A stretch of DNA of 64,000 nt, from NCBI RefSeq assembly GCF_037996645.1, contig NZ_JBBMXV010000002.1, forward strand, positions 434,001-498,000. The letters are read 5' to 3'. The translations under genes and the position numbers were made by a program. Below are positions 1 to 64,000 of the stretch, piece by piece. Under the pieces are notes generated by a model, which worked only from the letters and a program-made list of their open reading frames with translations, made no database searches and was not told the origin of the DNA. The DNA comes from Halalkalicoccus tibetensis. Lineage in GTDB: Archaea > Halobacteriota > Halobacteria > Halobacteriales > Halalkalicoccaceae. Every line of letters starts with the position of its first letter. The stretch's first letter is position 1.

Positions 1-1703
1 ACCTGCACGTCCGTACCAGCCGCAGCGGTGGACTCACCAGTGACGTTGGCCTCTTCACTGTTCTCTACCTGCACGCGGTCTTCATCGTCAAGGTCGCCGG
101 TGACCTCGAGGTCGCGGTCGATGACGGAGAAGCTCGTTTCGAGCTCTTCATCGTCAGCACCGTTTTCAGCGTAGTATTCGACGTACTCCTCGTCAACGCT
201 GAAGGTCACGTCGTATTCCGCACCGGCTTCAAGCCCTTCTGCTTCCGTGTCGATCACGAAGAAGAGCTGGTCGTTCTCGCTGTCAACGATAACGTTGAAG
301 TTATCGACATTGTCAGGCGAGTCGTATCGGTCCGGGTTGGACTGCTCGATCTCGAGATCGAGGGAGTCACCCAGATCGTTCTCTGCAAGGCCATCAAGGT
401 ATCCGAAGACACCGTTGACGCCAGTGCCAACAACGAAGTAGTCGTCCTCGGCAACCTCGTCACCCGCAGTGGAGATCTCGTTGAGATCATCAACATCGTC
501 GTCAAGGTCCTCAAGCGAGCCAGCGGGTGCGATAGCGGAGTCAATGTCGCCGATCGATCGCTCCTCTAGGAAGAGCGTCGCGACATCGACTTCATCAAAG
601 CCGCTCAGGTCGAGTCGGTCGTCCTCATCAGTCGCAGGATCTGAACTCGTTACGTTGTCAACTGCAGTGTCGTCGCCAACGTAGAGCTGCATGTCAAGGG
701 CACTGGGGAGGAGTCGGTACTCCGACACAGTTTCACCATCGTCATCGGTCGTGAAGTCACGCTCGTCGAGGACATTGACAGTACCGTCCTCAGACGAGAA
801 GGCATCGTTCTCCACTCCAGGCTCATCCTGGCCCGCTTCGAAGGTGTTGAACTCGACCGTCACTTCGTCCTCACCATCGTCGGCGGTGACGAGAACGTCA
901 GCCCAGTAGCCACCGTCCTCGTCTTCGAGGCTCACGACAGCACTGTCCTGATCGCCCTCCATCTCGACGGTGAACTCAGCTATGTCACCGGCGGTCTGGG
1001 AGTAAGTGGAGGAGTCGAACTGCGCGCCGTCCTCGACTGCTTCAGTGACCTCGATCGAGAGGTCCTCCTCAACGGTCGTGTCAGCGACAGTCACGGTGAA
1101 GTTGTACTCACCGGTGTCGACGTCACTGAAGTCAGCGCCAACGTTATCGCCAGGCGAAACCTCAGTGATCGTAATCACGTCGTCGTCGGTGTTGTATTCA
1201 TCACCGAAGACGTCCTGAAGGTCGTCACCGTCGAGTTCGTCCGAGCTGACTTCGAGAGTCACGTCGTCGGAGCGGTCGCTCTCGTAGTTCAGCGAGGTGC
1301 TGGTCTGAGCGACGGTCTCAGAGTCGAACTCGATGTCCGCTGTGTGCTCGTTCACCCAGAACGGACCGTAGGTCCCTTCATCATCCACGATGACGTGTGG
1401 ACCCGTTTCGAGTTCGTCGACATCTAACGTGTGATCATTCTGTGCACGGAGGTAGTGGACAACGTCACCAGTCTCACTCGTACCTTCGTGAACCTCTACT
1501 GTACTGCCAACGAGATCCGTGATCTCGATTTCCTGACCCTGATAGAGATCCATGTCGTCGAGCTCTTCTTTCACGGGCTCGTGCTCGTCCGCAGCCGCCG
1601 CACCCGCAAACGCTGCGGACATGGCGAACACGGAGAGGACCATCAGAGCAGAGAGGAACAGCGCCTGCCCCTTCTCGCGTTTCGTGTGTGTTTGTGTACT
1701 CAT
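1..1703 (-). CDS. csg: S-layer (cell surface) glycoprotein, N-terminal part
   Basis: Major cell-wall protein of haloarchaea: secreted, N-glycosylated and assembled into the surface lattice. The frame is open from the ATG at 1703 to the left edge, giving about 567 residues; the C-terminus (expected to carry a PGF-CTERM tail) lies outside. Residues 1-38 form the typical haloarchaeal S-layer signal peptide: a charged start (MSTQTHTKREKGQ), then LFLSALMVLSVFAMSAAFAG and AAAA before DEHE. The mature part opens with DLYQGQEIEI, as in other haloarchaeal surface glycoproteins, and is rich in Asp/Glu/Thr. N-glycosylation sequons are visible (NFT, NVT twice). Codons use more A/T in third positions than all neighbours, a known trait of these highly expressed genes. 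Identity is secure at family level; the exact domain name (BGTF-type surface domains) is inference. Confidence 0.88.
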   Translation of the reverse strand, partial: MSTQTHTKREKGQALFLSALMVLSVFAMSAAFAGAAAADEHEPVKEELDDMDLYQGQEIEITDLVGSTVEVHEGTSETGDVVHYLRAQNDHTLDVDELETGPHVIVDDEGTYGPFWVNEHTADIEFDSETVAQTSTSLNYESDRSDDVTLEVSSDELDGDDLQDVFGDEYNTDDDVITITEVSPGDNVGADFSDVDTGEYNFTVTVADTTVEEDLSIEVTEAVEDGAQFDSSTYSQTAGDIAEFTVEMEGDQDSAVVSLEDEDGGYWADVLVTADDGEDEVTVEFNTFEAGQDEPGVENDAFSSEDGTVNVLDERDFTTDDDGETVSEYRLLPSALDMQLYVGDDTAVDNVTSSDPATDEDDRLDLSGFDEVDVATLFLEERSIGDIDSAIAPAGSLEDLDDDVDDLNEISTAGDEVAEDDYFVVGTGVNGVFGYLDGLAENDLGDSLDLEIEQSNPDRYDSPDNVDNFNVIVDSENDQLFFVIDTEAEGLEAGAEYDVTFSVDEEYVEYYAENGADDEELETSFSVIDRDLEVTGDLDDEDRVQVENSEEANVTGESTAAAGTDVQ

Positions 1704-1847
1704 GTTTCGTTTTGATCGGTCGACATCGGTTTCTCACCCGCCAGGACCCCGGAGGGCCACCGACCGGGTGATACTCACGCTGCCATTGGGTAGGGGTATC
1801 TGGATTCAGTAAGGGACCTGTAGTAAGTTTTGTGAGTTTTAGCTACA

Positions 1848-1858
1848 AATATTTATAC
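1848..1858 (-). promoter_or_regulatory. TATA-type promoter of the S-layer gene, long 5' leader
   Basis: Read on the minus strand, 1857-1850 is TATAAATA in an otherwise GC-rich context. Transcription should start roughly 25 bases further on, near 1827, leaving a leader of about 120 bases before the ATG at 1703. Most genes in this window have no leader, so this is unusual here. Long leaders are known for S-layer genes of other haloarchaea. Just downstream, AAAACT is repeated twice within a GTAG/CTAC inverted repeat. Confidence 0.6.
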
Positions 1859-2129
1859 GAACTGCCGAGGACGATTCATCCCGTTTCCCGCCCAGAGATC
1901 CCAGCGGGTCCGTTTTCGATATCAGCCGGGAATATCGCCCCGGGACGGGGCTCGAACCCCTCCACCGACTGATACCGGTTCGGTCGAGCGAGGGACGTCG
2001 ATCCACCCGGGGCGAAGCCGGGGCGCGGGTTCGCGGGTATGGGAGGCCGTATCGTCGCTGCTCGCGGCTGGCGCCCCCGCTTCGAAGGGGTTATGTGTCG
2101 CGTCTGCCTGGGAACCGACAAGAGTATCT
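1859..2129. other. Intergenic region between S-layer gene and rpl10e
   Basis: Together with the S-layer leader (1704-1858) this makes about 430 bases without a gene. I see no open frame with coding character. GC-rich short hairpins occur (for example CCCCGG around a CTTCG loop near 2010-2030 read on the minus strand). A T-arm-like string at 1940-1960 does not extend to a tRNA. Confidence 0.5.
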
Positions 2130-2660
2130 ATGGTAGACAAACCCGCCTCGATGTACCGGGAGATCTCCAAACAGCCGTACACGCGCCGCGAGTACATCAC
2201 TGGGATCCCTGGCTCGAAGATCGCACAGCACCGCATGGGCGACCGCGACAGGGACCCCGAGGACTGGCCGGTCCAGATCAGCCTCTACGTCGACGAGGAG
2301 CTCCAGATCCGAAACGGCGCGCTCGAGGCCTCCCGGCTCGCGATGAACCGCCACCTGATCAAGGAGCTCGGCGAGTTCAACTACGCCGCCATGCTCCGGA
2401 AGTTCCCCCACCACGTCCTGCGCGAGAACAAGCAGGCGACGGGTGCGGGCGCCGACCGTGTCTCCGACGGGATGCGCCAGGCGTTCGGGAAGATCGTCGG
2501 CACCGCCGCACGGATCGAGAAGAACGACCGCGTCTTCACCATCTGGTGCGAGGTCGAGGACGCCGACGTCGCGAAGGAGGCGATGCGCCGGGCGTACAAC
2601 AAGATCTCGCCGCCCTGTACCATCACGGTCGAGCGCGGCGAGACGCTGCTCGTCTCGTAA
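2130..2660 (+). CDS. rpl10e: 50S ribosomal protein L10e (uL16 family)
   Basis: Component of the large ribosomal subunit near the A-site tRNA. The 176-residue product has the family hallmarks throughout: [18 protein letters not shown] near the N-terminus, [18 protein letters not shown] in the middle, and [20 protein letters not shown] followed by [20 protein letters not shown]. Length is normal for haloarchaea, and the start [12 protein letters not shown] matches the family N-terminus, which decides the ATG at 2130. The stop codon touches the GTG start of the next gene, so the two are probably co-transcribed. Confidence 0.95.
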
Positions 2661-3509
2661 GTGCTCACGCTCGCGGTCGCGACCCGCGCCGAGACCTACG
2701 ACCGCCTCGACCGAGCGCTCCCCGACCACGGCATCGAGGTCACCCATCTCGAAACGACCGAACGAACGATCCCGCTTTCTCCCGACGGCGCCCCCTACGG
2801 CGAGTTCGACGTCGGCCTCGTCTACCCCCCGCGGCTCATGGAGGGCGGCGTCGCCGACGCCCTGCTCGGAGTCCCCTGGGTCAACGACCGCGAGTCGGTC
2901 CTGACCTCCCGCAACAAGGCCGAGGTGCTCGCACGCCTCGAACGGGCGGGGCTCCCGACCCCCGAGACCGCCCTCGTCTCGAACCCCGCGTCCCGGGAGG
3001 AGCTCGTCGAAACGTTCGAGCGGTTCGACCCCCCCGTCGTGATCAAGCCCAACTCGACCACCCGTGGGATCGGGATCACGCTGGCCCATGATCGCGACTC
3101 GTTTCTGGGGATCTGCGATTACCTCTCGCTCGTCCACGAGTTCCCCGCGACCGGCGACCGGTCCTTTCTCGTCCAGGAGTACCTCCCCGAGACCCGCGAC
3201 TACCGCGCGATGGTCGTCGACGGCGAGTACGTCGGCGCCGTCGAGCGAGAGGGCGAGGGCTGGAAGCACAACGTCCACGCGGGCGCGCGGGCGACCGGCG
3301 TCGACCTCCCCGGGGAGCTGCGCGGGCTCGCAGAACGGACCGCGGCGGCCCTCGGAATCGACTTCCTCGGCGTCGATCTGCTGGTCTCGGGCGATCGGGC
3401 AGTCGTCTCCGAGACCAACGCCCGACCGACGGTCGACGAGGCGACCAAGTACGAGCCGGGCTTCGACGAACGGCTCGCCGGGCTGATCCGGTCGCGCGCG
3501 CAGGGCTGA
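2661..3509 (+). CDS. RimK-like ATP-grasp ligase
   Basis: Predicted ATP-grasp enzyme of the RimK/LysX type, which adds glutamate or another amino acid to a carboxyl group of a protein or carrier. ATP-grasp signatures are visible: VVIKPNSTTRGIGITL (ATP-binding strand and loop), VQEYLPETRDYRAMVVDGEY, and the metal-binding end VSETNARPTVDEATKYEPGF. The 282-residue length fits the family. It starts with GTG immediately after the stop of rpl10e, with no spacing, which suggests an operon and would fit a ribosomal-protein-modifying role, but the substrate is inference. Confidence 0.8.
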   Translation: MLTLAVATRAETYDRLDRALPDHGIEVTHLETTERTIPLSPDGAPYGEFDVGLVYPPRLMEGGVADALLGVPWVNDRESVLTSRNKAEVLARLERAGLPTPETALVSNPASREELVETFERFDPPVVIKPNSTTRGIGITLAHDRDSFLGICDYLSLVHEFPATGDRSFLVQEYLPETRDYRAMVVDGEYVGAVEREGEGWKHNVHAGARATGVDLPGELRGLAERTAAALGIDFLGVDLLVSGDRAVVSETNARPTVDEATKYEPGFDERLAGLIRSRAQG

Positions 3510-3753
3510 GTTGTTTCCGTCTTGATCGCCGGTGTGACACCGACCTTCGAGGACTCATGCCGTCGGGCGTTTGCATCGCTGATGTATCTCGTCGCCGTAT
3601 ACCGGCCCGCACCGCGCCAAACCCCCGAGCGGGATCGTCGTTGAGGGACCGCGCGCACGCTGCGGAGCGGAAGGAACGGTCGCCGTCGTGAATCATACCC
3701 TATCCCGACGGCTCCGAGTCGGCTCATACCGGCGGGTCGCGTCGACCGTCCGC

Positions 3754-4131
3754 TCAGTCGACGTCGATCTCCGCCGAGCCGTCGGCGCGTTCGAGGCGGA
3801 CCTCGAGGACGCCGTTGTTGTAGGTCGCGCGCGCGGAGTGCTCGTCGACCCGCCCGGGCAGCGAGACCCGCTCGTCGTAGGCCCGGCGGTCGTTCTCGGC
3901 GCTGATGGTCAGGGCCTTCCCGTCGCAGGTCAGTCCGATGTCGTCCTTCGCGACGCCCGGCATGTCGGCGATCACGCGGACCTCCTCGTCGGTCTCGTGG
4001 ATGTCGACGTGCGTGTCGCTGCCGAAGCCCGCGTCGCTGACCTCGACGCCGTCGCCCATCACGTCGTTCATCATCCGCTCGATCTCGCGGAAGATATCGT
4101 CGAAGGGGTCGTTGCGGTCGTCGCGTCTCAT
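3754..4131 (-). CDS. hsp20: Hsp20/alpha-crystallin small heat shock protein
   Basis: ATP-independent chaperone. The 125-residue product has a short N-terminal arm (DDIFREIERMMNDVMG) followed by an alpha-crystallin domain: THVDIHETDEEVRVIADMPG, the characteristic GVAKDDI segment, and a final strand NGVLEVRLER. The C-terminal I-x-I tail motif appears as IDVD only, so the extension is very short. It stands alone between rpl10e-rimK and the type II GAPDH gene. The upstream 244 bases (3510-3753) hold no gene that I can support. Confidence 0.88.
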   Translation of the reverse strand: MRRDDRNDPFDDIFREIERMMNDVMGDGVEVSDAGFGSDTHVDIHETDEEVRVIADMPGVAKDDIGLTCDGKALTISAENDRRAYDERVSLPGRVDEHSARATYNNGVLEVRLERADGSAEIDVD

Positions 4132-4172
4132 ACCCGGGGAAGGGCGCCGTACTGCAAAAGGTCTTGCGGGCG

Positions 4173-5225
4173 TTAGACCGGCGAGACGACCGCCGAACTC
4201 TCGCGCGACTCGGGCAGGCCGATCCCGAGCGCCTCGTCGGTGATGCGCATGCTCTCCTCCTTGTCGGCAAGCCCCGTCATCGCGCGGATCGCGTCGACGT
4301 TCTCGGGGATCACGTCGCTCTCCTGGTGGATCGCCTGGAACATGTACAGCTCCGAGTCCTTCACCGTGATCGACTCGCCCCAGACGCAGTTCTCCCAGAG
4401 GTCCCCCCGCGGTCGACCCCGATCCCGGGCGAACTCGCGGAGCTTCCCGGTGCCGTCGATCGAGAAGTCGTCGCCGACGACGAAGACCCGCGACTCGCCG
4501 CCGAGCAGCTCGCGGAGCTCCTCGGAGCTGGGGTCGCTCCCGAGCTCGATGTTGAGGCTGTGCATGTGCATCAGCGTCGCGGGCACCTTCAGCCCCATCG
4601 TGTCGATCGAGAGCTCGGGGAAGATCGTGTTGACGTCGGGGCCGTGATGGGATGGCACGGCGATCGGGTCCGGAAGGATGTCGTTGATCGGCCCCCGGCC
4701 TGTCTGGTCGGGGTCGCCGCCGCGTCGGACCAGCGTCGCGCGCACCTTCTCGACGCCGTAGTTCTCCTCCAGGGGTGCGACGAGCCGCGAGAGGCCCGTG
4801 GTGTTACAGGAGACGACGCGGACTGCGTCGGCGCCCTCCGCGTCCTCGAAGTTCGCCCGGGCGTTGAAGCTGGTCTCGACCAGGTCGTCGCTCTCCTTGC
4901 CCTGAACGATCGCGGGCACGCCGGCGGCCTCGTAGCGCGGCAGGTTCTCCGCGCCGATCCCCCCCGGGGCCGCGTCGACGACGACCTCGCTCTCGGCGAT
5001 CAGGTCGTCGCTCGTGCCCGCGAGCTCGTAGCCCGCCTCCCGGAACGCGTTCACGCGGTCGTCGCGCGCGGAGTAGAGCGGGTATCCGCGACGCACCGCG
5101 CCGTCGGCACCGAAATCGGGACTGGCCTTCGCGACGCCACAGACGGTCATGTCGGGCTGGGCGGCGACCGCGTCGGCGACGCGCTTTCCGATGGTGCCGT
5201 AACCGTTGATTCCGACCTTGAGCAT
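4173..5225 (-). CDS. gapII: Type II glyceraldehyde-3-phosphate dehydrogenase
   Basis: Archaeal-type GAPDH, 350 residues. The N-terminal nucleotide-binding motif is [17 protein letters not shown] and the catalytic cysteine is C140 in VVSCNTTG, the type II signature. Further family motifs include [10 protein letters not shown] and [11 protein letters not shown]. In haloarchaea this enzyme serves gluconeogenesis, while type I serves sugar breakdown (known from Haloferax volcanii). It lies head to head with the type I gene at 5448, so both isozymes share one 222-base control region. On the minus strand a TATA-like CGTAAATATTATT about 30 bases before the ATG suggests a leaderless transcript. Confidence 0.93.
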
Positions 5226-5447
5226 ACACGTCCCACTGGGTCGCGCGGGGGAATAATATTTACGAGTTAATTGATAGGAAAGTAACTCGGGCCCGAGTAA
5301 CTCGCTGGGCTCCGGGGTTGGGGAGTGACTAAGTGTCGCGGGTGCCTACGGGTCAACGACGCGGCGCCGTCGGACGTTCGCGGGCGATTAGGCGGTCCGT
5401 ACCTGCCGACGCAAGATACTTGGTCCGCGCGGCCCAATCACTCGGAT
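5226..5447. promoter_or_regulatory. Divergent gap promoter region with TrmB-like palindrome
   Basis: The 222 bases separate the two GAPDH genes. A perfect 14-base palindrome ACTCGGGCCCGAGT lies at 5285-5298. Read as AACT-N7-GAGTA (5284-5299) it matches 8 of 9 fixed bases of the TACT-N7/8-GAGTA element reported for the sugar-sensing regulator TrmB of Halobacterium salinarum; the minus strand gives TACT-N7-GAGTT, also 8 of 9. The 9-mer AGTAACTCG occurs at 5281 and again at 5296. The palindrome sits about 25 bases upstream of the type II TATA box, a position that would suit an activator of that gene. Binding is inference. Confidence 0.55.
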
Positions 5448-6497
5448 ATGAGTAAGGACTTCGAGGAGGATCCGGTACGGGTGGGGCTCAACGGGTTCGG
5501 ACGGATCGGCCGGAACGTCTTCCGGGCGGTCGTCGACACCCCCGAGGTGGAGCTCGTGGGGATCAACGACATCATGGACGTCGAGGACATGCACTACCTC
5601 GCGAAGTACGACACCGTCCAGGGGCGCCTCGACGGGCTCGAGCTCGAGGGCGACTCGCTGGTCTACGAGGGAGGCGAGGTCCCGACGTTCAGCGAGAAGG
5701 ACCCCACGCAGCTCCCGTGGGACGAGCTCGACGTCGACGCCGCCTTCGAGGCGACGGGCATCTTCCGGACCCGCGAGGACGCCGCCCAGCACCTCGAGGC
5801 GGGCGCCGAGAAGGTCATCATCAGCGCGCCGCCGAAGGGCGAGGAACCGGTCACGACGATCGTCTACGGCGTCAACGAGGACGAGTACGACGGCGACGAC
5901 GTCGTCTCGAACGCCTCCTGTACGACCAACAGCGTCGCGCCGGTCGCGAAGGTTCTCGACGAGGAGTTCGGCATCGAGTCCGGGCTCCTCACCACCGTCC
6001 ACGCCTACACGGGCACGCAGAACCTCGTCGACGGCCCCTCGGGCAAGACCCGGCGCGGCCGGGCCGCCAGCGAGAACATCATCCCGACCTCGACGGGCGC
6101 GGCCCAGTCGACCACCGAGGTCCTGCCCGACCTCGAGGGCAAGCTCGACGGGATGGCGATGCGCGTGCCCGTCCCGAACGGCTCGATCACCGACTTCACC
6201 GTCGACCTCGAGGCCGACGTCGGAAGGGAGGAGGTCAACGAGGCGTTCCGCGACGCCGCCGACGGCGACCTGAAGGGGGTTCTCGGCTACACCGACGACG
6301 AGATCGTCTCGCGGGACATCCTCGGGCTGCCCTTTTCCTCCTACGTCGACCTCGACTCGACGCTGTCGGTCGAGGACGGGCAGGTCAAGGTGCTGGCCTG
6401 GTACGACAACGAGTACGGCTTCGCCAGCCGGATGCTCGACCTCGCGCAGTACGTGATCGCCGAGGACGAGGAGGCGCGCGCCGAGGCGGCGGCCTGA
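5448..6497 (+). CDS. gapI: Type I glyceraldehyde-3-phosphate dehydrogenase
   Basis: Bacterial/eukaryal-type phosphorylating GAPDH, 349 residues. The N-terminus has VRVGLNGFGRIGRNVFRA, the catalytic cysteine is C158 in SNASCTTNSVAPV, the catalytic histidine lies in TVHAYTGTQ, and the C-terminus has WYDNEYGFASRM. In haloarchaea this isozyme works in the catabolic direction. I chose the ATG at 5448 (MSKDFEEDPVRVG) because the longer open frame upstream adds 41 residues that no GAPDH has. It is followed after 55 bases by pgk, the next enzyme of the pathway, which has its own TATA box. Confidence 0.94.
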   Translation: MSKDFEEDPVRVGLNGFGRIGRNVFRAVVDTPEVELVGINDIMDVEDMHYLAKYDTVQGRLDGLELEGDSLVYEGGEVPTFSEKDPTQLPWDELDVDAAFEATGIFRTREDAAQHLEAGAEKVIISAPPKGEEPVTTIVYGVNEDEYDGDDVVSNASCTTNSVAPVAKVLDEEFGIESGLLTTVHAYTGTQNLVDGPSGKTRRGRAASENIIPTSTGAAQSTTEVLPDLEGKLDGMAMRVPVPNGSITDFTVDLEADVGREEVNEAFRDAADGDLKGVLGYTDDEIVSRDILGLPFSSYVDLDSTLSVEDGQVKVLAWYDNEYGFASRMLDLAQYVIAEDEEARAEAAA

Positions 6498-6520
6498 TCC
6501 GGTCGCGGCGATAGGACCGG

Positions 6521-6531
6521 CCTTTATTATC
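6521..6531 (+). promoter_or_regulatory. TATA box of pgk
   Basis: TTTATTAT at 6523-6530 lies 23-30 bases before the pgk ATG at 6553, a standard leaderless haloarchaeal promoter. pgk can therefore be transcribed independently of gapI, as expected for an enzyme needed in both glycolysis and gluconeogenesis. Confidence 0.55.
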
Positions 6532-6552
6532 GCGGTCGACTACCGTTCGACC

Positions 6553-7752
6553 ATGTTTCAGACGCTCGACGACCTCTCCGACGAGGAGCGCCTGCTGGTT
6601 CGGATCGACGTCAACTCCCCGGTGGAGGACGGCGCGGTCCAGGACAACCGCCGTTTCGAACGGCACGCCGGGACCCTGCGCGAGCTCGCCGACGCCGGCT
6701 ACTCCCTGGGGGTCCTCGCCCACCAGGGCCGCCCCGGTCGGGACACCTTCGTCGACCTCGAGCAGCACGCCGAGATCCTCTCGGAGCATCTCGATCGGGA
6801 GGTCGGGTACGTCGCCGACACCTACGGCGAGGCGGCGCTCGAGGCGATCCGGGACCTCGATGGCGGCGAGGTCCTGCTTCTGGAGAACGTCCGCATGATC
6901 GACGAGGAGCTGGCCGACCGCTCGCCCGAAGCCCACGCCGAAAGCGGGTTCGTCGAGGCGCTCGCCCCCGAGTTCGACGCCTACGTCAACGACGCCTATT
7001 CGACGGCGCACCGGGGCCACGCCTCGATCGTCGGCTTCCCGCAGGTGATGGACGCCTACGCGGGCCGCGTGATGGAGGCCGAGTACGAGGCCAACTCCGC
7101 CATTCAACAGCGGGAGTTCGACGGCCACGTCGCGATGGTGCTGGGGGGGACGAAGGCCGACGACCTCATCGGCGTCATGGAGCGTGTCGACGACACCGTC
7201 GACACCTTCCTCATGGGCGGGATCGTCGGCGAACTCTTCCTCCGCGCGGCGGGCCACGACGTGGGCTACGACGTCGAGGGCACGGAGTTCTTCGACGAAC
7301 AGTGGGACGACCAGGAGGAAACGATCGGGGAGCTGCTCGATTCGTACGGCGACCGGATCCGTCTGCCCGTCGACCTCGCCTACGAGGACGGGGACGACGA
7401 ACGCGCGGAGGTCGCCGTCGAGGGCGTCGAGAAGGAGACGTCCTTCCTCGACGTCGGGAGCGATACCGTCAGCGAGTACGAGGAAGTCGTCGCCGACAGC
7501 GAGGCGGTCTTCGTCAAGGGGGCGCTCGGCGTCTTCGAGGACGAGCGCTTCGCCGACGGCACGGTCGGGGTCCTCGAGGCCATCGCCGGGACGGACTGCT
7601 TCTCGGTGGTCGGCGGCGGGGACACCTCTCGGGCGGTCGAGATGTACGGGATGGACGAGGGCGACTTCTCGCACGTCTCGATCGCGGGCGGGGCGTACGT
7701 CCGGGCGCTGACCGGCGAGTCGCTGGTCGCGATCGAGGCCCTGGAGCGGTAG
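6553..7752 (+). CDS. pgk: Phosphoglycerate kinase
   Basis: Converts 1,3-bisphosphoglycerate and ADP to 3-phosphoglycerate and ATP; it works next to both GAPDH enzymes encoded just upstream. The 399-residue product carries the N-terminal RIDVNSPVEDG and HQGRPGRD motifs, VLLLENVRM, and the nucleotide-binding C-terminal domain with MVLGGTKADD, DTFLMGGIVGE and SVVGGGDTSRAVEMYG. Length and motif order are normal for archaeal enzymes. It ends 4 bases before the GTG of the exchanger gene. Confidence 0.95.
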   Translation: MFQTLDDLSDEERLLVRIDVNSPVEDGAVQDNRRFERHAGTLRELADAGYSLGVLAHQGRPGRDTFVDLEQHAEILSEHLDREVGYVADTYGEAALEAIRDLDGGEVLLLENVRMIDEELADRSPEAHAESGFVEALAPEFDAYVNDAYSTAHRGHASIVGFPQVMDAYAGRVMEAEYEANSAIQQREFDGHVAMVLGGTKADDLIGVMERVDDTVDTFLMGGIVGELFLRAAGHDVGYDVEGTEFFDEQWDDQEETIGELLDSYGDRIRLPVDLAYEDGDDERAEVAVEGVEKETSFLDVGSDTVSEYEEVVADSEAVFVKGALGVFEDERFADGTVGVLEAIAGTDCFSVVGGGDTSRAVEMYGMDEGDFSHVSIAGGAYVRALTGESLVAIEALER

Positions 7753-7756
7753 GCGG

Positions 7757-8689
7757 GTGGTCGCCGACCTCGCCGTGCCGATCGCGCTGCTTGCGGGATC
7801 GGTGGCCGGCCTCTGGCTGGGCGCGCATCTCTTCGTCGAGAGCGCGGTCCGCCTCGTCCGCCGACTGGGGCTCTCGGAGGTGGCGATCGGGCTGACCGTC
7901 GTCGCGGTCGGCACGTCGTTGCCGGAGATCGCCGTGACCGTCGAGGCCGCCCTCGCGGGAACCGGCGACGTCGCGGTCGGGAACGTGATCGGATCGAACG
8001 TGTTCAACCTCGCGTTGATCCTCGGGTTCGTCGCGTTGTTCGGCGCGATTTCGATCCCTCGATCGCTCGCCCGGCGCGACGGGGTCGTCCTGTTCGGCGC
8101 GAGCGCGCTCGCGGCGCTCGTCCTCGTGGACCTGCGTCTCGGACGGCTCGAAGCCGGGGTGTTGGTGCTCGCGCTCGCGGGCTACCTGCTCGTGCTCGCG
8201 CGGGCCGGGGAGGCGCCGCCGACCGACGGTGGAGGGGACGGGCCGTTTCGCGCTCGCGACCCGGTCCTCCTGATCGCCGGGCTGGGGCTCGTGCTCGTGG
8301 GCGGCACCGTGTTGGTGGATGCGGCGGTCACCCTCGCGCGGTCGGTCGGGGTCTCGGAGTGGGCGATCGGGGCGACGGTCGTCGCCGCGGGCACCTCGAC
8401 GCCCGAGTTCGCCGTCTCCGTGCTCGCGCTCCGGCGCGGACGGGTGGGAGTCTCGCTCGGGAACCTACTGGGGAGCAACGTGTTCAACGTGCTGGGCGTC
8501 CTCGGGATCGCGGGGCTCGTCCGGCCGCTGGCGATCGACCCCGCCGCCCTCGCGGATCTGGGCTGGCTGCTCGTCGTCACCGGGTTCGTCACCGTCTCGC
8601 TGTGGAGCGGTCATCGCCTCTCCAGGGCCGAGGGCGGCGTCCTCGTCGGTTCCGAACTGACGCGGTGGGCGCTCGGGTTCCTCCGGTGA
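7757..8689 (+). CDS. Sodium/calcium exchanger family (CaCA) membrane protein
   Basis: Cation antiporter of the CaCA superfamily, 310 residues, with about ten hydrophobic membrane segments. Both diagnostic alpha repeats are present: VAVGTSLPEIAVTV with GNVIGSNVFNLAL in the first half and VAAGTSTPEFAVSV with GNLLGSNVFNVLG in the second, giving the ion-coordinating Glu/Asn residues. A short hydrophilic loop (APPTDGGGDG) separates the halves. The start is GTG at 7757, 4 bases after the pgk stop, so it may be translated from the pgk transcript. Ion specificity (Ca2+ or another cation against Na+) cannot be read from sequence. Confidence 0.88.
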   Translation: MVADLAVPIALLAGSVAGLWLGAHLFVESAVRLVRRLGLSEVAIGLTVVAVGTSLPEIAVTVEAALAGTGDVAVGNVIGSNVFNLALILGFVALFGAISIPRSLARRDGVVLFGASALAALVLVDLRLGRLEAGVLVLALAGYLLVLARAGEAPPTDGGGDGPFRARDPVLLIAGLGLVLVGGTVLVDAAVTLARSVGVSEWAIGATVVAAGTSTPEFAVSVLALRRGRVGVSLGNLLGSNVFNVLGVLGIAGLVRPLAIDPAALADLGWLLVVTGFVTVSLWSGHRLSRAEGGVLVGSELTRWALGFLR

Positions 8690-8726
8690 TCGTCACGACT
8701 AACCCGCCGCCCGTCGACGGACCGAC

Positions 8727-9668
8727 ATGGACCTCGAACCCGCCGCCGAGACGGCGATTCGCCAGTGTATGGCGCTCGAAGAGGACGAATCGTGCGCGGT
8801 CGTCACCGACGATAAGCGAGCGCCCATCGGCGAGGCGCTGTACGCGGTGGCCCGCGGGATCACCCCCGATACCGTTTTGCTCAGATACCCGCCCGGGCCC
8901 CAGCACGGCGCCGAGCCGCCGGAGTCCGTGGCGGCGGCGATGGCGAACGCGGACGTGGTGCTCGCGCCGACCTCCAAGAGCCTGAGCCACACCCGCGCGC
9001 GCGGCAGGGCCACCGACGCGGGGGCGCGGGCCGCGACGCTGCCAGGGATCACCGAGGAGGTCTTCACGACGGGTCTGGACGCCGATTACGAGCGGATCCG
9101 CGAGGAGTGCGATCGGATGCTCGAACGGGTCGCGGATGCCGAGGAGGTCCGCGTGACCTCGCCGCAGGGCACGGACGTCATCTTCGAGCCGGGGAGTCGG
9201 GAGTGGCTCTCGGATACGGGGATCGTCCACGAGGCGGGCGGGTTCTCGAACCTCCCCGCAGGCGAGGTGTTCGTCAGCCCCGAGAGCGCCGAGGGGACCT
9301 ACGTCGTCGACGGGACGATGCACCCCCACGGGCTGCTCGACGACCCCATCGAGATCGAAGTGGAGGACGGCTTCGTCATCTCGGTGAGCGATTCCGAGGT
9401 CGCCGCCGAACTGGAGGAGGCCGAAGTGGAGGTAGGGCAGGACGCCTACAACCTCGCCGAGCTGGGGATCGGGACGAACCTCGCGGTCACCGAGCTCGTG
9501 GGGAGCGTCCTGCTGGACGAGAAGGCCGCCGGGACGGTCCACATCGCGATCGGGGACGACGCGGGCATCGGCGGCGACACGGACGCGCCGATCCACTCGG
9601 ACGGGATCCTGCGCGAGCCGACCGTGTACGTGGACGGCGTGGAAGTGGAGCTTCCACGCGTCGAGTGA
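8727..9668 (+). CDS. M29-like aminopeptidase family protein
   Basis: The 313-residue product resembles the short archaeal members of the M29/leucyl aminopeptidase group (also related to NicX-type dioxygenases). Visible family features are the substrate-binding region VLAPTSKSLSHTRARG, SNLPAGEVFVSPE with EGTYVVDG, ELGIGTNLAVTELVGSVLLD followed by KAAGTVHIAIGDDAGIGG, and the final HSDGILREP. These carry the Glu/His/Asp residues that bind two metal ions in M29 peptidases. A second, longer family member is at 47389. Peptidase activity is inferred from the family and has not been shown for the short form. Confidence 0.7.
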   Translation: MDLEPAAETAIRQCMALEEDESCAVVTDDKRAPIGEALYAVARGITPDTVLLRYPPGPQHGAEPPESVAAAMANADVVLAPTSKSLSHTRARGRATDAGARAATLPGITEEVFTTGLDADYERIREECDRMLERVADAEEVRVTSPQGTDVIFEPGSREWLSDTGIVHEAGGFSNLPAGEVFVSPESAEGTYVVDGTMHPHGLLDDPIEIEVEDGFVISVSDSEVAAELEEAEVEVGQDAYNLAELGIGTNLAVTELVGSVLLDEKAAGTVHIAIGDDAGIGGDTDAPIHSDGILREPTVYVDGVEVELPRVE

Positions 9669-9728
9669 GCGGCGGCCGTCGGGCCGGGCGCACACGACTT
9701 TTATAGCGCGGCCCGTTATTCACCGTCA

Positions 9729-10376
9729 ATGAGCAATACAGCGAGTCAGGTGGCGCTTCCCTGTCCCTCGTGTTCGCCGAGCGAGGAGACGGTCCACGAG
9801 GTGCTGAAACCCGGCGGGCAGGCGACGGTGCGGTGTACGGCCTGCGGACACACCCACAAGACGAGCATCGACGAGGAGAGCGAGGTGGAGATCGACGTGA
9901 TCGTCTCGCAGGACGGCGAGTCGTTCTCGGCGAGCGCCGCCGTTCCCGAGGGCGAGGAGCTCGCGGTCGGCGAGGAGTTCGTGCTCGACACCGAGGAGGC
10001 GATCATGCTCGTGCGGATCACGAGCGTCGAGCTCGGCGGGGAGCGCCGCGAGGAGAGCGCCCCGGTCGAGGAGATCGAGACGCTGTGGACCCGCGCGGTC
10101 GACAACGTCTCGGTCAACCTCACCGTCCACCCCAACGAGAAGCGCGAGGAGAGCCGCAGCGTCAAGCTGCAGGTGCCCGGCGACCACGAGTTCACCGTCG
10201 GCGAGCGCGAGGAGATGGGCGACGAGGAGTTCGTGATCACTGGCATCCACGTCAAGCGCGACGCGACGGGCTACCACAAGTCGAAGCTCGACTTCGAGGG
10301 CGACACCGTCCACGCGAAGGACGTCAAACGCCTCTTCGGCGAGGACGACTCGCCGACCGCCTGGTCGGTCTGGTAA
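9729..10376 (+). CDS. HVO_0476-type zinc finger protein
   Basis: Conserved haloarchaeal protein of unknown function, 215 residues. The N-terminus holds a C4 zinc ribbon, CPSCSPSEE at about 13-21 and CTACGHTH at about 37-44. The rest is a highly acidic beta-rich domain ending in TGYHKSKLDFEGDTVHAKDVKRLFG. It matches the family annotated as HVO_0476-like zinc finger in other haloarchaea (from memory). The stop codon is 2 bases before the start of pcm, so the two genes are probably one transcription unit. Confidence 0.75.
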   Translation: MSNTASQVALPCPSCSPSEETVHEVLKPGGQATVRCTACGHTHKTSIDEESEVEIDVIVSQDGESFSASAAVPEGEELAVGEEFVLDTEEAIMLVRITSVELGGERREESAPVEEIETLWTRAVDNVSVNLTVHPNEKREESRSVKLQVPGDHEFTVGEREEMGDEEFVITGIHVKRDATGYHKSKLDFEGDTVHAKDVKRLFGEDDSPTAWSVW

Positions 10377-10378
10377 GC

Positions 10379-11002
10379 ATGTACGAAGCCGAACGCGAGG
10401 CACTCGCGGACCGGCTCGCCCGCCGCGAGGACCTCTCGGAGGGTACCGTGGAAGCGATGAAGGCGGTGCCGCGCCACGAGTTCGTCCCCGACGCCCGAAA
10501 GGACGACGCCTACGCGGACCGCCCGCTGCCGATCGGCGACGACCAGACCATCAGCGCACCCCACATGGTCGCGATCATGACCGAGCTGCTCGACGCGGAG
10601 GAGGGCGACCGGGTGCTGGAGGTCGGCACCGGCTGTGGCTATCACGCCGCGGTCACCGCCGAGGTAGTGGGTGCGGAGAACGTCTTCAGCGTCGAGTTCG
10701 GCGAGGGGCTCGCCGAGCGGGCCCGCGAGACCCTCGCACGGATCGGCTACGACGCGATCAGTATTAGACAGGGCGACGGCCGCGAGGGCTGGCCCGAGGG
10801 CGCGCCCTACGACGCCGCCTACTTCACGTGTGCGGTGCCCGAGATCCCCGACGCGGTCGTCGAACAGGTGCGCAAGGGCGGGGCGGTCCTCGCGCCGGTC
10901 GGCAACGGGACCCAACGGCTCGTCCGGGCGCGGGTCGGCGACGTGGGGATCGCCGAGCGCGAGACCCACGGCGGGGTCCGGTTCGTCACGGTCCGGGGCT
11001 GA
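10379..11002 (+). CDS. pcm: Protein-L-isoaspartate O-methyltransferase
   Basis: Repairs damaged aspartate/asparagine sites in proteins by methylating isoaspartyl residues with S-adenosylmethionine. The 207-residue product has the PIMT N-terminal part VPRHEFVPDARKDDAYADRP, the substrate loop GDDQTISAPHMVAIM, the SAM-binding motif VLEVGTGCGYHAAVTAEV and the late motif GRDG-like RQGDGREGWPEGAPYDA. The ATG at 10379 overlaps the end of the zinc finger gene region by context (TAAGCATG), which fits coupled translation. Confidence 0.92.
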   Translation: MYEAEREALADRLARREDLSEGTVEAMKAVPRHEFVPDARKDDAYADRPLPIGDDQTISAPHMVAIMTELLDAEEGDRVLEVGTGCGYHAAVTAEVVGAENVFSVEFGEGLAERARETLARIGYDAISIRQGDGREGWPEGAPYDAAYFTCAVPEIPDAVVEQVRKGGAVLAPVGNGTQRLVRARVGDVGIAERETHGGVRFVTVRG

Positions 11003-11029
11003 TTTGTCGGCAGGCCTCGAGGAGAGGGC

Positions 11030-11941
11030 ATGGAGATGGACCACGAGGAGCAGCTCCTGCTGTGGGCCGCCCGCGAGACGGGCGTCCTCGAGGCGCTGTT
11101 GACCGAGGCCGGAACCCCGAAGGAGGTCGCTGACGCGACCGGGGTCACCGAGCGCGCCGCCCGGATCGTCGTGGGGGCGCTCGCCGACGGCGGCTACGTC
11201 GAGCGCGTCGACGGGAGCTACGAGCCGACCAACCGCGCGCTCGGCTTCCTCACCAAGACCGACGTCCGATCGATCGGCTCGGCGCCCCACGCTCTCGATA
11301 CGCTCTCGCGGTGGGTCGCGCTCCCCGAGACGATGGAGACGGGCGAGGTGCCCGACGCCCCCGAGGACTGGACGCGGAACTTCATGGGCGCGATGGCGAG
11401 CGTCGACTCCCGGACGGTGCGAGCGAGCGTCACGGCCGCCGAGCACGCCCGGCCGCGCCCCGAGCGCGTGCTCGACGTCGGGGGCGGGCCCGGAACGTTC
11501 GGGAGGGAGTTCGCCCGCCGGGGTGCCGAGGTGACGCTGCTCGACCGGCCCGAGGTCGTCGAGGTCGTCGCGCCGCTTCTCGAGAACGAGCCGGTCGACC
11601 TCGTCTCGGGGGACATGCTCGAGGAGCTACCGTCGGGCTTCGACCTGGTCTTCTGCTCGCGGATCACCCACATGTTCGGCCCGGAGGAGAACCGCCGGCT
11701 GTTCGGGAACTGCTACGAGGCGCTTTCGCCGGGCGGCGCGGTCGTCTGTACGGACTTCGTGCGCGGGCGCTCGCCGCGCGCGGCGAGCTTCGCGGTGAAC
11801 ATGCTCGCCCAGACCGAGAACGGCGACACCTACGCCGAGGGCGAGTACCGCGACTGGCTGACGGAAGCGGGCTTCGAAGAGTCGGCGATCCGGGAGATCC
11901 CGGGGACCGAGATGCAGGCGATCGTCGGCCACAAGGGCTGA
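11030..11941 (+). CDS. SAM-dependent O-methyltransferase with N-terminal winged helix
   Basis: Two-part protein of 303 residues. Residues 1-90 look like the winged-helix dimerisation domain of small-molecule O-methyltransferases (TPKEVADATGVTERAARIVV then GGYVERVDGSY). The rest is a class I methyltransferase with motif I VLDVGGGPGTFGREFARRG, the acidic loop VTLLDRPEVVE, and DLVFCSRITHMFGPEENRR. Similar proteins methylate quinones, carotenoids or phenolics; the substrate here is unknown. It stands between pcm and a second PIMT-like gene, with short gaps, all on the plus strand. Confidence 0.78.
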   Translation: MEMDHEEQLLLWAARETGVLEALLTEAGTPKEVADATGVTERAARIVVGALADGGYVERVDGSYEPTNRALGFLTKTDVRSIGSAPHALDTLSRWVALPETMETGEVPDAPEDWTRNFMGAMASVDSRTVRASVTAAEHARPRPERVLDVGGGPGTFGREFARRGAEVTLLDRPEVVEVVAPLLENEPVDLVSGDMLEELPSGFDLVFCSRITHMFGPEENRRLFGNCYEALSPGGAVVCTDFVRGRSPRAASFAVNMLAQTENGDTYAEGEYRDWLTEAGFEESAIREIPGTEMQAIVGHKG

Positions 11942-12012
11942 TTCGACGGCGGGGACCGGTAGCCGATCGGGACAAGCGCGCGATTCATACCGCTCGATCA
12001 CCGAGTGCGGGC

Positions 12013-12756
12013 ATGGACCCCGCAGTACTGCGCGAGGACATGGTCGACAGCCTCGAACACGAGGCCAAGGCCGCCCTCGACGACGAGCGGGTCGCGCTGG
12101 CGATGCGCGACGTCCCCCGTGAGGCGTTCGTCCCCGAGGGACACGCCGCCTACGCCGACCGCGCGACCGAGGTCGACGGCACGACCGTCCTCGCGCCGAG
12201 CACCGCCGCCCGCCTGCTGGACGCGCTCGACGCCCGCGAGGGCGACTCAGTCCTCGTCGTCGGCAGCGGCGTCGGCTACACCGCCGCGGTCCTCGCCGAG
12301 ATCGCCGGCCCCGAGAACGTCCACGCCGTCGACATCGATCGCAACATGGTCTATACCGCCCGATCGAACCTCGAACGGGCCGGCTTCGGCGGCGTCCTGG
12401 TCGACCGCCGCGACGGCTCGCGGGGGTTGCCCGAATACGCCCCGTTCGACCGGGTTCTCGTGGAAGCCGCGGCCGTCCGCCCGCCCCGGGCGCTGCTCGA
12501 GCAGCTCGCGGAGGACGGCCGGCTGGCGATGCCCGTCGGGGCCGGCGGGCAGACGCTGTCGGCGTTCGATCCGGACGGCGAGCCGATCGAGCGGGTCTGT
12601 CCCGTCGCCTTCCGGCCGCTGCTGATCGAGGGCCAGCAGCCCGGCCGGCTCGAACGCAACCGGACCGAGCGCGAGGACCGCGAGTTCGCCGAACGCGACG
12701 CCCGGCGGCGCGCGGGCTGGGAGCAGGAGTGGATCGACTGGGACGCGGGTCGGTAG
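12013..12756 (+). CDS. Second, divergent PIMT-like methyltransferase
   Basis: The 247-residue product resembles protein-L-isoaspartate methyltransferases (RDVPREAFVPEGHAAYADRA at the N-terminus), but the central motifs have drifted. The substrate loop reads GTTVLAPSTAARLL instead of QTISAPHMVA, and SAM motif I reads VLVVGSGVGYTAAVLAE. The C-terminus adds a charged tail (RTEREDREFAERDARRRAGW). It is a paralogue of pcm 1.6 kb upstream and may act on another substrate. The ATG at 12013 is chosen from the PIMT-like N-terminus; the open frame continues upstream without family similarity. Confidence 0.78.
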   Translation: MDPAVLREDMVDSLEHEAKAALDDERVALAMRDVPREAFVPEGHAAYADRATEVDGTTVLAPSTAARLLDALDAREGDSVLVVGSGVGYTAAVLAEIAGPENVHAVDIDRNMVYTARSNLERAGFGGVLVDRRDGSRGLPEYAPFDRVLVEAAAVRPPRALLEQLAEDGRLAMPVGAGGQTLSAFDPDGEPIERVCPVAFRPLLIEGQQPGRLERNRTEREDREFAERDARRRAGWEQEWIDWDAGR

Positions 12757-12786
12757 CGATAAGCCGCCGCCGGCTGATTGGCCGGT

Positions 12787-12966
12787 ATGGCTCGGTCACA
12801 GGGTGACCCGCGCGTGCTGTTCGCGATGAACCTCGTCCTCTCGGCGACGTTCTGTTATACGGTCGTCTGGGGGCTCGACTTCATCGGCGCCCTCGAGTTC
12901 TCGTGGCCCCTGATCGCGGGCACGACGGCACTGTTGATGGTGATCACCCACGTCGTGACGCGATAA
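12787..12966 (+). CDS. Small membrane protein of unknown function
   Basis: A 59-residue product with two predicted membrane helices (VLFAMNLVLSATFCYTVVWG and FSWPLIAGTTALLMVITHVV) and short charged ends. The start ATG at 12787 is preferred over an in-frame TTG nine bases earlier. Similar two-helix proteins are common in haloarchaea, but I know no function for them. It sits directly downstream of the PIMT paralogue. Confidence 0.6.
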   Translation: MARSQGDPRVLFAMNLVLSATFCYTVVWGLDFIGALEFSWPLIAGTTALLMVITHVVTR

Positions 12967-13005
12967 GAGAACAAGAGAGACTGGCCGCTCGCGATTCAGG
13001 TGGAG

Positions 13006-13073
13006 AGAAGCGCCCGGAGCGGGATTCGAACCCCGGTCACTTCGTTCGCTGGCGCTCACTCGCTCCCTGATTC
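13006..13073 (-). repeat. Duplicated 3' end of tRNA-Asp (scar-like element)
   Basis: 13006-13026 is identical to 13153-13173, which covers the 3' end and T-arm of tRNA-Asp; similarity continues to about 13040. Read on the minus strand, the copy lies 3' of the tRNA gene and is preceded by GAATCAGGGAG (13073-13063), then GCGAGTG and AGCGAA strings, then GTGACCGG and the tRNA copy. The same block order occurs beside the CAU tRNA at 31511-31574. It looks like the footprint of an integrated element or an aborted tRNA duplication. Confidence 0.65.
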
Positions 13074-13157
13074 AAATCCCTCGTGGGCGTTCGTCGATCT
13101 CGTGTATGTACTCACGACACGCTGGCGCGGTTGCTCGCGGATTGAAATCAACAGAAG

Positions 13158-13230
13158 CGCCCGGAGCGGGATTTGAACCCGCGTCACGACCGTGACAGGG
13201 TCGTATGATGGGCCACTACACCATCCGGGC
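13158..13230 (-). tRNA. tRNA-Asp (GTC)
   Basis: Read on the minus strand, the acceptor stem GCCCGGA/TCCGGGC closes at 13230-13224 and 13165-13159, with G73 at 13158. The D-arm follows with TGGTGTAGTGG, the anticodon stem is CGACC/GGTCG around CTGTCAC (anticodon GTC), and the T-arm is GCGGG-TTCAAAT-CCCGC. All stems pair. No CCA is encoded, as usual in haloarchaea; the CCA-adding enzyme gene is at 29587. Confidence 0.95.
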
Positions 13231-13331
13231 CAACGCATCTCCTCCTTTCCGGTTTGCAGACTTAAGGCTTTCCAAAGCCGGGCCGTGTGCGTCGAGGCCA
13301 CATGTTTCGCACGCGCGTTCTACTTGACAAC

Positions 13332-13341
13332 GCTTAAATGC
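13332..13341 (+). promoter_or_regulatory. Probable TATA box of the rpo operon
   Basis: GCTTAAATGC in the short AT-richer stretch between tRNA-Asp and rpoH. It lies about 80 bases before the rpoH ATG, implying a leader of roughly 50 bases. No other TATA-like string is closer to the gene. Confidence 0.45.
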
Positions 13342-13417
13342 TCGCCCCCGTTACGTATCTGTAGTATCTCGTGACAGCCGCTTCTCTCGCCAGCCAGCCG
13401 TCAGACACAGCATACAC

Positions 13418-13642
13418 ATGGATGTAAGCGACCATACACTGGTTCCCGAGCACAACCTCATCGAGGAGGAGGACCTCGATGAGGTGCTCGCGGAGTACGA
13501 TATCGACCGCACAGACCTACCGAAGATCAAACGCACCGACCCCGCGCTGCCGGACGAGGCCGAGGTCGGTGACGTCATCGAGGTCGTTCGCGACTCTCGA
13601 ACGACCGACCGGGCCATCGTCTACCGACTGGTGATCGAATAA
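13418..13642 (+). CDS. rpoH: DNA-directed RNA polymerase subunit H
   Basis: Small archaeal polymerase subunit homologous to the C-terminus of eukaryotic Rpb5, 74 residues. Diagnostic strings are [30 protein letters not shown] and [20 protein letters not shown] followed by RLVIE. It opens the polymerase operon; its TAA directly abuts the ATG of rpoB'', so translation is probably coupled. Confidence 0.96.
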
Positions 13643-15208
13643 ATGGAAGAATCATACCGACGCACGGTCTCGGAGGAGTATTTCTCGAAGGAGCGCCTCG
13701 CGGAGCATCACTTCCGCTCGTTCAACGACTTCCTCAACCGGGGGATGCAGCAGGTCGTCGACGAGAAGGAGACGATCGACACGGACATCGGCGACAAGGA
13801 GGGCGAGGAGCCCGTCTACGTCGAACTCGGCGACGTCCGGGTCGTCACGCCCCGGGTCCGGGAGGCCGACGGCAGCGAGGAGCTGCTCTACCCACAGGAG
13901 GCACGCCTCCGCAACATCACCTACTCCGCGCCGGTGTTCATGGAGATGAGCATCGTCAAGGGCGGCGAGGAGGAGGAAGAGCGGGTCGTCGACTCGACCG
14001 AGACGAAGGTCGGCCGGATGCCGATCATGGTCGGCTCCGACAAGTGCAACATCGCGGGCTTCTCCGACGAGGAGCTGATCGACATCGGCGAGGACCCCGA
14101 GGACCCCGGCGGGTTCTTCCTCGTCAACGGCTCCGAGCGCGTGCTGATGACCAGCGAGGACCTCGCGCCAAACAAGATCCTCGCGGAGTACGACAGCAAG
14201 TACGGCGACGAGATCCAGGTCGCCAAAACGTTCAGCCAGCGCCGTGGCTACCGCGCGCTCGTGCTCTGTGAGCGGGGCCGGGACGGCCTGCTCGAGGTCT
14301 CGTTCCCCTCGGTCTCGGGATCGATCAACTTCGTCACGCTCGTTCGGGCGCTCGGCCTCGAGAGCGACGAGGAGATCGTCCACCGGGTCAGCGACGACCC
14401 CGAGATCGTGAAGTTCATGCTCGAGAACCTGGAGGAGGCCGACGTCCAGACGACCGAGGAGGCCATCGAGACCCTCGGGAAACGCGTCGCCTCGGGCCAG
14501 GGCAAGAACTACCAGCTCAAGCGGGCGAACTACGTCATCGACCGGTATCTGCTGCCCCACCTCCACGAGGACGGCGTCCCCGACGAGGACGTCCGGATCA
14601 ACAAGGCGTTCTACCTCTGTCGGATGGCCGAGGCGTGTTTCGAACTGGCGCTCGAGCGCCGGGAGTCCGACGACAAGGACCACTACGCCAACAAGCGTCT
14701 CAAGGTCTCCGGTGACCTGATGACCGACCTGTTCCGGACGGCGCTGAACAAGCTCGCCCGGGACGTGAAGTACCAGCTCGAACGTGCGAACATGCGAAAC
14801 CGGCAGCTCTCGGTCAGCACCGTGGTCCGCTCGGACGTCCTGACCGAACGGCTCGAACACCCGATCGCGACGGGCAACTGGGTCGGGGGCCGGTCCGGCG
14901 TCTCCCAGCTGGTCGACCGGACGGACTTCATGGGGGTTCTCTCCCATCTCCGGCGGCTTCGCTCGCCGCTCTCGCGCAGCCAGCCCCACTTCGAGGCGCG
15001 TGACCTCCACGCGACCCAATGGGGGCGGATCTGTCCCTCCGAGACCCCCGAGGGACCGAACTGTGGCCTGGTGAAGAACTTCGCGCAGGCGATGGAGCTG
15101 ACCCAGGACATCGAGGACGAACAGGGACTCAAACGAGAACTGGCGTCGATGGGCGTCGAGGGCATTCCGAGCCTCGACTCGACCACGCGAACGCCCGCGG
15201 ACGACTGA
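13643..15208 (+). CDS. rpoB2: DNA-directed RNA polymerase subunit B''
   Basis: N-terminal half of the split B subunit (521 residues), as in haloarchaea and methanogens. It carries the lobe and protrusion regions: [50 protein letters not shown], and the conserved RIC-type segment [19 protein letters not shown] in its variant [18 protein letters not shown] near the C-terminus. The gene ends after [18 protein letters not shown], and B' starts seven bases later. There is no intein. Confidence 0.97.
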
Positions 15209-15215
15209 CATCACC

Positions 15216-17042
15216 ATGGCACAGGCACGAGACGCGAAAGTATACGTCAACGGCAGTCTGGTCGGCACCCACCCCGACCCCGAACAGCTCGCAGAACAGG
15301 TACGTGAGGCACGACGGCGCGGCGAGGTCAGCGAGATGGTCAACGTCTCGGTGAAGGAGCGTACCCAGGAGGTCGTGATCAACGCCGACGCCGGCCGGGC
15401 CCGGCGGCCGCTGCTGGTCGTCGAGGACGGCGAGCCCCTCATCACCGAGGAGGCGATCGAGTCCCTCGAGAACGGCGAGATCGAGTTCGATTCGCTCGTC
15501 GAACACGGCTACATCGAGTTCATCGACGCCGAGGAGGAAGAGGACATCTACGTCGCCGTCGACCGCGAGGAGGTCAACGACGAGCACACCCATCTCGAGA
15601 TCGACCCGTCGCTGATCTTCGGGATCGGCGCGGGGATGATCCCGTATCCCGAGCACAACGCCTCGCCCCGGATCACGATGGGCGCCGGGATGATGAAACA
15701 GTCGCTGGGGCTGCCCAGCGCGAACTACCGTATTCGGCCGGACACCCGCCAGCACCTGCTGCATTACCCGCAGCTCTCGATGGTCAAGACCCAGACCACC
15801 GAGCAGATCGGGTTCGACGAGCGGCCCGCGGCCCAGAACTTCGTCGTCGCGGTGATGAGCTACGAGGGGTTCAACATCGAGGACGCGCTGGTGATGAACG
15901 GCGGGTCGGTCGACCGCGCGCTCGCCCGATCGCACTTCTTCCGGACCTACGAGGGCGAGGAACGCCGGTACCCGGGCGGCCAGGAGGACCGCTTCGAGAT
16001 CCCCGGCGAGGACGTCCGGGGTGCCCGCGGCGAGGAGTCCTACACCCATCTGGACGACGACGGGCTGGTCAACCCCGAGACCGACGTCGACGAGAGCTCC
16101 GTGCTGCTTGGTAAGACCTCCCCCCCGCGCTTCCTCGAGGAGCCCGACGACATGGGCGGACTCAGCCCCCAGAAGCGCCGGGAGACGAGCGTCACGATGC
16201 GTTCCGGCGAGTCGGGCATCGTCGACACCGTCACCCTGATGGAGGGCGAGGACGGCTCGAAGCTCTCGAAGGTGAAGGTCCGCGACGAGCGGATCCCCGA
16301 GCTCGGCGACAAGTTCGCCTCCCGGCACGGTCAGAAGGGCGTCATCGGCCACATCGCACCCCAGGAGGACATGCCGTTCACCCAGGAGGGGGTCGTTCCG
16401 GACCTCGTGCTCAACCCTCACGCGCTGCCCTCGCGGATGACCGTCGGCCACGTCCTCGAGATGCTCGGCGGGAAGGTCGGATCCCTGGAGGGACGGCGCG
16501 TCGACGGCACGCCGTTCTCCGGCGAGGACGAGGAGGAACTGCGCGACGCGCTCGAGGAGCGCGGCTTCAAGTCCTCGGGCAAGGAGGTCATGTACTCCGG
16601 CGTGAGCGGCGAGAAGATCGAGGCCGAGATCTTCGTCGGCACGATCTTCTACCACAAGCTGTACCACATGGTCTCGAACAAGCTGCACGCCCGCTCGCGC
16701 GGGCCGGTGCAGGTGTTGACCCGCCAGCCCACCGAGGGCCGGGCCCGCGAGGGCGGGCTCCGGGTCGGCGAGATGGAACGGGACACGGTCATCGGCCACG
16801 GGGCGGCGATGGTGCTCAAGGAGCGCCTGCTCGATTCCTCGGACCGCGAGTACATCGACGTCTGTGGCAACTGCGGGATGACCGCCGTCGAGAACGTCCA
16901 GCAACAGCGCGTCTACTGTCCGAACTGCGGCGAGGAGACCGACATCCACGAGATCGAGATGAGCTACGCCTTCAACCTCCTGCTCGACGAGATGAAGGCG
17001 CTGGGCATCGCGCCGCGCCTCGAACTCTCGGACGCGGTCTAA
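15216..17042 (+). CDS. rpoB1: DNA-directed RNA polymerase subunit B'
   Basis: C-terminal half of the split B subunit (608 residues). Motifs include [17 protein letters not shown] at the start, [20 protein letters not shown], the hybrid-binding [14 protein letters not shown]-like segment [40 protein letters not shown], and the C-terminal zinc ribbon CGNCGMTA with YCPNCGEET. It completes B together with B'' encoded upstream and is followed by rpoA' after 13 bases. Confidence 0.97.
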
Positions 17043-17055
17043 CTCTACCACTACC

Positions 17056-20019
17056 ATGCCACCACAAACGACACCCAAGGAGATCGACAGCATCGATTTC
17101 GGGCTGATGGACCCCGAGGAGTACCGGGACATGAGCGCGACGAAGATCATCACCGCCGACACCTACGACGACGACGGCTTCCCCATCGACATGGGGCTGA
17201 TGGACCCCCGGCTCGGCGTGATCGATCCCGGGCTCGAGTGTAAGACCTGCGGGAAACACTCGGGATCGTGCAACGGCCACTTCGGCAACATCGAGCTCGC
17301 GGCGCCGGTTATCCACGTCGGCTTCACGAAGCTCATCCGTCGCCTGCTGCGAGGTACCTGCCGGGAGTGCTCGCGCCTGCTGCTCACCGAGGAGGAGAAG
17401 GAGGAGTTCCGCGAGGATCTCACCCGCACCAAGGAGCTGTCGAACGATCCCAACGACGTGACGAAGGCGGCGATCCGCCAGGCCCGGAAGGCCGACACCT
17501 GCCCCCACTGTGGGGAGACGCAGTTCGACATCCAGCACGAGAAGCCCACGACCTACTACGAGGTCCAACAGGTGCTGACCAGCGAGTACTCCGAGCGCAT
17601 CGCCCAAGCGATGCAGCCCGACGAGGACGACGAGGACGACGTCGGGATGGCCCCGCCGGAACTCGCCGAGAAGACCGACATCGACGTCTCCCGGGTCAAC
17701 CAGATCCTCTCCGGGGAGTTCCGACCCCGGCGTGCGGACCGCGAGGCCCTCGAGAAGGCGCTCGACGTCGACCTCACCGAGGAGGACCTCAACAAGCTGA
17801 TGCCGAGCGACATCCGCGACTGGTTCGAGGACATCCCGGACGAGGACATCGAGGTCCTCGGGATGAACCCCGAGAAGTCGCGCCCCGAGTGGATGATCCT
17901 CACCGTGCTGCCGGTGCCGCCGGTCACCTCCCGGCCCTCGATCACGCTGGACAACGGCCAGCGCTCCGAGGACGACCTGACCCACAAGCTGGTCGACATC
18001 ATCCGGATCAACCAGCGGTTCATGGAGAACCGTGAAGCGGGTGCGCCCCAGCTGATCATCGAGGACCTCTGGGAACTGCTGCAGTACCACGTGACGACGT
18101 TCATGGACAACGAGATCAGCGGCACGCCGCCGGCCCGTCACCGCTCGGGTCGCCCCCTCAAAACGCTCAGCCAGCGCCTGAAGGGCAAGGACGGCCGGTT
18201 CCGCAACTCGCTGTCCGGAAAGCGCGTGAACTTCTCGGCCCGGACGGTCATCAGCCCGGACCCGACGCTCTCGCTGAACGAGGTCGGCGTCCCCGATCAC
18301 GTCGCAAACGAGATGACCCAGACGATGGTCGTCACCGAGCGCAACATCGAGCAGGCCCGCCAGTACGTCGCCAACGGACCCAACGAGCACCCGGGCGCGA
18401 ACTACGTCACCCGCCCGGACGGCCGCCGGCTGAAGGTCACCGAGAAGAACTGCGAGGCGCTCGCCGGTCTCGATGAGGAGGCCTCGGAGATCCAGAGCCT
18501 CGCGCCCGGCTGGGAGGTCAACCGCCACCTGGTCGACGGCGACATCGTGATCTTCAACCGCCAGCCGTCGCTGCACCGAATGAGCATCATGGCCCACGAG
18601 GTCGTGGTGATGCCGTACAAGACGTTCCGACTGAACACCGTCGTCTGTCCGCCGTACAACGCCGACTTCGACGGCGACGAGATGAACATGCACGCGCTCC
18701 AGAGCGAGGAGGCCCGCGCGGAGGCGCGCGTGCTGATGCGCGTCCAGGAGCAGATCCTCTCGCCGCGCTTCGGCGAGAACATCATCGGGGCGATCCAGGA
18801 CCACATCTCGGGGCTGTACCTGCTGACCCACGAGAACCCGCAGTTCAACGAGACCCAGGCGCTCGACCTGCTACGTGGCACCGACGTCGACGAGCTGCCC
18901 GAACCCGACGGCGAGGGCGAGACCGGCCCGTACTGGACGGGACGGACGATCTTCTCCCAGCTGCTGCCCGACGGGCTGGATCTGGAGTTCACCTCCTCGG
19001 CGGGCGATAACGTCGTCATCGAGGACGGCACCCTGCTCGAGGGGACCGTCGACGAGGACGGCGTCGGCGCCTTCGGCGGCGAGGTCGTCGACCGGCTCGT
19101 CAAGCAGTACAGCGAGACGCGCGCACGCGTCTTCGTCAACGAGGTCGCGAGCCTCGCGATGCGCGCGATCATGCACTTCGGCTTCTCGTTGGGGATCGAC
19201 GACGAGTCGATCCCGGAGGAGGCCGGCGAGCAGATCGACGAGGCGATCGAGAACGCCTACGACCGCGTTCAGGAGCTGATCGCGACCTACGAGAACGGCG
19301 ACCTCGAGAGCCTGCCCGGTCGGACGGTCGATGAGACCCTCGAGATGAAGATCATGCAGACGCTCGGGAAGGCCCGCGACAGCGCGGGCGACATCGCGGA
19401 GGACCACTTCGCGGACGACAACCCCGCCGTCGTGATGGCCGAGTCGGGCGCGCGTGGGTCACTGCTGAACCTCACGCAGATGGCCGGCTGTGTCGGCCAG
19501 CAGGCAGTCAGGGGGGAGCGGATCAACCGCGGCTACGAGGGTCGGACCCTCTCGCACTACCAGGAGGGCGACCTCTCGGCGGAGGCCCACGGGTTCGTCG
19601 AGAACTCCTATCGGGCGGGGCTCACCCCGCGGGAGTTCTTCTTCCACGCGATGGGTGGCCGCGAGGGGCTGGTCGACACGGCGGTCCGGACCTCGAAGTC
19701 CGGCTACCTCCAGCGCCGGCTGATCAACGCGCTCTCGGAGCTCGAGACCCAGTACGACGGCACCGTCCGCGACACCAGCGACAACATCGTCCAGTTCGAG
19801 TTCGGCGAGGACGGCACCTCGCCCGTACGCGTCTCCTCGGACGAGGACGGCGACGTCGACGTCGAGGCGATCGCCGGCCGCGTCATGGACGAGGAGTTCG
19901 CCGACGAGGACGAGAAACGCGAGTTCCTCGGCCGGCGCGAGCCGCCGACGAACCTCTCGGAGCACGCCGACGCGCGTCGCATCGACACGCCGGTCGAGGG
20001 GGTGAGCTCGGATGACTGA
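17056..20019 (+). CDS. rpoA1: DNA-directed RNA polymerase subunit A'
   Basis: N-terminal part of the largest subunit (987 residues). Features in order: zinc-binding [16 protein letters not shown], a second zinc site CRECSR with CPHCGE, the lid/rudder part [32 protein letters not shown], and the catalytic [12 protein letters not shown] with the three Mg2+-binding aspartates. Between residues about 196 and 245 there is an insertion ([19 protein letters not shown], then [20 protein letters not shown]) that reads like a Cro/CI-type helix-turn-helix. I recall an equivalent insertion in other haloarchaeal A' subunits. The 3' end overlaps rpoA'' by 8 bases. Confidence 0.97.
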
Positions 20020-21199
20020 GCACGACGTGAGCGACGACGTCGAGGCCGTCGTCGAGGACACCGACCTGCCCCGGCGGCTCAAGGAGCGCGTCTACGCGAC
20101 GATCGAGGACCACGACGCGACCGTCGAGCAGGCCGACGAGATCGCCCGCGGGGTCGAGAGCCAGTACCTCGACACCCGGGTCGACCCGCTGGACCCGGTC
20201 GGGACCGTCTCGGCCCAGTCCATCGGCGAACCGGGCACCCAGATGACGATGAACACGTTCCACTACGCGGGCGTCGCGGAGATCGACGTCACCCAGGGGC
20301 TGCCCCGGCTGATCGAGCTGGTCGACGCCCGGAAGACCCCCGACACGCCGATGATGACGGTGTATCTCGACGGCGAGTACGCGACCGATCGCGAGAAGGC
20401 CCACGAGGTCGTCTGGAACATCGAGGCGACGCGCATCCTCGCGCTGGGGGACGTCTCGACGAACGTCGCGGACATGAACGTCCAGATCGACCTGAACGAG
20501 GACACCCTCGAGGAGCGGATGATCACCCCCGAGGAGGTCGCGGAGATCATCGAGGACTCGCTCGGCGTCTCGGTGATCCAGCAGGGGACCGCCATCCAGT
20601 TCGGTCCCGAGCAGCCGAGCTATCGGGACCTGCTGCAGCTGGTCGAGGAGCTGCGCGGGATCGTCTTCAAGGGGATCGAGGAGGTCTCCCGGGTGGTCGT
20701 CCGCAAGGAGGACACCGACGAGGGCGACGAGGACGAGTTCGTCCTCTACACCGAGGGTTCGGAGTTCGGCGACGCGCTGGCGATCGAGGGCGTCGACGCC
20801 TCGCGGACCACCTGTAACAACATCCACGAGATCTACCGCAACCTCGGCGTGGAGGCGGCCCGCGAGGTCATCATCAACGAGACGATGAACACGCTCCGCG
20901 AGCAGGGTCTCGACGACGTGAACATCCGCCATCTGATGCTGGTCGCGGACATCATGACCACCCGCGGGACGATCGAGTCGATCGGCCGTCACGGGATCTC
21001 GGGCAGCAAGGACAGCGTGCTCGCGCGCGCGGCCTACGAGGTGACGGTCAACCACCTGCTCGACGCGGCGATCCACGGCGAGGTCGACGACCTGAACGGC
21101 GTGATCGAGAACGTCATCGTCGGCAAACCGGTCAAGCTCGGTACCGGCGACGTCGACCTCCGGATGGGGTCGCTCGCCTCGCCGACCAGCTCGGACTGA
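20012..21199 (+). CDS. rpoA2: DNA-directed RNA polymerase subunit A''
   Basis: C-terminal part of the largest subunit (395 residues), split from A' as in all archaea. It includes the trigger-loop and bridge region [20 protein letters not shown] followed by [10 protein letters not shown], then [18 protein letters not shown], and the C-terminal jaw/cleft part [20 protein letters not shown] with [18 protein letters not shown]. Start ATG at 20012 overlaps the end of rpoA', and its TGA overlaps the ATG of nusA, so the operon is tightly coupled. Confidence 0.97.
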
Positions 21200-21618
21200 T
21201 GGCCCGAACCCTCTCGGACGACGCCCGGCAGTTCATCGCGCGCTTCGAGGAGGAGACCGGCGCGACCGCGACCGACTGCGTGATCGGCGAGGAGCGGCTC
21301 GTCTTCGTCGTGGGCGTCGGCGAGATGGGGCAGGCCATCGGTCCCGGCGGCGAGACCGTCTCCCGGCTCGAGGAGCGACTCGACAGGGAGATCGACCTCG
21401 TCGAGGACGCCGACACGCCGGAGGCGTTCGTCGCGAACGCGCTGGCGCCGGCGGCGGTGTATCACGTCACGATCAGCGAGAACGAGACGACCGTGGCCTA
21501 CGCCGAGGTCGCCGAGGGCGATCGCGGCGTCGCGATCGGTTCAGGGGGACGGAACATCGAGACCGCCCGGACGCTGGCGAAGCGCCACTTCGACATCGAC
21601 GACATCCAGTTGACCTGA
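21199..21618 (+). CDS. nusA: NusA-like transcription factor (KH domains)
   Basis: Archaeal NusA homologue, 139 residues, with only the two KH RNA-binding domains and without the bacterial N-terminal domain. GPGGETVSRLEERLDREIDL and GSGGRNIETARTLAKRHFDI are the KH signatures. It is known to lie directly after rpoA'' in haloarchaea, and here the genes overlap by one base. In related genomes rps12 follows closely; here a gene on the opposite strand intervenes. Confidence 0.92.
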   Translation: MARTLSDDARQFIARFEEETGATATDCVIGEERLVFVVGVGEMGQAIGPGGETVSRLEERLDREIDLVEDADTPEAFVANALAPAAVYHVTISENETTVAYAEVAEGDRGVAIGSGGRNIETARTLAKRHFDIDDIQLT

Positions 21619-21651
21619 TCCGGCGGTTCACGGTGCAACCGGACGCACCTT

Positions 21652-22533
21652 CTACAGCCGACCCGACGGCACTTCGAACCGGGCGGTATCACCGCGGTCG
21701 ACGTACTCGACCCGATCGTCGAGTCCCGCCTCCCGTATCGCCTCCTGGAGCTCCTCGAGCGAGGATCGGAGTACGCCGTAGTCGTCGTAATGGATGGGGA
21801 TGGCCGTCGTCGGATCGAACAGCTCGATGGCCTCGGTGCCCTGCCGTTCGTCCATCGTCACCTGGAGACCGAGGACCTTCGCCCCGCCGAGGTGGAGCAG
21901 CGCGATGTCGATATCGGGGTACCGTTCGGCGATCTCGGCCAACGAATCGTACATGACGGTGTCGCCCGTAACGTACAGCCGAAGCGCTGTCGTCTCCCCG
22001 ACGTGGAACTCGAGCATGCTTCCCATCACGGGCGGCATCGCCTTCGAGACCAGTCGCGAGCCGTGTCTGGCGGGCGTCGACGTGACGTCGAGCCGGACGT
22101 CGCCCTTGCGGACGGTCAGCGTCTCCCACGTCTCGAGCGGGTACGTCTCGCGGAACCCCTTCTCCGAGAGCTCGGCCGCCGCGTGCGGCGTGGTCACGAT
22201 GGGGAGGTCCGTATCGAGCCCCTCCTCCGCGACCCGGCCGAAGTGGTCGCCGTGCATGTGCGAAAGCAACACGAAGTCGATCGGCGGGAGCTCGTCGATG
22301 TCGATCGCGGGGTCGGTCTGGCGTTCGGTTCGCAGCCCGTAGCCGACGTGGGCGTGATCGCCTTCGTGGAGGAAGCTCGGATCGGTCAGGATCGTAAACC
22401 CCGCGTACCGGACGATCACCGTGGCGTTCCCGACGAAGAAGATCGAACCGTCCTCGAGGTCGGCGTCGGCCCCGTTCCCGTCGCTGAGGAGGTCGAGTGC
22501 TCGGGTTCGGATCACGGCGGATAGTCGATCCAT
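21652..22533 (-). CDS. Metallo-beta-lactamase-fold hydrolase (UlaG-like)
   Basis: Zinc-dependent hydrolase of the UlaG/NAPE-PLD type, 293 residues from the ATG at 22533 (a GTG two codons earlier is possible). Metal-binding motif [13 protein letters not shown] (HxHxDH), then [15 protein letters not shown], the aspartate in [12 protein letters not shown], and the late histidine in [10 protein letters not shown] are all present. The substrate is unknown. It sits in the opposite direction between nusA and rps12, splitting the str/rpo operon. A distribution check in relatives would show whether it is a recent arrival. Confidence 0.83.
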
Positions 22534-22620
22534 CGTCACTTACGCCCCTCGCCTTCCAGATACGGGTGTTGATAGCTCGCCGGATCCGCCCCGATGCGGG
22601 CGGGCACCGCGAAAGGCGAG

Positions 22621-22630
22621 CCTTAAGTGG
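22621..22630 (+). promoter_or_regulatory. Probable TATA box of rps12-rps7
   Basis: CCTTAAGTGG lies about 25-34 bases before the rps12 ATG at 22655. Because the intervening gene 21652-22533 is antisense, the ribosomal pair needs its own promoter, and this is the only good candidate. Confidence 0.5.
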
Positions 22631-22654
22631 CTTCATCGGGTAGAAACCGGTACT

Positions 22655-23083
22655 ATGGGAAACGGCAAGTATGCGGCACGTAAACTCAAGCGTGACCGTC
22701 AGAACCACCGGTGGTCGGACTCGGAGTACGCCCGCCGGGAGCGCGGTCTGAAGAAGAAATCCGACCCCCTCGAGGGAGCACCCCAGGGCCGGGGCATCGT
22801 CCTCGAGAAGGTCGGAATCGAGGCGAAACAGCCCAACTCGGCGATCCGGAAGTGCGTCCGGGTTCAGCTGATCAAGAACGGCAAGCAGGTCACCGCGTTC
22901 TGTCCCGGTGACGGCGCGATCAGCTTCATCGACGAGCACGACGAGGTAACCATCGCCGGGATCGGCGGCGCGAAGGGCCGCGCGATGGGCGACCTCTCGG
23001 GCGTGAACTACAAGGTGGACAAAGTGAACGGCGTGAGCCTGATCGAACTCGTCCGCGGAAACGCGGAGAAACCGGTGCGATAA
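22655..23083 (+). CDS. rps12: 30S ribosomal protein S12 (uS12)
   Basis: Decoding-site ribosomal protein, 142 residues. The start [20 protein letters not shown] matches archaeal S12; [31 protein letters not shown] and [18 protein letters not shown] are the family core. The open frame extends upstream, but the ATG at 22655 gives the known N-terminus. The stop overlaps the rps7 start by one base (TAATG). Confidence 0.97.
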
Positions 23084-23697
23084 TGTCCGAAAGCGAAGCC
23101 CCCGAGCCGGAGCAGCCGGCCGGCTCCGAGGAAGTCGACACCGACGCGCTGCTGTTCGGCCGCTGGGAGACCGGCGAGATCGAGTACGCCGACCCGAGCA
23201 CCAAGCGCTACATCACGGTGACGCCCATCGCCCACACGATGGGGCGCCACGCCGGCAAGCAGTTCCAGAAGAGCGAGATCAGCATCGTCGAGCGGCTGAT
23301 CAACCGCCTGATGCAGACCGAGGAGAACACCGGCAAGAAACAGCAGGCGCTCGGCATCGTCCGTGACGCCTTCGAGACCATCCACGAGCGCACCGAGGAG
23401 AACCCCGTGCAGGTGCTCGTGACCGCCGTCGAGAACGCCGGCCCCCGGGAGGAGACCGTCCGCCTGAAGTACGGCGGGATCTCCGTTCCCAAAGCGGTGG
23501 ACGTCGGCCCCCAACGCCGCGTCGACCAGTCGCTGAAGTTCCTCGCCGAGGGCGCGTACAACGCCTCGTTCAAGACTTCGACCGACGCGAGCGATGCGCT
23601 CGCCCAGCAGTTGATCGGCGCCGCGGACTACGACGTCCAGACGTACGCCATCAACCAGAAAGAGGAGAAGGAGCGCGTCGCGGCCGCCGCTCGCTAA
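23083..23697 (+). CDS. rps7: 30S ribosomal protein S7 (uS7)
   Basis: Small-subunit head protein, 204 residues, with an acidic N-terminal extension typical of haloarchaea (SEAPEPEQPAGSEEVDTDAL). The core shows RYITVTPIAHTMGRHAGKQF, VERLINRLMQTEENTGKK, ENPVQVLVTAVENAGPREE and DVGPQRRVDQSLKFLAEGAY. In many archaea the EF-2 gene follows; here the next gene is a convergent haloarchaeal protein of unknown function. Confidence 0.97.
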   Translation: MSESEAPEPEQPAGSEEVDTDALLFGRWETGEIEYADPSTKRYITVTPIAHTMGRHAGKQFQKSEISIVERLINRLMQTEENTGKKQQALGIVRDAFETIHERTEENPVQVLVTAVENAGPREETVRLKYGGISVPKAVDVGPQRRVDQSLKFLAEGAYNASFKTSTDASDALAQQLIGAADYDVQTYAINQKEEKERVAAAAR

Positions 23698-23794
23698 GTC
23701 TCTCTCCGTTTTTCTCGTCGCCCGAATCGAGCCTTCCGAACGAGGAGGCGTCCGAGCCGAGCGTTCGACGCCTCGAACGTTGACGTGGCCGCCG

Positions 23795-24556
23795 TCAGTC
23801 CGCCGCCGTCGACCCGTTCGTCCCGGTCGCGTAGCTCCGGGTGACCGAGACCAGCGCCTTGCGGTACTCGCTCTCGCCTGGCTCGTCCGCGAGGTCGCGA
23901 AAGCGCCGTTTGAACGCGCCGAAGTCGATCCCCGGGGCGTCCCGGGCGGCCGCGTACGCCAGGTCGTAGAGTCGGTGGTCCTCCTCGACGAGGTCGTGGC
24001 GCTCGACGAGCGCGAGCGCGAACCCGGCGTTGACGGCCGTGATCTCCGGGTCCGCGCTCGGCGAGATCCGCTCGGAGCCCGGCCGCGTGGCGGGCTCGGG
24101 GCGGTCGGCGAGCGCCGTCGCCAGCCCCGATTCGAGGAAGGAGACCAGCTTGTCGGCCGGCCCCAGCGTCAGGGTGATGTCGTCGGCGTAGATGTCCTTC
24201 ATGTGGTTCGCGATCTGATAGCAGTGCGCGAGCTTGCGGCGCTCGACCGTCCGCCCCGAGAGCGCGAGAAAGAGCGCCTCCTCGGTCGACTGGGTGTGGG
24301 AGGGGTGGCCCCCCTCGTTTCGGTGCATGTGGGCGAACTCGTGGAGGGCGAGCTCGCGAGCCATCGCGCTCGTGGCGGCCTGTCGGGAGATGTTGAGCAC
24401 GTGGTACTCGCCGGGATGGGCGGTCCAGGTCCGCTCATCGGGGTCCTCGCGGATCCGAACGCGCACGGGAAGCGAGAGGTCGTACTCGGTCTCGAAGAGG
24501 TCGCGGGCGCTCAGAAACGGGGACGGAGGGGCGGAACCTGTCACTCGAAGGTCCAT
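23795..24556 (-). CDS. Haloarchaeal protein with HExxH metalloprotease-like motif
   Basis: The 253-residue product is a conserved haloarchaeal protein that I recall under the label DUF5781 (label uncertain). Residues about 72-77 read HEFAHMH, an HExxH-type zinc-binding motif in a helix (ELALHEFAHMHRNEGG). Further helices include RKLAHCYQIANHMKDIYADD and a C-terminal RDLADEPGESEYRKALVSV. The motif suggests a zinc-dependent peptidase, but a third ligand is not obvious and activity is not established. It is convergent with rps7. Confidence 0.65.
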   Translation of the reverse strand: MDLRVTGSAPPSPFLSARDLFETEYDLSLPVRVRIREDPDERTWTAHPGEYHVLNISRQAATSAMARELALHEFAHMHRNEGGHPSHTQSTEEALFLALSGRTVERRKLAHCYQIANHMKDIYADDITLTLGPADKLVSFLESGLATALADRPEPATRPGSERISPSADPEITAVNAGFALALVERHDLVEEDHRLYDLAYAAARDAPGIDFGAFKRRFRDLADEPGESEYRKALVSVTRSYATGTNGSTAAD

Positions 24557-24617
24557 GTCTACCCGTACCAGGGGTTCGAGGGGTATGACTGTTCCCCCGA
24601 AAGCCCTCGCTCGGGAC

Positions 24618-24753
24618 TGGCGTCCCTCGCTCGCCCTTTCTATGACCGCCAGGCTCCGCCGAGTCGCGGTGCGCGATTGCGCACCGCTCTCGGGGACGCC
24701 AGCCCTTCCCCGCCCCGCGAACGGGGTCGCCCGGTTCGGCGACCCCGTTCGCG
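24618..24753. repeat. Cluster of perfect hairpins in a divergent intergenic region
   Basis: The 270-base gap between the two divergent genes holds three perfect inverted repeats. TGGCGTCCC (24618-24626) pairs with 24693-24701. Nested inside, GCGGTGCGC (24666-24674) pairs with 24679-24687 around a GATT loop. A 16-base stem starting CGCGAACGGGG (24716-24731) pairs with 24738-24753 around CGGTTC. CCCTCGCTCG is also directly repeated at 24604 and 24624. No T-run follows, so this is not an ordinary terminator. Confidence 0.7.
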
Positions 24754-24826
24754 CCGGCCACCGCGTCCGCGCCGTAGCGCTCAGTGAGCCCCCGTGTTTT
24801 TGGCCCGTGGCGGCGTAGACCCGCCC

Positions 24827-25237
24827 ATGTCAGAGACGATCCTCGTCCCGATCGACGACTCCGAGCGCTCGACGGAGGCCCTCGAGTTCGCGTTCGACTC
24901 CCATCCCGACGCAGCCTTCGTCGCGCTGCACGTCCACGAACCCGTCTACGGCGAGGGGTTCGCCTGGCGCGAGCCCGACGACGGGGCCGACGACGACGAC
25001 GTCGAGCGGCTGCTCGCCCGCGTCCGGGAGTTCGCAAACGAACACGGCGCGACCCTCGAGACGGTGACCAGCGAGGGCAAACCCTCCGACGAGATCATCG
25101 AGTACACAGAGGAGAACCCGGTCGACGCGATCGTCATGGGATCGCACGGCCGGGAGGGGGCCTCACGGGTGTTGTTGGGCAGCGTCGCCGAGACGGTCAC
25201 GCGGCGCTCGCCCGTGCCAGTGACGGTCGTGCGCTGA
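24827..25237 (+). CDS. Universal stress protein (UspA family)
   Basis: 136-residue single Usp domain. The N-terminal ILVPIDDSERSTEALEFA and the C-terminal ATP-binding signature MGSHGREGASRVLLGSVAET followed by SPVPVTVV show the ATP-binding subclass (G-2x-G-9x-G-S/T pattern). The ATG at 24827 gives the normal N-terminus; an in-frame start upstream would add 11 unrelated residues. Function is probably stress adaptation, with no specific role visible from its neighbours. Confidence 0.88.
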   Translation: MSETILVPIDDSERSTEALEFAFDSHPDAAFVALHVHEPVYGEGFAWREPDDGADDDDVERLLARVREFANEHGATLETVTSEGKPSDEIIEYTEENPVDAIVMGSHGREGASRVLLGSVAETVTRRSPVPVTVVR

Positions 25238-25318
25238 ATTCCGAAACTGCCAGAAGGCGAGGGGTTCGTGGGGCAACGACAACGCTTATGCGCGCGCCAC
25301 GACACCCTTTCTAAAACG

Positions 25319-26764
25319 ATGGGCGCGATAGAGGACGTGTACGCGGACCTCGATACCGACGTGGAGTTCGAGGAGTTCGAGGAGGCCGTCGAGTCGAAGG
25401 TCGAACAGATGGGCGGGCTCGCGGACGAGGAGACGGCGGCGATGCTGATCGCCCACGAGCTGCGCGACGAGGAGGTGAACGGGATCGCGGACATCGAGCC
25501 GGGGATGGACGAGGCGAAGTTCCTCGCGAAGGTCACCGGCGTCGGCGAGCTCCGGACCTTCGATCGCGACGACGAGGACGAGGACGGCATGGTGATCAAC
25601 GTCGAGGCCGCCGACGCGACCGGCTCGGTGAGGCTCGCCTTCTGGGACGAACAGGCGAAAGCGATCGAGAACGAGGGCATGGAACCGGGCACCGTCCTCC
25701 GGGTGAAGGGCCGCCCCAAGGAGGGCTACAACGGCCTCGAGGTCAGCGTCAGCCAGGCCGAGGAGGACCCCGACGCCGAGGTCGACGTCCAGATCCAGGA
25801 CACCTACCGGATCGAGGACCTCTCGATGGGGCTGTCGGACGTCGACGTTCAGGGGAAGGTGCTCGCGACCGACTCCGTGCGTACCTTCGACCGCGACGAC
25901 GGTTCGGAGGGACGGGTCGCGAACCTCACCCTGGGCGACGAGACGGGGCGGATCCGCGTGACGCTGTGGGACGAGCGCACCGAAGCCGTCGAGGAGTTCT
26001 CGGCCGGCGAGTCCGTCGAGGTCGTCGACGGCTACGTCCGCGAGCGAAACGGCGACATCGAGCTCCACGTCGGCAACCGCGGGACGATCGAGGGGATCGA
26101 CGAGGAGATCGAGTACGTCCCCGAGACCACGCCCATCGAGGAGCTGGAGATCGAGGACGTCGCGGACATCGGCGGCGTGGTGCGTTCGGCGGACCCAAAA
26201 CGGACCTTCGACCGCGACGACGGTTCGGAGGGGCAGGTCCGGAACGTCCGCATCCAGGACGAGACCGGCGACATCCGGGTCGCGATGTGGGGCGAGAAGG
26301 CCGACATCGAGATGGGGCCGGGCGACACCGTCCAGTTCGCCGACGTCGAGATCCAGGACGGCTGGCAGGACGACATCGAGGCCTCGGCGGGCTGGCGCGC
26401 GACGGTGACGGTCACCGACTCCGGGTCGTCGGCCCCGACGGCCGGCGGGAGCTCGGACTCCGCGGAGCTCTCGTCGTTCGGCGGCTCGGACGAGTCGTCG
26501 GCCGACGACGAGGCGTCCGGATCGGCCGGGACGAACGGGTCGGGGCCGAGCGGCTCCGGCGGATCCGGGAGCGACGACGCCGACGCGAACGGCGAGGTCG
26601 TCGAGTTCACCGGGACGGTGGTCCAGCCGGGCAACCCCGCGAAGCTCGACAACAGCGAGGAGACCGTCACCGTTCTCACGAGCGAGGAGCTCTCGCTTGG
26701 CGAGGAGGTCACGGTCCGGGGCCCGATGCACGAGGGGCGCATCGACGCCGAGGACGTCGTTTAG
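25319..26764 (+). CDS. rpa: Single-stranded DNA-binding protein (RPA, three OB folds)
   Basis: Replication protein A homologue, 481 residues. A helical N-terminal part (residues 1-50) is followed by three OB folds, each containing a near-identical strand pair: TFDRDDEDEDG at about 80, TFDRDDGSEGRV at about 188 and TFDRDDGSEGQV at about 297, each followed by D(E/A)TG.(I/V)R(V/L). A Ser/Gly-rich linker (about 375-420) leads to a small C-terminal beta domain. It binds single-stranded DNA in replication and repair. The start MGAIEDVYADL fits haloarchaeal RPA; the open frame upstream does not. Confidence 0.9.
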   Translation: MGAIEDVYADLDTDVEFEEFEEAVESKVEQMGGLADEETAAMLIAHELRDEEVNGIADIEPGMDEAKFLAKVTGVGELRTFDRDDEDEDGMVINVEAADATGSVRLAFWDEQAKAIENEGMEPGTVLRVKGRPKEGYNGLEVSVSQAEEDPDAEVDVQIQDTYRIEDLSMGLSDVDVQGKVLATDSVRTFDRDDGSEGRVANLTLGDETGRIRVTLWDERTEAVEEFSAGESVEVVDGYVRERNGDIELHVGNRGTIEGIDEEIEYVPETTPIEELEIEDVADIGGVVRSADPKRTFDRDDGSEGQVRNVRIQDETGDIRVAMWGEKADIEMGPGDTVQFADVEIQDGWQDDIEASAGWRATVTVTDSGSSAPTAGGSSDSAELSSFGGSDESSADDEASGSAGTNGSGPSGSGGSGSDDADANGEVVEFTGTVVQPGNPAKLDNSEETVTVLTSEELSLGEEVTVRGPMHEGRIDAEDVV

Positions 26765-26798
26765 AACCTTTTTTCATTACCGGACGCGATGACCCGGT

Positions 26799-28109
26799 AT
26801 GTCACAGCAACGCGCGGAGCCGGCGAGCGCGACGCTCGCCCACTGGTCGAGCCCCGACGGCGACCCGCCGACGATCGTCGAGGGCGAGGGCTGTTACGTG
26901 ACCGACAGCGAGGGCACCGAACACCTCGACTTCATCGCCCAGCTCTACTGCGTCAACGCCGGCCACGGCAACGAGACGATCAACGCGGCGATCGAGGAGC
27001 AGCTCTCGAAGGTCGCCTACGTCTCCTCCGCGAAGCACAACGACACGCGCGCGAAGCTCGCCGACGAGCTCGCAGCGATCGCACCCGGAGACCTCTCGAA
27101 CACCTTCTTCTCAGTATCGGGCAGCGAGGCCAACGAGGCGGCGGTGCAGATCGCCCGCGAGTACACCGACGCGCCGAAGGTCCTCACGCGCTACCAGTCC
27201 TATCACGGCGGGACCTACGGCGCGGGCGGGCTGACGGGCGACCCCTCGACGCGGGCCGCCCTCGAACCCTACGGGGGGACCGCGGCCGCGAAGTTCCTGC
27301 CGCCGCTGCCCGATGCGTTCGACGCCGAGGGCGAGGAGCTCGCCGAGAGGGCCGCGAACCACCTGGAGTACGTGATCCGAAACGAGGGCCACGAGACCGT
27401 CGGGGCCGTGTTGATGGAGCCGGTCGCGGGGACCAGCGGCGCCTACCCCGCCCCCGAAGGGTATTTCGAGCGAGTCAGGGAGGTCTGTGACGAGTACGAC
27501 GTCCTCCTGATCGCCGACGAGGTGATCGCCGGCTTCGGGCGGTGTGGCGAGTGGTTCGGGATCGAAACGGAAGGAGTCGAGCCGGACATGCTGACGTTCG
27601 CGAAGGGCGTTACGAGCGCGTATGCGCCGCTGGCGGGCGTGCTCGTCGGTCCGGAGATCGCCGCGAGCGTCCGCGAGGGCGGCTACGATCTGGGCCAGAC
27701 GTTCGGCGGCCACCCCGTCTCGTGTGCGGCGGGACTCGGTGCGCTTTCCGCGTACCGCGACGGCCTGCTCGAGAACGTCCGCGAGAACGCGGCGTATTTC
27801 GAGAGCGAGCTCCGGGAGCTGGAGGCGTACGACGCCGTCGCGAACGTCCGCGGGCGGGGGTTCCTCTGGGGGATCGAGTTCGGGGTGGGCGGCGAGCGGG
27901 AAGAGCCGCTGGTCGACCCGTGGATCGAGCCCGACGCCGAGAACCCGGTCGAGGCGGTCATCGAGGAGGCCGCCGAGCGGAACGTGTTGTTGGGTGCGGG
28001 CCGGCCGGCGACCCAGGTCATCTGCGCGCCGCCGCTGTGTGCGGGCCGCGAGGAGATCGACGAGGGCGTGGCGGCGCTGTCGGACGCGATCGAGGCGGTA
28101 CTCGAATGA
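26799..28109 (+). CDS. Class III pyridoxal-phosphate aminotransferase
   Basis: 436 residues with the fold-type I aminotransferase motifs: SVSGSEANEAAVQIAREYT (cofactor phosphate binding), RYQSYHGGTYGAGGL, the aspartate in DVLLIADEVIAGFGRCGEWF, and the cofactor lysine K269 in TFAKGVTSAYAPL. Relatives act on omega-amino acids, taurine, beta-alanine or diamines; the substrate cannot be set from sequence. It lies between the RPA gene and the histone gene, transcribed in the same direction. Confidence 0.85.
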   Translation: MSQQRAEPASATLAHWSSPDGDPPTIVEGEGCYVTDSEGTEHLDFIAQLYCVNAGHGNETINAAIEEQLSKVAYVSSAKHNDTRAKLADELAAIAPGDLSNTFFSVSGSEANEAAVQIAREYTDAPKVLTRYQSYHGGTYGAGGLTGDPSTRAALEPYGGTAAAKFLPPLPDAFDAEGEELAERAANHLEYVIRNEGHETVGAVLMEPVAGTSGAYPAPEGYFERVREVCDEYDVLLIADEVIAGFGRCGEWFGIETEGVEPDMLTFAKGVTSAYAPLAGVLVGPEIAASVREGGYDLGQTFGGHPVSCAAGLGALSAYRDGLLENVRENAAYFESELRELEAYDAVANVRGRGFLWGIEFGVGGEREEPLVDPWIEPDAENPVEAVIEEAAERNVLLGAGRPATQVICAPPLCAGREEIDEGVAALSDAIEAVLE

Positions 28110-28152
28110 GGGCGACGAAAACGCTTAAGCGTCCCTGCAAACGGTTTCGAGT

Positions 28153-28584
28153 ATGAGCGTCGAGTTACCGTTCGCGCCGGTGGACACGATCATCCGGCGC
28201 AACGCCGGCGGGCTGCGTGTCAGCGCCGAGGCGGCGGAGGAGCTCGCGGGGCGGATCCAGCGCCGGGGGGCGGCCCTCGCCGAGACGGCCGCCGAGCGGG
28301 CGGACGCCGAGGGGCGAAAGACGCTGATGCCCGCCGACTTCGGGGTGAGCGAGGTGGTCGATCCCGACGCCCTCGAGCTGCCGATCGCGCCGATCGACCG
28401 GATCGCCCGCCTCGACATCGCCGACCGGTACCGGGTCTCGATGGACGCGCGGATCGCGCTCGCACAGCTGCTCGAGGCCTACGCCGACGACATCGCGGAG
28501 TCCGCGACGACGCTCGCACACCACGCCGACCGCAGGACCGTGAAGGCCGAGGACGTCCGGACGTACATCGAACTGGCCGACTGA
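28153..28584 (+). CDS. hstA: Archaeal histone, two fused histone folds
   Basis: 143-residue doublet histone. The first fold (about 1-70) starts LPFAPVDTIIRRNAGGLRVS and the second (about 75-143) starts LPIAPIDRIARLDIADRYRV; both keep the helix pattern, including DFGVSEV and RRTVKAEDVRTY at the ends of the folds. Fused doublets are usual in haloarchaea. A TATA-like CGCTTAAGCG lies about 25 bases before the ATG. It is followed after 16 bases by a deacetylase-family gene, an arrangement known in other haloarchaea. Confidence 0.94.
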   Translation: MSVELPFAPVDTIIRRNAGGLRVSAEAAEELAGRIQRRGAALAETAAERADAEGRKTLMPADFGVSEVVDPDALELPIAPIDRIARLDIADRYRVSMDARIALAQLLEAYADDIAESATTLAHHADRRTVKAEDVRTYIELAD

Positions 28585-28600
28585 GACGGGGGACATTGAC

Positions 28601-29605
28601 ATGAGATTCGGATACAGCGACACCTGCCTCGAGCACGACACCGGGGGGCGCCACCCCGAGACGCCCGATCGCCTTCGGGCGATCAAGCGTGGGCTCACCA
28701 GGAAACACGGCGTCGAGTACGTCGAGAGCGAGCCCGCGAGCATCGAGGCCATCGAGGCGGTCCACGACCCGGACTACGTCACCGAGGTCGAGGAGTTCTG
28801 TGCCTCTGGCGGGGGCAACTGGGACCCCGATACCGTCGCCGTCGGGGCGACCTGGGACGCGGCCCTCCAGAGCGCGGGACTCGCCCAGTGGGCCGCCGAG
28901 ACCGCGCTCGAGGGCAAGCAGGGCCGGGACACCCCCTTCGCGATCGGGCGCCCGCCGGGCCACCATGCACTGTCGGACGACGCCATGGGCTTCTGTTTCT
29001 TCAACAACGCGGCGGTCGCCGCCCAGGCCGCCCTCGCGGAGGTCGACCGGGTGGCGATCGTCGACTGGGACGTCCACCACGGCAACGGCACCCAGGAGAT
29101 CTTCGAGGAGCGATCCGACGTTCTCTACGCCTCGATCCACGAGGACGGGCTCTACCCCGCGACGGGCGAGGCCGACGAGGTCGGGACCGGCGAGGGCGAG
29201 GGCGCGACCTGCAACGTCCCGCTCCCGGCGGGCACCGGCGACGCGGGCTATCTCTACGCCGTCGAGGAGGTTCTCGCGCCGGCCATCGAGCGGTTCGATC
29301 CGGGGCTCCTGCTCGTGAGCGCGGGCTTCGACGCCCACCGCCACGACCCCATATCGCGGATGCGCGTCTCGACCGACGGCTACGGACACCTCACGATCGC
29401 GTTCAAGGAGATCGCCCAGCGGGCCGGGGCGCCGATCGCGTTCGTCCTCGAGGGGGGCTACGGGCTGGACACCCTCTCGGAGGGGGTGGCGATGGTCCAC
29501 GAGACCTTCGACGGCCACACCCCCGTCGCGCCCGACTCCGAACCCGACGAGGAGGTCGAGGAGCTGGTCGCCGACCTCCGGGACCGTCACGGGCTGGGAT
29601 CGTAG
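28601..29605 (+). CDS. Histone deacetylase family enzyme
   Basis: Zinc-dependent amidohydrolase of the HDAC/acetoin utilisation family, 334 residues. The active-site sequence is complete: RPPGHHALSDDAMGFCFFNN (histidine pair), DWDVHHGNGTQEIF (Asp and His zinc ligands), SAGFDAHRHDPISR (second Asp ligand) and LEGGYGLDTLSEG. It directly follows the histone gene and probably shares its transcript. Whether the substrate is the histone or another acetylated protein or polyamine is open. Its 3' end overlaps the convergent cca gene by 19 bases. Confidence 0.92.
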   Translation: MRFGYSDTCLEHDTGGRHPETPDRLRAIKRGLTRKHGVEYVESEPASIEAIEAVHDPDYVTEVEEFCASGGGNWDPDTVAVGATWDAALQSAGLAQWAAETALEGKQGRDTPFAIGRPPGHHALSDDAMGFCFFNNAAVAAQAALAEVDRVAIVDWDVHHGNGTQEIFEERSDVLYASIHEDGLYPATGEADEVGTGEGEGATCNVPLPAGTGDAGYLYAVEEVLAPAIERFDPGLLLVSAGFDAHRHDPISRMRVSTDGYGHLTIAFKEIAQRAGAPIAFVLEGGYGLDTLSEGVAMVHETFDGHTPVAPDSEPDEEVEELVADLRDRHGLGS

Positions 29606-30936
29606 TAGCGCGCGAGCTCGACCTCGAACTCGGGGAGCAGGGCGGCGAGGCCGTCGCCCGCGAGCAGGTCGTAGCCGTCCTCGAGGGCGTTCTCGACGGC
29701 TGGCCCGAGGGCCACCGAGAACAGCTCGCCCTCGAGACAGTCCCGAGCGGTGGTGTACTCGCGCTCGCGCTCGACGATGTAGCGCCCGCCATCGACGAAG
29801 GGGCCGTAGGCGTCGCCCGCCTCGTATTTCTCGTAGAAGGCGCTTGCGTGCTCGCCGACGGCCACCGGCGGGCCCGCGTGGCGCTCGATCGCGGGGAGCT
29901 CGTCGTTCGCGAGCTCGATCAACAGAACCGCGTGATCGTTCGCGAACGCCGCCGACCGGATCACCGGGAACCCCCGTCGGTCGAGCTCCCCGGCGAGGCT
30001 CAAGCGGGACTTCCCGAGCTGGGGGTAGAGCTGGTCGTCGACGAGGTCGGGCGCGGGGACCCGGAGCGCGAGCGGGGTCGTCCCCCGCCGTTCGAGATGG
30101 GACTCGAGGGTCGCCCCGTCGAGCGGGTCGGGTTCGGCAGGTTCGAACCGCTCGATGGCGGGCTCGGCGAGCAGCGCACGGGCGTGGTGCTGGAACCGCG
30201 CGAGGTTCGTACTCGAAAGGACCGCCGCGACGTTGCGCTCGGGGTCCGTGGGGTCGATCACGACCAGCGGGTCGTCGAACGCCCGGCTCCCGTGCTCGGC
30301 GGGATCGAGCTCGACCGGCGGGTGCCAGTCGGCGACGGCCTCGATCAGCGGCTCGAACCCGTCGAGTTCGAGAATCAGGAGCTCGGTCAGATAGCCCGAG
30401 AACCCCTCCGTACGGAGGTCGCTGCCGTAGATCCCGCAGGCGGTGAGGAACCGCTTCAGGACGCGGACGTCGGCGGCGAGCTCGGGCGTGATCGCCTCCT
30501 CGACGTAGGCGGTGTGGAAGGGGGTGCGGTCGACCGCCGAGCGGGCTTCGGTGGCGGAGTCGACGCGATAACAGGGGACGAGATCGACGTCATAGCCCTC
30601 GAACTCGCCGGTGACGTAGGGGTGTTCGGCGTACTCGGCGCGGCCGTCGGGCAGGACCGCGTGGCCGACCTCCAGTCCGAGGGATTCGAGCTCCTCGCGG
30701 GGGAGGTCGGGCGGGAAGCGGACGAACAGGTCGATGTCCTGGTCGCCCGAGAGCCAGGTCCCCCTGGCGGTGGAGCCGACGCGGACGACGTCGGTTCCGA
30801 CGGGGAGGTCCGCGGTCGCCGACTCGACCCGGGCGACGAGCCGATCGGTCGCCGCCGCGAGTCGCTCGCGCTCCTGGTCGGTAGGCGTCGCGCGCTCGCG
30901 GACGGCGGCGACCGTCTCGCGGAAGGCGTCGGTCAT
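29587..30936 (-). CDS. cca: CCA-adding tRNA nucleotidyltransferase (archaeal class I)
   Basis: Adds the CCA tail to tRNA 3' ends without a template; needed because the tRNA genes here encode no CCA. The 449-residue product shows the nucleotidyltransferase signature RVGSTARGTWLSGDQDIDLF with metal-binding D67 and D69, a third acidic residue in YDVDLVPCYRV, and the central helix GIYGSDLRTEGFSGYLTELL. The ATG at 30936 gives the usual archaeal length. Confidence 0.94.
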   Translation of the reverse strand: MTDAFRETVAAVRERATPTDQERERLAAATDRLVARVESATADLPVGTDVVRVGSTARGTWLSGDQDIDLFVRFPPDLPREELESLGLEVGHAVLPDGRAEYAEHPYVTGEFEGYDVDLVPCYRVDSATEARSAVDRTPFHTAYVEEAITPELAADVRVLKRFLTACGIYGSDLRTEGFSGYLTELLILELDGFEPLIEAVADWHPPVELDPAEHGSRAFDDPLVVIDPTDPERNVAAVLSSTNLARFQHHARALLAEPAIERFEPAEPDPLDGATLESHLERRGTTPLALRVPAPDLVDDQLYPQLGKSRLSLAGELDRRGFPVIRSAAFANDHAVLLIELANDELPAIERHAGPPVAVGEHASAFYEKYEAGDAYGPFVDGGRYIVEREREYTTARDCLEGELFSVALGPAVENALEDGYDLLAGDGLAALLPEFEVELARYYDPSP

Positions 30937-31029
30937 GTCGGAGCTACCCCCGGTGGCGCCGAAAGGGTGTCGATGACCCGACGACGAAACGAAAGCCCTA
31001 TTTGGCGAGTCGGGCTACGTTGTGGTGAA

Positions 31030-31102
31030 GCCGCCGTAGCTCAGTTGGTAGAGCACCTGGTTGTTACCCAGGTTGTCCCAGGTTCGAGCCCTGGCGGCGG
31101 CG
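31030..31102 (+). tRNA. tRNA-Asn (GTT)
   Basis: Acceptor stem GCCGCCG (31030-31036) pairs with CGGCGGC (31095-31101), and G73 is at 31102. D-arm TAGCTCAGTTGGTAGAGC, anticodon stem CCTGG/CCAGG around TTGTTAC (anticodon GTT), T-arm CCAGG-TTCGAGC-CCTGG. All stems are complete. A tandem hairpin array starts at its 3' end. Confidence 0.95.
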
Positions 31103-31256
31103 TGAATTTTCTGCGAAAATTCACGGCCCGCAGGACGGAGTCCTGCGACGGCGTCGAACGGAGTTCGACGCCCAACCGGAAATCTTCGATTTCCGGTGAC
31201 GGCGTCAGACTTCATCTGACGGCCCGCGGGAACTCGACGAGTTCCCGCGACGGCGT
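31096..31256 (+). repeat. 51-bp-period array of perfect hairpins after tRNA-Asn
   Basis: The 8-mer GACGGCGT occurs at 31147, 31198 and 31249, exactly 51 bases apart; 51 bases before the first, at 31096, the tRNA 3' end reads GGCGGCGT. Each 51-base unit holds two perfect hairpins whose sequences differ between units: 10-bp stem 31102-31124 and 8-bp 31129-31147; 8-bp 31152-31170 and 10-bp 31175-31197; 7-bp 31203-31221 and 11-bp 31225-31249. Loops are mostly three bases (TGC, GGA, GGA, TTC, GAC; one CTTCA). GCCC separates the two hairpins of each unit. The frame is open on the plus strand (repeating DGV every 17 residues), but I see no gene start. Confidence 0.85.
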
Positions 31257-31380
31257 GAACCTTCTACGGAAACCGATGACGGACAGCGACGGGTGGTTCT
31301 CCGGCGGCCCCGTCACGACCGCCTGCGGCCCCTGTCCCATCCGGCAGACCTTTGTTCGACGACCCGGTACGGTGGATCGA

Positions 31381-31455
31381 GGGCCCGTATCTCAGCCTGG
31401 TTAGAGAGGTCGGCTCATAACCGACTCGTCCTTGGTTCGAATCCGAGCGGGCCCA
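31381..31455 (+). tRNA. tRNA with CAT anticodon (elongator Met or Ile2)
   Basis: Acceptor GGGCCCG/CGGGCCC with A73 at 31455. D-arm TCTC/GAGA around AGCCTGGTTA, anticodon stem GTCGG/CCGAC around CTCATAA, T-arm CTTGG-TTCGAAT-CCGAG with one T-G pair. CAT can mean elongator methionine or the isoleucine tRNA whose C34 becomes agmatidine. The GGGCCCG/A73 acceptor resembles archaeal Ile2 tRNAs, but I cannot decide. It is not the initiator type: it lacks the three G-C pairs before the anticodon loop. Confidence 0.9.
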
Positions 31456-31510
31456 CGTTTCCTTGAGACACGCATCCCCGCGAGCCACAGGAACGCCCGT
31501 CCCGAGGATT

Positions 31511-31574
31511 GAATCAGGGAGAGAAGCGAGTGGGAGCGAGCGAAACGACCGTGGTTCGAATCCGAGCGGGCCCA
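31511..31574 (+). repeat. Duplicated 3' end of the CAT tRNA (scar-like element)
   Basis: 31552-31574 repeats 31433-31455 of the tRNA exactly (23 bases covering T-arm, acceptor and A73), 119 bases downstream. The copy is preceded by GAATCAGGGAG, GCGAGTG, AGCGAA and GACCG, the same ordered blocks that precede the tRNA-Asp copy at 13006-13073 (read on its minus strand). The 56 bases between the tRNA and the block hold nothing recognisable. Confidence 0.7.
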
Positions 31575-31804
31575 TGAGCGCCGACGAGCCCGATGGGGCC
31601 GACCCCGTGCGTCTCATTGGTGGGCCCCCGGGTTCTGCGGCGACGACTTCGGTCCCCGACGTTTCGCTGATCCCCGTGGGCAGCCCCGTCCCGGCGAGAT
31701 CCACGTAGAGGTGCCCGCGGTCGACCTCGGCGACCGTACCGACCTGCTGGCCGACGGAGGTCACGACGCGGTTCCCGATCGTGACCCGTGTTGGTTGATG
31801 TCAT
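31575..31804 (-). pseudogene. PRC-barrel-like small gene with frameshift, cut by the tRNA scar
   Basis: Read on the minus strand, the ATG at 31804 opens MTSTNT and then loses frame. In the next frame the sequence continues TIGNRVVTSVGQQVGTVAEV, then DRGHLYVDL, which looks like the start of haloarchaeal PRC-barrel-type proteins (compare the gene at 48560). Removing one G from the ACGGGTC run just after the sixth codon would restore a single frame. The coding-like frame runs into the duplicated tRNA end at 31574. A good TATA box (CTATAATAAG, 31831-31822) lies 18-27 bases before the ATG. Confidence 0.45.
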
Positions 31805-31931
31805 GGACATCGAAATGTGGCACTTATTATAGCGATTTCTCGATCTCGCCGGGTCGGTGGGGGGATACATGGAATATCGAAACGGCGATCAGAAGAGTAC
31901 AAGTGCCTCTGTGGGCTACACCGGTGTAACA

Positions 31932-32168
31932 ATGGGAGACAAACGCCGCATCACGCGCTCGGTCACGAAACGGACGGATCGATGGCTGGACAGTCTCGCC
32001 GAGAAGGAACGCACCGCCCGCTCGAGGGTCCTCGACAAGGCACGCAGCGAGGGAACGGCGTCACGAAACGACGAGGGCGATCAGGGTCCGGAAGCCTCGA
32101 ACGACGACGATCGGATGGAGGTCACCGTCGACGGCAGGATGAGCGAATCGGGCTGGCAGCGACCGTAA
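31932..32168 (+). CDS. Small basic-then-acidic protein of unknown function
   Basis: A 78-residue product starting MGDKRRITRSVTKRTDRWLD, with a charged helix (SLAEKERTARSRVLDKA) and an acidic, disordered tail (RNDEGDQGPEASNDDDRMEV). The first part could be a ribbon-helix-helix-like DNA-binding segment, but this is only an impression. In-frame start codons upstream exist; the ATG at 31932 is chosen because charge pattern and codon use become gene-like there. The gene may be spurious. Confidence 0.4.
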   Translation: MGDKRRITRSVTKRTDRWLDSLAEKERTARSRVLDKARSEGTASRNDEGDQGPEASNDDDRMEVTVDGRMSESGWQRP

Positions 32169-32296
32169 TCCAGCGATCGATCGGCGTAGCGACGGTCGAG
32201 CGCGTGTTCGGGGAGGGAATGACGGCGTTCTGGTAGCAGTTCACACGGCGGGGCGGGGTCAGCACATTGATACAGCCGGACGGCCAATCGAAGGAC

Positions 32297-32458
32297 ATGA
32301 CGAAGGTGCTGGCGCGATGTGTCGACTGCGGGCGCGTACTGACGGGGGAGAAGACGAACGCCACGATCAGGCCGATCGGGACCAGCGCGTGTCCCGACTG
32401 TGACGGGACGGAGCTCAGGGAGGTCACGAACGACTCCCTCGATCCCGCGGCCGGGTGA
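32297..32458 (+). CDS. Small zinc-ribbon protein
   Basis: A 53-residue product with two CxxC knuckles, ARCVDCGRVL near residue 8 and SACPDCDGTEL near residue 36, as in the many short haloarchaeal zinc-finger proteins. The ATG at 32297 is preferred over an in-frame earlier start that adds ten residues. No function is known. It is convergent with the next gene. Confidence 0.6.
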   Translation: MTKVLARCVDCGRVLTGEKTNATIRPIGTSACPDCDGTELREVTNDSLDPAAG

Positions 32459-32479
32459 GGCAGTCCCCCGAGCGGCGTT

Positions 32480-32716
32480 CTACTCGTGGGTGAACAGGAA
32501 CAGGCGCCCGTCCTCGTTCGTAACGGTACAGAGGTTCATCACCTTGCCCAGCGAGAGGCTCGTCTCGTCGTGCTTGCAGACCACGAGGTAGTCGAACGAC
32601 TCCTCACAGACCGGGCAGGCGATCGAGGTGGTGTTCTGGTAGCTCGCGGTCATCGGGTTCTCCTCGCGGGGCGTCAGGTAGCTCTTCATCTCGTCGAGGT
32701 TGTCAACGCTGCTCAT
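32480..32716 (-). CDS. Small conserved haloarchaeal protein with CPxC motif
   Basis: 78 residues: MSSVDNLDEMKSYLTPREEN, MTASYQNTTSIACPVCEESF, then VVCKHDETSLSLGKVMNLCT. Four cysteines (CPVC, C in VVCKH, C in LCT) could bind zinc. I recall similar haloarchaeal proteins labelled as flagella cluster protein, but no motility gene is nearby and that label is uncertain. On the minus strand a TATA-like AGATTTATTTC lies near 32742-32752. Confidence 0.65.
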   Translation of the reverse strand: MSSVDNLDEMKSYLTPREENPMTASYQNTTSIACPVCEESFDYLVVCKHDETSLSLGKVMNLCTVTNEDGRLFLFTHE

Positions 32717-32948
32717 GGTAGGGAATGCAATCGGGGGAGAAATAAATCTACGCTCCGGGATCCGCGGATCGGAGCCGGTCGGGTCGTGGGAGAAGACTCA
32801 TGGCGCTGGCGTGACAAGCCGTACAGGTATCTCGGTGTTCCCGTCGGGGGTTTCCCGCGGGCACCGGTGCGAACCGACACGCGTTACTCGGCCCCTGTCC
32901 GGAGCGTCCGGTAGCGGCCGGCGAGACGTCGTATAGTAGGGACCAGAT

Positions 32949-33734
32949 ATGAACGACGAACGAGATCGACGGCGGACGGACCGGAGAAACGCGCGGACGA
33001 ACACGACACGGGCGACGGCGTCGGGGTCGCCCGGCGACGATACGGAACCAGGCGAGGAGGGCGGAGCGGCCCTCCGGTACCGACAGGGCGGTTCGCGAAC
33101 GGGTTCGGCCGACGACGAGGAGTCCACGTCCGCAGAGCCCACGGATGGCGATCGGGACGGGACGCTGCTCCCGTCGTCGGTCTACCGGGAGGGGCGGACC
33201 GTGACGGCGAGCGCCCCCACACGAGGCGGCATCGAGGACTACCTCCACGAGGTCTACCGGAACACGCCGCCGGTCGACGGGGTGATCGTCCTCACGACCG
33301 AGCGGCCCGCGGCCGAGGTCCTCGAGACCCATCTGGCGGGGACGGAGGAAAAGCGAGCGCCGATCGGGGTCATCGACACGCGCTCGGCGGGCCAGTACGT
33401 CGAGGACGTCTACCGCGAGAGCCCGGTCCACTACACGACCGCCGACAGCGACATCGAACGGACCGCGATGTCGGTCGTCGAACTGGTCGGGGCGCTCTCG
33501 ACGTCCCCCGCGGGACGCGTCCACCTGATCGTCGACTCCTATGCGACGCTGTGTGAGTCGCTATCGCCGGGGGACCGAGCACGGCTCCTGAACACCTTCC
33601 ACGCCCAGATCGACGGATATCAGGTCTACACGACCGACGATACCGACGACGCCCTGAACGAATGGACCGACGGGTCGATTCGAGTCGAAGGGGACGCCGA
33701 GGAGGGAATCGAGACGCGGTACGAACGGTCGTAG
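32949..33734 (+). CDS. RecA-like fold protein without Walker A (DUF7504-like)
   Basis: 261 residues: a charged, low-complexity N-terminal part (residues 1-75) and then an alpha/beta domain with VDGVIVLTTERPAAEVLETH, APIGVIDTRSAGQYVED and VHLIVDSYATLCESLSPGDR. The strand order resembles KaiC/RecA-superfamily halves, with a Walker B-like hydrophobic strand ending in D (VHLIVDS) but no P-loop. Proteins of this sort are frequent in haloarchaea and of unknown role. The fold assignment is inference. Confidence 0.6.
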   Translation: MNDERDRRRTDRRNARTNTTRATASGSPGDDTEPGEEGGAALRYRQGGSRTGSADDEESTSAEPTDGDRDGTLLPSSVYREGRTVTASAPTRGGIEDYLHEVYRNTPPVDGVIVLTTERPAAEVLETHLAGTEEKRAPIGVIDTRSAGQYVEDVYRESPVHYTTADSDIERTAMSVVELVGALSTSPAGRVHLIVDSYATLCESLSPGDRARLLNTFHAQIDGYQVYTTDDTDDALNEWTDGSIRVEGDAEEGIETRYERS

Positions 33735-33743
33735 CCCGGGAGG

Positions 33744-33944
33744 CTATTCCACGTCGTCGCTCCCGTCGGACTCGAAGTCGACCTCCTCCTCGGGGTGGGG
33801 CTCGATGTGGCTGAGGATCTCGTGGGGGACGTAGCCGATGTTGTACCCCTCCTCGTTGCGGAGGACGACCCCGTGTTCGAACTCGCGGAAGTCGAAGCAG
33901 TTCACTTCCTCGTAGGCGTTGCCGGGTTTGTAGACGACCTTCAT
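33744..33944 (-). CDS. Small conserved haloarchaeal protein, unknown
   Basis: 66 residues: MKVVYKPGNAYEEVNCFDFR, then EFEHGVVLRNEEGYNIGYVP and HEILSHIEPHPEEEVDFESD. A compact beta-rich sequence with an acidic tail; no membrane segment, one cysteine. I do not recognise a function. It is convergent with the RecA-like gene (9 bases between stops). Its likely promoter shares an exact core with the divergent gene at 34160. Confidence 0.6.
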   Translation of the reverse strand: MKVVYKPGNAYEEVNCFDFREFEHGVVLRNEEGYNIGYVPHEILSHIEPHPEEEVDFESDGSDDVE

Positions 33945-34023
33945 ACGGGACGGAGGTCACTCGTCGCCCTAAAAGGTCCGGGTCACGAAGTCGCGGTGCA
34001 CGATCGACGATCCGATACGGGCA

Positions 34024-34034
34024 GCTATATATTT
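34024..34034 (-). promoter_or_regulatory. TATA element, left arm of an 11-bp inverted pair
   Basis: On the minus strand 34034-34024 reads AAATATATAGC, identical to the plus-strand element at 34128-34138. It points toward the gene starting at 33944, which would have a leader of about 60 bases. Confidence 0.45.
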
Positions 34035-34127
34035 CTCCTAGAAATCACTTTACCCTGAGCGCACCCAGAGGTCGACATGGGAGAGCGGCGTTCCACACCC
34101 GACGCTCGTCCGGTAACGTCCGCGGAC

Positions 34128-34138
34128 AAATATATAGC
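34128..34138 (+). promoter_or_regulatory. TATA element, right arm of an 11-bp inverted pair
   Basis: AAATATATAGC lies 22-32 bases before the GTG at 34160, a leaderless arrangement. It is the exact inverted copy of 34024-34034, so the two divergent genes carry the same promoter core facing outward. Confidence 0.5.
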
Positions 34139-34159
34139 AGCCGGCGGGAGGTCCGCGGG

Positions 34160-34519
34160 GTGGGGCTCGTGACCGAGACCGGACCCGGGTCGCGAGGGGT
34201 CGTGTCCCTCCATCGGGACAGCGCGCCTTGCGAGCACTGCGGGAGCGTGATCGAGACTGATCTCGCCGCGTGTCCCGACTGCGGGAACCAGCCCGTCGCG
34301 GCGGTGAAACGCGTATCGATCGGGGCAATGCTCGCGGGCGCGATCCTCGCGATGACGGCGAGCAACGTCGCGCTGGCGTACTGGCTCGCGCCCCTCGTCG
34401 GCGTCGGGCTGTTCGTCGTGGGGGCCGGCCTCTACTGGGTCCTCACGGAGCGCTACAGCCCCACCGAGTACGACTCCTACGCGCGGTCGGTCCCCGAACC
34501 CGAGTCGGTCGGTCACTGA
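34160..34519 (+). CDS. Zinc-ribbon membrane protein
   Basis: 119 residues starting with GTG (GTG at 34169 is an alternative). A C4 ribbon, CEHCGSVIETDLAACPDCG (about residues 24-42), precedes two membrane helices (VSIGAMLAGAILAMTASNVA and LAPLVGVGLFVVGAGLYWVL) and an acidic cytosolic tail. Such ribbon-plus-helices proteins are common in haloarchaea; the function is unknown. The TATA element 22-32 bases upstream supports this start. Confidence 0.62.
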   Translation: MGLVTETGPGSRGVVSLHRDSAPCEHCGSVIETDLAACPDCGNQPVAAVKRVSIGAMLAGAILAMTASNVALAYWLAPLVGVGLFVVGAGLYWVLTERYSPTEYDSYARSVPEPESVGH

Positions 34520-34675
34520 TCCGAAGCCGGTTCGAACCGACGGTCTCGGATGATAACACGGTTCGCTTGCAGCGGAGCAGGGACTCCAGGGAACTATCGT
34601 CACGCGCTTCGAGACGTCGAGCGATGGTCAGCGCGAACCCCTAGAGTAGACCCCGTAGCTCGGGTGTCAGCGATC

Positions 34676-35081
34676 GCCCTACCAGGCGAGCGTCTCGCCG
34701 ATCGCCAGCCCCTCGGTCGGGATCCTGACCTCGTCGACTGCCGGCTCGACGAGCGGGAACAGCTGTTCGTAGTAGGCCGTCCCGGCGTGGACGACCAGGA
34801 CGATGGTCCCCGTGAGCAGTCCCTCGTCGATGGTCGCGGTAGTCAGCGTCTCGTCGTACGGTGGGATCTCCGGCCCAGTAGGTGCCAGACCCATGTCTCG
34901 CTGAGAGGACGTACCAGCGGTCGTGGTGGCGCTCGCAGTGGGCCCGGGCCTTTCGGAACAGCGCGGAGGTGTCGTACAGATCACGCGGGGCTGCCGGGCG
35001 GTCGCGCTTCGGTTTCGTACAGCTGACCGGGCCGACCTGCACGATAGTAGAGTTCCCCCGTGGCCGTATGACTCCGTCCAT
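34676..35081 (-). pseudogene. Relic of a DUF6884-type protein
   Basis: Read on the minus strand, one frame gives STIVQVGPVSCTKPKRDRPA, then LYDTSALFRKARAHCERHHD and RWYVLSARHG. The next frame continues PTGPEIPPYDETLTTATI, then EGLLTGTIVLVVHAGTAYYE, QLFPLVEP and VRIPTEGLAIGETLAW before a stop. Intact DUF6884 proteins have these in one frame, with a helical segment between ETLTT and the V-VHAG strand. So the gene has a frameshift after SARHG and an internal deletion. The function of the intact family is unknown. Confidence 0.6.
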
Positions 35082-35243
35082 CCCCCGAAGCGATACGACG
35101 TCCGGTCGGTCCCCCCTGTTCCCCGACCGGTCCGTCGGGAGATAGTTGTGTCCACGGTTGTCTCGCGTCGTGCTCCATCGCAGCCCGCCGAACGGGACTG
35201 GATCCCGATCCGAACACGACACGGGGGTCACACCCGCGGGGTT

Positions 35244-35254
35244 CATGGATTATA
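35244..35254 (+). promoter_or_regulatory. Probable katG promoter
   Basis: TTATATAAATT in a GC-rich surround, about 80 bases before the katG ATG. Start of transcription near 35278 would leave a leader of about 50 bases. The stretch 35082-35329 holds no gene apart from this promoter. Confidence 0.5.
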
Positions 35255-35257
35255 TAA

Positions 35258-37522
<2,265 letters not shown>

Positions 37523-37959
37523 TCGCGGCCGAGCGTTCGCGGGAGTTCTTTTCGCGGCCGATCGCGGAGCGTTACGTACTCACCGAACGACGAAACCGGT
37601 AGGAAGCGAAGGCCGTAGGAGCCGTGGTGAACGGGAACACGAATATGGACGCGGCGGGCACTCGTTCACACACAGGGGTTAACGGACGGGAAGCTTTGAG
37701 AGGAGCACCTGCAAGTCGTATACCGACCGGGCGAACTCGGTCCGACGGCCATAGCCTCTCCAGTCGGCAGGTCGTACGTGTCGGACGCTGAGGATCCTAC
37801 GGGACCGACTGATTCGAAACGGCCTGCCACCGGTGCTGCCGGAAGGGGTTATTCCGTTCGACGATCAAGGACCTCCATGCAGTGGTGCGACCAGCCGGTG
37901 AGACCATTCGGGAACGAGGACGTAGGGGCCCGGAACCGAAGTCCGACGGGGGACGGAGC
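37523..37959. other. Intergenic region after katG
   Basis: About 440 bases without a supported gene. A short open frame at 37778-37963 has no recognisable features. The AT-richer GGTTATTCCG at 37848-37857 could be a weak promoter for the RNase H gene. No repeat or RNA gene is evident. Confidence 0.4.
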
Positions 37960-38613
37960 GTGACCGACGACCCCCTCCCGGCCGAGCACCTCTCGCCGCT
38001 CGCCACGCTCGTCGACGAGGTACTCGTGGGCGTCGGCTACGAGGTGGCGGCCGCCATCGACACCGTCGACGACGCCGTCCCCGGCTACGGCGGGCTGTTC
38101 GATCCGGCGACCACCCCGGCCGAGCTGCGTCCTGCGCTCGAAAGCCTGCTGGAGTCGGGACTCACCCGGCCATCCGTCCCCGAGCCGACGAGCGACGCGT
38201 TCGTCCTCTACGTCGACGGCAGTTCACGCGGTAACCCCGGCCCCGCGGGTGCGGGCGCCGTCATCGTGGACGCTGCGGAGAACGAACTCGCCCGCCTCGG
38301 CCGACCCGTCGGCTCCCGGACGGGGAACAACACCGCCGAGTACGTCGCCCTCCAGCTCGGGCTCTCGGAACTGGTGGCTCGCTACGAGCCACGCAGGCTG
38401 GAGGTGCGCATCGATTCGATGACGGTCATCCGGGACGTCTGGGGCGGCGAGAACCCGACGGAACCGGGCGTCGAGGGATACAGCGAGGCCGTCGCGGCGG
38501 CACTGTCGAGGGTTCCGGATCACCAGTATACGCATCTGGCCGACAGCGACCCGAATCCCGCCGACGCACTGGCGACGGTGGGCGCCGATATCGCGGCCCT
38601 CGGACCTGGATAG
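37960..38613 (+). CDS. rnhA: Ribonuclease HI-family protein
   Basis: 217 residues from a GTG at 37960. An N-terminal helical part (AEHLSPLATLVDEVLVGVGY) precedes an RNase H domain: YVDGSSRGNPGPAGAGAVIV (first Asp), NNTAEYVALQLGLSEL (Glu), RIDSMTVIRDVWGG (Asp) and DSDPNPADALATVG (last Asp). All four catalytic carboxylates are in place, so it should cut RNA in RNA/DNA hybrids. The start is uncertain: the frame is open upstream to 37882. Confidence 0.82.
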   Translation: MTDDPLPAEHLSPLATLVDEVLVGVGYEVAAAIDTVDDAVPGYGGLFDPATTPAELRPALESLLESGLTRPSVPEPTSDAFVLYVDGSSRGNPGPAGAGAVIVDAAENELARLGRPVGSRTGNNTAEYVALQLGLSELVARYEPRRLEVRIDSMTVIRDVWGGENPTEPGVEGYSEAVAAALSRVPDHQYTHLADSDPNPADALATVGADIAALGPG

Positions 38614-38693
38614 AGAGTCATGCCGTGTGTCGTGCGAACACCGATCGGGATACTGGACTAGATCGGATCCGTACCGTTCGGCAGAACTCATGA

Positions 38694-38888
38694 GCGCGAC
38701 GGGACTGTCGTGAGCCGTGCGGGACCTCCGGTCGCGCTGGAAACCGGCGGCGAAACTGCCGGTGACGAAACGAACGGGACTCAGGAACGCCCGCTCGTTC
38801 CTTCCGGCCACTCGCGGGCGCGACGGGACTGCCGTGAGGGAAACCGAACGGCAGTCAGGAGCGCCCGTGAACGAGCGAAGCGAGAGAA
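38694..38888 (-). repeat. 74-bp tandem duplication at the 3' end of tRNA-Arg
   Basis: GGGCGCGACGGGA, the tRNA 3' end on the plus strand at 38890-38902, recurs at 38816-38828, exactly 74 bases away. TCAGGaaCGCCCG at 38781-38793 recurs as TCAGGagCGCCCG at 38855-38867, also 74 bases apart. A weaker third copy, GCGCGACGGGACT, is at 38694. The repeat unit is about the size of a tRNA gene. The 275 bases from the RNase H stop to the tRNA hold nothing else I can support. Confidence 0.65.
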
Positions 38889-38961
38889 CGGGCGCGACGG
38901 GATTTGAACCCGCGACAACTTGGTTCGGAACCAAGTACTCTATCCACTGAGCTACGCGCCC
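38889..38961 (-). tRNA. tRNA-Arg (CCG)
   Basis: On the minus strand the acceptor GGGCGCG (38961-38955) pairs with CGCGCCC (38896-38890), and G73 is at 38889. D-arm TAGCTCAGTGGATAGAGT, anticodon stem CTTGG/CCAAG around TTCCGAA (anticodon CCG), T-arm GCGGG-TTCAAAT-CCCGT. No CCA is encoded. Confidence 0.94.
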
Positions 38962-39008
38962 TCATCCCTCCGTACCGGAGGACGGGGTTTAACCGTTGTG
39001 AAGCGAAC

Positions 39009-40475
39009 TCAGGCCTCGGCGGGGGTCCGGTCCTCGATCACCGACTCCTTCCAGGTTCCCCGCAGGAACCACGCACCGGCGAGCACCGCGCCGACGATGT
39101 GGCCGAGCGTCATCCCGACCCAGATCCCGGTCGGGCCCCAGCCGGTGGCGAAGGCGAGCAGGTAGACGGCGGGCACCCGCACGCCCCAGAGGTTGAGCCA
39201 GGACAGCGCCATCGCGGTCTTGGTATTGCCCGCGCCGCGGAAGGCCCCCAGGACGACCTGCATGACGCCGATGAAGGCGAACTCCACCGAGCGGATCCGC
39301 AGGTAGTCGGTCGCGAGCGCGACCGTTTCAGCGGCGCCGGGTACGTCCGAGCGGAGGAAGACCGTGTTGATCGGCCGGGCGAAGACCACCGCGACGAGCG
39401 CGACCCCGATCATCACCCCGCCGCCGGTCCCCGCCGCGAGCCGGACGGTCCGTTCGGCGCGCTCGGGTTTCTCGGCGCCGAGGTTCTGGCCGACGATCGT
39501 CTCGGTGGCCTTCGAGAGCCCCAGGGCGGGCAGGAAGACCAGCGAGATCAGCCGGTTTCCGAGCCCGTAGGCCGCGACCACGGGCGGCTCGAAGGAGACC
39601 ACCATCGCCGTCAGCACCACGAGCGCCAGCGCGTTCGCGGACTGTTCGAGCGAGGTCGGCACGCCCAGCCGGGTGATCTCCCAGACGTTCGCGGGGTCGA
39701 GCCGGAGGTGTTCGAGGCGGACGTCCGGGCCGGCGGTCGTCCGAAAGAGGACGTAGAAGGCGAGCGCGCTCGCGACACCCCGCGAGAAGACGGTGGCGAG
39801 GGCGGCCCCCTCGATGCCGTAGCCCGCAAAGCCCGACAGCGAGAACAACGCGGACTCGAGGCCGGTCAGCGAGAGCCACGCGAACAGCGGGTTGTCGTCG
39901 AAGCCGAAGATCAGGAACGGGTCGATGACGACGTTGAGGACGACGCTGACGAACATGAGCCGCATCGGCAGGCGGGTGTTTCCCGACCCGCGCATCAGCG
40001 CCTCGAAGACGTAGAAGCCGAAGAGGAAGGGCAGGCCCAAAAAGAAGATCCGCATGTAGTCGGCCGCGAGCGGAATCACCCGCTCGGTGGTCTGGGGATC
40101 GCTCGGGAGCAGGGAGAGCGCGGGCGCGGTGTAGAAGTAGCCGGCGATCCCCAGCACGGTCGCGAGGATGCCGACGAACGCGAGCGTCTGACCGGCGAAC
40201 AGGCCCGCCGACTGCTCGCTCTCTGCGCCGGTGTACTGGGCGACGAGAATGCTTCCCGCCGTAGTGAAGCCGGCGGCGACGGCGATCAGCAGGAAGACCA
40301 GCGGGAAGGCGAGGCTGATCGCGCCGACGGCGTCGGCCGAGAGCTGCCCGAGCCAGAGCGTGTCCGCGAGGTTGTAGGCGACCTGCAGGACCTGGAAGAC
40401 GACGATCGGCCAGGCGAGGCGGGCCATCGGGCGGATCAGCCCGCCGCTGGTGAGGGTGCTCTCGGAGTCGGCCAC
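39009..40475 (-). CDS. MATE family multidrug/sodium efflux transporter
   Basis: 488 residues with twelve predicted membrane helices in two six-helix halves. Typical MATE strings: LAWPIVVFQVLQVAYNLADT, GSILVAQYTGAESEQSAGLF, EALMRGSGNTRLPMRLMFVS and, in the second half, SKATETIVGQNLGAEKPERA and GAFRGAGNTKTAMALSW. It exports cationic compounds driven by Na+ or H+; the substrate is unknown. It ends 47 bases from tRNA-Arg. Confidence 0.92.
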   Translation of the reverse strand: MADSESTLTSGGLIRPMARLAWPIVVFQVLQVAYNLADTLWLGQLSADAVGAISLAFPLVFLLIAVAAGFTTAGSILVAQYTGAESEQSAGLFAGQTLAFVGILATVLGIAGYFYTAPALSLLPSDPQTTERVIPLAADYMRIFFLGLPFLFGFYVFEALMRGSGNTRLPMRLMFVSVVLNVVIDPFLIFGFDDNPLFAWLSLTGLESALFSLSGFAGYGIEGAALATVFSRGVASALAFYVLFRTTAGPDVRLEHLRLDPANVWEITRLGVPTSLEQSANALALVVLTAMVVSFEPPVVAAYGLGNRLISLVFLPALGLSKATETIVGQNLGAEKPERAERTVRLAAGTGGGVMIGVALVAVVFARPINTVFLRSDVPGAAETVALATDYLRIRSVEFAFIGVMQVVLGAFRGAGNTKTAMALSWLNLWGVRVPAVYLLAFATGWGPTGIWVGMTLGHIVGAVLAGAWFLRGTWKESVIEDRTPAEA

Positions 40476-40551
40476 TACGTTTCGAAACGAAAGGGGTCGC
40501 TAAGAAATCACCGGAACCGGCCGGGCCCTCAGGGTGCCGGTTCGCCGGTCC

Positions 40552-41139
40552 TCAGGGCGTCTCGTTGGTCTCGAGGGTGAACTCGCCGCGCGGGTAGGCG
40601 ACGCAGGTCAGGGTGTAGCCCTCGGAGATCTCGTTGTCGTCGAGCATCTGCTGGTTGTCGTGCTCGATGTAGTCCTCGGAGGGGCCGTCGGCGACCTGAC
40701 CCCCACAGGAGACACACTGGCCCTGCCGGCAGGCGTAGGGCAGGTCCCAGCCCTCGTCCTCGCCGGCTTCGAGCAGCGTCTCGTTGTTCGCGACCTCGAT
40801 GGTCTCGCCCTCCTTCGCGAACTCGATCTCGAAGTACTCGACCTCGTCCTCGGGGATGTCGCCGGGGCCCGAGGCTTCCTCGGCACCGCCCTCCTCGAGC
40901 TCGCCCTCCGCGCCCTCGCCACCGCCGACGGCCGCCGCGGCCCCGCCACCGCCGCCGATCGCCCGGTTCGACGGCTCGGGGAAGTCGATCTCGGGGACGG
41001 TCGAGGCGCGCTGTTCGAGGACCTCCTCTGCGATGTCGTCCGGGATCACCCGTTCGGTGCCCTTCGCGAAGTGAAGCGCCACCATCGTAAGCGCCAGGAA
41101 GGCGCCCATCGAGATGGCGAACGCGGAGGCTTCTACCAT
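40552..41139 (-). CDS. Membrane-anchored 2Fe-2S ferredoxin
   Basis: 195 residues. An N-terminal membrane helix (SAFAISMGAFLALTMVALHF) is followed by a flexible Gly/Ala/Glu-rich linker (about 60-95) and a plant-type ferredoxin domain. The cluster ligands are visible in YACRQGQCVSCGGQV (three cysteines, C-x4-C-x2-C) and the fourth in TLTCVAYPRGEF. It probably passes electrons to a membrane partner. On the minus strand CTTAACCCA near 41160-41170 could be the TATA box for a leaderless transcript. The MFS gene upstream ends 51 bases away. Confidence 0.88.
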   Translation of the reverse strand: MVEASAFAISMGAFLALTMVALHFAKGTERVIPDDIAEEVLEQRASTVPEIDFPEPSNRAIGGGGGAAAAVGGGEGAEGELEEGGAEEASGPGDIPEDEVEYFEIEFAKEGETIEVANNETLLEAGEDEGWDLPYACRQGQCVSCGGQVADGPSEDYIEHDNQQMLDDNEISEGYTLTCVAYPRGEFTLETNETP

Positions 41140-41189
41140 ATATTCGGGGGTTACGGAAGGGTGGGTTAAGGATATTGTGATCCACCCGG

Positions 41190-42359
41190 CTACTCGATGC
41201 GGCGCACGAGCAGCGCGCTCAGCAGGAAACAGCCGACGAGCCCGGCGTAGGCGACCCGGTAGCTCGCGTGCTCGGCGACGAACCCGGTGTAGGTCGGCCC
41301 CAGGCTGCCGACGCCGAAGAAGACAGCCCGGCTCAACCCGTATTCGCCGCCCAGCGAGTCGGGCGCCAGCCGGGCCATCAGGAAGGCGTTCATCACCGGC
41401 CAGAAGCTTATCAGCCCGACGGCGAACAGGACGGTCGCGGCCGCCACCGCGAGCGGGTGCTCGGCGACGACGAACAGCGAGAGGCCGACGGCGCCGATCA
41501 GGGGGGCGCTCCCGCCGACGCGGCGGTGGCCGAAGCGGTCGCCGAGCTCGCCGACCGTCGGGCTGATCACGAGCCCGATCAGGAAGACCGACACGAACGC
41601 CGCGGTCGCGGGCAGCGGCGCGTAGCCCTTCTCGACGCGCAGGAAGGTCGGCAGGAAGCTCACCGAGGCCTGCCAGACGAGCATGTACAGGCAGAACAAC
41701 GCGAGCACGCGCCGGAGCTGCCGGGAGGCGAACAGCCGGCGGACGGTCCCGCGACCGTCGAGGTCGACCGGCGAGACCACGTAGGGCTCCCGGCTCCAGC
41801 GATGGATCAGCAGGCCGACGACCCCGAGGCCGGCGGCGAGCGGGAGGAAGGCGACCCGCCAGCTCGCAAGCGCGAGCGCCACGCCTGCGAGCCCGCCGGC
41901 GACCGCGCTGCCGAAGCTGTAGGAGGCGGCGATGACGCCGAGCGCGCGGCCCCGACGGTTCGCGAACGACTCGAAGACCAGCGCCATGTTGGTCGGCTCG
42001 TAGAGCCCGACGCCGAGGCCGACGACCGCGAGCCCGAGGAGGAAGACGGGGAACGTCGGGGCGCTCGCGACGGCCAGAAAGCCGACGACCAGCACCGCGA
42101 TACTCGCGACGAGGACGGTCTTTCGCGAGAGCAGGTCCGACGAGCGGCCGCCGGGGTACATCGCCAGGGCGGCACAGGCCCACATCACCGTCAGGCTAGC
42201 GCCGGCCGCCGTCGGCGCGATGTCGAACTCCTCGATGATCGCGGGGAGCGCGGGCGCGAGCACGAGCTGGCCGGCCAGCAGCGCCACGACACCGACCGAG
42301 AGGACCGAGAGCATGCGTCCGTGGCCGCCGACGAAGGAGGTGGAGGGCGAATCGTTCAC
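41190..42359 (-). CDS. Major facilitator superfamily transporter
   Basis: 389 residues, twelve predicted helices, starting with GTG at 42359. MFS markers: YPGGRSSDLLSRKTVLVASI (loop 2-3 motif), GVGLYEPTNMALVFESFANR, RGRALGVIAASYSFGSAVAG (motif C region), and GELGDRFGHRRVGG in the second half. The substrate is unknown. It is divergent from the DJ-1 gene across 78 bases. Confidence 0.87.
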   Translation of the reverse strand: MNDSPSTSFVGGHGRMLSVLSVGVVALLAGQLVLAPALPAIIEEFDIAPTAAGASLTVMWACAALAMYPGGRSSDLLSRKTVLVASIAVLVVGFLAVASAPTFPVFLLGLAVVGLGVGLYEPTNMALVFESFANRRGRALGVIAASYSFGSAVAGGLAGVALALASWRVAFLPLAAGLGVVGLLIHRWSREPYVVSPVDLDGRGTVRRLFASRQLRRVLALFCLYMLVWQASVSFLPTFLRVEKGYAPLPATAAFVSVFLIGLVISPTVGELGDRFGHRRVGGSAPLIGAVGLSLFVVAEHPLAVAAATVLFAVGLISFWPVMNAFLMARLAPDSLGGEYGLSRAVFFGVGSLGPTYTGFVAEHASYRVAYAGLVGCFLLSALLVRRIE

Positions 42360-42437
42360 GCCCGGTTGGTGTGATATGAAGGGGTTTCGGGGTTTCGTTC
42401 CGCGAACCGCTATGGGCCCGCTTCACGAACCGCGGAC

Positions 42438-43069
42438 ATGGAGATCGAGATCCTGCTGTACGAGGGGTTCGACGAGCTCGACGCGATCGGCCCCTACGAG
42501 GTCTTCCGGACCGCGAGCGAGGCCGGCGGCGACCTGCGGACCTCGCTCGTCACTCACGAACCGACCGAGCGGGTGGCCGCGAGCCACGGCCTCCGCGTGG
42601 AGCCAGACGGCGTCCTCGGCGAGCCCGACCTGCTGGTGGTGCCCGGCGGCGGGTGGGGCTCGCGGAACGAGCGGGGCACTTGGGGCGAGTACGAATGGAA
42701 CGACCTCCCACCCCTGCTCGTCGAGCGCTACGACCGCGGGGCGACCCTCGCGTCGGTCTGCACCGGCACGATGCTCCTAGAGAGGGCGGGGATCCTGGAT
42801 GGACGGCCCGCAGTCACACACGCGAGCGCGCTCGGCGATCTGCGCGGGACGGGGGCCGAGGTGGTCGACAGCGAGGGACGAAGTCCCTCTGACCACACGA
42901 GCGGGGCCGTACCCCGCGTCGTGGACGACGGCGACGTTCTGACCGCGGGCGGGGTCACCTCGGGGATCGACCTGGCGCTGTGGCTCGTCGAGCGGGAGAT
43001 CGGCGGGGACCTCGCCGAGGGCGTGGCGACGACGCTCGAATACGAGCGAGAAACCGTCTTCCGGCGTAG
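42438..43069 (+). CDS. DJ-1/PfpI family protein, probably frameshifted at its end
   Basis: Class I glutamine-amidotransferase-like protein. IEILLYEGFDELDAIGPYEV, LLVVPGGGWGSRNERG, the nucleophile elbow LASVCTGTMLLERAGILDGR with its cysteine, and AGGVTSGIDLALWLVEREIG are intact. The family normally ends just after EYERE; here the frame continues to 44069, antisense through the whole gnd gene. A TAG in the +2 frame at 43067-43069 lies exactly where a stop is expected, so a one- or two-base indel near the end is likely. A 14-residue insertion (EGRSPSDHTSGAVP) caused by a hairpin is also present. Confidence 0.65.
42861..42896 (+). repeat. Nested perfect hairpin inserted in the DJ-1 gene
   Basis: GAGGGAC (42873-42879) pairs with GTCCCTC (42883-42889) around a GAA loop. 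Outside it, GTGGTC (42861-42866) pairs with GACCAC (42891-42896). It encodes residues that interrupt an otherwise conserved region between EVVDS and RVVDDGDVLTAGG. The form (perfect stem, three-base loop) is like the array after tRNA-Asn. Confidence 0.6.
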
Positions 43070-43073
43070 CCGG

Positions 43074-43979
43074 TTACTCCTCCCTGCGAGCGACCTCGTG
43101 TCGCCCGAAGCCATAGCGGAGCCGGTTCGCGAGCCGTCGCGAGAAGCGCCCCTCCTCGGGAGAGCGCGAGCCAAAGCGCTCGGAGAGCGCCTGGTAGATG
43201 ATCGGCAGCGCGATCTCCTGTTCGAGGGCCTCCTGGACGGTCCACGTTCCGGTGGAGCCCCCGGCAACGTAGTCGTCGACGTCGCCCAGGTCCGTCCCCT
43301 CCTCGCGGAACGCCTCCTCGCAGAGCTCGAGCAGCCACGAGCGGATGACGGCGCCGTTGTTCCAGGTCCGGGCGACGCTCTCCAGATCGAGGTCGTAGCG
43401 CCCCTCAGCGAGCAGCTCGAACCCCTCCCCATACGCTTGCATCAGCGCGTACTCGACGCCGTTGTGGACCATCTTCACGTAGTGGCCCGAGCCGACGGGC
43501 CCCATCCGGTCGTGGCCCGCGGGGCCGGTGGCGACGGCGTCGAACGCGGGAACGAGCTCGTTGTAGGCCCACCGGGGCCCGCCGATCATCAGCGAGAAGC
43601 CCGCCTCGGCGCTCGCGGGACCTCCGCTCGTCCCGCAGTCGAGATACGCCGCGTCGGTCGCTTCGGCACGTTCGACCGAGCGTTCGAAATGCGAGTTGCC
43701 GCCGTCGACGACGACGTCCTCCGAATCGAGATGGGGATCGAGCTCCGCGAGGGTGGCGTCGACGGCCTCGCCGGCGGGGACCATCAGCCAGATGCGCTTC
43801 TCCTCGCCCAGCCGCTCGGCGAGGTCGTCGATCGAGTCGGCCGGGGTCGCGCCCGCCTCCCCGGCGCGTTCGACGGCCGCCTCGTCGAGGTCGTAGGCGA
43901 CCACGTCGTGGCCGCCCTCGATCAGCCGGTCCGCGACGATCAGTCCCATCCGTCCGAGCCCGATAACGCCCAGTTGCAT
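43074..43979 (-). CDS. gnd: 6-phosphogluconate dehydrogenase (decarboxylating)
   Basis: 301 residues, the short form used in the oxidative pentose phosphate pathway of haloarchaea. [20 protein letters not shown] is the nucleotide-binding fold, [13 protein letters not shown] and [20 protein letters not shown] are the 6PGDH signatures, and [20 protein letters not shown] carries the catalytic lysine and substrate-binding asparagine. The ATG at 43979 starts the Rossmann fold directly; an in-frame start upstream adds nine residues. Confidence 0.94.
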
Positions 43980-44041
43980 GGGAGGTGGTCGAAAGGGCGC
44001 GGGCATACCGGTTGCGGTTCGGCAGGGGCGCGACGCGAAGC

Positions 44042-44049
44042 TTTATCAA
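44042..44049 (+). promoter_or_regulatory. Promoter of the valS leader
   Basis: TTTATCAA at 44042-44049 is the only TATA-like string in the 175-base gap between gnd and valS. It places transcription start near 44070, two bases before the ATG of a ten-codon open frame and about 85 bases before valS. Confidence 0.5.
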
Positions 44050-44071
44050 AACCCGACCGTACCCCGTAGGT

Positions 44072-44104
44072 ATGAGCGTGGCTCAGCCGGTAGTACGTCG
44101 CTAG
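44072..44104 (+). CDS. Possible valine-rich leader peptide of valS
   Basis: ATG at 44072 and TAG at 44102-44104 enclose [10 protein letters not shown]; three of ten codons are valine (GTG, GTA, GTA), and GTA is a rare codon in this GC-rich genome. The TATA box 23-30 bases upstream would make it a leaderless open frame. Downstream bases can pair: TGAGCGT (44073-44079) with ACGCTCA (44131-44137), enclosing AGCC/GGCT and TCGA/TCGA stems. That is the layout of a translation-coupled attenuator; the function is inference. Confidence 0.4.
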
Positions 44105-44154
44105 GCTCCTCTCGACAACGCAATCGACTTACGCTCACTGGAGAGACTCACCAC

Positions 44155-46773
44155 ATGGACGATAGTTACGACCCCGGCGCCGTCGAGCCCCGATGGCGCG
44201 AGCGCTGGGACGACGAGGACGTGTATCGCTACGAGGGCAGCGAGGAACGGCCGGAGTACGTCATCGACACGCCGCCGCCGTACCCGACGGGCAACCTCCA
44301 CATCGGCAACGCGCTTGGCTGGTGTTACATGGACTTCGCCGCCCGGTTCCAGCGCCTCCAGGGCAAGGACGTGCTCTACCCGCAGGGCTGGGACTGTCAC
44401 GGTCTCCCGACCGAGGTGAAGGTCGAGGAGAACCACGACATCCACCGCACCGACGTCTCGCGCGAGGAGTTCCGCGAGCTCTGCGTCGAGCACACCGAGG
44501 AACAGATCGACGCGATGAAGGAGACGATGGGGCTGCTCGGCTTCTCGCAGGACTGGGAGCACGAGTACAAGACGATGGACGCCGAGTACTGGGGGAAGAC
44601 CCAGGAGTCGTTCGTCGAGATGGCCGAGGAGGACTACGTCTACCGCGACGAACACCCCGTCAACTGGTGTCCGCGCTGCGAGACCGCGATTGCGGACGCC
44701 GAGGTCGAGAACGAGGACCGCGGGGGGACCCTCTTTACCGTTCGATTCGACGGTGCGGAATCGAACGACGCGATCGAGATCGCCACGACCCGGCCCGAAC
44801 TGCTCGCGGCCTGCGTCGCGGTCGCGGTCGACCCCGACGACGAGCGCTACGAGGGCCGGGTCGGCGAGACGTTCGACGTGCCGCTGTTCGGCCAGGAGGT
44901 CGAGCTCATCGCCGACGAGGAGGTCGACTCGGACTTTGGCACCGGCGCGGTGATGATCTGTACGTTCGGGGACAAGCAGGACGTCGACTGGTGGGCCGAG
45001 TACGACCTCCCACTGAGGACCGTCCTGACCGAGGACGGCCGGCTCAACGAGCGCGCCGAGGAGTTCGAGGGGCTGACCGTCGACGAGGCCAAGGAACGGA
45101 TCGCCTCGGCGCTCCAGAAGGGCGGCTACCTCCAGGGCGAGGAGGTCGTCGAGCAGTCGGTGGGCTGTTGCTGGCGATGTGACACGCCCATCGAGATCCT
45201 CTCGAAGGAACAGTGGTTCATCCGGGTCGACCAGGCGGAGATCCTCGAGAACGCTCGGGAGATCGAGTGGATCCCCGAGCACATGTACGCCCGCCTCGAG
45301 GAGTGGACCGAGGGGATGGAGTGGGACTGGGTGATCTCCCGCCAGCGGGTCTTCGCGACCCCGATCCCCGCGTGGTTCTGCGGGGAGTGTGAGTACGTCC
45401 ACGTCGCCGGGAGCGAGGAGCTGCCGGTCACGCCGACCAGCGAGGGTCCTGAGCAAGCGTGTCCCGAGTGTGGCTCGGAGGACTGGACCGGCGAGACCGA
45501 CGTGATGGACACGTGGATGGACTCGTCGATCTCGGCGCTGCACGTCGCGGGCTGGCCCGACGAGGAGTTCTCGCCCGTGCAGCTGCGAGAACAGGGCCAC
45601 GACATCATCCGGACGTGGGCGTTCTACACGATCCTGCGGACGGCGGCCCTGGAGGACGAGGTGCCCTGGGAGCAGGCACTGATCAACGGGATGGTCTTCG
45701 GCGAGGACGGCCACAAGATGTCGAAGTCCCGAGGTAACTTCGTCCAGCCCGAGGAGGTCGTCGAGGAACACGGCGCCGACGCGTTCCGCCAGGCGATCGC
45801 GCTGGGCGGCCAGCCCGGTTCGGACATCCAGTTCCAGTCGAAGGAGGTCACATCAGCGTCTCGGTTCCTGACGAAGCTCTGGAACATCAGCCGCTTCGCC
45901 GACGGCCACCTCGACGAGGACACCCCCGCCGTCGACGCCCCCGCGTACCGCGACGCCGACCGGTGGATCCTCACCGAGCTCGACTCGGTCGCACGGGAAG
46001 TCGAGGCCGACATGGAGGCGTATCGGTTCGACTCGGCGCTCAGGAGGATCAGGGAGTTCGTCTGGCACGACCTCGCCGACGACTACCTCGAGTTGATCAA
46101 AGGGCGGCTCTACGAGGGTCGGCCCGGCGAGCGCGACGCCGCACGCCACGCGCTGTACGTCGCGCTGTCGTCGTCGCTGCGGATGCTCGCGCCCTTCTCG
46201 CCGTTCCTGACCGAGGAGATCTACCGGGAGCTGCCCGGAACCGAGGGCAGCGTCCACAACGCCGACTGGCCCGCCATCGAGGCCGACTGGGACGCCGAGG
46301 AGGCCCGGAGCGACGGCGAACTGATCGCCGCGGTCGCGAGCACGATCCGCGGCTGGAAGTCCGACGAGGGGATGGCGCTCAACGCCGACCTCGAGCGCGT
46401 CGAGCTCTACGCCGACGCGGACCTCGAGGGGCTCGACAGCTACGACCTGAGCGGGGCGGTCAACGCCCCCGTCTACATCGAGTCGGGCCGGCCCGACGTC
46501 GAGCTCGTCCCCGTCGAGGTCGACCCCGACCGCAGCGTCATCGGCCCCGAGTTCCGCGACCGGGCCGGCGCAGTGCTCGAGGCGCTCTCGGAAGCCGACC
46601 CCGCGGAGGTCAAAGCCCAGGCCGAGATGGACGCACTGGAGGTCGAGGTCGACGGCGAGAGCCTCTCGATCCCCGCGGAGGCCGTCGAGGTCCGCGAGGA
46701 GCGACGCTCCGAGGGCGGCGAGGAGGTCGCGGTGCTCGAGACCGACCGGGCGACCGTGCTCGTGTTCCCGTGA
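44155..46773 (+). CDS. valS: Valine--tRNA ligase
   Basis: 872 residues. Class I synthetase motif HIGN (residues 49-52, in [18 protein letters not shown]), a zinc-binding pair WCPRCETA with CCWRCDTP, the editing domain with [29 protein letters not shown], and the KMSKS loop near 521 ([13 protein letters not shown]). [10 protein letters not shown] and the anticodon-binding part mark it as ValRS rather than IleRS. The open frame extends upstream, but [20 protein letters not shown] is the family start. Confidence 0.95.
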
Positions 46774-46910
46774 GCGACCGGGCCACGATCGCGGGGCGGG
46801 GAGCGAACTGCTAACGGGACGACCGAGTCCCCCTGATCACGGCCACTCCTAAAACGCGGGCCATTGCAACCCAACCCTTTACCGACCGAGTCGCCGTACT
46901 GCCGGACGAA

Positions 46911-47345
46911 ATGCCTGTTCAAGACATCGCCCAGGAGGACGTCGTAACGGTCGAGAGGGACGCCGAGGCATCGGAGGTCGCTCGGACCATGGACGACGAG
47001 CGGGTCGGTGCGGTCGTCGTCGTCGAGGACGACGAACCCGCGGGGATCGTCACCGACCGAACCCTCGGGCTGTCGGTCGGACAGGAGGACGACCCCGCGA
47101 GCCTGACCGCCGAGGACCTGATGAGCGAGGACCCCGAGACCGTGGCGGCCGACGCCGAGGCCTACGAACTCGCCGTTCAGTTCGGCGAGGCGAAGGTCCG
47201 GCGGCTCCCGGTCGTCGACGACGACGGCTCGCTCGCGGGGATCGTCTCGCTCGACGACGTGATCGCGACGAGCGCCGAGGAGCTCGAGGAGGCCGCGAAG
47301 GTCATCGAGGCCCAGTCGCCCGGCTACGCGCCCGACGAGCGATAG
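46911..47345 (+). CDS. CBS domain pair protein
   Basis: 144 residues made of two CBS motifs: VERDAEASEVARTMDDERVG with VVVVEDDEPAGIVTDRTL, and VAADAEAYELAVQFGEAKVR with RLPVVDDDGSLAGIVSLDDV. Such pairs bind adenosyl ligands and act as energy or signal sensors. It stands alone between valS and an aminopeptidase, so a partner protein is not evident. Confidence 0.9.
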   Translation: MPVQDIAQEDVVTVERDAEASEVARTMDDERVGAVVVVEDDEPAGIVTDRTLGLSVGQEDDPASLTAEDLMSEDPETVAADAEAYELAVQFGEAKVRRLPVVDDDGSLAGIVSLDDVIATSAEELEEAAKVIEAQSPGYAPDER

Positions 47346-47388
47346 ATCCGATCGCCGCGCTTTTCTCCTCGCTGTGCGCGTTTCGGGC

Positions 47389-48480
47389 ATGGATCAACGA
47401 GTTCACGAGCACGCCGAGGTGCTGGTCGACTGGAGCGCGCGCGTCGAGGCCGGCGACGACGTCGTGCTCTCGGTCGCGGAGGGCGCCCACGATCTCGCAG
47501 TAGCGGTCGCCGAGAAGCTGGGCGAGCGCGGCGCGAACCCCCTCGTGACCTACGACTCCGACGAGGTGACCCGCGCGTATCTCCGCGGCCACGACGGGGA
47601 GTTCGGTACGGGAGACCACGAGCTCGCGATGGTCGAGAACGCCGACGTCTACCTGCGTCTGGGCGGCGGGCGAAACACCAGCGCGCTCGCGGACGTGCCC
47701 GGCGAGGTCCGCCAAGCCCACAGCACGGCGACCGCCGAACTCAAGGAAGCCCGGATGGACACCGACTGGGTCTCCACCGTACATCCCACCCGCTCGCTCG
47801 CTCAGCAGGCAGGGATGGCCTACGAGGAGTACCGGGAGTTCGTCTACGGGGCGATCCTGCGCGACTGGGAGTCGCTGGCCGCCGAGATGGCCGGGATGAA
47901 GGAGCTGCTCGATTCGGGCAGCGAGGTCCGCCTCGTGACGGAGGGGACCGACCTCACGATGTCGATCGAGAACCGAACTGCCGTCAACTCCGCCGCCTCG
48001 GTGGCCTACGACTCGCACAACCTGCCCTCAGGGGAGGTCTTCACCGCACCCCAGGCCACGGAGGGCGAGGTGTTCTTCGACGTGCCGATGACGATCAACG
48101 GCAAGCGCCTGCGGGACGTCTCGCTGACCTTCGAGGGCGGGGAGGTCGTCGACTTCTCTGCTGGAGCCAACGAGGAGGAACTCGAGACGATCCTCGGGAC
48201 CGACGACGGTGCGCGCCGGCTCGGGGAGCTCGGGATCGGGATGAACCGCGGGATCGACCGCTTCACCGACACCGTCCTGTTCGACGAGAAGATGGGCGAT
48301 ACGGTCCATCTGGCGCTCGGACGGGCCTACGACGCCTGCCTGCCCGGGGGCGAGGCGGGCAACGAGTCGGCGGTCCACGTCGACCTGATCACCGACATGA
48401 GCGAGGGGCGCATGGAGATCGACGGCGAAGTAGTGCAGCGAAACGGCACTTTCCGCTGGGAGGACGGGTTCGAGGGATAG
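47389..48480 (+). CDS. M29 family aminopeptidase
   Basis: 363 residues of the full-length M29 type. Metal-ligand regions: VTEGTDLTMSIENRTAVNSA, NLPSGEVFTAPQATEGEVFF, LGELGIGMNRGIDRFTDTVL followed by FDEKMGDTVHLALGRAYDAC, and SAVHVDLITDMSEGRMEIDG. These hold the Glu/His/Asp ligands for two metal ions. The ATG at 47389 gives the family N-terminus; a GTG five codons earlier is possible. It is a longer relative of the protein at 8727. Confidence 0.87.
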   Translation: MDQRVHEHAEVLVDWSARVEAGDDVVLSVAEGAHDLAVAVAEKLGERGANPLVTYDSDEVTRAYLRGHDGEFGTGDHELAMVENADVYLRLGGGRNTSALADVPGEVRQAHSTATAELKEARMDTDWVSTVHPTRSLAQQAGMAYEEYREFVYGAILRDWESLAAEMAGMKELLDSGSEVRLVTEGTDLTMSIENRTAVNSAASVAYDSHNLPSGEVFTAPQATEGEVFFDVPMTINGKRLRDVSLTFEGGEVVDFSAGANEEELETILGTDDGARRLGELGIGMNRGIDRFTDTVLFDEKMGDTVHLALGRAYDACLPGGEAGNESAVHVDLITDMSEGRMEIDGEVVQRNGTFRWEDGFEG

Positions 48481-48559
48481 CCTCCTGCCACGAGTTCCTT
48501 GAAAACCGCTTGCGATCGCCGCCCGCAGCGAAAGGGCTCCGGAACCTCTCCCACCCGAT

Positions 48560-48808
48560 ATGGCACACGAGTTCACCGACGAGGATCACGGCCGCCCGGT
48601 CAGAACCGACGACGGCGAACGGGTCGCTACGGTCTCGGAGGTCGAGGACGGCCGCGCGAGCGTCGAGGAGGAGGAGGGGCTGACCGACGCGATCAAGGAG
48701 GCGCTCGGCTGGGACGACGAGGACGGGGGATCGGGACGGACCCACGAGCTCTCGGACGCGGCGGTCGATCGCGTCGACGACGACGGCGTCTGGATCCGCC
48801 AGATCTGA
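48560..48808 (+). CDS. PRC-barrel-like small protein
   Basis: 82 residues: GRPVRTDDGERVATVSEVED (barrel start), an acidic loop, DAIKEALGWDDEDGG, and a C-terminal repeat-like end SDAAVDRVDDDGVWIRQI. This layout is common in haloarchaeal PRC-barrel proteins of unknown role. A damaged relative may exist at 31575-31804. Confidence 0.7.
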   Translation: MAHEFTDEDHGRPVRTDDGERVATVSEVEDGRASVEEEEGLTDAIKEALGWDDEDGGSGRTHELSDAAVDRVDDDGVWIRQI

Positions 48809-48816
48809 TCCGAGGG

Positions 48817-49731
48817 CTACAGAAGGAACCCGTCGACGAGCACCTCCTCGAGCAGGAACATCAGGCCGATCCCGAGCGCGAAGGTCGCGGCGTTGAGCCG
48901 CGTCAGGACCCGCCCGGCGTCCTCGCGGACGAGCTCGGCGACCTCGAGGATCACCTGGCCGATCGCGCCGAGCGCGACGGCGAAGAACACCGTCGCCACG
49001 AGCGGCGAGACCGACAGCGAGCCGATCCAGCCCCCGACGATCACCGTCCCGCCCGCGAGCACACCCATGACGGCGAAATGGCGGATCGGCGGGGTTTCGC
49101 GGTCCCGGGCGACCGCGGCGATGATCGTCGGCCCCTCGGTGACGTTGTGCAGCAGAAAGCCGATCACCAGCAGCGTAAGCAGCTCCTCCTGGCCGAGCGC
49201 GAAGGCGCTGCCGATGGCCAATCCCTCGCCGAGGCTGTGGAGGCCGAGCGCGATGGCCACGAGGTAGGCGACGTGCAGGCCGTCCCCGAACCCGCCGGAG
49301 ACGACGGTCCGGCGCCGCCAGACGCTGACGGCGTGCATCGCGAGGAAGGTGCCGACGAGCGCGACGATGGCGACCCCCTCGCCGAGGTAGGCGGCCTCGA
49401 CGCCCGCGACGAACCCGAACAGTTCGGCGACGATCTCGATCCCGACGAACGTCAGGATCCCCGCCGAGAGCGCGAGCACGGCGTGGACCAGGTGGGCGTC
49501 GAGGGTCCTGATGTAGGGAAACCAGAGCATGCCGATAACGACCGGGAGGATCCCGGCGAAGAACCCGATCACCGTGAGCGACCAGAGCACCTCCAGGGAG
49601 CTCGCGTCGGCGACCGCCGCCGCGTCGCCGAAGGGGGAGGTGAGAAACAGCGTCCCGACGGCGAGCGCGAGCACGAGAACGGGCCCGACTGCGAGCAGCC
49701 AGCGGGGCGGGTCGCGTTCGAGGAGGGTCAT
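48817..49731 (-). CDS. ZIP family metal transporter
   Basis: 304 residues with eight predicted helices. The metal path motifs are HSLGEGLAIGSAF in helix 4 and LLHNVTEGPTIIA in helix 5. ZIP proteins bring Zn2+, Fe2+ or Mn2+ into the cytoplasm. It is the last gene of a co-directional metal cluster (CDF, DtxR-type regulator, ABC transporter, ZIP), 80 bases after the permease. Confidence 0.87.
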   Translation of the reverse strand: MTLLERDPPRWLLAVGPVLVLALAVGTLFLTSPFGDAAAVADASSLEVLWSLTVIGFFAGILPVVIGMLWFPYIRTLDAHLVHAVLALSAGILTFVGIEIVAELFGFVAGVEAAYLGEGVAIVALVGTFLAMHAVSVWRRRTVVSGGFGDGLHVAYLVAIALGLHSLGEGLAIGSAFALGQEELLTLLVIGFLLHNVTEGPTIIAAVARDRETPPIRHFAVMGVLAGGTVIVGGWIGSLSVSPLVATVFFAVALGAIGQVILEVAELVREDAGRVLTRLNAATFALGIGLMFLLEEVLVDGFLL

Positions 49732-49811
49732 GACATCGCCCGCGAAAGCGTAGTTAGAGGAGCCATTACTTCGTGTTCGGCGACTCTAACGCAAGTACCT
49801 TGTGACGCCGG

Positions 49812-50765
49812 TCATCGGTTCAGGGCGACGGCACCGAGATAGAGCGCGATCGCGACGAGGACGATCATCGCGCCGGTCGCGATCGACCAGTAGTACGACA
49901 GCAGGATGCCGCCGATCACCGCCGCCTCGCCGAAGGCGACCGATAGCAGTAGTCCGTGGTTGAAGCTGTCGGTGACCTGCATGGCGGCCGCGACGGGGAT
50001 AACGAGCATCCCCGCGACGAGGATCGCCCCGAGGATCTGCATCGCGGCGACGACCACCAGCGCGGTGAGGACGATCAGGAGGGTGTCGTAGAGCCAGACG
50101 TTGATCCGCGCGAGGCGGGCGGCCTCGCGGTCGAAGGTGATGAAGAGCAGCTGCTTGTGGGTCAGCGCGACCGTCCCGATGACCACCAGCGTCAGCCCGG
50201 TCATCAGCTGGACGTTCTCGAAGGGGACGAAGAGGATGTCGCCGAAGAGGTAGCTTTCGACCGTGCGCCCGAAGGTCACCCCGTAGGAGATGACGGCGAT
50301 CCCGAAGGCGAACCCGCCGGTGAGCATGATCGCGATCGGCACGTCGCCGTGGGTGTCGGTGTGCGTCGAGAGGTACTGGATGCCCAGCGCCGCGGCCGCC
50401 GCGACGATCAGCGCGACCAGCAGGGGGTAGTTGGCCCACTCGACGACGCTTCCCAGAAAGAGGCCGACGGCGACGCCGCCGAAGGCGGTGTGGGCGAGCG
50501 CCTCGCCGATCAGCGCCATCTGGCGGTTGACCAGATACACGCCCACCAGCGGCGCGGTGATCCCGATGAGGATCCCCGCGGTGAAGCCCCGCTGGAGGAA
50601 GCCGCTACAGACCAGCCAGGTGTCCGTTGCGGAGCAGGCGGTCCCCCAGAAGGCCTCGTAGGCCGGCGGGAAGAGGACGCCGATCAGCAGGTAGAAGGCG
50701 GCGATCGCCAGCGGGGCCCCCAAAACGGCTCCGGCGATCTGCCGACGCGAGACGGCGGCGTTCAT
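49812..50765 (-). CDS. Metal ABC transporter permease (ZnuB/MntB type)
   Basis: 317 residues with about nine membrane helices; the ABC-3 family core includes AGILIGITAPLVGVYLVNRQ, MALIGEALAHTAFGGVAVG and LVAGMLVIPVAAAMQVTDSF. Its ATG overlaps the ATPase stop by four bases (ATGA), showing coupled translation. It transports Zn2+ or Mn2+ together with the ATPase and binding protein upstream. Confidence 0.9.
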   Translation of the reverse strand: MNAAVSRRQIAGAVLGAPLAIAAFYLLIGVLFPPAYEAFWGTACSATDTWLVCSGFLQRGFTAGILIGITAPLVGVYLVNRQMALIGEALAHTAFGGVAVGLFLGSVVEWANYPLLVALIVAAAAALGIQYLSTHTDTHGDVPIAIMLTGGFAFGIAVISYGVTFGRTVESYLFGDILFVPFENVQLMTGLTLVVIGTVALTHKQLLFITFDREAARLARINVWLYDTLLIVLTALVVVAAMQILGAILVAGMLVIPVAAAMQVTDSFNHGLLLSVAFGEAAVIGGILLSYYWSIATGAMIVLVAIALYLGAVALNR

Positions 50766-51508
50766 GAGCGGATGCCGCCCGCCAGCGGCCGGCTACTCCG
50801 CCCGTAGGCCCGCTCGAGTGCGTCGCTCTCGAGGAACGACTCGGTGGAACCGTGGTGGTAGAGCTCGCCGTTGATGCAGACCACCGTGTCGACGTGCTCG
50901 GTGACGACGCCGATGTCGTGTTCGATCAGCAGGATCGTGATTCCCGACTCGTTGAGCTCCTCGAGCAGGTCGTAGAAGGCGTCCCGCGAGTCGGCGTCGA
51001 CCCCCACCGTGGGTTCGTCGAGCGCGAGCAGGTCCGCCTCGCAGGCCAGCGCCCGGGCGATGTAGACGCGCTGTTTCTGCCCGCCCGAGAGCTCGTTGAC
51101 CCGCTTCTCGGCGAGGTCGGCGATTCCGACGCGTTCGAGGGCCTCGTCGACGATCCGCGCGTCCTCGTCGGTCAGCCGCCGGAGGCCCGCGTGGGGGTAC
51201 CGGCCCATCCTGACGACCTCGCGGACCGTGATCGGCATGACCTGATCGGCCTCGGTCGACTTCTGGGAGACGTAGCCCAGTCGGGTGCCGTCCGAGAACG
51301 AGGTCGCGGGCTCGCCGAACAGCCGGACCGACCCCGAATCGGGCTCCATCAGGCCGAGCATGACCTTGACCAGTGTCGTCTTGCCCGAGCCGTTCGGGCC
51401 GATCAGCCCGACGAACTCGCCGGCCTCGACCGACAGCGAGACGTCCTCGAGGACCGGCTGCTCGCCGTAGGCGAACCCCACACCCTCGACGTCGACGACG
51501 GTGTTCAT
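50762..51508 (-). CDS. Metal ABC transporter ATP-binding protein (ZnuC/MntA type)
   Basis: 248 residues. Walker A GPNGSGKTTLVKVML, Q-loop region LGYVSQKSTEADQVMPITVR, ABC signature VNELSGGQKQRVYIARALA, Walker B LLALDEPTVGVDADSRD and the switch histidine in LLIEHDIGVV are all present. It drives the adjacent permease. The start ATG lies 66 bases after the binding-protein stop. Confidence 0.93.
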   Translation of the reverse strand: MNTVVDVEGVGFAYGEQPVLEDVSLSVEAGEFVGLIGPNGSGKTTLVKVMLGLMEPDSGSVRLFGEPATSFSDGTRLGYVSQKSTEADQVMPITVREVVRMGRYPHAGLRRLTDEDARIVDEALERVGIADLAEKRVNELSGGQKQRVYIARALACEADLLALDEPTVGVDADSRDAFYDLLEELNESGITILLIEHDIGVVTEHVDTVVCINGELYHHGSTESFLESDALERAYGRSSRPLAGGIRS

Positions 51509-51574
51509 CGTTCCCCACTCATGGTTTCGATGTGTCTACCGAGATGTTTCGAGGTATTCGTCCTTTCGCATGAG

Positions 51575-52558
51575 TCATCGGGCGTCGAGCGCTCGTGCGA
51601 GCGAGTCGAGGTTGATCTCGCGCTGGTGTTCGAGATAGCCCCAACCGTCCTCGAGCTGTTCCTCGGTCGTGCCCTCGATCGGCGACAGCGGCAGGATCTC
51701 CGTGTCCGTCTCTTCGGCGAGGGACTCCGCGAGCGTGCGGGGCTCGTACATGTCGTAGAGGATGTACTCGATGTCGTGCTCGGCGATGAGCGCCTCGACC
51801 TCCTCGATGTCGGCCGCCGAGGCCTCGTCGTCGGGCGAGGTGCCCACGGGCGAGTGGATCTCGAAGTCGTACTCGTCCCACCACCACTGGTAGGAGTCGT
51901 GGCTGCCGACGACGACCTCGTTTCGCTCCGCGTCGTCGACGAGCCCAACGAACTCCTCGTGAAGCGCCTCGAGCTCCTCGACGAACGCCTCGCCGTTCTC
52001 CTCGTAGCTCTCGGCGTTGTCGGGATCGAGCTCCGAGAGAGCGTCGACGACGTTCGGGACCCCCTCCTGCATCGACCGGGGGTTCATCCAGAAGTGCTCG
52101 TCGTTGGTCTCGGCGGGGCTGTCGATGAACTCGATGCCCTCCGAGAGATCGACGACGATCGTGTCCTCGTCGTCCCCGAGGCTGTCGGCGGCGTCGTCCT
52201 GCCAGCTCGTGAACTCGCGAGTATAGACGAACATGTCGGCGTTCTCGATCCCCTCGACGGTGCCGGGATCGGGGTCCCAGTCGTGGCCGTGTTCGCCGAC
52301 GGGCACGAGGTCCTCGACGTCCACCGAATCGCCCGCGACCTGTCGGGTCACGTCGAACGGCATGAAGAAGGAGGCCGCGGCCGAGTGCTCGGCATCGTCG
52401 CCACCCTCGCCGCCCGCCTCGTCGCCGCCGACCCCCTCGTCCTCGCCGTTCTGTGGGTCCTCGCCCACACATCCGGCCAGCGCGAACCCCGCGACCCCGG
52501 CACTCGAGGCGAGCACGCTCCGGCGCGATACGTCCCGTCGGTTCCGTTTCGTCGTCAT
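51575..52558 (-). CDS. Metal ABC transporter substrate-binding lipoprotein (ZnuA type)
   Basis: 327 residues. A Tat signal (SRRSVLASSAGVAGFAL) ends in a lipobox LAGC with C30, so the protein is exported folded and lipid-anchored. The cluster A-I metal-binding fold shows EHGHDWDPDPGTVEGIENAD, EHFWMNPRSMQEGVPNVV, VVVGSHDSYQWWWDEYDFEI and a final Asp/Glu in YDMYEPRTLAESLA. The acidic linker after the cysteine is typical of haloarchaeal lipoproteins. A DtxR-like box covers its promoter. Confidence 0.92.
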   Translation of the reverse strand: MTTKRNRRDVSRRSVLASSAGVAGFALAGCVGEDPQNGEDEGVGGDEAGGEGGDDAEHSAAASFFMPFDVTRQVAGDSVDVEDLVPVGEHGHDWDPDPGTVEGIENADMFVYTREFTSWQDDAADSLGDDEDTIVVDLSEGIEFIDSPAETNDEHFWMNPRSMQEGVPNVVDALSELDPDNAESYEENGEAFVEELEALHEEFVGLVDDAERNEVVVGSHDSYQWWWDEYDFEIHSPVGTSPDDEASAADIEEVEALIAEHDIEYILYDMYEPRTLAESLAEETDTEILPLSPIEGTTEEQLEDGWGYLEHQREINLDSLARALDAR

Positions 52559-52568
52559 CGGCCGATAT

Positions 52569-52587
52569 TTAGGTATGGCTAACTAAA
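52569..52587 (-). promoter_or_regulatory. DtxR-type operator candidate at the znuA-like promoter
   Basis: TTAGGTATGGCTAACTAAA matches 15 of 19 positions of the palindromic DtxR/IdeR consensus (TTAGGTTAGGCTAACCTAA). It spans from the TATA-like TATTTAGT (minus strand, 52589-52582) almost to the start codon at 52558, so a bound repressor would block transcription. A DtxR-family regulator is encoded next door. Confidence 0.6.
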
Positions 52588-52789
52588 TAGTTTCTCGTTG
52601 CTAATCAGTTACCGACCAGGGATCGAAAGAAACCTCGAACGCATGGCGGACCGCGTTCGGTCCGTGGATCACACGACTGCCAGAGTCGCCATGGCGGACA
52701 TGGCGTGGAGGAGCTCATCCGGTATCGGCCTCGGCCGTTCGGTCACGATGCGACCGTCATCGGGCGCGTGCGGATCACCTCCACGCCAT

Positions 52790-52808
52790 TTGGTTTAGGC
52801 TGATCTAA
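52790..52808 (-). promoter_or_regulatory. Second DtxR-type operator candidate with its own TATA box
   Basis: TTGGTTTAGGCTGATCTAA (plus strand) also matches 15 of 19 consensus positions. On the minus strand CTATAAAT (52815-52808) directly precedes it. This makes a second, distal, metal-regulated promoter pointing toward the binding-protein gene, with a start near 52785-52789. Confidence 0.55.
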
Positions 52809-52850
52809 TTTATAGATTTTGTACGTCTAACTAGAGTTCGGTCGAGCGGC

Positions 52851-53528
52851 TCAGCCGCCGGCCGTCTGAACGGGCGCGACCCGGACGTGGCGCGCGACGT
52901 CCTCGGGTAGCGAGGTCGTTGCCCCGTTCTCGACCCGAACCGTCACCATCCCGAAGGGCGCGACCTCCTCGACGGTCAGCGGGACGCCGGGGTTGACGCC
53001 GTGCTCCGAGAGGTACTCGAGGACCTCGGGGTCGCGGTCGCTGACCTCGCGGACCTCGACGACGGTGCCCTCCTCGCACTCGGCGAGCGCCTCGCCGGTG
53101 GGCTCGGTGGGGGGCTCGAGGTCGGCGTTCGGGATCGGCGCGCCGTGGGGGTCGACCGTCGGGTCCTCGAGGGTCGCCGCCACGCGCTCCTCGAAGGCCT
53201 CGCTGATGTGGTGTTCCAGCCTGTCGGCCTCGTCGTGGACCTCGCTCCAGGTGAAATCGAGGTGTTCGGTGAGGTAGGCCTCGAGCAGGCGATGGTGGCG
53301 GATCACCTCCAGGGCGACGCGCTCACCCTCGGTGGTGAGCGAGACGCCCTTGTACTTCTCGCGCTCGGCCAGTCCCCGCTCCTCGAGCTTCGAGAGCATG
53401 CTCGTCACCGTCGGGGGCGTCACGTCGAGATGCTCGGCGATCGCCGAGGTCCGGACGCGCTCGTCGCTCCCCTCGTGTTGGAGCTGGTAGATGCCTTTGA
53501 GGTAGTCCTCCATGACGGCACTGAGCAT
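52851..53528 (-). CDS. sirR: DtxR/MntR-family metal-dependent transcriptional regulator
   Basis: 225 residues. The N-terminal winged helix (MLSAVMEDYLKGIYQLQ, TSAIAEHLDVTPPTVTSMLS, KLEERGLAEREKYKGVSLT) is followed by the dimerisation/metal domain (VIRHHRLLEAYLTEHLDFTW, EVHDEADRLEHHISEAFEER) and a C-terminal FeoA/SH3-like domain (about 150-225). The histidines and glutamates of both metal sites are visible. The ATG at 53528 matches related regulators. It probably controls the adjacent uptake genes through the boxes at 52569 and 52790. Confidence 0.92.
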   Translation of the reverse strand: MLSAVMEDYLKGIYQLQHEGSDERVRTSAIAEHLDVTPPTVTSMLSKLEERGLAEREKYKGVSLTTEGERVALEVIRHHRLLEAYLTEHLDFTWSEVHDEADRLEHHISEAFEERVAATLEDPTVDPHGAPIPNADLEPPTEPTGEALAECEEGTVVEVREVSDRDPEVLEYLSEHGVNPGVPLTVEEVAPFGMVTVRVENGATTSLPEDVARHVRVAPVQTAGG

Positions 53529-53562
53529 CATCGCTCGTATTAGACGCGCCGAATTCCTAAGT

Positions 53563-54489
53563 CTATCGCTGTCGAACCCCGTCGGCGTCGTAGCAGTCGG
53601 GCTCGACGGGGTGCTCGTAGGCCGGCGACTCGGTCTGGATCGTCGCGTGGTCGACCCCGAAACGGTCGTGGAGCGCCGACCGGGAGCGCTCGAGGACGGC
53701 GTCGGAGTCGACACCCTCGCGTACCACCAGATGGGCCGAGAGGGCGTAGCGGTTCGAGGAGAGCGCCCAGACGTGGACGTCGTGGACGTCCTCCACCCCA
53801 TCGAGATCCGCGAGGAACGAGCGGACCTCGCCGACGTCGACGTCGCCCGGCGTGCCCTGCAGGAGGATGTTCAGGCTGTCGCCGAGCAGACCTCGAGTGG
53901 AGTAGAGGATCACCGCCGAGATCAGGACGGCGAAGAGAGGGTCGAGGATCAGGTAGTCGGTGTAGAGCAGCGCGACCCCGACGAGGACGGTGGCGACGCT
54001 GCTGCCGGCGTCGGCGATCAGGTGGAGGAAGGCCCCGCGGACGTTGAGGTTGTCCCGATCGCCCATCAGCACGTAGGCGGCCGCGAGGTTCGCCGCGAGC
54101 CCGACGAGACCGACGACGACGATCACCTCCGGTTGGACGGCCGGCGGGTCCCGGAACCGGCCGACCGCCTCGTAGAGGATGTATCCCACCGTCACCACGA
54201 GCAGGAGGCCGTTCGCGAGCGCCGCGAGCACCTCCGTGCGCTGGTAGCCGTAGGTCCGCTTCTCGTCGGCCGGTCGGGTCGCTACCCAGGCCGCCAGCAG
54301 GGCGAGCCCGAGGCTCGCGCTGTCGGTGAGCATGTGGATCGCGTCGGCCAGCAGCGCCAGCGAGCCCGCATACAGCGCGCCCGCGAGCTCGAAGACGAAG
54401 AAGACCGTGTTGATGAGCAGCGCGATCGCGAGGGCGCGCCGGCCGTGGCCGCCGTGGTCGTGGTCGTGACCGTGGCCGTGGCCGCTCAC
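53563..54489 (-). CDS. Cation diffusion facilitator (zinc exporter type)
   Basis: 308 residues starting with GTG. A His-rich N-terminus (HGHGHDHDHGGHGRR) precedes six membrane helices; the zinc site pairs are in LADAIHMLTDSASLGLAL (HxxxD) and HLIADAGSSVATVL (HxxxD). The C-terminal domain has VEDVHDVHVWALSSNRYALS. It exports Zn2+ or similar ions. The regulator gene starts 34 bases downstream, so the two may form one unit. Confidence 0.92.
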   Translation of the reverse strand: MSGHGHGHDHDHGGHGRRALAIALLINTVFFVFELAGALYAGSLALLADAIHMLTDSASLGLALLAAWVATRPADEKRTYGYQRTEVLAALANGLLLVVTVGYILYEAVGRFRDPPAVQPEVIVVVGLVGLAANLAAAYVLMGDRDNLNVRGAFLHLIADAGSSVATVLVGVALLYTDYLILDPLFAVLISAVILYSTRGLLGDSLNILLQGTPGDVDVGEVRSFLADLDGVEDVHDVHVWALSSNRYALSAHLVVREGVDSDAVLERSRSALHDRFGVDHATIQTESPAYEHPVEPDCYDADGVRQR

Positions 54490-54662
54490 CGCGCGATCAC
54501 GGAGCGGGGACTCCGGGGGCTCATGGTCGACCCTTGGCTCCCGTCTTCTATTAACCGCGCGGCCAATTCGGCGGCGTTTTTAGCTAGTCTCTAGTATCTC
54601 GATGGAGATAGGTTAATAACTCCCGGCGAACACCCGCGGGTACGGGTCGATAGAAACCGGCT

Positions 54663-55005
54663 GAGGGGAGTAAGCCCCCTTCTGTTCGGCCCGGCATTCG
54701 GCTGAGCGCCCGCCCCGTGTGTCCGGGCTACCGTAGCGGCGTGAACCGCCGCGTGGAGCGGGCTTGCACCGGCGAGGGTGGCCGTTCCATCCGTTCTCCC
54801 CCGTCGAGGCTCGGTCGGTGACTCCCCGCCCTCTCGGGTCGGGTTCGCGGACCTCATCGCTCGGGGGGAGGGGTATCGTTTCTGTTCCAGTGCCGACGGT
54901 CTCCCGTCCCGGGCTTGCGCCCGGTCGCCTGCCCGGACGGTGGGGGGACTTTCCTCGCTAGCGTGGTTCCGTCCGGAACCACGCACGCGGTGGCCGGGCT
55001 CCCTC
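54663..55005 (-). ncRNA. rnpB: RNase P RNA (archaeal type A)
   Basis: Catalytic RNA of RNase P, which matures tRNA 5' ends. On the minus strand it starts GAGGGAG (P1), followed by GCCCGGCC, a CGTGGTTCCGGACGG stem-loop, then the conserved GAGGAAAGTCCCCCC (CR-I, P4 5' side). ACAGAAACGATA follows, ACGGTAGCCCGGAC lies in the late conserved region, and GAACAGAAGGGGGCTTACT (CR-V, P4 3' side) leads to CTCCCCTC, which closes P1. Ends are set by the P1 pairing and may differ by a few bases. A TATA-like CTTATCC lies about 28-34 bases upstream (55039-55033). Confidence 0.93.
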
Positions 55006-55114
55006 TACCGACTCGTCCTACACGGCTGGGGAGGATAAGTCGTTCGCACGGGCCGCGTCTGACGCTCTGCTCCAAACAGAAGCCTTGAAGGCGGACACTT
55101 CCTATATAGAGGAT

Positions 55115-55726
55115 ATGTCCGAGGCCCAGACCGTACGTCTTAGCTATGAGGACGGCATCCGAGCCGTCGAGCTGGCGCGCGAGGCGATCGAGTCCTACGT
55201 CAGTCACGGCCAGCGCGAGCAGCCCGGAAGCATGCGCGAGGCCTTCTACCAACGGACCGGTGCGCTCGTTCGAATCGAGTCGACACGCGGTCGCGGGAGC
55301 CTCCGGGGCTGTGCCGGAACCTATCAGACGAACGATCACCTGGGCCACGCCATCGTCGACGCCGCGATCACCGCCGCGAGCGACGACTCGTGTGGCTCCG
55401 AGCTCAACGCCGCCGAGCTCGGTAGCGTGGTCGTCTCGACCTGCATCGTCCGGGACGTGCTGCTGACCGACGACCCGCTGGCCGACCTGGAGCTCGGCCA
55501 CCACGGGGTCGCGGTCGATGCCGGCGACAAGGGTGGCTGGCTCTACCCCACGATCCCGACCGAGAACGACTGGAGCGCCCGCGAGTATCTCGATCGCACC
55601 TGCCGGAAGGCCGGCCTCCCGCCGACCGCCTGGCAGGACGACGACGTGATGGTCGTGCTGTTCAGCGGCGAGGTGTTCCGCGAGCGCGAGCCCAACGGCT
55701 CGATCGAGCACCGCTCGAACCTGTAA
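55115..55726 (+). CDS. AMMECR1 domain protein
   Basis: 203 residues of the widespread AMMECR1 family, whose biochemical function is unknown. The core motif is RGSLRGCAGTYQTND (LRGC), preceded by GALVRIESTRGR and followed by DDSCGSELNAAELGSVVVST and GGWLYPTIPTENDWSAREYL. The ATG at 55115 (MSEAQTVRLSYEDGIRAVEL) is chosen from family alignment; an in-frame TTG start ten codons earlier exists. It is convergent with the next gene. Confidence 0.9.
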   Translation: MSEAQTVRLSYEDGIRAVELAREAIESYVSHGQREQPGSMREAFYQRTGALVRIESTRGRGSLRGCAGTYQTNDHLGHAIVDAAITAASDDSCGSELNAAELGSVVVSTCIVRDVLLTDDPLADLELGHHGVAVDAGDKGGWLYPTIPTENDWSAREYLDRTCRKAGLPPTAWQDDDVMVVLFSGEVFREREPNGSIEHRSNL

Positions 55727-55731
55727 CCGGC

Positions 55732-56871
55732 TCAGAGGACGTCCGCGGCGTCCTCGCCCAATCGTTCTGCCGCCGCGTCGATGTCGAACTCCCGGACGAC
55801 CTCCCCACCCTCGAGCAGCGGCTTCAACAGCGCCTCCCCGCCCTCGGGGTCCTCCCGGCCGGCGAGCCCGACGTGGTGGCCCCCCTCCGTCCGGTAGACC
55901 TCCTTTATTCCTGGTAGCTTCCCGCGCTTGGAGATCGGCTCGCCGTCGATCTCGACGATGTCGAGCGCGAAGTCGACCGGGTCGGCGCTCGTGATCGCGC
56001 TCCCGACGCCGAAGCCGTCGACCACGTCCCGGAGCTCGCGTAGCTGGTCGGGTCCGAGCCCGCCCGAAACGAAGATCCCGACGTCCTCGTGGCCCCGCGA
56101 GTCGAGATGCCAGCGCAGCTCCCGGAGGATGTGTCGGAAGTCACCCCGGCGCGAGGAGGTGGTGTCGATACGCACGCTGTCGAGGTCGTCGCCCAGCGCC
56201 GCCACGGCCCCGAGGACCTCCTCGACCTCGTCGGAGAAGGTGTCACAGAGCGCGACCCGGGGGACCGACTCGTCGACGGCCTCGTCGAACGCCCGGAACG
56301 CCGCCTCCTGCTCGCCGCGCCCGAAGCAGAGCAACAGCGCGTGGGGCATCGTCCCGCCGGCCTCCCGGCCCAGCAGCTCCCCGGCGGCGACGTGCGAGAT
56401 GCCGTCGAGGCCGGCGACCAGCGCCGAGCGCTCGACGACCGGCGCGAGCATCGGGTGGAGATGCCGGGCGCCGAAGGAGAGCACCTGCGAGTCGGGAGCC
56501 GCCCGCCGGACGTCGAGGGCGGCGCTGGTGAAGGCGCTCGCCTGCGAGAGGAAGCCCAGGATCGAGGTCTCGAAGCGCGCGAACTCCAGATAGGGGCCCT
56601 CGATGCGCATCACTGGCCCGCCGTCGAACAGCCGCCCCTCGCGGATGGCGTGGACGTCGAGGTCGCGGCCCGAGAGCAGGTTCGCGACGTCCTTCACGCC
56701 GCCCAGCGCCTCGAACTCCCCCGTGGGAAACTGGTCGGCGGTCACCTCGGCGACGACGTCCGGGTTCCTGCCCGCGCCTTCGAGGGTCGTCTCGGTGCGC
56801 AGGAAGTAGGCATCGGTCGCCGAGCCGTCGAGGACCGACTCGGGGGCGAGCGTGTCGAAGGGATCGTCCAT
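55732..56871 (-). CDS. pncB: Nicotinate phosphoribosyltransferase
   Basis: Makes nicotinate mononucleotide in NAD salvage, 379 residues. ATDAYFLRTETTLEGAGRNP at the N-terminus, SFGARHLHPMLAPVVERSAL, AGGTMPHALLLCFGRGEQEA and the phosphate-binding FVSGGLGPDQLRELRDVVDG with FGVGSAITSADPVDFALDIV match the archaeal/bacterial NAPRTase family. The nicotinamidase gene 1.7 kb away supplies its substrate. Confidence 0.9.
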   Translation of the reverse strand: MDDPFDTLAPESVLDGSATDAYFLRTETTLEGAGRNPDVVAEVTADQFPTGEFEALGGVKDVANLLSGRDLDVHAIREGRLFDGGPVMRIEGPYLEFARFETSILGFLSQASAFTSAALDVRRAAPDSQVLSFGARHLHPMLAPVVERSALVAGLDGISHVAAGELLGREAGGTMPHALLLCFGRGEQEAAFRAFDEAVDESVPRVALCDTFSDEVEEVLGAVAALGDDLDSVRIDTTSSRRGDFRHILRELRWHLDSRGHEDVGIFVSGGLGPDQLRELRDVVDGFGVGSAITSADPVDFALDIVEIDGEPISKRGKLPGIKEVYRTEGGHHVGLAGREDPEGGEALLKPLLEGGEVVREFDIDAAAERLGEDAADVL

Positions 56872-56910
56872 GCCCCGGGTTCGGGGGGCGACCTCGAAAA
56901 AACCAGGTGG

Positions 56911-58467
56911 TTAGCGCCGCCGGACGAGGAGGGCGACGGCGATCGCGAGCGCAGCGAGCGCGGCGCCGACCCCGAAGCCGGGCAGCTCCTCGCTTCCGGC
57001 GTCGTCCTCGTCCGCGTCGGGCTCAGCGTCCTCATCGGTTTCGGGCGCGCCCTCGTCGGTGCCGGGCTCGGCGTCCGCCGAGACCTCCGCGAGCGAGTCG
57101 ACGTCGGGCGCGTGGGTGATCGTCACCGTGTCGTCCTCGACGCTCACGTGATACGCCCCTTCGTAGCCGCCGTCGTCGACGACGTAGGTGTCGTCCTCGG
57201 CGCGCTCGCCGCCCCAGTACTCGATAAGGTCGTCGAAGCCGCCCGCGAAGGTCTCCGCGTCTTCGGGGCCCTCCCATGCCAGCGTCCAGACGTAGCCGAG
57301 CTCGTCGCCGTCGGCGTAGGCGTGCAGCCGGTCGCCGTCCCAGCCGGTCGCGTACTCGCTGCCGTAGTCGAAGGCGCCGTAGGCCGGGGGTTCCGTGCCC
57401 TCGTAGGCGAACCAGTCGTCGGCGGGCAGCACCCAGTCCTGCCCGCCGCTGTCGTAGAGCGGGTTCGCGAACATCGTCGTGATCGCGGCCATCCCCATCC
57501 GGTCGTGGTCGGGGCCGCCCTCGGGCTCGATGCGCTCCCAGTCGCCCGAGTGGGAGTCCTCGATCGTCACCTCGCGGGGCTCCTCGTCGGGGTAGGCGTC
57601 GGGGTCGATCACCTGCTCGGCGGTCGCGGGCGGCTCGTCGTAGAGCGCGTCGACGGCGTCCCAGCCGCCCTGCTCGTGGACGTGCTCGATGAATGCCGGG
57701 CCGGCGTCGTACGGGAAGAACTCCAGGACGAGCAGCCCGACGTTCGCGGGCTGTTCGGGCCCGTCGCCCTCGTCGGCGCCGGGCTCGGCACCCTCGGGGA
57801 TCACGCACTCCCAGTCGGCCTCGCAGCGCTCGGCGTACAGCGTCTCGACGTAGACCGCGTCGCCCTCGATCAGCCCGAGGTCGGCGCCCGAGCCGTCCTG
57901 GGTCGTCCGGTCGTACTCGGCGATCCCCCATTCGTCGTCCTGGTAGGCGTGGAAGAGCTCGTGGGCGAGGGTGATCTCGTTCACCCGTGCTTGTTCGCCC
58001 TCGCTCACGAGGACGATCTCGCCGGTCGCCGACGAGTAGAAGCCGGCGACGGAGGCGTCGAGGTTCTCGGCCTGGACGTCGGCGGCGTCCTCGTCGCCCC
58101 CGACGAGGAACAGCGCCTGCAGGCGCGCGTTCTCGAAGGCGGCCTGCTCCTCGGTCGGGTCGACGCCCATGCCGGCGTACTCCTCCCGGAACTCCTCGCG
58201 GGTGACGACCGTCACGGGCGGGCGCTCATCGAACTCGACGTCACGGACCTCCTCGACGCGGACCATCGAGCGCTCGACGACCGCCTCGAGCTCCTCGTCG
58301 GTGAGCTCGTCGTCGGCCCCGAGCCCGAGCTCGTCGTCGGGTTCGTACTCGTTCCAGTGAGCCTGGGCGCTCGCGGGCTCGACCGGGGTCGGCGCGAGGG
58401 GCGCGACGCTTCCGGCGGCGAGCAGGCAGAACGCGAGGGCGACGAGGAGGACCGCGGGACGGCGCAT
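56911..58467 (-). CDS. Hvo_1808-type surface protein with PGF-CTERM tail
   Basis: 518 residues. A secretion signal (MRRPAVLLVALAFCLLAAGS) is followed by a long extracellular part containing TLAHELFHAYQDDEW, an HExxH motif, and VEGDAVYVE-like LIEGDAVYVETLYAERC that could give the third zinc ligand, as in gluzincin-type proteases. The C-terminus has an acidic Asp/Glu linker, then ELPGFGVGAALAALAIAVAL and an Arg cluster: the PGF-CTERM signal processed by archaeosortase A. Probable cell-surface metalloprotease; activity is inference. The open frame continues upstream of 58467, without support. Confidence 0.85.
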   Translation of the reverse strand: MRRPAVLLVALAFCLLAAGSVAPLAPTPVEPASAQAHWNEYEPDDELGLGADDELTDEELEAVVERSMVRVEEVRDVEFDERPPVTVVTREEFREEYAGMGVDPTEEQAAFENARLQALFLVGGDEDAADVQAENLDASVAGFYSSATGEIVLVSEGEQARVNEITLAHELFHAYQDDEWGIAEYDRTTQDGSGADLGLIEGDAVYVETLYAERCEADWECVIPEGAEPGADEGDGPEQPANVGLLVLEFFPYDAGPAFIEHVHEQGGWDAVDALYDEPPATAEQVIDPDAYPDEEPREVTIEDSHSGDWERIEPEGGPDHDRMGMAAITTMFANPLYDSGGQDWVLPADDWFAYEGTEPPAYGAFDYGSEYATGWDGDRLHAYADGDELGYVWTLAWEGPEDAETFAGGFDDLIEYWGGERAEDDTYVVDDGGYEGAYHVSVEDDTVTITHAPDVDSLAEVSADAEPGTDEGAPETDEDAEPDADEDDAGSEELPGFGVGAALAALAIAVALLVRRR

Positions 58468-58545
58468 ACCCACCCGTCGGACCGGGGGAGGAAAAACCAT
58501 GCGCCGTGCCACACAGTTACGGTTCCCCGGACTCCAGTAGAGGGT

Positions 58546-59118
58546 ATGCGATTCGATCCCGACTCGACGGCGCTCGTCGTCGTCGACATGCAGAACGGCT
58601 TCTGTCACGAGGAGGGGAGTCTCTACGCGCCCGCGATCGGGGAGGCGATCGAGCCCGTCGGCGACGTGATCGAGACCGCCCGTGAGGTCGGCGCGCAGGT
58701 GCTCTACACCCGGGACGTCCACCCGCCGGGCCAGTTCGACGGGAACCACTACTACGACGAGTTCGAGCGCTGGGGCGAGCACGTCGTCGAAGGATCGTGG
58801 GAGGCCGAGATCGTCGAGGCGCTCGAACCCGAGGAGGGCGACCACGTCGTCGAGAAACACACCTACGACGCGTTCTACGAGACCGAGCTCGAGGGCTGGC
58901 TCACCGCCCGCGGGATCGACGACCTGGTGATCTGTGGCACGCTGGCGAACGTCTGCGTCCTCCATACGGCCGCAAGCGCCGGGCTGCGCGACTTCCGGCC
59001 CGTCGTGGTCGAGGACGCGCTGGGCTACATCGAGGAGGACCACCTGGAGTACGCCGTCGAGCACTCCGAGTGGCTGTTCGGCGAGGCGACGACCAGGGCG
59101 GGGCTCGAGTTCGAGTGA
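58546..59118 (+). CDS. pncA: Nicotinamidase (isochorismatase family)
   Basis: 190 residues. Catalytic triad D14 (VVVDMQNGFC), K104 (VVEKHTYDAF) and C137 (GTLANVCVLHTA) is complete, and the metal-binding DVHPPGQFDGNHYY (Asp/His) fits nicotinamidase rather than other isochorismatase-like hydrolases. It converts nicotinamide to nicotinate for the phosphoribosyltransferase encoded at 55732. Confidence 0.85.
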   Translation: MRFDPDSTALVVVDMQNGFCHEEGSLYAPAIGEAIEPVGDVIETAREVGAQVLYTRDVHPPGQFDGNHYYDEFERWGEHVVEGSWEAEIVEALEPEEGDHVVEKHTYDAFYETELEGWLTARGIDDLVICGTLANVCVLHTAASAGLRDFRPVVVEDALGYIEEDHLEYAVEHSEWLFGEATTRAGLEFE

Positions 59119-59171
59119 GGCCGGGAGGCGCCCGCGACGGTTGGCGGCGGTTCGACGCGAGCACGTCGCGC

Positions 59172-59621
59172 CTACCGAAACAGCCGGTAGGCGCCCTGGC
59201 CGGTTGCGATGGACTTCGGGCCGTCGTCGGTCTCGCTCTCGACGGTGATCTCGCTGACGCCGACCGACCGTCCCGAGCGGACCACCTCCGCGGTCGCCCG
59301 CAGGTCGTCGGTCGCGCGTTCGAGGTAGTTGACGTTCAGGTTGATCGTCGCCACCCCGCCCTCCAGCGGGTCGTCGAGGGTCGTCCGCAGCGCCAGCCCG
59401 CCGGCGGTGTCGATCAGCGTGGCGGCGACCCCGCCGTTGACCTCCGGGCGGACGTCCCGGCCCTCGGGATGGGCGTTGGTGAGCTTGTCGTCGTAGGGGA
59501 TCGACATGACCATTCGACCCTCCTCCAGCTCGTCGACGCCCGCCCCGAGCCACGAGAGGAACTCGTGGTGCTCGTCGATGTACTCCTGGAGAAACGCGCC
59601 GTCGACGGCGATGTCGGTCAT
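59172..59621 (-). CDS. PaaI-type hotdog thioesterase
   Basis: 149 residues. The hotdog-fold signature is HPEGRDVRPEVNGGVAATLI, then DTAGGLALRT, with NLNVNYLERATDDLRATAEV for the long strands and GRSVGVSEITVESE. In the PaaI group the motif before the helix is usually HGG; here it reads NGG, so the usual histidine is replaced by Asn. It probably hydrolyses an acyl-CoA; the substrate is unknown. Confidence 0.82.
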   Translation of the reverse strand: MTDIAVDGAFLQEYIDEHHEFLSWLGAGVDELEEGRMVMSIPYDDKLTNAHPEGRDVRPEVNGGVAATLIDTAGGLALRTTLDDPLEGGVATINLNVNYLERATDDLRATAEVVRSGRSVGVSEITVESETDDGPKSIATGQGAYRLFR

Positions 59622-59651
59622 ACGCCCAGTCCAGAGCCCGAGGACTTGTAC

Positions 59652-60467
59652 TCACCGGCCTCGGATCGCGACCTCGATCCGGTCGCCGATCGAGAACTCG
59701 TGGCCCGGACAGACGAGCTTCGCGCCGAGCGTCTCCCGGCCGGCGAACAGCGAGAGTCCGGTGATCGCCTCGCCGTTCGCGCGGACCTCGATCGGGTCCC
59801 ACGCTACGTCGCGCCCCTCGGCGAGACCGACCCGCTCGCCGAGCAGTTCGATCGGTCCCGACGCGCCCGCGAGCGCCCCGCCGCCCTCGTAGTGGGGCAG
59901 GCCGCCGTCGAGCGCCGTTTCCCCTGAACCGGCGGCGATCCCCGCGAATCGGTCGCCGGGTGCAGGATGGGCCGGCGAGTCGAGCACGACGAACGTCTCG
60001 CCGACGGCGATCACGCGTCCCGTCCCGTCCCACGCGACCGGCTCGACCGCCGTTTCGAGCTCTATCGGGAGCGACCCTGAGGCCCGATAGGGGTTCGTGT
60101 CGGGCGCGCGAAACCCCAGGTGAACGTGGTCGTCGACCCAGGGCGCGAAGAAGCCCGCGCGGAGGGTGGTTCCCAACGGGTCGCCGACCTCGATACGGTC
60201 GCCGGCCGCGACCGCGGGATCGACGTGGAGGATCCGGGCGATTCGCTCCCCGCAGTCGATCAGGAGCAGGTGGTCGTTCTCGGGCGCGTAGGGTTTCTGC
60301 GGGGCGCGAACCGTCCGGGTCTCGAGCACCTCGCCGGCGACGGGACTCGGCGCGCCCTCGGCGGGGTAGAGGTCGATCGCGCACCCCCGGTCGTGGGCCG
60401 GGTACGGCGAGTTGTACAGCGAGAAGCGGGGGTAGCGCGAGAGGACCTCCGCGGAAAGGACGACCAT
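59652..60467 (-). CDS. Haloarchaeal protein with M23 peptidase-like fold
   Basis: 271 residues. YNSPYPAHDRGCAIDLYPAE, PSPVAGEVLETRTV, DHLLLIDCGERIARILHVDP, AAGDRIEVGDPLG and DDHVHLGFRAPDTNP have the spacing of M23 (lysostaphin-type) domains, where H, D and HxH bind zinc. The C-terminal half (about 130-271) is a second beta-rich region ending KLVCPGHEFSIGDRIEVAIR. Haloarchaea have no murein, so a peptidoglycan substrate is unlikely. Start ATG at 60467 is preferred to an upstream in-frame start. Confidence 0.6.
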   Translation of the reverse strand: MVVLSAEVLSRYPRFSLYNSPYPAHDRGCAIDLYPAEGAPSPVAGEVLETRTVRAPQKPYAPENDHLLLIDCGERIARILHVDPAVAAGDRIEVGDPLGTTLRAGFFAPWVDDHVHLGFRAPDTNPYRASGSLPIELETAVEPVAWDGTGRVIAVGETFVVLDSPAHPAPGDRFAGIAAGSGETALDGGLPHYEGGGALAGASGPIELLGERVGLAEGRDVAWDPIEVRANGEAITGLSLFAGRETLGAKLVCPGHEFSIGDRIEVAIRGR

Positions 60468-60519
60468 GACCGGGGGATTCGGGCGCGGGGGTTTAGCCCC
60501 GTCGCCTTCTAGAGGGCGC

Positions 60520-61206
60520 ATGCGCGTGGTTCGTGGACGGGCGGGCTCCCTCGAGGCGGACCGGCGACTGACGCGGGAGCTGCTCGACAGGGCGGGCGAG
60601 ACCCGCGAGCCCGCAGTCCGGGTCTGGACGCCCCACAGGCAGCTCGCGTTCGGCCGGCGGGACGCGAACGAACCGGGCTATGGGGAGGCCCGGCGAATCG
60701 CCGAGGAGCGCGGATTCGAGCCGGTCGAACGAAGCGTCGGCGGCCGGGCGGTCGCCTACGCCGGGTCGACGCTGGCGTTCGCCCGCGCGGTTCCGATCGA
60801 GGACGCTCGGACGGGGCTGGACGAGCGCTATGACGAGGCGGCCGACCGGGTGCGAGAAGCTCTGGCCGACCTCGGGGTCGCGGCCGAGCGGGGCGAACCC
60901 CCCAATAGCTTCTGTCCGGGCGCCCACTCGCTGTCGAGCGACGGGAAGATCGTCGGGATCGCCCAGCGCGTTACCAACAGAGCTGCGCTCGTCTCCGGGG
61001 TCGTGATCGTCGCGGATCGCGGGGAGATCAGGGGCGTCCTTTCTCCCGTGTACGACGCCCTCTCGATCCCCTTCGACCCCGACTCGGTGGGCAGCGTCGC
61101 CCGCGCGGGCGGGCCGGACGATCCCGTGCGGGTCGTGCGGGCGATCGAGGAGCGACTGGTCGGCGACGCTTCGCGGGAGATCGAACGGGCCGACCGAAAA
61201 CCGTAG
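60520..61206 (+). CDS. Lipoate--protein ligase / BPL-LplA family protein
   Basis: 228 residues. TPHRQLAFGRRDANEPGYGE, VERSVGGRAVAYAGSTLAFA (lipoate-binding RRxGGRxVxH-like loop) and SSDGKIVGIAQRVTNRAALV (catalytic lysine region) followed by SGVVIVADR mark the LplA/LipB/BPL fold. It would attach lipoate or a related acyl group to a carrier protein. Its start is 52 bases from the divergent M23-like gene. Confidence 0.8.
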   Translation: MRVVRGRAGSLEADRRLTRELLDRAGETREPAVRVWTPHRQLAFGRRDANEPGYGEARRIAEERGFEPVERSVGGRAVAYAGSTLAFARAVPIEDARTGLDERYDEAADRVREALADLGVAAERGEPPNSFCPGAHSLSSDGKIVGIAQRVTNRAALVSGVVIVADRGEIRGVLSPVYDALSIPFDPDSVGSVARAGGPDDPVRVVRAIEERLVGDASREIERADRKP

Positions 61207-61230
61207 GCCGCGGGGCCCGAGAGAGGGGGT

Positions 61231-62532
61231 ATGCTCATCGCGAACGCCACGCTCGCGAACGGCCGGACGGTCGACGTGCGGGTCGAGGGCGAACGGATCG
61301 ACGCCGTCGGTTCCCTAGGGGGCGAGCCCGACGTCGACGCCGACGGGAAGCTGCTCCTGCCGGGCGCGATCGACGCCCACGTCCACTTCCGCGAGCCGGG
61401 CTTTCCACACAAGGAGACCTGGGAGACGGGGTCGAGGAGCGCCGCCGCGGGCGGGGTCACGACGGTCGTCGACCAGCCCAACACCGACCCGCCGACGGTC
61501 GACGGGGCGGGCTTCGACGGGAAGGCCGAGCTGGCCCGCGAGTCGTACGTCGATTACGGGATCAACGGCGGCGTGATCGAGGACTGGGATCCCGACGAGC
61601 TGTTCGACCGCCCGCTGTTCGCCCTCGGGGAGGTCTTCCTGGCCGACTCGACCGGTGAGATGGGGATCGACGCCGAACTGTTCGAGGAGGCGGTCGGGCG
61701 GGCCGCCGCGGAGGACGTGACCGTCACCGTCCACGCCGAGGACGCGACGCTGTTCGACGAGGACGCCCTCTCGAACGCGGGCGAGGGGGTCGGCCGCGAC
61801 GCGGACGCCGACGCCTGGAGCACCTACCGGAGCGCCGACGCCGAGGTCAGGGCGATCGAACGCGCCTGCGAGGTCGGCAGCGGGAGCGGCGCGCGGGTCC
61901 ACGTCGCGCACACGACCACGCCCGAGGGGATCGACGCCGCGAGCGAGGCGGGCGCGACCTGCGAGGTCTGTCCCCACCACCTCTTCCTCTCCCGGGACGA
62001 CCTCGACGACCTGGGGACCTACGGCCGAATGAACCCGCCGCTCCGGAACGAGGAGCGCAGGGAGGCGGTCTTCGAGCGGGTCCGGGACGGCACCGTCGAC
62101 CTCGTCGCGACCGACCACGCGCCCCACACCCGCGAGGAGAAGGAGACGGGGATCCGTGAAGCGCCGAGCGGCGTCCCCGGCGTCGAGACGATGGTTCCCC
62201 TCCTGCTCGCGGCCGCCGAGCGCGGCGAGCTGAGCCGCGAGCGGGTACGGGACCTCACGGCGACGAACCCCGCACGGCTCTTCGAGCTGCCCCGGAAAGG
62301 GGAAGTCAGGGAGGGGATGGACGCCGATCTCGCGCTGTACGACCCCGAACGAGTGGAGACGATCCGCGGCGAGGCGCTGCACTCGAAGGCGGGTTGGACC
62401 CCCTTCGAGGGCCGCGACGGGGTCTTCCCCGAGCTGACGCTGGTCCGAGGGTCGGTCGTCTACGAGCGAGGCGAGGCGGACGGAAAGGACGAGGCGTTCG
62501 GCGGGGCGGTCGGCAGGAACGTCCGCGGGTAG
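61231..62532 (+). CDS. pyrC: Dihydroorotase
   Basis: Third step of pyrimidine synthesis, 433 residues, class I type. LLPGAIDAHVHFREPG gives zinc ligands H50 and H52, TVHAED and HVAHTTTPEGI the further histidines, CEVCPHHLFLSRDD and DLVATDHAPHTREEKE the catalytic aspartate, and GVPGVETMVPLLL is family-typical. It follows the lipoate ligase gene by 24 bases. Confidence 0.92.
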   Translation: MLIANATLANGRTVDVRVEGERIDAVGSLGGEPDVDADGKLLLPGAIDAHVHFREPGFPHKETWETGSRSAAAGGVTTVVDQPNTDPPTVDGAGFDGKAELARESYVDYGINGGVIEDWDPDELFDRPLFALGEVFLADSTGEMGIDAELFEEAVGRAAAEDVTVTVHAEDATLFDEDALSNAGEGVGRDADADAWSTYRSADAEVRAIERACEVGSGSGARVHVAHTTTPEGIDAASEAGATCEVCPHHLFLSRDDLDDLGTYGRMNPPLRNEERREAVFERVRDGTVDLVATDHAPHTREEKETGIREAPSGVPGVETMVPLLLAAAERGELSRERVRDLTATNPARLFELPRKGEVREGMDADLALYDPERVETIRGEALHSKAGWTPFEGRDGVFPELTLVRGSVVYERGEADGKDEAFGGAVGRNVRG

Positions 62533-62545
62533 CTGGCGGGCTGGC

Positions 62546-63208
62546 TCACTCCAGCTTCTCGCCGCAGTGGGGACAGACGTCGTGGTCATGGCCCGTCTCC
62601 TCGGCGCGCAGCTGCTCGCTCGAGCGGCGGACGTCGCGCATCACCTCCGAGATGCGGTCCTCGACGTCGAGCTCCTCGCTGACCGCCAGGTCCGCGCCCT
62701 CGACCTCGAGCAGGAACTTCGCGACCTCGGTGACCTCGTACATCAGATCGTCGAGCTCCTCGGCGGTGTAGAAGCCGCTCATCGCGCCGTAGAGGAAGGT
62801 CGCGCCCGACTTCGTCACCTTGTCGTCGAACGACGAGCGGGCCTGGTTGACGGCCTGGGGCGAGTAGGTGTCGGTCATAAAGGGCACGAGCTCCGGGAGG
62901 TTCTCACCGATCTTCGTCATCTCGACGCCGGTCTCGGTGCGGAAATCGGCACACAGGCGGGCGATCGCCCACTCGCGGGCGGTGACGTACGTGCGGTCCC
63001 GGAGGAAGCCGTTGACCCGGTCGTAGGCCGCGCCGTCCATCTTCGTGAAGCGGGCGTACCGGCGGACGTCCGCCGGGATCTCGGGCTCCTCCGCGTCCGC
63101 GTTTGCGGCCGGGTCGGGGCCCGAATCGTCGTTAGGCCCGTCGGCGTTCGCTCCGGCGTCGCGGGGCTCGTCGTCGGTCGTCTCGGGGTCCGAGGGGCGG
63201 TTGGGCAT
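62546..63208 (-). CDS. Conserved haloarchaeal protein (DUF5806-like)
   Basis: 220 residues: an acidic, disordered N-terminus (about 1-45), then a helical domain with ADVRRYARFTKMDGAAYDRV, NGFLRDRTYVTAREWAIARL, CADFRTETGVEMTKIGENLP and a C-terminal coil ending VCPHCGEKLE, half of a zinc ribbon. I recall this family under the label DUF5806 in haloarchaea (uncertain). Function unknown. Convergent with pyrC. Confidence 0.65.
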   Translation of the reverse strand: MPNRPSDPETTDDEPRDAGANADGPNDDSGPDPAANADAEEPEIPADVRRYARFTKMDGAAYDRVNGFLRDRTYVTAREWAIARLCADFRTETGVEMTKIGENLPELVPFMTDTYSPQAVNQARSSFDDKVTKSGATFLYGAMSGFYTAEELDDLMYEVTEVAKFLLEVEGADLAVSEELDVEDRISEVMRDVRRSSEQLRAEETGHDHDVCPHCGEKLE

Positions 63209-63283
63209 GGATGGGTTTTCGGAGGCGGGGGAAAAAGCGTATCGCCCGGTAGGCTTTTGCGAGGAGGCCCCGAACCGCCGGCT

Positions 63284-63652
63284 ATGAGACTCCTGCTTGG
63301 TATCGGCGGTAGCGACGACTCCTGGCACGCGCTCACGCAGACGGCCGAGCGGGCGGCGGAGGCGGGCGACTCGTTGACCGTCGCGATCCTCGACAACCCG
63401 GACACGGAGATGAGCCCCGACGAGATCGAATCGAAGGTCGAGCGGACCCTCTCGGAGTACGACCTCGAACCCGACATCCGCCACCTCGAGGGCGATCCCG
63501 GCGCGATGCTCGTCGAGGAGGGCGACGGCGGGGAGTACGACCAGATCGTCATCGGCGGGGGCGAACGCAGCCCGATGGGCAAGATCCGGGTCGGGCAGGT
63601 CGCGGAGTTCGTCGTCCTGAACGCCGAAACCAGCGTCACCCTCGTCAGATAG
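63284..63652 (+). CDS. Universal stress protein-like protein
   Basis: 122 residues with the Usp fold: LLLGIGGSDDSWHALTQTAE at the start, a central helix (DEIESKVERTLSEYDLEPDI), YDQIVIGGGERSPMGKIRVG and VAEFVVLNAETSVTLVR at the end. The ATP-binding G-x2-G-x9-G motif is altered, so it may not bind ATP. The stop codon touches the ATG of the next gene, suggesting one transcript. Confidence 0.8.
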   Translation: MRLLLGIGGSDDSWHALTQTAERAAEAGDSLTVAILDNPDTEMSPDEIESKVERTLSEYDLEPDIRHLEGDPGAMLVEEGDGGEYDQIVIGGGERSPMGKIRVGQVAEFVVLNAETSVTLVR

Positions 63653-64000
63653 ATGCCCGACTACGACTATCCCGACGAGCCCGCGGGCCCGTTCGAGGCC
63701 CCGCCGATCGAGTTCGAGGACCGCGAGGGCCGCGATATCGAACTGCTCGTCTACGACGAGCGGTGGTTCGACGCGCTCTGTGAGATGTACGACACCTTCG
63801 ACCCCTCGGACCGAGCCCAGGGGATCCCGCCGGCCCGCGAGGAGCGCGTGCGGAGCTGGCTCGACGTCATCCTCGACGAGGGCCAGGACGTGATCGCCGT
63901 CGACACCTCCGATGACGACGAGCGCGTGGTCGGCCACGCCACGCTCGTTCCCGACGGCGACGACGCGACCGAACTGGCGATCTTCGTCCACCAGGACTAC
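63653..64000 (+). CDS. GNAT N-acetyltransferase, partial
   Basis: Open from ATG at 63653 to the right edge (116 residues seen). After an acidic start (MPDYDYPDEPAGPF) come RDIELLVYDERWFDALCEMY, PPAREERVRSWLDVILDEGQ and the strand pair VVGHATLVPDGDDATELAIF followed by VHQDY. This is the beta4-beta5 region just before the acetyl-CoA-binding loop of GNAT enzymes; that loop lies beyond the window. Substrate unknown. Confidence 0.75.
   Translation, partial: MPDYDYPDEPAGPFEAPPIEFEDREGRDIELLVYDERWFDALCEMYDTFDPSDRAQGIPPAREERVRSWLDVILDEGQDVIAVDTSDDDERVVGHATLVPDGDDATELAIFVHQDY

Follow-up and report, generated by a model that had tools for sequence, protein, structure and literature searches.

A tandem array of double-hairpin units behind a tRNA-Asn gene of Halalkalicoccus tibetensis: a probable small haloarchaeal insertion unit

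SMR and PATE elements – very short, palindromic, transposase-free repeats of the haloarchaeon Haloquadratum walsbyi (Dyall-Smith et al. 2011, PMC3119063) – are the closest described relatives in kind of the DNA reported here. In PATEs the palindromes lie close to the termini and a conserved oligonucleotide serves as target, and the described families are mostly longer than the unit considered here and tied to IS605 ends; SMRs are 80-110 bp long with prominent inverted terminal repeats and no target duplication, and their mobilisation has been termed enigmatic; elements of both kinds insert into IS605-type transposons (PMC3119063). Rickettsia palindromic elements (RPE) are bacterial, about 150 bp long, grouped into families by sequence and found in frame in protein-coding genes, with no tandem arrays at tRNA ends described (PMC10969869). 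Fungal and sponge mitochondria carry double-hairpin elements, sometimes in tandem, that are considered mobile and some of which differ by complementary substitutions (PMC2800124). Template switching at short inverted repeats can create a perfect hairpin in one event (PMC8794818), and its signature is arm homogenisation together with spacer inversion, including ttc/gaa loop changes in yeast coding genes (PMC8604942, PMC8794818).

Here, we describe a haloarchaeal unit of about 49-60 bp, named DHE here, of which we found no description in the open-access literature searched, a body of work that leaves most subscription journals outside it. It resembles SMRs and PATEs in that one copy lies within an IS605-type transposon, RPEs in its in-frame positions, and the mitochondrial elements in its paired, sometimes tandem hairpins. 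By their descriptions, SMRs and PATEs differ from it in that DHE keeps its linkers while its stems vary, occupies in-frame positions in conserved genes and forms arrays at tRNA-Asn; it also lacks the long inverted termini and greater length of SMRs and has a short motif on both sides. The mitochondrial elements are organellar, have other sequences and are without its GACGNC linkers. DHE shares the arm and loop signature of template switching, which is a mutation process rather than an element, and which explains matched stems and not the spread of a unit.

The stretch of DNA analysed (the window) is 64 kb long, and in it a tRNA-Asn gene is followed by 153 bases that make up three 51-base units (array 31103-31255; Table 1). 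GGCGGCGT at 31096 is followed by GACGGCGT at 31147, 31198 and 31249, spaced by exactly 51 bases, and GACGGCG closes each unit (31147-31153, 31198-31204 and 31249-31255). The six array hairpins are perfect, with Watson-Crick stems of 11, 8, 10, 10, 7 and 11 bp at maximal extension and loops, in order, of TGC, GGA, GGA, TTC, CTTCA and GAC. The spaced motif, the paired hairpins and the use of the tRNA 3′ end as first motif copy are thus as the original prediction had them. A repeat search adds a candidate remnant of a fourth unit, in a repeat family with 74% identity over 35 nt and a spacing of 153.

Table 1. Features of the tRNA-Asn locus, in window coordinates.
Feature	Position	Strand	Remarks
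tRNA-Asn(GTT)	31030..31102	+	ARAGORN and Rfam RF00005
Last seven bases of tRNA-Asn, GGCGGCG	31096-31102	+	First copy of the boundary motif; likely insertion target
Double-hairpin unit 1, 51 bp	31103..31153	+	Hairpins 31101-31125 and 31129-31147; terminal GACGGCG
Double-hairpin unit 2, 51 bp	31154..31204	+	Hairpins 31150-31172 and 31175-31197
Double-hairpin unit 3, 51 bp	31205..31255	+	Hairpins 31203-31221 and 31225-31249; terminal GACGGCG
Putative decayed beginning of a fourth unit	31256..31272	+	TGAACCTTCTACGGAAA resembles TGAATTTTCTGCGAAAA of unit 1

Nowhere else in the window do more than two such hairpins stand in a row, and the longest run in 20 dinucleotide shuffles of the window was three. 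Folded as RNA together with the tRNA, the array has a z-score of -8.0, and folded alone as DNA one of -11.0; no shuffle was as good in either case. No Rfam family other than tRNA and archaeal RNase P RNA reached the gathering score in the window, and the array was without a match. The stems were predicted to be unrelated between units, which holds within this array; they are nevertheless drawn from a stem vocabulary that recurs in other genomes. Unit 1 recurs in a genome of the same genus (G003) with one compensatory pair change, and the second hairpin of unit 2 is of a widespread type, GCCCA-[ACCGGAAATC..GATTTCCGGT]-GACGGC.

The same architecture with other stems is present behind tRNA-Asn in four further genomes of the genus (G001, G002, G003 and G006), one of the family (G007) and a distant one (G041), always on the tRNA strand and in constant orientation; most sampled tRNA-Asn genes are without a unit. 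Fourteen units could be aligned on their fixed linkers, and in 16 of 20 stem pairs one or more of the units has both partners changed. Doubly changed cells number 57, against 20.2 in shuffles, and pairing is 91% in the true register and 30-50% with the partners slid, which bears out the idea that pairing has been kept while stem sequence changed. Because the aligned units of relatives span 49-59 bp, the strict 51-bp length is local to the H. tibetensis genome, and a length constraint, as once suggested, is ruled out.

To look beyond this locus, a covariance model of the unit was searched against 392 genomes of the order, one per species. Matches above 53 bits came from 18 genomes representing six families, and every one of them is at the 3′ end of tRNA-Asn or at a copy of this end. 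Weaker matches and dispersed copies have the same linkers as the tRNA-Asn units, and occur within and between genes on either strand. Matches at E up to 0.01 are present in 230 of the 392 genomes, an upper guide because some with middling scores could be unrelated pairs of hairpins. Named carriers are Halorubrum halophilum, H. lipolyticum, H. salipaludis and Haloarcula pellucida, and the H. tibetensis genome itself has 13 matches at E up to 0.1, which is not a census. In a phylum sample of 148 genomes, matches at E up to 1e-4 came from the same order alone. A strict DNA pattern gave 65 matches over the genome collection, mostly chance; four, all haloarchaeal, have both hairpins, and two on viral contigs are without them. 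Host genes confirmed by Pfam include those for TsaD, sulfite/nitrite reductase, SAICAR synthetase, dihydrodipicolinate synthase, a CBS protein and a histidine kinase.

Exact presence or absence of single units is shown at four kinds of site. At tRNA-Asn, two genomes (G082 and G150) have 49 bp between ..GGTGGTGGCG and the native trailer TACTTCTCTC, and in a third genome of their genus (G159) ..GGTGGCGGCG abuts TACTTCTCTC directly, leaving an empty site. Among 30 genomes of one Haloarcula-like genus, hisH is empty in 23 and has an in-frame insertion beside GTCGACGGC in seven, of +51 in most and +57 in one. The kae1/TsaD gene has +51 in frame in the H. tibetensis genome (G000) and in G001, and is empty in G003, G004, G007 and G008. 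In tnpB, +60 is present in two of three copies of G082, the third copy and one of G182 being empty. In all four kinds, the empty site has a GACGGC-like motif or its complement, and the filled site has one at each side, 5-8 bases long.

The units are most likely mobile-type DNA and not tRNA-specific RNA, and we consider it probable that the array consists of three head-to-tail copies of a non-coding haloarchaeal double-hairpin insertion unit that settles at GACGGC-like motifs. Its backbone is GACGNC - hairpin 1 - NGSCN - hairpin 2 - GACGNC, with fixed linkers (the middle one as TGCCA, GGGCA or GGCCC) and variable stems. DHE would settle beside a GACGGC-like motif, which then stands on both sides; the GGCGGCG of the tRNA-Asn 3′ end may be one such target, and the tRNA gene would be preserved because the target is its own 3′ end. 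The terminal GACGGCG of each unit would offer the next target, hence a tandem array, with growth presumably by serial insertion rather than unequal crossing-over. The usual direction is probably gain by insertion and not precise loss; a mobilising enzyme is predicted to act in trans, and template switching between hairpin arms during replication may re-match stems and invert loops. Against insertion, neither a transposition event nor a mobilising enzyme came to light, and units whose stems differ have diverged too far for a donor and its copy to be recognised. The original prediction's 'self-copying hairpin family' and templated inversion come close to what the evidence supports.

A unit of about 51 bp that lies at a tRNA end and in frame in conserved genes – among them kae1 (KEOPS complex), hisH and sulfite/nitrite reductase – and that appears widespread in haloarchaea would rank among the smallest known insertion units. 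A haloarchaeal enzyme might move any hairpin pair with GACGNC and NGSCN linkers, whatever the stem sequence, in the manner of integron integrases, which read attC sites by shape. Such recognition of structure would leave the stems free for rewriting by template switching and so account for one family with ever-changing stems; we put it forward tentatively, as a rather doubtful possibility.

Alternatively, DHE could be a minimal derivative of an IS605-type (Y1 transposase) element, a very short PATE with the hairpins as its left and right ends and the adjoining GACGGC-like motif as its target. The two subterminal hairpins and conserved flanking target oligonucleotide are as in PATEs (PMC3119063), only short GACGNC linkers lie outside the hairpins with no long terminal inverted repeats, and the Y1 transposase domain PF01797 is present in 14 of 25 genomes checked. 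However, PF01797 was not found in the draft genomes of four unit carriers (G000, G309, G319 and G041), and IS605-type loci in six genomes have other end palindromes, of GCCGTTTACGGC type, at which the covariance model had no match. Past mobilisation by IS605 elements is possible; because the domain was not found in these four drafts and the ends differ, we treat it as a rival explanation rather than a result or an established fact, and an unlikely one.

The kept pairing itself can be placed at the DNA or the RNA level. An RNA helix under selection is expected to tolerate G-U pairs far above A-C mismatches. The 23 sense-strand units at tRNA-Asn contain 407 stem pairs, of which 367 are Watson-Crick, 9 G-U, 10 A-C and 21 other combinations. 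RNA-level selection is disfavoured because G-U pairs are few and do not outnumber A-C mismatches. Loops also invert with the arms kept: hisH orthologues have GAA or its exact reverse complement TTC, kae1 has GAA in the H. tibetensis genome and TTC in G001, and dispersed Halorubrum copies have AAA or TTT. We compared loops within same-stem groups, taking pairs that differ at two or more bases. Exact reverse complements make up 14 of 108 differing pairs, against none reversed and three complemented; permutation gives an expectation of 6.5%, with no value as high as 13% in 5000 runs. In the smaller subset of hairpins oriented by their flanks there is no excess (4 of 71, 6.6% expected), though loop triplet counts stay reverse-complement symmetric (correlation 0.79). 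Paired arm changes with loops turned into their exact reverse complements, the mark of template switching, are thus seen in hisH, in kae1 and in the 14 of 108 pairs, and not in the oriented subset. The rarity of G-U together with loop inversion that matches the template-switching signature suggests that a DNA process mainly explains the kept pairing, and a mobilising enzyme that selects for hairpin shape could contribute as well. Strong covariation, then, need not imply a functional RNA, and arms that are rewritten yet matched, with loops flipped, form a natural record of template switching at archaeal hairpins.

Template switching might also be held to make the hairpins outright, locally at GC-rich motifs during replication and with no mobile element. 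Single-event formation of perfect hairpins (PMC8794818), the loop inversions in hisH and kae1, and the identity of the first hairpin arm with host sequence GTGGAACACGG in histidine kinases all fit such an origin. We nevertheless find it improbable, since the same linkers, closely similar lengths and two hairpins at unrelated sites need a common template, and local fold-back copying would not yield the conserved NGSCN mid-linker. That the hairpins are instead selected as functional RNA, in a structured pre-tRNA-Asn trailer (as also suggested originally) or a released small RNA, is very improbable despite the stable RNA fold, the strong covariation and the constant tRNA strand, given the G-U counts, the many tRNA-Asn loci without units, the lack of an Rfam match, and copies that lie intergenically on either strand or in frame in unrelated protein genes (hisH, kae1, sulfite/nitrite reductase, histidine kinases and tnpB). 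The constant orientation at tRNA-Asn, which fits a functional RNA, is also explained by a directional target.

An integration site built of repeated tRNA ends had been a further suggestion, and it fails, as does an origin of the unit from such repeats: the seven-base GNCGGCG alone is shared, and true duplications of tRNA 3′ ends are a separate feature. Behind many haloarchaeal tRNA-Asn and tRNA-Met genes lie segments of about 90-200 bp, sometimes several in tandem, each closing with a copy of the tRNA 3′ end (e.g. loci L017, L019, L036, L047, L250 and L256); these resemble minute satellites of tRNA ends or remnants of integration, distinct from the hairpin units. In the window, the 3′ end of tRNA-Met(CAT), GGTTCGAATCCGAGCGGGCCCA (31434-31456), is present again at 31553-31575, about 120 bases downstream, an attachment-site-like duplication.

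Several other repeats were encountered. Histidine kinase genes L062, L089 and L226 (the last in the H. tibetensis genome, C1:736650) have tandem double-hairpin units at the conserved N-box (NLLRNGVEHG), repeating VEHG-like motifs, and the L226 units have loops atg/cat and ggt/acc that are exact inversions. At C4:461658 of the same genome (L227), a unit close to the 3′ end of the gene for a universal stress protein introduces an in-frame stop, which truncates the protein. A second dispersed, intergenic multi-hairpin family of this genome has the backbone CCTGGTGGTCCTCGGAAATCTTCGATTTCCGGGA ... GCGACAT ... GAGGGCTTT and several perfect hairpins at L004, L005 and L006 (G000 C4:58166, C2:407014 and C2:400185). 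Longer dispersed repeats of three or four hairpins, with the conserved flanks AAAGCCCCAG.. and ..CACTTTTTGCACGCTC, are found in a Halorubrum genome (G327, L211-L219) and in G288 (L070, L079 and L220); their stems are common to the copies, and the three-base loops differ in nearly every one.
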